Positions 1 to 36,024 of a DNA stretch of 36,024 bases are shown piece after piece; the stretch's first letter is position 1, and each line of letters begins with the position of its first letter. The notes beneath the pieces were generated by a model that had not been told where the DNA came from, did no database searches, and worked only from the letters and a program-made list of their open reading frames with translations. The position numbers and the translations under genes are program-made. The stretch spans positions 1 through 36,024 of the forward strand of contig CANGBQ010000004.1 in the NCBI GenBank assembly GCA_947451985.1. The letters are read 5' to 3'. The DNA comes from Chitinophagaceae bacterium. GTDB lineage: Bacteria > Bacteroidota > Bacteroidia > Chitinophagales > Chitinophagaceae.

Positions 1-63
1 AATTTAAGAGATGATTGACTTGGCAAAGATAATCGGGAAATGCTTATTACTTACATTTGCCTT

Positions 64-414
64 ATGCAACATACGGAGGAAGATTTGCAGGTAAGGTGGT
101 TGAAACTGAGGATAAAGCTGAAAGAAAAGTTCGGCATCAAGCCGGATATGAATGGCATTTTGATGATCATTGGCGTGCAGGAACTGGGTCAGGGACCACA
201 GGATTTCAGCAAGGAACAAAAGCAGGACCTCATGCACATTGCCGTTTGTACGATACTCTCCGCAAGCGGATATTATGTTTTTGACGGACACGACGAGGAA
301 GGATGGCCACACTTTACGCAGTTGAAACCCTTGCCTGAGCTGGGTTTGATTGAACAAGAAAATTTTCTGAAAGACCACGCCTTACTATATTTTCAAGCAC
401 AAAATTTTATATAA
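64..414 (+). CDS. conserved hypothetical protein (small, cytosolic)
   Basis: ORF 40..414; ATG at 64 (MQHTEEDLQVRWLKLRIKLKEKFGIKPD...) is the more likely start; ends 9 nt before the next ORF; no family recognised with confidence. Confidence 0.75.
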   Translation: MQHTEEDLQVRWLKLRIKLKEKFGIKPDMNGILMIIGVQELGQGPQDFSKEQKQDLMHIAVCTILSASGYYVFDGHDEEGWPHFTQLKPLPELGLIEQENFLKDHALLYFQAQNFI

Positions 415-422
415 GTTTACAT

Positions 423-1124
423 ATGCAACCGATGAAAATGTTTAAATTTCTGACAGCTTTTTATGTATTATGCCTTTTGTCTGTTACGAGTCTTGCTCAA
501 AACAAAAAGGAGACGTTGAAAGAATCAACGACCGTAAAAATCGTTACAGACTCAGGAATAATAGTAGTGAAACTGTTTGATTCCACCCCTTTGCACAAAC
601 AGAACTTCGTAAAACTAGTTCAACAAGGATTTTATGACAGCTTGCTGTTTCATAGGGTCATTCCTCAATTTATGATACAGGGTGGTGATCCAATGAGCAA
701 ACAGGCAGCTCCCGGCACAATGCTGGGTATGGGAGGCAGCGACATGCAGCGCATTCCTGCCGAATTCAACTCAAACATCATTCACAAAAAAGGAAGTTTG
801 GCGGCTGCCAGGGATGGCAATCCGGCAAAAGCCAGCAGCGCTTGCCAATTCTATATTGTACAAGGAAAAACCTATTCCGATCAAGAGTTGAATATGATTG
901 AACAGCAGAAAGGTATTCGGTACACAACGGAACAAAGAAAAAGCTATAAAACAATTGGTGGCACACCTTTTTTAGATATGGAGTACACGGTATTTGGCGA
1001 AGTCATCAGCGGATTGGAAGTGATTGATAAAATTGCCAATGCTCCAAGAAATGGCTACGACAGGCCTCTGGGTGATATTCACATGAAAATGGAAATTGTA
1101 AAAACTTCTCCTGCGGTAAAGTAA
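423..1124 (+). CDS. peptidyl-prolyl cis-trans isomerase, cyclophilin type, exported
   Basis: N-terminal signal peptide; cyclophilin motifs FHRVIPQFMIQGGDP, ACQFYIVQGK, YTVFGEVISGLEVIDKIA. Confidence 0.93.
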   Translation: MQPMKMFKFLTAFYVLCLLSVTSLAQNKKETLKESTTVKIVTDSGIIVVKLFDSTPLHKQNFVKLVQQGFYDSLLFHRVIPQFMIQGGDPMSKQAAPGTMLGMGGSDMQRIPAEFNSNIIHKKGSLAAARDGNPAKASSACQFYIVQGKTYSDQELNMIEQQKGIRYTTEQRKSYKTIGGTPFLDMEYTVFGEVISGLEVIDKIANAPRNGYDRPLGDIHMKMEIVKTSPAVK

Positions 1125-1125
1125 T

Positions 1126-2304
1126 CTACTCAGGTTTACTACGGTAGCCTATATATCCGAATTTGCCACCATGACCCATAAAATCTTGATTTACCAACGT
1201 AACGGCCATTCCCTCATGAAAATCGCCTACCCGTTGATACGTTGAGGTAAAAACTTCCTTTCCTGTTTTGTCAATAAATACCCAACTTTGGGCGGGTGTT
1301 GGTTTAACCAATACCTTACCTTCTCTAAAACCGCCTTTTACATCATAATAAGTGTAAGGAATAGCTTGCTTTCCTGTTTTATCTATGAAAATAAATTTAT
1401 TCTGGTCACCAGTCAAATGGACAAGAGCCAATCCTTCCTGAAAGTCAGAAGAACTCACGCATTTTAATTCGATAACGATGTTTCCTTTGTTATCAATGTA
1501 TCGACCCTCTCCCAACTTTGCCAAACCTTCGTGAAAGTCTGTGGCCCAATAATACTCGCAAGGAATTACTTCTTTCCCTGTTTTATCAATAAAGCCCCAT
1601 TTGCCATTTAATTTTACGGCCGCCATGTCTTCATGAAATGATTTAGTAGGATAGTCATACTTGAAACCGGTTATCTCCCTACCTGTTTTATCAATAAAAC
1701 CGAACTTATCTTTTAATAGGACCAAGGCCATTCCTTCATTGAAATCTGAATAATAATCATATTTGCAGGGGATCACCTGCTTTCCTGTTTTGTCGATAAA
1801 ACCCCATTTATCATCTAATTCGACTGCCGCCATTCCTTCGTGGAAACGATAGGCAGTACTGTATTTGCAGGGTATCACCTGCTTTCCTGTTTTGTCGATA
1901 AAGCCCCATTTACCATCTAATTTAACTGCCGCCATTCCTTCGTGAAAATCAACAACAGCATTGTATTGGCAAGGAATCACTTCCTTGCCGGTTTTATCAA
2001 TAAAGCCCTCCTTGCCTTTCGAAACCTTTGCCAGTCCCTCAGAAAAGGGAAAGGCCATAAAATACTTGCAAGGGATTACCTCTTTTCCTGTTTTATCAAC
2101 AAAGCCGTATTGGAATTTGACTCTAACCAAACCCAATCCTTCTTGAAAGTCTGAAGCAGCATCATATGTGCATGGAACAATCTCTTCGATTTTGGTATTC
2201 AATGAACTGGCACTTTGAGCGCAGGTGACACCAACAATTCCTATGGTCAATAAGATGCTGAATAACAATGCTTTCATGCTGTTTTTTGTTTTATATACGT
2301 TCAA
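1126..2304 (-). CDS. WG-repeat-containing exported protein
   Basis: Signal peptide plus roughly ten copies of a unit like GFIDKTGKEVIPCKYDxxxxFHEGMAAVKLDGKW. Confidence 0.92.
   Translation of the reverse strand: MNVYKTKNSMKALLFSILLTIGIVGVTCAQSASSLNTKIEEIVPCTYDAASDFQEGLGLVRVKFQYGFVDKTGKEVIPCKYFMAFPFSEGLAKVSKGKEGFIDKTGKEVIPCQYNAVVDFHEGMAAVKLDGKWGFIDKTGKQVIPCKYSTAYRFHEGMAAVELDDKWGFIDKTGKQVIPCKYDYYSDFNEGMALVLLKDKFGFIDKTGREITGFKYDYPTKSFHEDMAAVKLNGKWGFIDKTGKEVIPCEYYWATDFHEGLAKLGEGRYIDNKGNIVIELKCVSSSDFQEGLALVHLTGDQNKFIFIDKTGKQAIPYTYYDVKGGFREGKVLVKPTPAQSWVFIDKTGKEVFTSTYQRVGDFHEGMAVTLVNQDFMGHGGKFGYIGYRSKPE
1230..2165 (-). repeat. degenerate tandem coding repeats (~70 bp unit) encoding WG repeats
   Basis: Recurring DNA segments such as 'tttcctgttttgtcgataaa(a/g)ccccattt' and 'gccattccttcgtg(g/a)aaa' through the ORF. 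Confidence 0.8.
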
Positions 2305-2482
2305 ACTTATGCTTTTTTATTGTATTCTAAAGGATACGGTTTGATGGTATTGCGCATAAGCGATTATTTGCTAACTTTTTATTTTTTACTGACACCGACC
2401 TGTTAAAATAATTTATACCAAAAAAAATAAATTTTCATCTAAATTGCAATCACTTTACAAATAGTATATATAATTACACAAA

Positions 2483-2860
2483 ATGAATTTTCCTGCAGAA
2501 TTAAAATACACCAAAGACCACGAATGGATTGCATTGGAAGGAACCACAGCAACTGTCGGCATCACTGATTTTGCTCAACGCGAATTGGGCGACATCGTTT
2601 ACATCGACATCAACAGCCAAGGGAAACCCTTGCAAGCTGAAGAGATTTTTGGTACGGTTGAAGCTGTAAAAACTGTGAGTGATTTGTTCCTGCCAATTGC
2701 GGGCACCATCATCGAAGTGAATCCTGCCTTGGAAGCCAATCCTGAATTGGTCAACAGCGATCCTTACGGTCAAGGGTGGATGATTAAGATGACCGTTAAC
2801 CATCCAGCCGATGTGGCCCAGCTGATGGATGCAGCCGCTTATACCGCTTTGGTAGGTTAA
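2483..2860 (+). CDS. gcvH: glycine cleavage system H protein
   Basis: [20 protein letters not shown]...[17 protein letters not shown]...[21 protein letters not shown]: lipoyl-lysine motif and length typical of GcvH. Confidence 0.97.
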
Positions 2861-2876
2861 TCTTCAAACTATTTGA

Positions 2877-3281
2877 GTGAAACAATCAACGATTGACTCC
2901 ATTCCCTTTATAAAATTCATACCAGGCATTGCCTGGTTTTTTGTTGTGCTCACCCTTATCTGTTTGCCTAAATCGGAAATCCCTGTCACCAATGACTGGT
3001 TGGAAAAAATATGTTTCGACAAATGGATACACCTGGGCATGTTTGCCATCCTGGCCTTTCTTTTCATGGCTCCAGTAGGGAGACACCCCTTTTATGCGAC
3101 CAAAAAGCAACGCATATTTCTCAGACTCTTGCTGGCCACCATGGGTTGGGGCCTCGCGACCGAATGCATCCAGCTGGGCATTCCGGGACGAAGTTTTGAT
3201 TGGCTCGATTGGGCGGCCGACAGCATGGGGGCTTGGATAGCCTACCTGGCCTGTAGAAAGCGCTATTTATTCAGGGGCTAG
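2877..3281 (+). CDS. VanZ-like family membrane protein
   Basis: Hydrophobic ~134 aa protein; DKWIHLGMFAILAFLF and ATECIQLGIPGRSFDWLDWAADSMGAWIAY are VanZ-like; GTG start. Confidence 0.83.
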   Translation: MKQSTIDSIPFIKFIPGIAWFFVVLTLICLPKSEIPVTNDWLEKICFDKWIHLGMFAILAFLFMAPVGRHPFYATKKQRIFLRLLLATMGWGLATECIQLGIPGRSFDWLDWAADSMGAWIAYLACRKRYLFRG

Positions 3282-3304
3282 GTGGTTAGAAGCCAATATC
3301 TACG

Positions 3305-3312
3305 TACCTTTG
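3305..3312 (+). promoter_or_regulatory. Bacteroidota -7 element TACCTTTG upstream of the DUF4290-like gene
   Basis: Exact TAnnTTTG; suggests the CDS starts at the ATG at 3335 rather than 3317. Confidence 0.5.
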
Positions 3313-3334
3313 ACAAATGCTGACAGTTGAAAAT

Positions 3335-4030
3335 ATGGAGTACAATACTACCAGAAACCACCTCATTATGAAAGAGTATGGAAGACATATTCAGAAAATG
3401 GTGGAATATTTATTGCAAATCAAAGACAAAGAAGAGAGACAAAGAAATGCTTATGCGGTGATTGAATTGATGGGCTTTTTGAATCCACAGTTGAAAAACG
3501 TGGAAGATTTTCGTCACAAACTATGGGATCACCTTTTTTTAATCAGCGATTTTACCCTTGATGTGGAAAGTCCTTACCCCATTCCTACGCGCGAAACACT
3601 GAAGGCAAAACCAGAAAGATTGCGTTATCCTAAAAAATATCCCAGATTCAATCACCTCGGAAAGAATATTGAAGTGGTGATAGACAGGGCGCTTTCTGAA
3701 GAAAACCCAGAAAAGAAACAAGGCTTTGCGAATGCGATTGCTTATTACATGAAGCTTACTTATAGCAACTGGCATAAAGAGTTGGTACACGACGATAATA
3801 TTCAAACAGAATTGAGCAGCATCACCAATGGCGAATTGGAATTTAACAACAAACCTTTTGTAAAACACAGAGCCGACAATCGATCCGACAGAGACGATTA
3901 TGGTGGTGGTCGCGGACAATACCGACAAGGATTTGGTGGCAGAGAAGGCGGTCGTGGTGGTGGTGGAAGAGACAACCGCAACAACCGTGGTGGCGGAAGA
4001 AACAATCGCAACTTCAAGAAAAGATATTAA
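3335..4030 (+). CDS. DUF4290-like protein with C-terminal Gly/Arg-rich (RGG) tail
   Basis: MEYNTTRNHLIMKEYGRHIQKMVEYLLQIKDKEERQRNAYAVIELM matches my recollection of this Bacteroidota family; tail GGGRGQYRQGFGGREGGRGGGGRDNRNNRGGGRNNRNFKKRY. Confidence 0.85.
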   Translation: MEYNTTRNHLIMKEYGRHIQKMVEYLLQIKDKEERQRNAYAVIELMGFLNPQLKNVEDFRHKLWDHLFLISDFTLDVESPYPIPTRETLKAKPERLRYPKKYPRFNHLGKNIEVVIDRALSEENPEKKQGFANAIAYYMKLTYSNWHKELVHDDNIQTELSSITNGELEFNNKPFVKHRADNRSDRDDYGGGRGQYRQGFGGREGGRGGGGRDNRNNRGGGRNNRNFKKRY

Positions 4031-4056
4031 ACGAATCGAATCGCTAGAAACGAGTG

Positions 4057-4090
4057 CCCTGGTGTTGTTGCTGCATCAGGGATTTTTTTT
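4057..4090 (+). terminator. intrinsic terminator downstream of the DUF4290-like gene
   Basis: CCCTGGTG-(9 nt)-CATCAGGG hairpin followed by ATTTTTTTT. Confidence 0.8.
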
Positions 4091-4129
4091 AGGTTTGCAC
4101 AACATTACCTACCATAAAGAATATATCAT

Positions 4130-5440
4130 ATGAGCATTTTTGAAGTTGTTGGTGGAAAGAAATTGTCTGGAGAGATCACGCCCCAAGGAGCCAAAAATGA
4201 GGCCCTGCAAATCGTCAGTGCTGTATTGCTTACCGATGAGGAAGTGACCATTCACAACATTCCTGATATTATTGATGTAAACTTGTTGATTGAGTTACTC
4301 AAAGAAATCAATGTATCTGTCAATCGAATCGACCGCCATACTTGTCAATTCAAGGCCAATCAGGTGGATGTTGATTATTTACAAAGCGATGCTTTTCATA
4401 AAAAAAGTGGTCGACTCAGGGGCTCTGTTATGCTAGCGGGTCCTTTGCTGGCGCGCTACAAAAAAGCCTATTTGCCGAAGCCGGGTGGTGACAAAATCGG
4501 TCGCAGAAAACTGGATACACATATTATTGGCTTTGAAAAATTAGGCGCTATCTATTCCTACAATGACAATGCTAACTTCTTCACCCTTGAAGCCAAAGAA
4601 TTAAAGGGTTGTTTCATGTTGTTGGACGAGCCTAGCGTAACGGGAACTGCCAACATATTGATGGCAGCCGTGTTGGCCAATGGCACTACTACCATTTACA
4701 ACGCTGCCTGCGAACCCTATATCCAGCAATTGTGCAAGATGCTGAACCGAATGGGTGCCAAGATTGAAGGCATTGGCAGCAATATGTTGACCATTCAAGG
4801 CGTGCAAAAATTATCTGGTACCACCCATACCATGCTGCCCGACATGATTGAAGTAGGTAGTTTTATTGGATTGGCCGCGATGACGCAAAGCGATATCACC
4901 ATTAAAAATGCAGGCGTAAAAGAATTGGGGGTCATACCAGAAAGATTTCAACAATTGGGTATTCAATTGCAAATTCAGGGAGATGATATTCATGTGCCAT
5001 CTCAGGACGTATACGAAATCCAAACTTTCTTAGAAGGGGGCATCCTCACCATCTATGACCATCCTTGGCCAGGGCTCACCCCCGATTTGTTGAGCATCCT
5101 TTTAGTGACCGCTGTCCAAGCGAAAGGAAGCGTACTCATTCACCAAAAAATGTTTGAGAGCAGGTTATTCTTTGTAGACAAACTGATTGAAATGGGAGCG
5201 CAAGTTATTTTGTGTGATCCCCACAGAGCTGTTGTGGTAGGTATGGGTAGAGAGAAAAAACTTCGGGGTATTACCATGAGCTCTCCTGATATACGCGCAG
5301 GGGTGTCATTGCTCATTGCAGCCTTAAGTGCAGAAGGAAAAAGCATCATTCAAAACATTGAACAAATTGACAGAGGCTACCAAAACATCGATGAAAGACT
5401 GATTCAACTGGGCGCTTCTATCAAGCGTGTAACCGCATAA
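4130..5440 (+). CDS. murA: UDP-N-acetylglucosamine 1-carboxyvinyltransferase
   Basis: Full-length 436 aa; EVVGGKKLSGEITPQGAKNEALQIVSAVLL, GRLRGSVMLAGPLLAR, PDIRAGVSLLIAAL typical of MurA. Confidence 0.97.
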   Translation: MSIFEVVGGKKLSGEITPQGAKNEALQIVSAVLLTDEEVTIHNIPDIIDVNLLIELLKEINVSVNRIDRHTCQFKANQVDVDYLQSDAFHKKSGRLRGSVMLAGPLLARYKKAYLPKPGGDKIGRRKLDTHIIGFEKLGAIYSYNDNANFFTLEAKELKGCFMLLDEPSVTGTANILMAAVLANGTTTIYNAACEPYIQQLCKMLNRMGAKIEGIGSNMLTIQGVQKLSGTTHTMLPDMIEVGSFIGLAAMTQSDITIKNAGVKELGVIPERFQQLGIQLQIQGDDIHVPSQDVYEIQTFLEGGILTIYDHPWPGLTPDLLSILLVTAVQAKGSVLIHQKMFESRLFFVDKLIEMGAQVILCDPHRAVVVGMGREKKLRGITMSSPDIRAGVSLLIAALSAEGKSIIQNIEQIDRGYQNIDERLIQLGASIKRVTA

Positions 5441-5487
5441 AATCAGCAAACTGCTAGTATCACCCTACTCAATTATCTTCTAATACA

Positions 5488-6063
5488 ATGACCGACGTTC
5501 ACCAGAAAATTTTAATCATCACCGCTCCTTCGGGAGCTGGAAAAACTTCCATTGCCCAACAATTGATGAAAGCTTTTCCGGTGTTGGAATTTTCTGTTTC
5601 TGCCACCACCCGAAAACCAAGGGCCAATGAAACCGACGGAAAAGATTATTATTTTATTGACCTAGAAGATTTCAAGCAGAAAATTCAACAAAAACAATTC
5701 GCCGAATGGGAAATGGTATACGAAGGAAAGTATTACGGCACGTTGAAATCTGAAATGAAAAGAATTTGGGATAGTCAAAAAATTCCGGTGCTGGACGTTG
5801 ATGTGAAAGGTGCTATTCATGTTCAACAACAATATCCCCAAAACACGTTGAGTATCTTCATTGAACCACCTTCCATCGAAACCTTGGAGACACGTTTACG
5901 CGCCCGAGGAACCGAAAGCGAAGAATCGCTCCATGCCCGGATCAGCAAAGCTGCGTACGAAATCTCCTTTAAGGACCAGTTTGATAAGGTGATTGTGAAT
6001 GAAGACCTGCACATTGCCTGCGAAAAAGCGAAGTTGCTGGTAAATGAATTTCTGAACGCATAA
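5488..6063 (+). CDS. gmk: guanylate kinase
   Basis: P-loop APSGAGKTSIAQQL, SATTRKPRANETDGKDYYFI, EWEMVYEGKYYGTLKSE. Confidence 0.97.
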   Translation: MTDVHQKILIITAPSGAGKTSIAQQLMKAFPVLEFSVSATTRKPRANETDGKDYYFIDLEDFKQKIQQKQFAEWEMVYEGKYYGTLKSEMKRIWDSQKIPVLDVDVKGAIHVQQQYPQNTLSIFIEPPSIETLETRLRARGTESEESLHARISKAAYEISFKDQFDKVIVNEDLHIACEKAKLLVNEFLNA

Positions 6064-6108
6064 AGGAATAGCAGCATTTTCTTAATTTGATTTTACTATT
6101 TTTATAAC

Positions 6109-7398
6109 ATGGATTGGATATCACTTTTGGCAATCATCATTTCGCTCGTATTGATTGGCTTTCTTGCCGGCATTGAGATTGCTTTCATTTCTGCCAATAA
6201 GTTCTCCATTGAATTGAATAAAAAACAAGGCAGTTTCAGTGGAAAAACTTGGGGTCGATTTTCCGAAAATCCAACCCGTTTTATTGGTACCATCCTGGTA
6301 AGTTTGAATATCATTTTAGTCATTTATGGACTGCTGATTGGAGACTTATTGTTGCCAGTATGGAATTGGATAGAAAGTCAACTTCCACAGTCTGCAACGA
6401 ATTACCTCAAACTCATTCATCTTTTTGTAGAAACCATTCTATCCACCAGCATCATTCTGATGGTTGAATTTTTGAGCAAAGCTTTTTTCAGGGGTCGAAA
6501 CAATGCCATCTTGCAGATCAACTTTGTTAGCTATATTGCCGCCTTGTTGTATTGGCTGCTTTCCTCTGTGGCTGCTTTCTTTGTTCATATTGCCGAATGG
6601 ATTCTTACTTACATTTTCAATGTAAAGCTTACCAACAAAAAGGAAGCTTTTAGCAAAGTAGACCTGGAGCATTTTGTCCAGCAAATCAAACACCAAGACC
6701 AAGAAGACAGTTCAGAGATCAATAAAGAGTTTTTTGAAAATGCCCTTACTTTAAGCGAAACCAAATTGCGCGAATGCCTGGTTCCCAGAAAAGAGATTGA
6801 GGGCCTTGAAAGCAATGCCACCATTGAAACAGCCCGAGCAAAATTCATAGAAACCAAGTTGAGCAAGTTGCTGGTGTATGAAAACAACATTGATAACATT
6901 ATTGGATATGTGCACCACTTGGATATGTTTAAAAATCCTACTACTATCAAAGAAGTGTTGCATCCCATTCCCACTGTTCCTGAAACGATGAGCGCCACTG
7001 ATTTGATGAATAAATTCAGCAAAGAAAGAAAGAGCATTGCGTGGGTGATAGACGAATTTGGAGGTACAGCGGGTATTGTGACGATGGAGGATTTGCTAGA
7101 AGAGATTTTTGGAGAAATTGAGGACGAATATGACGGATCTGAAGCTCTCGTTGAAAAGCAGCTGGGAACCCATGAATTTATTTTTAGTGGCAGACTTGAG
7201 CTGGACTATTTATCAGAAAAATACAGCCTTGTTTTCAGTGGAGACGAAGGGGCGGAAACCCTTTCCGGCTATATCATTCAAAACAACGAATCGATACCCA
7301 AACAAAGAGATCGGATCATTATTGACAACTACGAATTCGATATACTACACGTAAGCGACACGCGCATTGAAACGGTAAAAGTTAAAGTGCTGAAATAA
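6109..7398 (+). CDS. HlyC/CorC (GldE-like) family transporter: DUF21 + CBS + CorC C-terminal domain
   Basis: N-terminal DUF21-like membrane region, paired CBS (VPRKEIEGLESNATIETA...; AWVIDEFGGTAGIVTMEDLLEEIFGEIEDEYD), CorC-like C-terminus; cannot separate GldE from generic CorC by eye. Confidence 0.9.
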   Translation: MDWISLLAIIISLVLIGFLAGIEIAFISANKFSIELNKKQGSFSGKTWGRFSENPTRFIGTILVSLNIILVIYGLLIGDLLLPVWNWIESQLPQSATNYLKLIHLFVETILSTSIILMVEFLSKAFFRGRNNAILQINFVSYIAALLYWLLSSVAAFFVHIAEWILTYIFNVKLTNKKEAFSKVDLEHFVQQIKHQDQEDSSEINKEFFENALTLSETKLRECLVPRKEIEGLESNATIETARAKFIETKLSKLLVYENNIDNIIGYVHHLDMFKNPTTIKEVLHPIPTVPETMSATDLMNKFSKERKSIAWVIDEFGGTAGIVTMEDLLEEIFGEIEDEYDGSEALVEKQLGTHEFIFSGRLELDYLSEKYSLVFSGDEGAETLSGYIIQNNESIPKQRDRIIIDNYEFDILHVSDTRIETVKVKVLK

Positions 7399-7407
7399 AC
7401 AATAATC

Positions 7408-8466
7408 ATGAGGATTGCAGTTCAGTTGGAATCAGATGGCGCGGGCAGTGAATTTTTTCAAGAATCTTTTTACCAGTTGGTTCAGCAGCAGCCAGCCGTA
7501 CAAGTAATTTTTTTGGTCAATAAAACCTTCGCGCCTAAACAATTCGATCATCCCAACATTCAATACCTCGCAGTAAAGAGAAATATATCAACAGGATTAG
7601 CCAAGTATCATTGGTACCATTTTCGGTTGCCTTCGATTCTTAGAAAGCAGCAAATTGATTGCTTTTGCAACAGCCATCAGGCCGTTCGATTGCCAAATAC
7701 TGTTCTCCAGGTTGTTTTTGCAGACAACGCCTCCTTGACTCCTAGAAGTATTCAAAAATATTATGCGTTAGCAGATCATATTATTGTAAACAGCCAGTAC
7801 CAACTCGAATACCTTTCGAAACATTTTGATGCGACTGATACACAAGTGACGTGTATTCGTCAAGGTATTCATTCCGGAAGCCCGATGGAGCGACCTGCAA
7901 AAGAATCACTGAAAGAGCAAAAAACACAGGGAAAAGATTTTTTTTACTTTGATTATACACCCTGTCAAAAAGAAATCCTGTTGATTGTTTTAAAAGCATT
8001 TTCTATTTTCAAAAAGTGGCAACAATCAAGCGTCCAATTGTTGATCAGCGCGAATCAGTCACAATTATCATACGCAGAACAGCTTTGTGCCAATTACCTA
8101 CACAAATCTGATCTCGTGTTCATGGATTCCTCAAATGAATCGATGACAGATTTAATGGGGGCCGCCTACGCATACATTGGCATGTCCGAGAAGGAAATGG
8201 TTGACAGACATTTGTTGCGAGCGCTATCCTATTCATTGCCCCTGTTGCTGTCTGGCTCCGAACATTTGAAATCTTATTTTGGTGAAGCTGTGCTTTACTC
8301 AGAAAAAAAAGAGAAAGATTTGGCTCGATTGATGATACTTGTATATAAAGACGAGATGGTACGAAATCAGCTGGTCCGCCAGTGTGAATCATTCAAAACG
8401 ATAGACACCTGGGAGCAGGCAGCACAGCAATTATGGAAGATGATTAATCATGAAAAGAAATCGTAA
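7408..8466 (+). CDS. divergent GT4/GT-B-like glycosyltransferase family protein
   Basis: MRIAVQLESDGAGSEFF...SLTPRSIQKYYALADHIIVNSQYQLEYLSKHF resembles GT4 N-terminal lobe; C-terminal ALSYSLPLLLSGSEHLKSYFGEAVLY resembles the sugar-nucleotide lobe but the motif is degenerate. Confidence 0.65.
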   Translation: MRIAVQLESDGAGSEFFQESFYQLVQQQPAVQVIFLVNKTFAPKQFDHPNIQYLAVKRNISTGLAKYHWYHFRLPSILRKQQIDCFCNSHQAVRLPNTVLQVVFADNASLTPRSIQKYYALADHIIVNSQYQLEYLSKHFDATDTQVTCIRQGIHSGSPMERPAKESLKEQKTQGKDFFYFDYTPCQKEILLIVLKAFSIFKKWQQSSVQLLISANQSQLSYAEQLCANYLHKSDLVFMDSSNESMTDLMGAAYAYIGMSEKEMVDRHLLRALSYSLPLLLSGSEHLKSYFGEAVLYSEKKEKDLARLMILVYKDEMVRNQLVRQCESFKTIDTWEQAAQQLWKMINHEKKS

Positions 8467-8472
8467 ACCCAT

Positions 8473-8480
8473 TAACTTTG
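8473..8480 (+). promoter_or_regulatory. Bacteroidota -7 element TAACTTTG upstream of gldC
   Basis: TAnnTTTG 21 nt before the ATG at 8501. Confidence 0.45.
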
Positions 8481-8500
8481 CAGGACAATAAACTCAATCC

Positions 8501-8851
8501 ATGCAAAAATCAACCATTACCATCGATGTAATACTTGATCCCAACAAAATTCCTGAACAGATACATTGGGAGGCCAGTGATAGCCAGGCAGAAATGAAAC
8601 AAAAAGCCAAGGCCTTGTGTTTAGCATTTTGGGACGGCGCAGACAAGTCTGCTCTTCGAATTGACCTTTGGACCAAAGACATGATGGTGGACGAAATGGG
8701 TGATTTTTTCTACCAAATGATGATGACCATGGCAGATACTTTTCAGCGAGCTACTCAACAGGAAGCATTGGCAGCAGAAATGAAAGAATTTGCCAAAGAT
8801 TTTTTTAAGAAATTCAGGGAACAGCAAATAAAAGATTCATCTGCCAGTTAA
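8501..8851 (+). CDS. gldC: gliding motility protein GldC
   Basis: STITIDVILDPNKIPEQIHWEASD...LRIDLWTKDMMVDEMGDFFYQMMMTMADTFQRAT matches the GldC pattern. Confidence 0.9.
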   Translation: MQKSTITIDVILDPNKIPEQIHWEASDSQAEMKQKAKALCLAFWDGADKSALRIDLWTKDMMVDEMGDFFYQMMMTMADTFQRATQQEALAAEMKEFAKDFFKKFREQQIKDSSAS

Positions 8852-8884
8852 TACGATTGCAATTATTTTTAAAATCAACCAACT

Positions 8885-9334
8885 ATGTCTTTAGAGCAAA
8901 AAATCATGGGCGAAATGAAAGAAGCCATGAAGTCAAAAAACGAAGCTTTACTCAGAAGTCTTCGCGCCATTAAAGCTGAAATCATCAAAGCCAAAACCGA
9001 ACCCGGGGCGAATGGAGAAATTGACGAAGCCACCGAGCAGAAGTTTCTACAAAAAATGATGAAGCAAAGGAAAGATTCACTGGAAATATTTGAAAAACAA
9101 GGAAGAGAAGATTTAGCAGTAAAAGAAAGAGAGGAAATGGCGGTCATAGAACAGTTTTTACCCAAACAGCTAAGTGAAGAAGAAATCAAAACAGCTGTGG
9201 CTCAGATCATCAGTGAAGTAGGCGCTCAATCGGCTGCTGATATGGGAAAAGTAATGGGGGTGGCTTCTAAACAACTCGCCGGAAGAGCAGATGGCAAAAC
9301 CATCAGCGCGATGGTTAAATCGCTTCTTGGATAA
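8885..9334 (+). CDS. GatB/YqeY domain-containing protein
   Basis: MSLEQKIMGEMKEAMKSKNEALLRSLRAIKAEIIKAKTE...FLPKQLSEEEI...DMGKVMGVASKQLAGRADGKTISAMVKSLL. Confidence 0.95.
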   Translation: MSLEQKIMGEMKEAMKSKNEALLRSLRAIKAEIIKAKTEPGANGEIDEATEQKFLQKMMKQRKDSLEIFEKQGREDLAVKEREEMAVIEQFLPKQLSEEEIKTAVAQIISEVGAQSAADMGKVMGVASKQLAGRADGKTISAMVKSLLG

Positions 9335-9348
9335 ATTTCATATGAAGT

Positions 9349-9885
9349 ATGCTGATTGATATAGTTTTTTTGTTACTCATGATTTGGGCCTTTATTAAAG
9401 GCATTCAGAAAGGATTAATTCTTTCTTTGTTTTCTTTATTGGCATATATTATCGGACTAGCAGCCGCTGTAAAACTATCCGCCGTAGTCGCCAATCGACT
9501 CGCCAGCACCCACACCATTCAAGGCAAATGGCTTCCCTTCGTTTCTTTTATTTTGGTCTTTTTGGTAGTGACATTGCTTGTCAGATTAATGGGTAGTTTT
9601 ATTCAACAATTCGCAGACACTTTACAATTGGGCGGATTGAACAAGATTGCAGGCACTGTACTGTATGCCCTTTTATTTGGCATCGTTTTCAGCCTCGTTC
9701 TTTTCTATTCGGTTCAACTGAAATTTATACACGAAGACACCATTCAACATTCTATGGTGTATCCTTATATTGCCCCGCTAGCACCCGCCATCATCGATGG
9801 TTTGGGGTCCGTGATTCCATTTTTTACAGATATTTTCAAACAATTGGAGCATTTCTTTGAGGGATATCACGACCCACTCCCTTAA
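9349..9885 (+). CDS. CvpA family membrane protein
   Basis: Multi-TM; IDIVFLLLMIWAFIKGIQKGLILSLFSLLAYIIGLAAAVKLSA. Confidence 0.88.
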   Translation: MLIDIVFLLLMIWAFIKGIQKGLILSLFSLLAYIIGLAAAVKLSAVVANRLASTHTIQGKWLPFVSFILVFLVVTLLVRLMGSFIQQFADTLQLGGLNKIAGTVLYALLFGIVFSLVLFYSVQLKFIHEDTIQHSMVYPYIAPLAPAIIDGLGSVIPFFTDIFKQLEHFFEGYHDPLP

Positions 9886-9970
9886 TTAATTTCACCTATT
9901 GTTTGTTTTGATGTATTTTTATCTATAAGGCGCCCCCTTTTAAGAGGGGTAATCCAAAAAGAGGAAAAGA

Positions 9971-10732
9971 ATGAACTACGAAATAAAAGAAGACGGCAAG
10001 TTTAGATTCATCGAGGAAGGACAAGGAGAACCCTTGATCTTACTTCATGGACTGTTTGGCGCGTTGAGTAATTTTAAAGATCTGATCGAACACTTTAGAC
10101 ATTCCTATAAAGTGGTGGTGCCATTATTGCCTTTACTTGATTTGGATTTGCTGCATACTTCTGTAGGTGGATTGCAAAAGTTTGTACAACGTTTTATTGA
10201 GCACAGAGAATACAATCATATCCATTTAATGGGTAATTCTTTGGGTGGACATGTAGCCTTGGTACACGTGTTGAAGAAACCCGAAAAAATAAAATCTTTG
10301 ATTCTTACTGGAAGTTCCGGCTTGTTTGAAAATGGAATGGGTGATACCTATCCCAAGAGAGGGGACAAAGAATATATCCGAAACAAAACCGCTCTTACTT
10401 TCTACGATCCTGCTTTAGCAACTGATGAACTGGTAGACGAAGTATTCGAAATCACAAACAATCGTTTGAAAGTGATTAAGATCATCGCGCTAGCCAAAAG
10501 TGCTATTCGAAACAATTTAGGCGAAGAGCTCAACCAAATCAAATTGCCGACTTGCTTGATTTGGGGAAACAATGACACCATCACTCCTCCATTTGTCGGA
10601 GAAGAATTTCATAAACTGATTCCCAACAGCGAATTGCATTTTATAGACAAATGCGGCCATGCGCCTATGATGGAAGTGCCAGCAGCTTTTAATAAAATCC
10701 TGGAGGACTTTTTAGCCAAACAAAAATCTTAA
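9971..10732 (+). CDS. alpha/beta hydrolase
   Basis: GEPLILLHGLFG, nucleophile elbow GNSLGGHVAL, IWGNNDTITP, KCGHAPMMEVP. Confidence 0.94.
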   Translation: MNYEIKEDGKFRFIEEGQGEPLILLHGLFGALSNFKDLIEHFRHSYKVVVPLLPLLDLDLLHTSVGGLQKFVQRFIEHREYNHIHLMGNSLGGHVALVHVLKKPEKIKSLILTGSSGLFENGMGDTYPKRGDKEYIRNKTALTFYDPALATDELVDEVFEITNNRLKVIKIIALAKSAIRNNLGEELNQIKLPTCLIWGNNDTITPPFVGEEFHKLIPNSELHFIDKCGHAPMMEVPAAFNKILEDFLAKQKS

Positions 10733-10822
10733 TGATTAAAGGGGGGCTTTAACAATATATTTGCCTGTTTTTGGCAACAAGTCCTTATTTTACAGGTGTA
10801 AACCAAGAACCCCCGAACACCC

Positions 10823-11485
10823 ATGCTGACCGCATCGTTTATCAACAATAATATTCCCCGACTTCAATTACAGGATAGTGTCAGCAAAGCCAGACAACTC
10901 ATCAACGATTACAAATTAACGCACCTTCCGGTAGTAGCAGAAAATAAATACTTGGGATTGCTCAGCGAAGAAGACCTACTAGATGTAGAAGAAGACAAAT
11001 TACCCATAGAGGTGATTCAGCAATATTTATTGATGGCAGCCGTTAAAGAAGATGTTCATTTTTTAAATGCGGTCAATCTCAGCAACCAGTTCGAAACAAA
11101 TGTCGTTCCCGTGTTGAGTAAAGAAAATGATTATTTGGGGGTGATTACTGCTGCCGATTTAATGAAAGTGATGGGCGAATTTTCGGGAGCCAGCGCCATC
11201 GGAGGTATCATTGTGTTGGAAATGCCGGCCATACAATTTGCGATATCCGAAATCAGTCGTATTGTAGAAAGCAATGACTGTACCATACTCCACATGAACA
11301 CCACCCTCAATGACACAACGGGAATGTTGATGGTGACCTTACACATCAACAAAAAAGACATCAATGCAGTGGTGGCGAATTTCGAGCGATACGACTACAT
11401 TGTACAATATGCCTTTGGAACAGAGCAACACGGAAATACATTGGAAGACAATTACAGGCATCTAATGAACTATTTAGACTTGTAA
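10823..11485 (+). CDS. CBS domain-containing protein
   Basis: Paired CBS: DSVSKARQLINDYKLTHLPVVAENKYLGLLSEEDLLD and NVVPVLSKENDYLGVITAADLMKVMGE. Confidence 0.9.
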   Translation: MLTASFINNNIPRLQLQDSVSKARQLINDYKLTHLPVVAENKYLGLLSEEDLLDVEEDKLPIEVIQQYLLMAAVKEDVHFLNAVNLSNQFETNVVPVLSKENDYLGVITAADLMKVMGEFSGASAIGGIIVLEMPAIQFAISEISRIVESNDCTILHMNTTLNDTTGMLMVTLHINKKDINAVVANFERYDYIVQYAFGTEQHGNTLEDNYRHLMNYLDL

Positions 11486-11538
11486 TGATTCCATTATTCT
11501 TCATTAAAGACTGTAAAGAAAAAACGTCAATATTGTTT

Positions 11539-12987
11539 ATGCAACGAATGCGATTGATTTTATGGGCAATGGCTCTGTTCTTCTGCAGCACCTCGCATGG
11601 ACAACAAAAAAAATATCCTGGTTTTTACGACGAAATGAATAATCAGGTAACGATTGACTCTTCGGCAATACTGCACATTTCTCAAATTCACATTACGGGA
11701 AACGACAAAACAAAAGAATACATTATTCTCAGGGAATTGAAGATTCACCCAGGCGATTCCATTATTGCAGGAAACATCTTTGACGTGCTGGAGGAATCGA
11801 ATCATTTGATATACAATACTTCCCTGTTTTCAGAAGTGGAAATCAGGCCAATCTTATTGTCTGCCTATGAGGTCCGGCTAGAGATTTTACTTAAGGAAAG
11901 ATGGTACATCTACCCTGCCCCCCAATTCAAATTGGTAGATAGAAACTTCAATGAATGGTGGAAAACCTACAACGCTGATCTCAATCGAGTTATTTACGGC
12001 TTAAAGTTTTTGCATTACAATCTGAGTGGGAGAGCGGACCAGCTTCGCATATTCCTATTAAATGGATATGCCAGAACGTTCTATATGAGTTATACAGAAC
12101 CTTATAGCAATAAGAAATTAAACGAAGGGTATTCTGTAAGTGTTGGATTTACCCAAAACAGAGAATTCCCTTACAAAACAAACTATAACAATGGCTTGTT
12201 ATTGTACAAAACAAATTTATTCGATCGAAGCAGTCTCACGCTGAATGCCAGCTACACTACTCGGAATGGTTATTTCAAAAGAAATTATTTCTCCCTCCAA
12301 TTCAATTATATCAAAGTAAACGATACGCTTATTTCAGATAAGTATAATCCTAATTACTTTAATATTGAGAAATCAAAAATCAGTTTTCCTGATTTCTCCT
12401 ACAGTTTTGTATACAACAAAACAGACAATATCAATTATCCATTGATTGGAAAAACTTACGCACTCTCTGTTTCTAAAAGAGGATTGGGAGTCAGGGGAGG
12501 CATGAACATGTTGGCACTCGATGCCGCTTTTAAACAATATTTTTCTCACAAGAGCGGATTGTACAGTAATGTTCAATTGTACGCCAAAATAAAACTGCCA
12601 TTTCATCAATCCTATCTCAACCAGCGGGCATTGGGATATTCTACATTTTACCTCAGGGGTTTGGAATATTATGTAATTGATGGCGTAGCAGCAGCACTTG
12701 CCAAATATACCGTGAGTAAACAATTGGTTTCTTTTCGTGTTCCAATCCCCTTTCATATCAAAGCATTCCCCTATATTCCATTTACGTTTTTCGCCAAAAC
12801 TTTTGCAGATGGTGGATTCTGTTACAATCAAAAGGAATTTGATACTAGGCTGAATAACAGACTCCTATACAGTGGAGGGGCAGGCATAGATTTGCTCACC
12901 TTGTACGACATCAACCTGAGCCTTGAATATAGTTTCAATCAATTAGGGGAAAAGGGATTATTTTTGCACTTGAAAGGAAGCCTATAG
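11539..12987 (+). CDS. POTRA-domain/BamA-TamA-like outer membrane protein
   Basis: ATG at 11539 gives a signal peptide (MQRMRLILWAMALFFCSTSHGQ); POTRA-like ISQIHITGNDKTKEYIILRELKIHPGDSI; beta-barrel-like C-terminus ending LFLHLKGSL; ORF opens at 11485. Confidence 0.82.
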   Translation: MQRMRLILWAMALFFCSTSHGQQKKYPGFYDEMNNQVTIDSSAILHISQIHITGNDKTKEYIILRELKIHPGDSIIAGNIFDVLEESNHLIYNTSLFSEVEIRPILLSAYEVRLEILLKERWYIYPAPQFKLVDRNFNEWWKTYNADLNRVIYGLKFLHYNLSGRADQLRIFLLNGYARTFYMSYTEPYSNKKLNEGYSVSVGFTQNREFPYKTNYNNGLLLYKTNLFDRSSLTLNASYTTRNGYFKRNYFSLQFNYIKVNDTLISDKYNPNYFNIEKSKISFPDFSYSFVYNKTDNINYPLIGKTYALSVSKRGLGVRGGMNMLALDAAFKQYFSHKSGLYSNVQLYAKIKLPFHQSYLNQRALGYSTFYLRGLEYYVIDGVAAALAKYTVSKQLVSFRVPIPFHIKAFPYIPFTFFAKTFADGGFCYNQKEFDTRLNNRLLYSGGAGIDLLTLYDINLSLEYSFNQLGEKGLFLHLKGSL

Positions 12988-13003
12988 CCTCTTTTGGAAA
13001 GAA

Positions 13004-13882
13004 ATGAAAATAGCCATTTACAGCAGAGGGATTGAACAAGAGCAGGTAAAAGATTTTCACCTGTTGATTGAAAAATTGGTGGCCAATAATATTGAGCCTG
13101 TATTTTATCAGGATCTTTTTAACCAATTTTACTCTTCCCTTACTATTGATAGTAAATACTCCACTTTTAATTCCAGCAACGAATTAGACGAACACATAGA
13201 ATGCATGATCAGTTTGGGCGGAGACGGCACCCTGCTGGATACAGTAACATTGGTTAAAGATTCTGGTATTCCCGTATTAGGTATTAATTACGGAAGGTTG
13301 GGTTTTCTGGCTAATATAGGCAGAGAAGAAATACACTCTGTGATAGATGCCATTGTGAACAGAAAGTATGTATTGGAAAAAAGATCCCTTATACATCTGG
13401 ATGCCAATATCTCCTTGTTTGGCGAAACCCCCTATGCTTTGAATGAATTTTCACTGCACAAGAAGGACAGTTCTCCCATGATAAAAATTCATACGTACCT
13501 GAATGGAGAATTCTTGAATACCTACTGGGCGGATGGGTTGATTGTAGCCACTCCCACTGGCTCCACCGGCTACTCCCTGAGCTGCAATGGGCCGGTTGTA
13601 TTTCCGGATAGCAGCAGCTTTGTCATTACACCTGTGGCGCCCCACAATCTGAATGTACGGCCCATCATCGTGCCAGATCACACCATCATTTCATTCGAAA
13701 TCGAGGGGCGAACCGATGGTTTTTTATGCACCTTGGATAGCAGAAGAGAAATCGTTACCAAAGAAATTCAATTGGCTGTCAAAAAAGAATCTTTTGATAT
13801 CAACCTCATCCGCATGAACGAAAACAATTTCCTACAAACGCTCAGGAACAAACTCAGCTGGGGTCTTGACAAAAGAAATTAA
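13004..13882 (+). CDS. nadK: NAD kinase
   Basis: SLGGDGTLLDT (GGDG motif), NYGRLGFLA, NEFSLHK, ADGLIVATPTGSTGYSLS. Confidence 0.97.
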   Translation: MKIAIYSRGIEQEQVKDFHLLIEKLVANNIEPVFYQDLFNQFYSSLTIDSKYSTFNSSNELDEHIECMISLGGDGTLLDTVTLVKDSGIPVLGINYGRLGFLANIGREEIHSVIDAIVNRKYVLEKRSLIHLDANISLFGETPYALNEFSLHKKDSSPMIKIHTYLNGEFLNTYWADGLIVATPTGSTGYSLSCNGPVVFPDSSSFVITPVAPHNLNVRPIIVPDHTIISFEIEGRTDGFLCTLDSRREIVTKEIQLAVKKESFDINLIRMNENNFLQTLRNKLSWGLDKRN

Positions 13883-13893
13883 TTGGCAACACC

Positions 13894-14871
13894 ATGGGGC
13901 ACAAATCGAGGAAAATTAAATTCATCTTCCTGTTTTATTGGTTCTTACTCGCATACATTATTGTAGCATTGGTATGGTGGTACATTGCGTTGTCTAAACA
14001 AAACGAGCAAATGGCTGCTTTTAAAATACACATCTTACAAACGAAAGGGCAATCTAGCAGCACCGCATACCAAGTGATTCTTAAAGAGAAAAACAGAAAA
14101 ACCAAACAGTATATTGGAGAAGGGGCCATATTCTTTTTACTTATTGTGGCCGGTGCCGGTTTTGTATATGCAGCCATTCGAAAGCAATTTGCCATCAGTC
14201 AACAACAACAGAATTTCATGATGGCAGTGACGCATGAGCTGAAGACACCTATTGCTGTGACCAAATTGAATCTGGAAACTTTACAAAAAAGAAAACTTGA
14301 TGATCAGCAACAATTTAGTTTGCTCAACAATACCATTCAGGAAGCCAATCGAATGAATATCCTTTGTGATAACTTGCTATTGTCTTCTCAGATGGAGGCA
14401 GGCGGCTATCAAATAACCACAGAAAAAATATCGATATCCGTATTTATGCAAAAAATTATAGATGATTGCAAAATCCGATATCCCTTCAAGATGTTTGAAT
14501 CAACCATCCAAACAGATGCAACAATAGAAGGAGACCCTTTTTTACTTCAAATGGCTGTTAATAATTTAATAGACAACGCAATTAAGTATTCGCCTAAAGA
14601 CACTTCCATTGAAATAAAGGCCGAACAAAAAAATGAAACGATTTTAGTGTCAATTATCGACCAGGGCATCGGCATCGCAGCGAACGAAAAGAAAAAAATA
14701 TTTAAAAAGTTTTATCGAATTGGTACGGAAGCAACCAAAAAAGCCAAAGGGACTGGATTGGGATTATATTTGGTAGACAAAATTATCAAGGGTCACGAGG
14801 GTAAGGTATTTGTGCAGAACAACGAACCTAAGGGGTCGATATTTTTTATAGAACTTAAGAAGCTGGGATAA
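13894..14871 (+). CDS. sensor histidine kinase, two TM helices, short extracytoplasmic region
   Basis: H-box FMMAVTHELKTPIAVTK; N-box NNLIDNAIKYSP; IIDQGIGIA; GTGLGLYLV. Confidence 0.96.
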   Translation: MGHKSRKIKFIFLFYWFLLAYIIVALVWWYIALSKQNEQMAAFKIHILQTKGQSSSTAYQVILKEKNRKTKQYIGEGAIFFLLIVAGAGFVYAAIRKQFAISQQQQNFMMAVTHELKTPIAVTKLNLETLQKRKLDDQQQFSLLNNTIQEANRMNILCDNLLLSSQMEAGGYQITTEKISISVFMQKIIDDCKIRYPFKMFESTIQTDATIEGDPFLLQMAVNNLIDNAIKYSPKDTSIEIKAEQKNETILVSIIDQGIGIAANEKKKIFKKFYRIGTEATKKAKGTGLGLYLVDKIIKGHEGKVFVQNNEPKGSIFFIELKKLG

Positions 14872-14876
14872 AGAAA

Positions 14877-15581
14877 ATGGCACCAAAAAAATATACCATA
14901 TTGCTGGTAGAAGATGAAGAGAATCTTCAAGAAGCACTGAAGCTTAATTTAGAACTGGAAGGATATGAAGTGAGAAGCAGCTTTGATGGGGCTACTGCTT
15001 TAAAAATGGTTAAACAAGAATACTACGATTTAATCATTTTGGACGTCATGCTTCCTGAGATAGATGGCATCACGGTTTGTGAAACCATTCGGTTGCAAAA
15101 TACCCGTATGCCCATATTGATGCTAAGTGCCAAAAACACCAGTGCAGACAGGGTAATAGGATTGAAGAAAGGGGCCGATGATTACCTTACCAAACCTTTC
15201 AACTTGGAAGAATTGTTGCTGAGGGTGCAAAAATTGATTACTAAAAACGAACAGCTGGACTCCAAGCCTGCGCTGGCAGATGTATACGAATTTGGTAAAA
15301 ACAAGATTGATTTCAATGCATTGGAGGGATACAATAAAAAAGGCGAATGCATCGCATTGACCAAAAAGGAATCAATGCTATTGAAACTACTCATTGAGAA
15401 CAGAAATGAAGTCGTTACAAGAGAAAAGATTTTACAAACAGTGTGGGGCTATAATGTTTTTCCCACCACCAGAACAATCGACAACTTTATCCTGAACTTC
15501 AGAAAATATTTTGAAGACGACAGCAAGCACCCCGTTTATTTTCATTCTGTAAGAGGGGTTGGCTACAAATTTTCTAGTTAG
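14877..15581 (+). CDS. OmpR/PhoB-family response regulator
   Basis: Receiver LLVEDEENL...LIILDVMLPEIDG...KPF; winged helix TTRTIDNFILNFRKYFEDDSKHPVYFHSVRGVGYKF. Confidence 0.97.
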   Translation: MAPKKYTILLVEDEENLQEALKLNLELEGYEVRSSFDGATALKMVKQEYYDLIILDVMLPEIDGITVCETIRLQNTRMPILMLSAKNTSADRVIGLKKGADDYLTKPFNLEELLLRVQKLITKNEQLDSKPALADVYEFGKNKIDFNALEGYNKKGECIALTKKESMLLKLLIENRNEVVTREKILQTVWGYNVFPTTRTIDNFILNFRKYFEDDSKHPVYFHSVRGVGYKFSS

Positions 15582-15583
15582 GC

Positions 15584-16282
15584 TTACAAATCTCCCAGTA
15601 AAGGTCGTATTACGATATCTTCAACGACTGCTTGGGCTGACAATTGCGTGGCGGCATACACCATGGTGGCAATATCGGAAGGCTCCATGATTCGTTTGGC
15701 AGTATTGTCATAATCGCCCCAAGAATCAGTAAGCACAGCGCCAGGAAAAACACCTGTTACTTTGATGCCAAGGGGCATCAGTTCTTGCCGAAGATTTTGA
15801 TTAAACCCATTCAAAGCAAACTTGCTGATACTATAGGAACCACCGCCAGGATAGGCTTTTAGCCCAGCGATGGAACACATATTGATGATATGGCCATGCT
15901 TGTTTTGAATCATAGATGGCAAGAGTTTACGAGTGAGGTGGTAAGCACTCAGAAGATTGACAGCAAGCATAGATTCCAAGGTGCCGGGGGCTTCGTCAAT
16001 GATATTGCCAGGCACATACGACCCTGCGTTGTTGACGACCACATCCGGAATGCCCTGTGACAAACAGAATGAAGCGAAATCTTCTGCTTGTTGTTGAACA
16101 GAAAGATCAGCCGTGAAACATTGAAAGGAGGCGTTTGGATACAATGCCTTTAGTTCATTGACTGTTTCAGTCAACGGCCCATTATTTCGAGCACATAGGA
16201 ATAAACGAGCGCCGGCAGCTGCAAACTTGTTGGCTATGGCCTTTCCGATGCCCTTACTGGCTCCTGTTATGACAACATTCAT
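15584..16282 (-). CDS. SDR family NAD(P)-dependent oxidoreductase
   Basis: TGASKGIGKAIA, NNAG, active site YSISKFALNGF; ATG at 16282 (MNVVITGASKGIG) preferred over the ORF-track start 16339. Confidence 0.94.
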   Translation of the reverse strand: MNVVITGASKGIGKAIANKFAAAGARLFLCARNNGPLTETVNELKALYPNASFQCFTADLSVQQQAEDFASFCLSQGIPDVVVNNAGSYVPGNIIDEAPGTLESMLAVNLLSAYHLTRKLLPSMIQNKHGHIINMCSIAGLKAYPGGGSYSISKFALNGFNQNLRQELMPLGIKVTGVFPGAVLTDSWGDYDNTAKRIMEPSDIATMVYAATQLSAQAVVEDIVIRPLLGDL

Positions 16283-16309
16283 GACAAATGATTTGATGGC
16301 TATAATAAT

Positions 16310-16317
16310 TATCTTTG
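16310..16317 (+). promoter_or_regulatory. Bacteroidota -7 element TATCTTTG upstream of the HAD hydrolase
   Basis: TAnnTTTG 37 nt before the TTG start. Confidence 0.4.
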
Positions 16318-16353
16318 ACCGTCTTGTAAAGATAAACAAGCTTCAAGGATAAA

Positions 16354-17067
16354 TTGAATAGATTGCCCAGAAGATACAAACACGTTTTTTTTGATTTGGA
16401 TCATACCCTTTGGGATTTTGATACCAATGCGCAACATAGTTTGCACGACCTGTATCATGAATTTGAGCTTCATGCTACTGTAACGCCAGACTTTGAGGCA
16501 TTCTATTCGAAATATATTTATCACAATAAAATACTGTGGGACCGCTACCAGAAAGGATTCATCAGCGTAGATGAATTAAAATGGAAAAGAATGTGGAGAA
16601 CCCTGCTAGAATACAAAATAGGAGATGAAAAGCTAGCAAAAGCACTGAGTGTTCGTTTTTTGGAAATTTTGCCTACAAAAAATAAATTGTTTCCTTATAC
16701 CATCGAGATTTTAGAATACTTACAAGAAAAAAAATACCAGCTTCATTTAATCACGAACGGATTCGAAAAAACCCAGTGGAACAAGTTGCGTAACAGCAAT
16801 ATTGAAAAGTATTTCTCTCAAGTCATTACCTCAGAGAGGAGCAATTCAGTAAAGCCAGAAAAAGAAATATTTGAATTTGCCCTTCAACAAGCAGGCGCCA
16901 CAATTCAGGAATCCATCATGATTGGAGACAACCTGGATGCAGACATTCAAGGAGCAATCAACGTCGGGATGGACAGCATTTTTGTAAATCACATTAGCGT
17001 GTCCGCCCATATACAACCTACCTATACCATAGCTCATTTGCAAGAACTAGAAGCAATACTTAAATAG
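16354..17067 (+). CDS. YjjG-like HAD-superfamily hydrolase (noncanonical pyrimidine nucleotidase type)
   Basis: HVFFDLDHTLWDFDTNA motif I; HLITNGFEKTQWNKL; MIGDNLDADIQGAINVGMDSIFVN; TTG start. Confidence 0.92.
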   Translation: MNRLPRRYKHVFFDLDHTLWDFDTNAQHSLHDLYHEFELHATVTPDFEAFYSKYIYHNKILWDRYQKGFISVDELKWKRMWRTLLEYKIGDEKLAKALSVRFLEILPTKNKLFPYTIEILEYLQEKKYQLHLITNGFEKTQWNKLRNSNIEKYFSQVITSERSNSVKPEKEIFEFALQQAGATIQESIMIGDNLDADIQGAINVGMDSIFVNHISVSAHIQPTYTIAHLQELEAILK

Positions 17068-17078
17068 ATGAAAATAAA

Positions 17079-17101
17079 AAACCTCCTTGTGCAGGAGGTT
17101 T
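17079..17101. terminator. hairpin terminator, probably bidirectional, between convergent genes
   Basis: AAACCTCCT-TGTGC-AGGAGGTTT; A-rich on the left arm and T on the right; sits between a + gene ending 17067 and a - gene ending 17124. Confidence 0.75.
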
Positions 17102-17123
17102 AATCAATACTGTAGGAAGCAAA

Positions 17124-17279
17124 TTACATTTCAGTAGTTTTTTTGTCTTTGCTGCAAGGCTTTCCTTTGCAACAAGATTTTCCTTTAGCACATTTTTTAT
17201 TTTTTCCTTTGTCTGTATTGGCAAAAGAAACACCGCTGATCAACAAAGCAGCAGTAGCAAACAATAATACCTTTTTCAT
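17124..17279 (-). CDS. small secreted Cys/Lys-rich protein (51 aa), not in the ORF track
   Basis: Manual translation: MKKVLLFATAALLISGVSFANTDKGKNKKCAKGKSCCKGKPCSKDKKTTEM*; clear signal peptide, 4 Cys in a Lys-rich mature part, ATG start, terminator immediately downstream. Confidence 0.8.
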   Translation of the reverse strand: MKKVLLFATAALLISGVSFANTDKGKNKKCAKGKSCCKGKPCSKDKKTTEM

Positions 17280-17366
17280 AATGATTGATTTTGATTGATT
17301 AATTAGAGTGAAATTACTTAAAAAAGGGCGAAAAAATCAAAATTTACACTTTTGAATATGCAGCCA

Positions 17367-18023
17367 TTATAAGGTAGCAATGACAGTTACACCTCCCTGA
17401 ACTACCTGGTTCAACCCTACCTGCAACTGCGTTCCCAAGGGCAAAAGAAGGTCTACCCGGCTTCCAAATTTGATGAAGCCTAGCTCCTCACCTTGCTTTG
17501 CCTGTTGCCCTATAGTTGCATAATTAACAATTCTTTTGGCCAAGGCGCCGGCGATCTGCTTCACCAACACTTCTGTAGTGCCTTTTTTGATCACCGCGGA
17601 ATGGCGTTCATTTTCAGTGGAAGATTTAGGATTCCAGGCTACTAAATATTTTCCCTTGTGGTATTGATTGTAGACAATCTCTCCACTCAGGGGATACCGA
17701 TTGACATGAACGTTGGCAGGACTCATAAAAATAGAAACCTGCAATCTTTTTTCTTTGAAATACTCGTTATCAAATGTCTCCTCTATCACTACCACTTTTC
17801 CATCGGCAGGAGCAATGATACAATTGTCCTGAATAGTCAGCTGTCGAGCGGGGATTCTGAAAAAAGAAACAATAAATAAAAACAATACAACAGAAAGAAA
17901 TAGAAATAGCCAGCAAAACCAATGACCGATCGTGGGACAAGCCCAGCAAGCTACAAAATTGAGCGCCGTAAGAACAATAGCGGTTATAGCAATGGTTGCA
18001 TATCCTTCTTTGTGAATAGTCAT
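17367..18023 (-). CDS. psd: phosphatidylserine decarboxylase
   Basis: MTIHKEGYATI start (ATG at 18023); IAPADGKVVVIEE; FMSPANVHVNRYPLSG; self-cleavage region GFIKFGSRVDLLLP. Confidence 0.95.
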   Translation of the reverse strand: MTIHKEGYATIAITAIVLTALNFVACWACPTIGHWFCWLFLFLSVVLFLFIVSFFRIPARQLTIQDNCIIAPADGKVVVIEETFDNEYFKEKRLQVSIFMSPANVHVNRYPLSGEIVYNQYHKGKYLVAWNPKSSTENERHSAVIKKGTTEVLVKQIAGALAKRIVNYATIGQQAKQGEELGFIKFGSRVDLLLPLGTQLQVGLNQVVQGGVTVIATL

Positions 18024-18075
18024 ATCGAACGTTTGAGTCGCAAATGTACTAACAGAAGGGCAGAATAATAATCTC

Positions 18076-18786
18076 TTATAAAAATAATTGAACGTATAGC
18101 CATACAAAGGGCGTGGCAAGCAATAAGGAATCAAACCGATCCAGAAAACCTCCATGACCCGGCATGAAATGTCCGCTGTCTTTAATGTTGGCAAGTCTTT
18201 TCAGTTTGCTTTCAAAAAGATCGCCCACAGTTCCGGTAACAGATGCGATGGCAGCAATCAACACCCAATGTATCCAATGAATCGATTGCAGGAAAGCCAG
18301 GTTGCTGCACAACCAGCCAATGATGGCCACACTTAACACAATGCCTCCAATGGTGCCTTCCCAAGTTTTCTTAGGAGAAATAACAGAAAAAGGAGTTTTG
18401 CCAATAAGCGACCCCACCAGGTATGCCATGGTATCATTGATCCAAATGGAAAAAACGATAACACAAGGTAAAATCGGTAAGTAGGCATCTATCCCACTTT
18501 GTATGTCTTTGGTATGGTACAAATAAAACTGCCCTCGCATTCCCAGATCAACCAGCAACATCAAGGGCAAAATAATGTACACCAGTGCCAAGGGTAAAAA
18601 ATAATAAAAGTGATTACCAGCAATGAGTTTTGCTATTTTACTAAGTTCATATAACGCACCCAATAGTACGATGGTGAACAAAGTAAGAAACAAATAGCCG
18701 TTGAGCAACAGTCCCGACAACATCACCAAAGAAAAAATGATGGCAGTGAGTGAACGGGTTTTCAATGTCTGAATATGTATAGCCAA
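18076..18786 (-). CDS. cdsA: phosphatidate cytidylyltransferase
   Basis: Multi-TM; SPKKTWEGTIGG and signature VGDLFESKLKRLANIKDSGHFMPGHGGFLDRFDSLL. Confidence 0.96.
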   Translation of the reverse strand: MAIHIQTLKTRSLTAIIFSLVMLSGLLLNGYLFLTLFTIVLLGALYELSKIAKLIAGNHFYYFLPLALVYIILPLMLLVDLGMRGQFYLYHTKDIQSGIDAYLPILPCVIVFSIWINDTMAYLVGSLIGKTPFSVISPKKTWEGTIGGIVLSVAIIGWLCSNLAFLQSIHWIHWVLIAAIASVTGTVGDLFESKLKRLANIKDSGHFMPGHGGFLDRFDSLLLATPFVWLYVQLFL

Positions 18787-18791
18787 TGGAA

Positions 18792-19781
18792 TTAGTTTGA
18801 TGTAAGAGGATTGCCGTTAGGTTCATGAATCAGCAGCGCTTGTTCACGGGTATAAATGTTCATTTTGTTGGTTTCGGAGTGCTTGTCTAATAATTTAAAG
18901 AAGACAACCAATATTCCAATGGCAAGTAAGCCGACCCACCAGTCAACCTTCGGATCCAATTCACTTACGTCCAATTTCGCTTTTTTAGCACTCAATAAAA
19001 ACATTTGTGAAACAGCAATAGCATTGTTTAAAAAATGGGCGATGATATTGATCCAAATATTTTTGGTTTTAAAATAAATAAGACCCAAAACAAAACCAAG
19101 GATGGCTCGACTCACAAACAAATACACTGATAAATGGATAAAACTAAAAATAAGGGCAGTCACTAAGATTCCCAAAAAGGGATTTTTCCACCATTTCACC
19201 AGGATGTTTTGTAGAGCGCCTCTGAAAAAAACTTCTTCAAACATGGCAGGAAAAAAAGCCATGATGACCAATGCCAAAATATATTCAGGGATACTTTTTA
19301 AGTTACTCAGCAAAACTACTTGTTCGTTGTAAGCGGCTTCTAGGCTTTTGCCCAATGCATTCAATGCAGGAAACAGCGCTATCACTTTTTTGGACAACTC
19401 TTGTAGTGGCATGGCCAGCAGGTTGGCCATGAATATGAGTAAAAAACCAATCGCTACCTGGTAAAGATTCAAATACTTGTTAAAGCCCAGCCAGAATGGA
19501 TTTTTGCCATTGCACACCCATGAATACAACGCAGCAGGAATAAACAACACACACAAAGTACCCACTACCTGCAACATTCTAGAGGCGGAAACATTGGCCG
19601 GATCTTTGAGCGCCTCCAACATGGCTGTCCCTATTTGTGAAAGGGGGGTTCCGGGAGGCACAATGGAAAAACCAATCACCACTTGCAGCACAGTGGTCAG
19701 CATCAATCCCGCACCCAGAAACAGTAACAACATGCCCAATTGACCAACTCCTGTGTAACCTTTATTGCTTTTGTATTGCAT
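18792..19781 (-). CDS. CPBP family intramembrane metalloprotease
   Basis: EEVFFRGALQNIL (EExxxR), FSFIHLSVY, HFLNNAIA; ATG at 19781 (MQYKSNKGYTG) preferred, since the ORF-track extension to 20072 is antisense to dusB. Confidence 0.92.
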   Translation of the reverse strand: MQYKSNKGYTGVGQLGMLLLFLGAGLMLTTVLQVVIGFSIVPPGTPLSQIGTAMLEALKDPANVSASRMLQVVGTLCVLFIPAALYSWVCNGKNPFWLGFNKYLNLYQVAIGFLLIFMANLLAMPLQELSKKVIALFPALNALGKSLEAAYNEQVVLLSNLKSIPEYILALVIMAFFPAMFEEVFFRGALQNILVKWWKNPFLGILVTALIFSFIHLSVYLFVSRAILGFVLGLIYFKTKNIWINIIAHFLNNAIAVSQMFLLSAKKAKLDVSELDPKVDWWVGLLAIGILVVFFKLLDKHSETNKMNIYTREQALLIHEPNGNPLTSN

Positions 19782-19830
19782 ACGCCGTTTATTAATTGTA
19801 ATTTTGCAGTTGCAATATACAAAGAATGCC

Positions 19831-20868
19831 ATGCCCAACATAGGACCTATACAATTGCCCCCTTTTCCGCTTTTATTAGCACCGATGGAAGATGTCAGTG
19901 ATCCTCCATTCAGGGCGGTGTGCAAAGACAATGGCGCCGATGTAATGTATAGTGAATTTATCAGCAGTGAGGGACTAATAAGGGATGCTATTAAAAGCAA
20001 ACAAAAACTGGATTTCAGCGAAGAAGAAAGGCCCTTTGGCATACAGATATTTGGAGGAGATGAAGAAGCCATGTCGTTGAGTGCTAAAATTTGCGAAACG
20101 GTTCAACCCGATTTGGTAGATATTAATTTTGGCTGTCCGGTGAAAAAAGTAGTGAGTAAAGGTGCCGGCGCCGGCGTATTGAAAGATATTGATTTGATGG
20201 TACGCTTAACCGAAGCAGTTGTCAAAAGCACTCAGCTGCCTGTCACTGTCAAAACAAGACTAGGCTGGGATGAACAATCAAAAAACATTGAAGAAGTAGC
20301 AGAAAGATTACAAGACGTGGGGGTGCAGGCATTGTCCATTCATGGACGGACAAGGGCTCAATTATACAAAGGCGAAGCCGACTGGACCTTGATAGGGAAA
20401 GTTAAAAACAATCCCCGGATACACATTCCTATTTTCGGTAATGGCGATATCGACAGCGCCCAAAAAGCCTTCGAATATAAAAACAGGTATGGTATTGATG
20501 GCATCATGATTGGAAGAGCTGCCATCGGTTATCCATGGATATTCAGAGAAATAAAATCTTACTTAGAAGACAAAACCATTCTTGCCCCGCCTACACTTGA
20601 AGAGCGAATTGCCGTGTGTAAAAAACATTTGCATAAATCCTTGGAATGGAAAGGGCCGATTGTGGGCATAAACGAAATGCGCAGACATTATACCAATTAT
20701 TTAAAAGGGTTGCCGGGTATTAAAGAATTCCGATACAAGTTAGTTACCCTCACCGATCCACAGGCCATCAATGAAGTGCTGGATCAAATCAGTGCACATT
20801 ACAAGGACTATCAATTTCAGCATACACCGATTGAAATCATTGATTACCACCAGAAATGCCCATTGTAA
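19831..20868 (+). CDS. dusB: tRNA-dihydrouridine synthase
   Basis: LAPMEDVSDPPFRAVCKDNGADVMYSEFISSEGL, DINFGCPVKKVVSKGAGAG, SIHGRTRAQLYKG, FGNGDIDS, IMIGRAAIGYPWIF; ATG at 19831. Confidence 0.95.
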   Translation: MPNIGPIQLPPFPLLLAPMEDVSDPPFRAVCKDNGADVMYSEFISSEGLIRDAIKSKQKLDFSEEERPFGIQIFGGDEEAMSLSAKICETVQPDLVDINFGCPVKKVVSKGAGAGVLKDIDLMVRLTEAVVKSTQLPVTVKTRLGWDEQSKNIEEVAERLQDVGVQALSIHGRTRAQLYKGEADWTLIGKVKNNPRIHIPIFGNGDIDSAQKAFEYKNRYGIDGIMIGRAAIGYPWIFREIKSYLEDKTILAPPTLEERIAVCKKHLHKSLEWKGPIVGINEMRRHYTNYLKGLPGIKEFRYKLVTLTDPQAINEVLDQISAHYKDYQFQHTPIEIIDYHQKCPL

Positions 20869-20916
20869 CTGTTTGATACATTGAATGCAGAGGAAAAAAT
20901 TGCAAAGAATCTAAAG

Positions 20917-21603
20917 TCATCGATCAAGCCCCAAAGCTTCTTTCATTTCCTTTCCCAATGGAGGGACCCCCGATTCAAAAAAATGTGTTAGAACGCCTTC
21001 TTCATTCACAATGTACTTGCAAAAATTCCAGGTAGGCGCTTGATCATTCCAGCCATTAAAATTTTTATGGGTGAGCCATTTGTATATTTCTTCTTGCTGT
21101 TCTTTTTTCACCACCACTCCTTTCATTGACAATGGAAACGTAACGCCGTAATTTTTCTTGCAAAAAGAAGCGATGCTTGCATCTGTCCCCTTCTCTTGAT
21201 GCTGAAAATCATTGGCAGGAAATCCAATGACGACAATGTTGTTGTATTGATCATATAGTTTTTGTAGCGCTTCGTACTGCGCCGTAAAACCACAATCAGA
21301 AGCCGTGTTCACCAATACAATCTTTTTTCCTTTTAAAGATGACAATGGCAGTTGGCTGCTGTCGTTGAGTAAAAGGGTATAGGAATAGAAATCAACCAAT
21401 GGTTGAATCTTATCGACATTAGCAGCAGAGGCTTTTTTGCCCGACTTCATGATCAAAGGATAAAAAGCCTTTAATATTTTTTGTCTGGTTGTCATTTGTT
21501 TAGAATTTTTGTTGGCTACTGTCACATAGATAGTAGCGCCAGTAAATAAAGCGCACAATACAATAATGGTTTTCATCGTCCAATGAAATTTAGTAATAGT
21601 CAT
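20917..21603 (-). CDS. glutathione peroxidase family protein, N-terminally anchored
   Basis: GKKIVLVNTASDCGFTAQYEALQKLYDQY (catalytic Cys), VIGFPANDFQHQE, WNFCKYIVNEEG; start at 21603 or 21576, abutting or overlapping the ALDH stop. Confidence 0.93.
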   Translation of the reverse strand: MTITKFHWTMKTIIVLCALFTGATIYVTVANKNSKQMTTRQKILKAFYPLIMKSGKKASAANVDKIQPLVDFYSYTLLLNDSSQLPLSSLKGKKIVLVNTASDCGFTAQYEALQKLYDQYNNIVVIGFPANDFQHQEKGTDASIASFCKKNYGVTFPLSMKGVVVKKEQQEEIYKWLTHKNFNGWNDQAPTWNFCKYIVNEEGVLTHFFESGVPPLGKEMKEALGLDR

Positions 21604-21604
21604 A

Positions 21605-22978
21605 TTAACCAATAAGCTTTTTGAAGAGGCCAAGCTTGCCTTTGAAAGGAGGATATTTCATCGCCGGATCAAACCATGTGGGCGTTTTCAAAATAGATTT
21701 TTGATGACTGAAAGTATCAAAAGTATGTTTACCCTGGTACCCACCTATTCCGCTGAATCCTCGACCACCAAAAGGCAGGTGGTGATTGGTCAAATGCCAT
21801 ACTGTATTGTTGACACAGCCGCCGCCAAATGGCACCCGTTCTAACCATTGCTTTTCCACTGAGGCAGAGGAAGTGAACACATACAAGGCCAATGGATTCT
21901 TATTGGCAGCAATTATTTTCATGGCTTCTTCGCGTGTCTTAAAAGTCAAAATAGGCAAAAGTGGGCCGAAAATTTCTTCCTGCATAATGCGGCTGTCCAT
22001 TCGTACTTGATCCATCAAGGTTGGCTCAATAAACAATTGACTTCGATCTGTTTTACCGCCCTGCAAAATATTCCCATCAGACAGATATTGGACAATCCGG
22101 TCGAATTGTTTTTCATTGATGATCTTCCCATAATGAGAAACAGACAAAGGATCTTCGGTATAGAATCGTTGGATGGTATTTTTCAGCTGCTGCACCAATT
22201 CGTCCTTCACTGACTCGTGGACCAGTAAATAATCAGGAGCGATGCATATTTGTCCTACGTTGGAAAATTTTGTGACCACAATCCTTTTAGCAGCCACTTG
22301 CAAATTCGCATCTGCTTCAACAATACAAGGACTTTTTCCACCTAGCTCCAAGGTAACTGGAACAAGGTTTTTGGCTGCCAGTTGATAAACGGCTTTGCCC
22401 ACCGTCGTACTGCCGGTAAACAACACATGATCAAATACAAAATGATTCATCATTTCAGGAACCACCACTGCCCCATCACCTTCTACAAACCGAATGTATT
22501 TTGGATCGAATGTTTCTGCGATCATTTTTTTCATGACCGCACTCGTGGCAGGTGCATACTCAGAAGATTTAAGAACCATACAATTCCCTGCAGCAATCGC
22601 ACCCACGGCTGGCTTCAACAGCAATTGAAAAGGATAATTCCAGGGGCTGATGATCAATACCACGCCCAGGGGCTCGGGATAGATATAACTCTTGGACGGA
22701 AAATTCAACAGATTGGTTTTCACTTTGGTCGGCTTCATCCAAGCTTGCAAGTGTTGAATAGCATAGTTGATTTCAGACAACAACATCCCATTTTCAGACA
22801 CCCAGCATTCTTCGGGACTCTTTTTCAAATCAGCATACAGTGCGTGGTAAATTTCTTGTTCATACTTTTCTGTCACCTGTTTCAGCGCCTGCAATTGTTG
22901 TTTTCTGAAGGTATAGGATTGGGTGGCGCCACTTTCGTGAAATAGGCGCATATCTTGTAATTCGTTAACCGAGACCAT
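21605..22978 (-). CDS. aldehyde dehydrogenase family protein (class 3-like)
   Basis: ISPWNYPFQLLLKPAVGAIAAGN, VTLELGGKSPCIVEADA, NVGQICIAPDYLLV, EEIFGPLLPI. Confidence 0.96.
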   Translation of the reverse strand: MVSVNELQDMRLFHESGATQSYTFRKQQLQALKQVTEKYEQEIYHALYADLKKSPEECWVSENGMLLSEINYAIQHLQAWMKPTKVKTNLLNFPSKSYIYPEPLGVVLIISPWNYPFQLLLKPAVGAIAAGNCMVLKSSEYAPATSAVMKKMIAETFDPKYIRFVEGDGAVVVPEMMNHFVFDHVLFTGSTTVGKAVYQLAAKNLVPVTLELGGKSPCIVEADANLQVAAKRIVVTKFSNVGQICIAPDYLLVHESVKDELVQQLKNTIQRFYTEDPLSVSHYGKIINEKQFDRIVQYLSDGNILQGGKTDRSQLFIEPTLMDQVRMDSRIMQEEIFGPLLPILTFKTREEAMKIIAANKNPLALYVFTSSASVEKQWLERVPFGGGCVNNTVWHLTNHHLPFGGRGFSGIGGYQGKHTFDTFSHQKSILKTPTWFDPAMKYPPFKGKLGLFKKLIG

Positions 22979-22983
22979 TGTTG

Positions 22984-22991
22984 TAAATTTG
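22984..22991 (+). promoter_or_regulatory. Bacteroidota -7 element TAAATTTG upstream of tadA
   Basis: TAnnTTTG 23 nt before the ATG at 23014. Confidence 0.4.
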
Positions 22992-23013
22992 TTCTAAAGT
23001 TACACAAGAATTG

Positions 23014-23451
23014 ATGAGCGATGAACAATATATGAAGCTTGCATTGGCAGAAGCACAGAAGGCCTTCAACAAAGAGGAAGTGCCTGTGGGTGCAATTGTG
23101 GTAATGAACAATACGGTGATTGCCAAAGCTCATAACCAGGTAGAGTTACTGAAAGACAGTACGGCCCATGCAGAAATTCTGGCCATCACCACTGCTTTTC
23201 AGTTTCTGGGAAGCAAGTATTTGCCCGAAGCCACCCTTTATGTGACCCTGGAACCCTGCTTGATGTGCAGTGGAGCCCTCTACTGGAGCAAAATTGGTCG
23301 CATCGTATTTGGAGCATTTGATGAAAAAAACAGCTATCGAAGATGCACCGATACCAACACTCCTTTTCATCCAAAAACAGAAATTACGGGGGGCGTCATG
23401 GAAACAGAATGCGCGGAATTGATGAAAACATTTTTTCAGCGACTGCGCTAG
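23014..23451 (+). CDS. tadA: tRNA adenosine(34) deaminase / nucleoside deaminase
   Basis: DSTAHAEILAI (HAE), TLYVTLEPCLMCSGALYWSKIGRIVFGAFDEK (PCxxC); ATG at 23014. Confidence 0.93.
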   Translation: MSDEQYMKLALAEAQKAFNKEEVPVGAIVVMNNTVIAKAHNQVELLKDSTAHAEILAITTAFQFLGSKYLPEATLYVTLEPCLMCSGALYWSKIGRIVFGAFDEKNSYRRCTDTNTPFHPKTEITGGVMETECAELMKTFFQRLR

Positions 23452-23578
23452 GTCATTTTTTTAATGTGAATTAAGGTTTAACCTTGTTAGTCTCCGCCAA
23501 CAGAATGCCTAAACAGCCGGTGATTTGATCTGCGTTCAACACAAATAAATATTACCTTCGCAAATAAAAAAACTACTC

Positions 23579-24184
23579 ATGTCATTTACATTAGCCCCAT
23601 TACCTTACGCACACGAAGCATTGGAACCGCACATTGATGCACAAACCATGCAGATACACCACGGCAAGCACCATCAAGCATATGTTGACAACCTGAACAA
23701 AGCCATTGCAGGCACGGCTCACGAAAACAACAGTTTGGAGGAGTTGATTCAACAAGCAGGAAGCATCAGTGCTGCCGTTCGGAACAATGGTGGTGGTCAT
23801 TGGAATCATACTTTTTTCTGGGCCAGCATGGCGCCCCATGCAGGTGGAGCACCTTCCGGAAAATTAGCCGAAGCCATCGATAGCGCTTTTGGATCGTTTG
23901 ACGCTTTCAAAGAAAAATTCAGCCAAGCCGGCATGACCCGCTTTGGAAGTGGATGGGCATGGTTGATTGTTAAAGAAGGAAAATTAGAGATCTGCTCTAC
24001 CCCCAATCAAGACAATCCCCTAATGGATGTGGCAGAAGTTAAGGGCACACCTATCTTGGGTGCCGATGTATGGGAACACGCTTATTATTTGAAATATCAA
24101 AATAGAAGAGCAGATTACCTTTCTGCATTCTGGAATGTAGTGAATTGGAAAGTGGTGGAAGAAAGAATGAATGCCGCCTTATAA
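23579..24184 (+). CDS. superoxide dismutase (Fe/Mn family)
   Basis: [63 protein letters not shown]. Confidence 0.97.
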
Positions 24185-24201
24185 GATCATTTGAATTTGA
24201 C

Positions 24202-24247
24202 AGGCCTCAGGTTTTGTATGCGCAATACATATCTGGGGCCTTTTTGT
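24202..24247 (+). terminator. intrinsic terminator of the superoxide dismutase gene
   Basis: AGGCCTCAG...CTGGGGCCT with nested TGTAT-GCGCA-ATACA, followed by TTTTTG. Confidence 0.75.
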
Positions 24248-24252
24248 ATGTA

Positions 24253-24483
24253 TTAAGGGACTGGATCGTGTCCGTGTCCACCCCAGGGATGACATTTTGC
24301 AACTCTTTTAAGGGTAAGCCATCCGCCTTTCAAGGGTCCATATTTTTGGAAGGCTTCTACCCCATATTGGGAGCAAGTGGGCGTATACCTACACTTCGGA
24401 CCCAAGAGCGGTGAAATCAACCATTGATAGCCCTTGATCAAAAAAACAAATGGTACACTAAGGATTCGGTTGATGATTTTCAT
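24253..24483 (-). CDS. yidD: membrane protein insertion efficiency factor YidD
   Basis: [66 protein letters not shown]. Confidence 0.97.
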
Positions 24484-24874
24484 GCTGGATTCGAATCAGT
24501 TTTTGTATCAGCTTCCCCATTGCTTCGTATAAGTGGGCATAACTGGGCAAGGCAGTGTCAGTGAAAATAAAAAAGACAGCAAGTTGAATATTGTTTTCTA
24601 GCAATTGTTCTTCCAAGGCGTTTTTTTGAAGCCGATAAGATTCCCTCATCAATCGTTTGATTCGATTGCGGTCTACTGCTTTTTTAAAGTGTCTTGCACT
24701 TACCGAAAAACCAGCTTGCAATATATGGGGTTGGTTGGTTGAAAGCCAGATGGCTTTTATGGGGTACATCGTCAGGGGTTTGCCTGTTGCAAAAACCTGC
24801 TGAATTTGTTTGGTGCTTTTTAATTTACTTTCCTTGCCTAAAAAATATCGTTGGGCTGTTTTCAATGATAACAA
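24458..24874 (-). CDS. rnpA: ribonuclease P protein component
   Basis: [30 protein letters not shown] is the RnpA RNR motif; TTG start; overlaps yidD by 26 bp. Confidence 0.94.
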
Positions 24875-24894
24875 GTTAGTGAATGAAATCCATT

Positions 24895-24921
24895 AAAAAA
24901 GCCTTTGCAAGAGCAAAGGCT
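24895..24921 (-). terminator. intrinsic terminator/attenuator between rpmH and rnpA
   Basis: On the - strand: AGCCTTTGC-TCTT-GCAAAGGCT followed by a T run, 21 nt before the rnpA start. Confidence 0.78.
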
Positions 24922-24947
24922 GTATAATGATGTTGAATACAATCATT

Positions 24948-25115
24948 CTATTTTTTTGAACCATGCTCATCAGAAACAGTCAATTTATGACGTCCTTTTG
25001 CTCTGCGGCTGGCCAATACTTTACGACCATTCGCATCTTGCATACGGGCACGAAATCCGTGAACAGATTTTCTGCGACGGGTATGGGGCTGATAGGTTCT
25101 TTTTTTACCTGGCAT
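24948..25115 (-). CDS. rpmH: 50S ribosomal protein L34 (55 aa), not in the ORF track
   Basis: Manual translation: [55 protein letters not shown]34 hallmark RTYQP...HGFRARM...[22 protein letters not shown]. Confidence 0.96.
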
Positions 25116-25198
25116 TGTTGATTATTTTTTCCTTTAACAAATATTGTTAGCTTGTTTTCATCGGCCAGGCACCATCCCGGCTTCTTGTGAAAGGACGG

Positions 25199-25206
25199 CA
25201 AAGGTA
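25199..25206 (-). promoter_or_regulatory. Bacteroidota -7 element TACCTTTG (reverse strand) upstream of rpmH
   Basis: Reverse complement of CAAAGGTA; implies a leader of roughly 70-80 nt before the rpmH ATG. Confidence 0.5.
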
Positions 25207-25275
25207 GGCCTTTCGGCATAAAAAAAGAAGGGAAAGAGATAAAAATCGATGAATAAGAGGTCGATAGCCTGAAAA

Positions 25276-26109
25276 TCAAGGGTTTTGTGCCAAAATGAGC
25301 TTACTGGACGTGATGGATTGCCCATAAAAAAGACTGGCATGGGCATCAAAATAACCAGCATCACCCGTGGTAAAAAACTGCCGAAGGCCTGTTTTGGAAC
25401 AATTCTTTTCCATTTCAGGATGTTTCTGCAGATAATCAACCAAGCTATTGGCCACAATCGCACCCTGTGACACCACGTTGATTCCTTCGGGCGTATTGGC
25501 TTTGATGGTATCCATCAACAAAGGATAGTGGGTACAGGCCAACAACAAGGTATCGATGGCGGGATCTTTTTGTAAAATATGATCGATGTGCAGCTTGACA
25601 AAATGATTGGCTTCGGGGGTGTGATACAAATTGTTCTCCACCAACCCTACCCATTCCGGACAGGCCTCTTGCGACACTACTACCTGCGGAAAAAACTTAC
25701 GGGTTTCCATCAAATAGGAGCCCGATTGAATCGTTCCTTGAGTGCCCAACACACCCACATGACCAGTTGGAGAGAAGGTTCCGATCACTTCAGAAGTAGG
25801 ACGAATCACCCCCAATACTCTTTTATCAGCACCCATTTTAGGTAAATCATTTTGCTGAATGGTTCTAAGGGCTTTGGCGGAAGCGGTATTGCAAGCCAAA
25901 ATGACCAACGAACAACCTTGATCGAAAAACCATTGTACAGCCTGTAATGTATACCGATATACAGTGTCAAAATCTTTGTCACCATAGGGCGCACGAGCAT
26001 TGTCCCCCAAATAGAGATAATCATATTGAGGCAATGCTGCTGTAATCTCTTTTAAGATAGTCAGTCCGCCGTAGCCACTATCAAATATGCCGATGGGTTG
26101 ACGCATCAT
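25276..26109 (-). CDS. murI: glutamate racemase
   Basis: PIGIFDSGYGGLTILKEI, YLGDNARAPYGDK, ILACNTASAKAL, LLACTHYPLL. Confidence 0.97.
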   Translation of the reverse strand: MMRQPIGIFDSGYGGLTILKEITAALPQYDYLYLGDNARAPYGDKDFDTVYRYTLQAVQWFFDQGCSLVILACNTASAKALRTIQQNDLPKMGADKRVLGVIRPTSEVIGTFSPTGHVGVLGTQGTIQSGSYLMETRKFFPQVVVSQEACPEWVGLVENNLYHTPEANHFVKLHIDHILQKDPAIDTLLLACTHYPLLMDTIKANTPEGINVVSQGAIVANSLVDYLQKHPEMEKNCSKTGLRQFFTTGDAGYFDAHASLFYGQSITSSKLILAQNP

Positions 26110-26124
26110 GTTTCAAAAATAACA

Positions 26125-26153
26125 AAGCCACCTCGTATTCAGTGAGGTGGCTT
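26125..26153 (-). terminator. intrinsic terminator between ompH-2 and murI
   Basis: AAGCCACCTC...GAGGTGGCTT hairpin followed on the - strand by TGTTATTTTTG. Confidence 0.75.
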
Positions 26154-26176
26154 CTATCTTTTGCAAAATAATTATA

Positions 26177-26701
26177 TTAAGGCTTTTTGGCTGGTGCAGC
26201 AGGTGCATCTTTGATGCCCAATTTCTTTTTCACCAAGGCAAGCACATCATCACCGGGAGGGCCGACGATTACAGAGTTGATGTCCAGGATGTATGCATAA
26301 CCACTTTCTTTGGCTACTGCCCTGATGGCATCCAGTGCCTTGGTACGCAAAGGCGCAATTTTTTTCTGGGCTTCTTGTTGATACATGTCTTGTGCCTGTT
26401 GATTCCAATTTTGAGCACGTTGGTATAAAGCTACTAGTTCGTTGCGTTTGATTTCTTTCATACTGGGAGAAAGCTTGACAGAGTCTCTAACAAAAAGGCT
26501 GTCTTTGTCATTCAGCTCTTTCATCATATCCTGACCTTGTTGAGCCAAGGAAGCTTGATATTCTTTTAGTTCAGCATCTGCTTTTTGTGCTTCGGGCATC
26601 ACGCTGATTAATTCATCTGTACTGATGTATCCAATTTTGTTTTGTGCAGACGCTCCGAAAATGCTCAAAGTCATTGCAGCTAGTAGGAATAATGGTTTCA
26701 T
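26177..26701 (-). CDS. OmpH/Skp family periplasmic chaperone (copy 2)
   Basis: Signal peptide; NKIGYISTDELISVMPEAQKADAELKEYQASLAQQGQDMMKEL; coiled-coil; C-terminal YAYILDIN. Confidence 0.93.
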   Translation of the reverse strand: MKPLFLLAAMTLSIFGASAQNKIGYISTDELISVMPEAQKADAELKEYQASLAQQGQDMMKELNDKDSLFVRDSVKLSPSMKEIKRNELVALYQRAQNWNQQAQDMYQQEAQKKIAPLRTKALDAIRAVAKESGYAYILDINSVIVGPPGDDVLALVKKKLGIKDAPAAPAKKP

Positions 26702-26741
26702 GTTTTATATGTGTTGTTTGATATAATAAAAAATGGACTGA

Positions 26742-27254
26742 TTATTTGATACCCATGCTTTTCAGGATCTCTTCACTCTTGTCTAGCTTGGGGTCTGCAA
26801 AGATAATGGTAATTCCCTCACTTTTATCAAGGATGAAGTCGTACTGCTTTTCAACCGCCAGTTTCTGAACAGCATTGTATACTTTGTCTTGAATGGGCTT
26901 GATCAGCTCTTGTCTTTTCTTAAACAAATCGCCTTCAAAACCAAATCTTTGCCGTTGCAAGTCTTGTAATTCTTTTTCTTTATTGTAGATCTCGTCTTCT
27001 CTTTTCTTTTTAAGATTATCAGTAAGCATGACCTGCTCTGCTTCAAAGTCTGCATGCATTTTGTCGACTGCTGTTTGCTTTACATCGATTTCCTGTTGCC
27101 ACATTTGACTGAACTGATCCAATTTGGTTTGCGCATTTTTATATTCAGGGATTTTTCCCAAAATATATTTAGAATCGATGACCGCATATCGTTGTGCATG
27201 GGCCATCAATCCCATGAACAGCAATAAAAAAGCAATGATTGATATTTTTCTCAT
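26742..27254 (-). CDS. OmpH/Skp family periplasmic chaperone (copy 1)
   Basis: Signal peptide; QRYAVIDSKYILGKIPEYKNAQTKLDQFSQMWQQEID; YDFILDKSEG. Confidence 0.93.
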   Translation of the reverse strand: MRKISIIAFLLLFMGLMAHAQRYAVIDSKYILGKIPEYKNAQTKLDQFSQMWQQEIDVKQTAVDKMHADFEAEQVMLTDNLKKKREDEIYNKEKELQDLQRQRFGFEGDLFKKRQELIKPIQDKVYNAVQKLAVEKQYDFILDKSEGITIIFADPKLDKSEEILKSMGIK

Positions 27255-27279
27255 TGAATAGATTTTTGTGGTTTAACCA

Positions 27280-30033
27280 CTATTCTGCTTCCTGACCCAG
27301 CATGAAGGTAAACTTCGCTGCGCCTTTCAAGCCTGTTGTTTGATTGTATCGATCAATTCCCACACCATAATCAAATCCTAACAATCCGAACATTGGCAAG
27401 AAAAAGCGCATGCCCACTCCCACCGATCTTCTGAGTTTGAAAGGATTGTACTCTTTGAATGAATACCATCCATTGGCCGCTTCAAAGAATGCCATTCCAT
27501 AAATGGTACTGCTGGCATTGGTGCTGAAAGGATAGCGCAACTCCACGGTATATTTATTGAAAATGGTAAAATATTTTGAAGGCGTTCCTGCATCCGGATT
27601 GACTTTAGGATCAGAACTGCTATAGACAGGATAGCCTCTATGTGCAATGATGTCGTATCCAAGCAAAGCAAAGGTATTGCTCAATCCAGCGTCTCCCACC
27701 TGGAAGCGCTCGAATGGAGAGATGTCCAAATTGGCATTGTATTTTCCAATAAAACCATATTTGGCCGCAGCTTTTAAAATAAATTGTTTGTTTTTATCGG
27801 CCCCTCTTGCCCTGCCAATAGGAGTATACCATTCGCCATTGAAGCGCCATTTGTGAAATTCAGGAAGCTCGTACTTGTTGGCTGTATTAGAAGAAATGCC
27901 CAGCAAAGAATAAGGAAGCGTAAACTGGCCACTCAGCATGAAGTTGGATCCACTGGTAGGAAAAATAGGATTGGGACCGGCAGAATTACGCATCAAAGCG
28001 ATTTTCAAGCTGATGTTCGTAGAGGTTCCATTGCTCAAGCCACTGAAAATGTTGCTGTAGTTTCTGAGTTTATACTGTTGAAAATTCAATGAATACACCA
28101 AATTGAAATAATCATCTGGCCATTTCAATTGCTTGCCCAATGACAAACCAAAGCCCACTGTTTTTACATAGGATGTATCTCCGCAGCTTTTGCAATAACC
28201 TCCATAAGAATTGATGGCATTGGCGTATTTGGTATTAAAATAATTGATGGAAAAAGAATTGCGCTTGTTTCCACCCAGCCATGGTTCCGTAAAAGAAAAA
28301 TTATACGAACGATAGGCACGTCCATTGGACTGGGCCCTTAAGCTCAATCTTTGTCCATCCCCTGATGGCAAAGGATCCCAGGTAGAACGGCTGGTTATAT
28401 TCTTAATAGAAAAATTATTAAAAGTCACACCCAGCGTACCGGTCAATCCAATGCCGCCGCCAAAACCGGCAGATAATTCCAACTGATCAGAAGACTTTTC
28501 TTCTACTTCCCAGTTGATGTCTACTGTTCCGTTGTCTGCATTGGGCACCACATTCGGATTGATTTTTTCAGGATTGAAGAAACCCAATTGAGACAACTCG
28601 CGTTGGGTACGAATGATATCGGCCCGACTGAATTTTTGTCCAGGAACAGTACGCATTTCACGAAGGATTACATAATCCTTCGTTTTGTCATTACCCGTCA
28701 CCGTTATTTTGCCATAGGTAGCTTGGGGGCCTTCCGTCATTCTGATTTCAAAATCAATGGTATCATTGTATACCGCAGTTTCTACAGGATCCAATCTGAA
28801 AAACAGATATCCATCATCTTGGTACAAGCTACCGATATCTCCGCCTTCTGCAGACAATTGCTTGCCCAAACGCTTATTCAATAATTCAAGATTGTAGATA
28901 TCGCCCTTTTGAATACCGAGTAACATATTCAATACTGAATCCGAATATTTGGTATTGCCTCTCCAACTAATGTTACCAAAAAAATACCTTCTTCCTTCAT
29001 TTACCTTGATATCAATATCCAAATTTCCTTTGCTGTTGATGATTTGAGTATCAGCTACAATCACCGCATCCCTCAAACCTTGTGCATTGTAATAGTCAAG
29101 GACTTTTTCTTTGTCTTCGGCATATTTGGACTCATTGAATTTGGAGCCACTGAACAATTTAAATCGAACATACGGATCGAGGACTTCTTTTGTTTTGGTA
29201 GGAGATAAAAATCCAAAGTTTCTGAAATATTGCTTAGCGCTTATCCCTGAAGTGGTATCTCCATAAGGACTTACGGGCGTATGAGGAAACAAAGTGATTC
29301 GAGTCATTTCCTTGGTGCCTTTCATTTGCTTTTTAAGCTTAAGGTCTTGCACCTGTTCATTACCGGTGAAATTGATCGTATTGATTTTTACTTTGTTCCC
29401 TTTATGGATGGTGAATGTAAGTGAAGTGCCGTTGGCAATGCCCACCGCCGGTGTCTCCTCAATATCGATGGTTACATTTCTATATCCTTTTTCATAAAAG
29501 AATTTTCGGGTGGCTTCCACCGCACTCAACTTCATGTTTTCGGTCAACACTCTATCCTTGGACAAACCAATTTTTGTATCCAAGTCATCGATATCTCCCT
29601 TCTTAATGCCGATGAATTTGTAATCAATCAACCGAGGCCTTTCTTTGATGGCAATCTCTAAAAAAATCGTGGACTCTTGCATTCTCACAATATCAATCTG
29701 CACACTCGATACGAGGCTTTGTTTCCAAAGTTTAGCAATCGCTTTTCCAAAAGCATCGGATCCGGGCAATTGCACTTTATCTCCTACGGCCAAGCCTGAA
29801 ATGGAAACAATTAAGTTGGGGTCAAATGCCTGTGCACCTGTTACCGTAATTCCGCCAATGGTATAATTTTTGGGGTATTTGGTATTGAATATTTCCTGCA
29901 ATGCCGGGTCAACCGACGGGGGCAATGTATCTTTTTGTTGTGCCAGAAGATGCTGACTCAATATAAACAACCCTGCAATAAGTAAAAATCTACGATAAGT
30001 CCGGTGCATCAATTGGTTTTTTTCGATTGGCAA
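27280..30033 (-). CDS. bamA: outer membrane protein assembly factor BamA
   Basis: 917 aa, signal peptide, successive POTRA domains (ITVTGNDKTKDYVILREMRTVPGQKF), C-terminal beta-barrel. Confidence 0.96.
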   Translation of the reverse strand: MPIEKNQLMHRTYRRFLLIAGLFILSQHLLAQQKDTLPPSVDPALQEIFNTKYPKNYTIGGITVTGAQAFDPNLIVSISGLAVGDKVQLPGSDAFGKAIAKLWKQSLVSSVQIDIVRMQESTIFLEIAIKERPRLIDYKFIGIKKGDIDDLDTKIGLSKDRVLTENMKLSAVEATRKFFYEKGYRNVTIDIEETPAVGIANGTSLTFTIHKGNKVKINTINFTGNEQVQDLKLKKQMKGTKEMTRITLFPHTPVSPYGDTTSGISAKQYFRNFGFLSPTKTKEVLDPYVRFKLFSGSKFNESKYAEDKEKVLDYYNAQGLRDAVIVADTQIINSKGNLDIDIKVNEGRRYFFGNISWRGNTKYSDSVLNMLLGIQKGDIYNLELLNKRLGKQLSAEGGDIGSLYQDDGYLFFRLDPVETAVYNDTIDFEIRMTEGPQATYGKITVTGNDKTKDYVILREMRTVPGQKFSRADIIRTQRELSQLGFFNPEKINPNVVPNADNGTVDINWEVEEKSSDQLELSAGFGGGIGLTGTLGVTFNNFSIKNITSRSTWDPLPSGDGQRLSLRAQSNGRAYRSYNFSFTEPWLGGNKRNSFSINYFNTKYANAINSYGGYCKSCGDTSYVKTVGFGLSLGKQLKWPDDYFNLVYSLNFQQYKLRNYSNIFSGLSNGTSTNISLKIALMRNSAGPNPIFPTSGSNFMLSGQFTLPYSLLGISSNTANKYELPEFHKWRFNGEWYTPIGRARGADKNKQFILKAAAKYGFIGKYNANLDISPFERFQVGDAGLSNTFALLGYDIIAHRGYPVYSSSDPKVNPDAGTPSKYFTIFNKYTVELRYPFSTNASSTIYGMAFFEAANGWYSFKEYNPFKLRRSVGVGMRFFLPMFGLLGFDYGVGIDRYNQTTGLKGAAKFTFMLGQEAE

Positions 30034-30098
30034 ATTAAGCCCATTAATGAAAAGTATTTGTTAAATGAAATCCTTTGAATGGTTTGTTTTTATTGGTT

Positions 30099-30851
30099 TT
30101 ACAGGTCTTCTGCCTTCAATTGCTCCCCCGTTTTGCCAAATCTTCTTTCTCTTCGTTGAAAATCGACAATCGCCTCGTATAAATGCTCCTTCCGAAAGTC
30201 TGGCCACAAGGTCTCTGTGAAATACAATTCAGCATAGGCCAATTGATACAACAAAAAATTACTGACGCGGAACTCTCCGCTGGTTCGAATCATTAGCTCC
30301 GGGTCAGGAATGCCTGCAGTTGTCAAATGTTCTTCAAACACTTGCTGGGTGATGGCTGCCGAAGACAATTGACCTGATTCCACCGCCACCCCAATGGACT
30401 TTACTGCCTGTATAATTTCCCATCTGCTGCTATAACTCAAGGCCATTACTAGCCGAAGGCCTGTATTGGCTTGGGTTTCACGGATGGCTTCTTTTAATTC
30501 GGCGATGGCATTGAGGGGAAGCATACTCGTGTCTCCAATCACCTGTAGCTGAATGTTGTTCTTGTTAAGGGTAGGCACTTCTTTGCGAATGGTGCTCACC
30601 AATAATTCCATCAGTCCCTGTACCTCAGTTGCAGGGCGGTCCCAATTTTCTGTACTAAAGGCATACAAAGTAAGGTATTGAATGCCTATCTCGGCAGCAC
30701 CTTCTACTACTGATCGTACGCTTTCCACTCCATGAAAATGGCCAAATAGACGGTTTTCTCCTTTTTCCTGGGCCCACCTGCCATTGCCATCCATGATGAT
30801 GGCGATGTGCCTGGGGAGTTTATCGGTATTGATCATTTGCATGCTACTCAT
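30099..30851 (-). CDS. uppS: isoprenyl transferase (undecaprenyl diphosphate synthase)
   Basis: LPRHIAIIMDGNGRWAQ, YLTLYAFSTENWDRP, DPELMIRTSGEFRVSNFLLYQLAYAELYFTETLWPDF. Confidence 0.97.
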   Translation of the reverse strand: MSSMQMINTDKLPRHIAIIMDGNGRWAQEKGENRLFGHFHGVESVRSVVEGAAEIGIQYLTLYAFSTENWDRPATEVQGLMELLVSTIRKEVPTLNKNNIQLQVIGDTSMLPLNAIAELKEAIRETQANTGLRLVMALSYSSRWEIIQAVKSIGVAVESGQLSSAAITQQVFEEHLTTAGIPDPELMIRTSGEFRVSNFLLYQLAYAELYFTETLWPDFRKEHLYEAIVDFQRRERRFGKTGEQLKAEDL

Positions 30852-30957
30852 AAACCGCTGAATTGGGGCCTTCTACAAGGCTGTAAAAGTAACAAAATTT
30901 AAGGGAACTAGGGTGAAATCAGCCAAATGGTCCTGAACATTCATTCTGGTACAAACA

Positions 30958-30987
30958 AAACAGCCGCTGCAGTTGCAACGGCTGTAC
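30958..30987 (-). terminator. intrinsic terminator downstream of the DUF6089-like gene
   Basis: ACAGCCG...CGGCTGT with inner TGCA/TGCA; - strand continues TTTTGTTTGT. Confidence 0.7.
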
Positions 30988-31007
30988 ATATTTTGATTCA
31001 ATCTTGT

Positions 31008-31865
31008 TTACTGGGTAGGGCAACGATAAGAGCTGATATTAAAAGAAAGGCCAATTTCGGCTACTATAAACTGATCTTTTTGTTTGCTCCAGCCACGCTG
31101 TCTTCCGGGCACACTGCTCAAAGGATTATTGGGGTCAATCTCGTAAGATCTATCCTGCAGCAAATAAGCAATGGAATAGCCATTGGGACCATCGGGGAAA
31201 TAAGGATCCTTGGGCGCATAGGTGGTACTTACGTCATCCAAGTAGTCGGTGGTGGTGAAATGTTGGGTAACCTCAAAGGAAAGATTCATCTTTTGATTGA
31301 TGCTGTATTTTATACCCACTCCAAAAGGGATGCTAAAGGCAGTGGTACCGTAAGGCTTTCTACCCATATAGCCGCCATTTTGACCTTCGGTTCCCAATGG
31401 GCGCAAAAACACTTTGGTTCCGCGGTAGTATGTATAAGGATCGTAGCTGAAAATGCCCACGCCCAAAGTGACATAAGGAGTGAAAAAATACAAAGGATCG
31501 CCGGGGATGTACTTCATGAAATTAAAATCACCCTGCAGGGCGAACTCATAAACGTTTGAATTAAAACTGAGGTTTCTGGTTCTTTGATAAGCATTCTTGC
31601 TGTAGGTGTCGCTGTATCCCAGCTGTGCAAACCTTCCGGCAGCCCTAACACCAATATAATTGCCAAATTGTTTGCGGAAAAAGATTCCGACAGCCGGCTT
31701 GGGATTGTTCAATCCCAGTTTGGTGTTTAAATCTCCGAAATAATGGGCAGCACCCACCGTTACGCCAAATTCTCCTTCATGAAAATACCCATTGGACTGG
31801 CTATAAGAATGGCCCGATAACAATAAGGCAACCAAGAAAACAATGATGCGATTCACTTTAGTCAT
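31008..31865 (-). CDS. DUF6089-like / OmpA-barrel-type outer membrane protein
   Basis: Signal peptide; GEFGVTVGAAHYFGDLNTKLGLNNPKPAVGIFFRKQFGNYIGVR; Y/F-rich alternating strands; adjacent to uppS/bamA. Confidence 0.85.
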   Translation of the reverse strand: MTKVNRIIVFLVALLLSGHSYSQSNGYFHEGEFGVTVGAAHYFGDLNTKLGLNNPKPAVGIFFRKQFGNYIGVRAAGRFAQLGYSDTYSKNAYQRTRNLSFNSNVYEFALQGDFNFMKYIPGDPLYFFTPYVTLGVGIFSYDPYTYYRGTKVFLRPLGTEGQNGGYMGRKPYGTTAFSIPFGVGIKYSINQKMNLSFEVTQHFTTTDYLDDVSTTYAPKDPYFPDGPNGYSIAYLLQDRSYEIDPNNPLSSVPGRQRGWSKQKDQFIVAEIGLSFNISSYRCPTQ

Positions 31866-31987
31866 TTGATTAGATTCTGAATAATAGGTTGTAAAGATAT
31901 GGCAAGGGATTGTAATGGAACATTTTGAGGGTTGAAAATAGAAAAAAGCAGCATAATTAACAGTGCATTAAGCAATTGCGTAGGAGT

Positions 31988-32503
31988 CTATCGATTTTTT
32001 TCCACTCTAAGCCCTGCGCTCATGACATGCAACAACGGGTCGTCTCGCATGATTTGAACCAGCCTAAACGTGTACAACCCCGGATGACGAAATCGACAGG
32101 AAGTATATTTTTTTCTGACCACCCAAATATCGTTCATCCCGGTTCCGTCCCAGCCATTGGCATCGTCTCCTAAAGTGAGGTTGATCTTTTGAAAATCCGA
32201 CAGGGTATCCGCAGGTGATTGAATGCCCAATTGCAACCAGATGTTGTTGTACAAAAAAGCATCTGTATGACGCAGTACAATAGACACGTTGTAAACAGCA
32301 TTTGTATCGGTGATCAGGAACTGTCCTTTTGCCGTATCCGTCGTTTCCCATTGATGAGCAGAAAAAGAAACGTTTTTTTCAAAGACATCCATTTGTTTAC
32401 AGGAATAGAAACCCAATGCCATGAAAACCAGCATCCCATAAAAGACAACATAAATGGGAGCATTCATTCTAGGAGTTGATTTTATTGACATCAGTCGAAG
32501 CAT
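31988..32503 (-). CDS. gldH: gliding motility lipoprotein GldH
   Basis: Lipobox-like MALGFYSCKQMDVFEKNVSF; WLQLGIQSPADTLSDFQKINLTLGDDANGWDGTGMNDIWVVRKKY; true start may be an internal ATG. Confidence 0.88.
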   Translation of the reverse strand: MLRLMSIKSTPRMNAPIYVVFYGMLVFMALGFYSCKQMDVFEKNVSFSAHQWETTDTAKGQFLITDTNAVYNVSIVLRHTDAFLYNNIWLQLGIQSPADTLSDFQKINLTLGDDANGWDGTGMNDIWVVRKKYTSCRFRHPGLYTFRLVQIMRDDPLLHVMSAGLRVEKNR

Positions 32504-32506
32504 ACT

Positions 32507-33382
32507 TTACAATACATTTAAAACTTGTTCTTTTGCTTTTTCGAGTTCATCTTTCATTGCCACTACACATTTCTGAATAGCTGCATCATACGCTTTGCTG
32601 CCGGTGGTGTTGATTTCTCTTCCTATTTCCTGCAATAAAAAAGATAATTTTTTTCCTTTGCTGGCATCTGATCCATGAATGATGTCATTAAAATAGACAC
32701 AATGCTGGCGCAAACGAATCTGCTCTTCATGAATGTCAATCTTTTCCATGTAATAGATGAGCTCTTGTTCCATTCTATTTTGATCAATCTTTTCTTTGCC
32801 TACATGTTTGTCCAACAGCTGATTGATTTCTTCTTTGATTCTTACTTTTCTGTTTGGCTCTAAAACCAAAATGGCTTCCTCCTGGGTTTGGATATTGGCT
32901 ATTCGAAGCAAAAGATCCTTTTGCAAGGAGGCCCCTTCTTCTTCTCTGTGCCGATTCAATTCATCGATGGCCGCGGTTAATACATTTTTGAAATGGGAAA
33001 AGTCATCTTCCTTCAGAAACTCATTGCTGGGCGAGACAACTTCGGGCAGGCGCAACAAGGAACTTAATATAGCATGCGTGTCCAAGGAGAGCTCTTCGGA
33101 CAAATCCTTGAGTTGTGTATAGTAAGCCTTGATTAAGTCTGTATTAATGGTAACGGGCCTGGAAGCGCCGTTTTGCTTGATGCTGATGTAACAATCGATG
33201 GTGCCTCTTATCAATTGCTCTTGTAAAATATTGCGTATATCAAACTCATACGGCTTGAGCAAAGGGGGAAGCTTTAATTGCAACTCAAATTGTTTGCCGT
33301 TTAATGCTTTCACTTCAACCAAGAAAGTCTTGTCGCCAATTGTTCGTTCAGCCCTTCCAAAACCTGTCATTGATTTAAGCAT
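32507..33382 (-). CDS. YicC/YloC family endoribonuclease
   Basis: MLKSMTGFGRAERTIGDKTFLVEVKALNGKQFELQLKLPP...C-terminal KKLSFLLQEIGREINTTGSKAYDAAIQKCVVAMKDELEKAKEQVLNV. Confidence 0.96.
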   Translation of the reverse strand: MLKSMTGFGRAERTIGDKTFLVEVKALNGKQFELQLKLPPLLKPYEFDIRNILQEQLIRGTIDCYISIKQNGASRPVTINTDLIKAYYTQLKDLSEELSLDTHAILSSLLRLPEVVSPSNEFLKEDDFSHFKNVLTAAIDELNRHREEEGASLQKDLLLRIANIQTQEEAILVLEPNRKVRIKEEINQLLDKHVGKEKIDQNRMEQELIYYMEKIDIHEEQIRLRQHCVYFNDIIHGSDASKGKKLSFLLQEIGREINTTGSKAYDAAIQKCVVAMKDELEKAKEQVLNVL

Positions 33383-33445
33383 ATGCTTTTATTTTTATTG
33401 CAATGTAAATGATTTATTGCTTTGAATGAAACAGAATTGAAGACA

Positions 33446-33480
33446 TTAAAAAAGCTTGGCGATTTTCAGCCAAGCTTTAA
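33446..33480 (-). terminator. intrinsic terminator upstream of yicC with no annotated gene feeding it
   Basis: - strand: AAAGCTTGGC-TGAAAATC-GCCAAGCTTTTTTAATG: 10-bp stem with T run. Confidence 0.78.
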
Positions 33481-33504
33481 TATATGGGTGGGTTAGTAAG
33501 TACA

Positions 33505-33528
33505 GGGATACAATCCCTTACACAATAT
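33505..33528. other. short stable hairpin, 9 bp with one bulge
   Basis: GTAcAGGGAT-ACA-ATCCCTTAC. Confidence 0.55.
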
Positions 33529-33887
33529 TAAAAATTATTTTGATTAATAAGAAAAAAAATGAGAAGTATTTTATCAACATTTCTATTTTGCTTGTGGATA
33601 AGGACAATGAAAAACAATTCATTTTTATTGTTGATCTGTGCAACAAACATCAACCTGCTTTTGTATTTTATAAAAGAAGATTCAATGAAAGTATTGAAAA
33701 TAGTATACTTTCAGAAGACGAGAAAAAAATTAAAACGATTTCCGAAACATGCTTACGCATATTAACAATGCTTTTTTTCTCTGTAAAAAAGTATGTTGTG
33801 AGGCTATAAAAAAAATTTAAAAATTGTCCTCTCTTTTTTTAAAAAATAGCTGTTTTAGCCGAAAATATTCCATATCCCAAACCACGT

Positions 33888-33896
33888 TACCTTTGC
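33888..33896 (+). promoter_or_regulatory. Bacteroidota -7 element TACCTTTGC upstream of the lpxD-like gene
   Basis: TAnnTTTG 22 nt before the ATG at 33918. Confidence 0.5.
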
Positions 33897-33917
33897 ATAA
33901 ACAGAAACAACACCATT

Positions 33918-34862
33918 ATGAAATTTCCCTCTCCTGTATCTACTGAATGGATTGCATCTCTCATTGGCGCACAAGTAATTGGCAATGCATCTGCACTTGC
34001 AACCGGCATCAATGAAATACACAAAGTGGAACCCGGTGATTTGGCATTTGTGGATCATCCTAAATATTACGATACTTGTTTGAATAGTGCTGCAACTTTT
34101 ATTATTATCAACAAAGCAATGGAAGCGCCAGCAGGAAAAACTTTGTTTGTGGTAGAAAATCCATTCGAAGCCTATTGTGCCATTGTTCGGCATTTCCGGC
34201 CATTTGAAGTGGCAAAACAAATGGTCAGTGATCAGGCAATCATCGGAAAGGATACGGTGATTTTTCCAGGCGTATTTGTGGGAAACCACGTCACCATTGG
34301 AAAGAATTGCATCATTTATCCCAATGTAACCATCCTAGAGCATTGTATTATAGGGGACCATGTAGTGGTGCAAGCCGGCACTACAATTGGTAGTAATTCC
34401 TTTTATTACAACACCAAGAAAGACAGAGAGCGCTGGTATACAAAAATGCCGGATGGTGGCAGGGTCATCATTGAGAATGATGTAGAGATCGGATCGAATT
34501 GTACCATCGACAGAGGAGTGAGCCATGACACGCGCATTGGAATGGGTACAAAGATGGACAACCTGGTTCACATCGGACACGATACAGTGGTTGGCAAAAA
34601 TTGTTTGATTGCGGCACAGGTAGGTATCGCCGGTGCGACCACCCTGGAAGATGGCGTTACACTATGGGGTCAGGTAGGGGTCAATAAAACATTGACCATC
34701 GGAAAAAATGCAGTGGTGTTTGCACAAAGTGGAGTGCCCAGCGATTTGGAAGGCAACAAAGTATACTTCGGAACACCTGCATTGGAAGCAAGAGAAAAAC
34801 AAAGAGAGCTCGTGTGGATCAAAAGAATCCCTGAACTGTGGGATAAAGCAATGAAGAAATAA
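33918..34862 (+). CDS. LpxD-like UDP-3-O-acylglucosamine N-acyltransferase (left-handed beta-helix)
   Basis: N-terminal LpxD-like domain; hexapeptide repeats VIFPGVFVGNHVTIGKNCIIYPNVTILEHCIIGDHVVVQAGTTIGS; DNLVHIGHDTVVGKNCLIAAQVGIAG. Confidence 0.9.
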   Translation: MKFPSPVSTEWIASLIGAQVIGNASALATGINEIHKVEPGDLAFVDHPKYYDTCLNSAATFIIINKAMEAPAGKTLFVVENPFEAYCAIVRHFRPFEVAKQMVSDQAIIGKDTVIFPGVFVGNHVTIGKNCIIYPNVTILEHCIIGDHVVVQAGTTIGSNSFYYNTKKDRERWYTKMPDGGRVIIENDVEIGSNCTIDRGVSHDTRIGMGTKMDNLVHIGHDTVVGKNCLIAAQVGIAGATTLEDGVTLWGQVGVNKTLTIGKNAVVFAQSGVPSDLEGNKVYFGTPALEAREKQRELVWIKRIPELWDKAMKK

Positions 34863-34872
34863 ACCACCGCAA

Positions 34873-35865
34873 TCAAGCCAGTAGTTGTCTGCACGTATAC
34901 TGAATGGTTTCTTGCAAGGTCGTGTAATGAAAGTCGGGTAGAAAATTTTTCAATTTTTGATTTTCAAAATATACATGCGCCAGCGCAGTAGCGGCAGTTT
35001 CTTTGGTGATCAAGGGCGGCTTCCCGGTAAGCATACTTTTGCATGCTTCCAGTCTCCATACCAGCTCAGCTAACAAAGGCGTCACTTTTTTAGATGGTCT
35101 TTTTTTGCCAAAAGCATCCGCAATCTGATTGAACACATTTTGATAGGTAGTGTTTTCGGCACTCACAATAAATCTTTCTGCCACAATATCGGATTCCATG
35201 AGCATGGTCATGGCTTTACAAACATCCCTCACATCTACAAAGCCTGTTGTTCCATCTGTATACCAACCGAATTCTTCGTATACATTTTTAAAAATAGCCG
35301 TAGAGCCTTCATTCCAATTACCCGGACCTAGAATAATGGATGGATTCACCATCACCGCATTCAATCCTTCCGCAATGCCACGCCATACTTCCAGTTCGCC
35401 CAAATATTTACTTTGCCCATATACACTATTGCTTGTCTCCTTGGTCCAATGGGCGGTTTCGTCAATGGTTTGATTTTCGCGCAACCTACCCAAGGCTGCC
35501 ACAGAACTCACGTACACCATTTTATGTACACCCGCCTCCAATGCAGCATTGACCACATTAGCAGTAGCTCGAACATTGATGTCGTACAAGGCCTTTTTGT
35601 CTTTTCTTGCAAAGCTTACTTTTCCCGCACAGTGATACAGAAACCGAACATCGCGCATGCAAGATTCCAACGCAATCACATCCAACAAATCACAGGAAAC
35701 AATTTCCAGATGGTCATGTGAGGGAAGCGGTAAGGCCTTTTGATTGATCATGGCGCGCACTCGATGTCCATCCGACAACAATTGCTTGACCAGTGTTGTT
35801 CCCAGCAAACCAGCTGCACCGGTCACCAAATGAATAGTATTTGTTGTTTGTGGGGAGGTATGCAA
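34873..35865 (-). CDS. NAD-dependent epimerase/dehydratase family protein
   Basis: HLVTGAAGLLGTTLVKQLLSDGHRVRAMI Rossmann motif; YVSSVAALG; SVYGQSKYLGEL (YxxxK); TTG start. Confidence 0.92.
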   Translation of the reverse strand: MHTSPQTTNTIHLVTGAAGLLGTTLVKQLLSDGHRVRAMINQKALPLPSHDHLEIVSCDLLDVIALESCMRDVRFLYHCAGKVSFARKDKKALYDINVRATANVVNAALEAGVHKMVYVSSVAALGRLRENQTIDETAHWTKETSNSVYGQSKYLGELEVWRGIAEGLNAVMVNPSIILGPGNWNEGSTAIFKNVYEEFGWYTDGTTGFVDVRDVCKAMTMLMESDIVAERFIVSAENTTYQNVFNQIADAFGKKRPSKKVTPLLAELVWRLEACKSMLTGKPPLITKETAATALAHVYFENQKLKNFLPDFHYTTLQETIQYTCRQLLA

Positions 35866-35867
35866 GA

Positions 35868-36024
35868 TTATGCGTTTGTATATTGATAAAAGCCCTGGCC
35901 TGTTTTTCTGCCCAAATGTCCCTTTTTTACTTTCTCTATCTGAATCGGGGAAGCTTGAAAACGAATGGCACCATCAAAAGCCTGGTATAAAGATTCTGAT
36001 ACAGCCAGATTGATATCAATTCCG
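35868..36024 (-). CDS. 3-hydroxyacyl-CoA (3-hydroxybutyryl-CoA) dehydrogenase, C-terminal fragment, runs off the window
   Basis: Manual translation: GIDINLAVSESLYQAFDGAIRFQASPIQIEKVKKGHLGRKTGQGFYQYTNA*; GRKTGxGFYxY C-terminal hallmark. Confidence 0.85.
   Translation of the reverse strand, partial: GIDINLAVSESLYQAFDGAIRFQASPIQIEKVKKGHLGRKTGQGFYQYTNA

Follow-up and report, generated by a model that had tools for sequence, protein, structure and literature searches.

One short reading frame in the window (the whole 36,024-nt stretch of Chitinophagaceae DNA analysed here) raises two questions: whether it is a gene, and what its 51-aa product could do for the cell.

The miniprotein gene and its conservation

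The initial annotation had described a complete gene for a secreted, basic, cysteine-rich protein, and the comparison with relatives bears this description out. The frame runs from start to stop codon (Table 1) and encodes a leader, MKKVLLFATAALLISGVSFA, and a strongly basic mature part of ~31 residues, NTDKGKNKKCAKGKSCCKGKPCSKDKKTTEM; signal peptide and cleavage were assigned by eye and composition. A translated search of the 35 congeneric genomes (Ferruginibacter, Chitinophagaceae) gave homologs in 29 (E ≤ 3.1e–5), and it found one copy in the own genome. The genus homologs vary in length (47–71 aa) with the frame kept. Their alignment, in which the leader is conserved, has M1, K3, A20, K28, K29 and C37 invariant, and K2, A10, C30, C36, C42 and T48 conserved at 90% or more. 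Coding constraint, which the annotation had put forward as a check, was found: pairwise dN/dS (Nei-Gojobori) is 0.02–0.17 among the closest pairs (0.02–0.07 for the seven closest) and mostly <0.2 beyond them, and the mature part is constrained over all close pairs (pS 0.68, pN 0.15). These values point to strong purifying selection on the miniprotein.

Table 1. Features of the miniprotein locus (positions in the window)
Feature	Coordinates	Strand	Basis or description
Miniprotein CDS, 51 aa	17279..17124	minus	ATG start, TAA stop (stop codon 17124–17126)
Predicted Sec-type signal peptide, residues 1–20 (MKKVLLFATAALLISGVSFA), without lipobox	17220..17279	minus	Sequence; K2-K3, hydrophobic core, A20 nearly invariant
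Cys motif, residues 30–42 (CAKGKSCCKGKPC)	17154..17192	minus	Sequence; genus alignment
Putative Bacteroidota-type promoter: TTG (17340–17338), 21-nt spacer, TAATTTCAC (17316–17308)	17308..17340	minus	TAnnTTTAC conservation
Intrinsic terminator-like hairpin, AAACCTCC-TGCAC-AAGGAGGTTT, then T-rich	17101..17079	minus	~23 nt past the miniprotein stop
psd, presumed phosphatidylserine decarboxylase gene, conserved partner	17367..18023	minus	Upstream of the miniprotein, same strand, 87-nt gap
Presumed HAD-superfamily phosphatase gene (YjjG-like), convergent	16354..17067	plus	Downstream of the miniprotein; tblastn neighbourhood comparison

The gene very probably carries a promoter of its own, since two motifs are enriched upstream of the genus homologs. 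In 22 of 29, TAnnTTTAC is no more than 60 nt from the start codon (0.7 expected from dinucleotide shuffles), and the window's copy differs from it by one base. TTTAACA occurs 40–110 nt before the ATG, upstream of the promoter, in 17 of 29 (1.2 expected from shuffles); it is missing upstream of the window's own copy. Just 3' of the –7-like box, a palindrome, TGATTAATCA, or a near copy of it is seen in the window (17290–17310) and in several homologs (L009, L012, L017, L020, L021, L030), and might be an operator or a 5' UTR element. The terminator assigned to the gene by the initial annotation is recognizable as a hairpin with a T-rich tail, but taken alone it does not exceed chance (1 found versus 1.5 expected in the shuffled region). 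By eye, a hairpin and a T run stand 3' of most homologs.

The short length of the frame and the chance level of its terminator-like site are what one would expect of a spurious frame or of non-coding conservation. This explanation is extremely improbable given the low dN/dS in the closest pairs, the homologs that vary in length yet stay in frame, the promoter element and the lack of any Rfam match. On these comparisons, we regard the frame as real: a chromosomal gene whose small protein product is predicted to be Sec-exported. A mobile-element or phage origin was rejected, as relatives are absent from the plasmid and viral collections searched.

Association with psd across the class

We take the upstream neighbour to be psd; the convergent downstream neighbour is presumably a YjjG-like HAD phosphatase gene. 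The order psd, miniprotein, convergent phosphatase is the same in other Chitinophagaceae genera. Two of the 29 genus loci are cut by contig ends; among the 27 evaluable ones psd lies directly upstream in 25. The phosphatase gene lies downstream in most genus loci and most Chitinophagaceae, and less often beyond. Beyond the genus, homologs are present across Chitinophagaceae and in further families of the class Bacteroidia, and adjacency to psd recurs in other families at both order and class level (L093–L096, L122, L123). Outside the class, 297 phylum-sampled genomes held no members besides four from the same family. Some weak profile matches (L207, L208) lack Cys and were set aside as compositional.

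Loci chosen with a profile would show only what the profile already knew. We therefore picked loci for psd alone in class and order searches, fetched roughly in listing order and not randomly, and defined the slot as a frame on the psd strand starting within 250 nt downstream. The filter required a signal-like N-terminus, a length of 40–170 aa, and a mature part with a CC and three or more Cys. We found a secreted CC-type small frame in the slot of 46 of 119 psd-selected loci, from many families of the class. The same filter applied elsewhere in those loci gave a single match in 648,420 strand-bases (L176, 876 nt from psd). In the remaining loci, the slot is empty or holds unrelated genes. The window's miniprotein, 87 nt from psd, has the features of this psd-linked secreted CC/Lys family. 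Slot members often share too little sequence for a profile; position and composition carry the signal, and for the most divergent members common ancestry is what we infer. Because the psd slot and the CC and Lys/His composition are kept better than the sequence, profiles alone miss the family, and signature plus synteny provide a handle on it in many Bacteroidia families. This class-wide linkage, missing from the initial annotation, is the most informative fact about the locus.

The tie to psd is not obligatory, since several lineages carry copies away from it (family f62 and genera g26, g36 and g41, with f and g numbers as our handles for families and genera), and these copies have no shared partner. 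In f62 (L195, L198, L201, L202, L205) the miniprotein gene lies 3' of a conserved gene (cluster cl0) for a small lipoprotein-like protein. Directly upstream of the non-psd-linked miniprotein of two Chitinophagaceae is a gene for a small CC-containing protein with no NCBIfam match (L264:3084-3398, L265:2871-3224). Three genomes of family f49 (L167, L173, L180) have a secreted TlpA-like thioredoxin (WCSPC) 108–133 nt downstream of psd, in the miniprotein's slot.

Cysteine pattern and comparison with known families

Composition and Cys spacing were analysed in 97 family representatives with <75% identity. The gathering filter demanded Cys and Lys, and the absolute composition of the mature part (30% Lys, 10% Cys, median net charge +8) is therefore partly given by construction. 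Cys spacing was tested against within-sequence shuffles and is free of this bias, except for the later psd-slot filter requiring CC. Among successive Cys, CC is 3.5-fold enriched over shuffled mature sequences (148 observed versus 42 expected); Cx5C (56 versus 24) and Cx7C (40 versus 20) also exceed expectation, while CxC (0 versus 38) and CxxC (1 versus 34) are nearly absent. Such a pattern argues against the motifs typical of metallothioneins, thioredoxins, HMA chaperones, zinc ribbons and c-type hemes; the single CxxC was our ground for rejecting a thioredoxin-like, HMA or c-type heme protein. The spacing first annotated for the window's copy is correct (C30-x5-C36C37-x4-C42). The idea that homologs would share it holds in part: within the genus, hardly any homolog departs from the first Cys and the CC, but both the number of Cys (3 to 9 across the wider family) and their exact spacing vary. 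What the family conserves is the signal peptide, the Lys-rich tail and the CC doublets, rather than exact Cys spacing.

Bulky hydrophobic residues make up 3.8% from residue 31 on. The AlphaFold model (mean pLDDT 54.8, pTM 0.20) shows a helix in the signal peptide only, which suggests that the mature peptide is probably disordered. A defensin-like, disulfide-stabilized peptide was rejected on these values and on Cys counts, which do not favour even numbers (51 even, 46 odd). A small, secreted, basic, Cys-rich product could still be a cationic antimicrobial or signalling peptide. We consider this very unlikely for a mostly single-copy, core-like gene under strong purifying selection, fixed in position beside a housekeeping gene and absent from the plasmid and viral collections, whose product lacks an even-Cys disulfide scaffold; no immunity or exporter partner was recognizable beside the copies examined.

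The initial annotation could name no family, and neither can we: searches of Pfam, NCBIfam, PHROGs, PDB and Rfam gave no clear match above cut-off, and we found no literature on a secreted psd-linked CC/Lys family. The class-wide family appears to be previously unnamed and is absent from the family libraries searched. DUF6520 (PF20130) matches 4 of 29 genus members (best E 0.0013), possibly through the signal peptide only. HYC_CC_PP (NCBIfam NF047658) likewise comprises small Bacteroidota proteins and carries the CC motif in its name, but its profile is 131 positions long and reaches E < 0.05 in 2 of 29 members (best 0.037). A true HYC_CC_PP protein, above cut-off and the sole match in the genome, is encoded on another contig (G000:C115:280-522, L272). 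Like bacterial metallothioneins (SmtA/BmtA, Pfam Metallothio_Pro), whose thiolates bind several metal ions, the miniprotein is small, rich in Cys and Lys, poor in aromatics and presumably unfolded without metal; unlike them, it is secreted and has CC doublets, with no CxC and one CxxC in the 97 representatives. The metallothionein profile matched neither the 29 genus members nor 6 divergent ones. As both the Cys pattern and the profile search speak against it, we do not file the miniprotein under metallothioneins, although by analogy it may work like a secreted one. Conserved small proteins of unassigned function are also collected in the GMSC smORF families (PMC11364881); compared with these by kind alone, the present family is defined by its psd slot and CC/Lys signature.

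Thiol state and possible function

DsbB was found in none of 26 relatives, including this genome (92% complete); VKOR was found in 2 of the 26 and not in this genome. Both searches detected the known systems of control genomes. Read most simply, these results mean that the cysteines of the miniprotein are not enzymatically paired; other, unrecognized thiol oxidases may act in this envelope. Free vicinal thiols accompanied by Lys, and by His in some lineages, suggest that soft metals are bound. His-rich stretches occur in psd-slot members of the order (L230, L231, L236, L238, L249, L253), with His beside Cys in L236 (...CSHGGHPHDHNHSK), L253 (...ECKHSDGKAC...) and L231 (...HNCSDHAH), and two members are Met/His-rich (L037, L085). 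The initial annotation had left metal binding and redox activity side by side. The rarity of CxxC, the lack of an even-Cys bias, the DsbB and VKOR results and the His-rich tails make the evidence lean towards putative metal or free-thiol binding over catalytic redox.

We tentatively favour the view, quite possibly correct, that the miniprotein is a secreted, disordered peptide that binds soft metals through free thiols. Removal of the signal peptide would leave a basic, disordered peptide of ~31 residues in an envelope devoid of the usual disulfide machinery, where its cysteines would stay free. CC doublets with neighbouring Cys or His would hold soft metals, Cu(I) first and then Zn, Cd, Ag or As, and the lysines would keep the peptide near anionic lipid or LPS. 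The tie to psd could then lie in protecting or maintaining the PS/PE membrane made by Psd. Copper has picomolar affinity for PS and micromolar affinity for PE, and it damages membranes (PMC6345494); by analogy with these fungal and model-membrane data, the affinity may be a reason for the link. Several observations count against metal binding. No metal-homeostasis genes were recognized by eye beside the copies examined, CxC, a metallothionein hallmark, is absent, and dominant Lys is by itself no argument for cation binding. The copies away from psd in several lineages count against a psd-based role. A broader version is quite doubtful: across the class, disordered CC/Lys or CC/His peptides expressed beside PE synthesis would shield PS/PE headgroups from copper and other soft metals in Bacteroidia that lack DsbB and VKOR.

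The same charge and composition could serve a structural purpose. Small Cys-rich envelope proteins of chlamydiae are cross-linked by intermolecular disulfides. A cationic matrix or glue peptide might similarly lie with its Lys on anionic lipid, LPS or cell wall and with its CC doublets in intermolecular disulfides. The median charge of +8 with 30% Lys, the predicted disorder, the mixture of odd and even Cys counts, as suits intermolecular links, and the envelope-lipid function of psd all agree with such a peptide. We rate it somewhat unlikely: the His-rich tails are left unexplained, DsbB is lacking and VKOR confined to 2 of 26 relatives, and there is no lipobox. The window's miniprotein has no Cys at +1 for the pattern [LVI][ASTVI][GAS]C and scores 14.4 bits with LPAM_1 (cut-off 20); by eye, the few family members that do have one there deviate from the lipobox consensus. 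Chlamydial OmcA, compared here in kind rather than in sequence, is likewise a small, Cys-rich, envelope-directed protein and a possible cross-linker; the miniprotein differs in having no lipobox and in a genome where the usual disulfide machinery was not found.

Many thiols, probably free and borne on no scaffold, would also suit an envelope redox buffer or sacrificial antioxidant, or a substrate on which secreted thioredoxin-like proteins act; one such protein occupies the same psd slot in the three f49 genomes. This is unlikely, as the near absence of CxxC means that the miniprotein is not itself catalytic, and a ~50-aa protein with four Cys offers weak stoichiometry for bulk thiols unless very abundant. 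If metal binding by free thiols is the true function, it would connect the making of phospholipids with the handling of metals in the envelope, and would show a role for free cysteines where no disulfide-forming system is known.

Two further features of the window lie away from the miniprotein. A WG-repeat-like secreted protein with many FIDKTGKEVIPCKY copies is encoded at 1126–2304 (minus strand). The longest CPBP-protease-like frame (18792–20072, minus) overlaps the divergent dus-like frame (19765–20868, plus) by ~300 nt, and its true start is probably internal (MQYKSNKG...).
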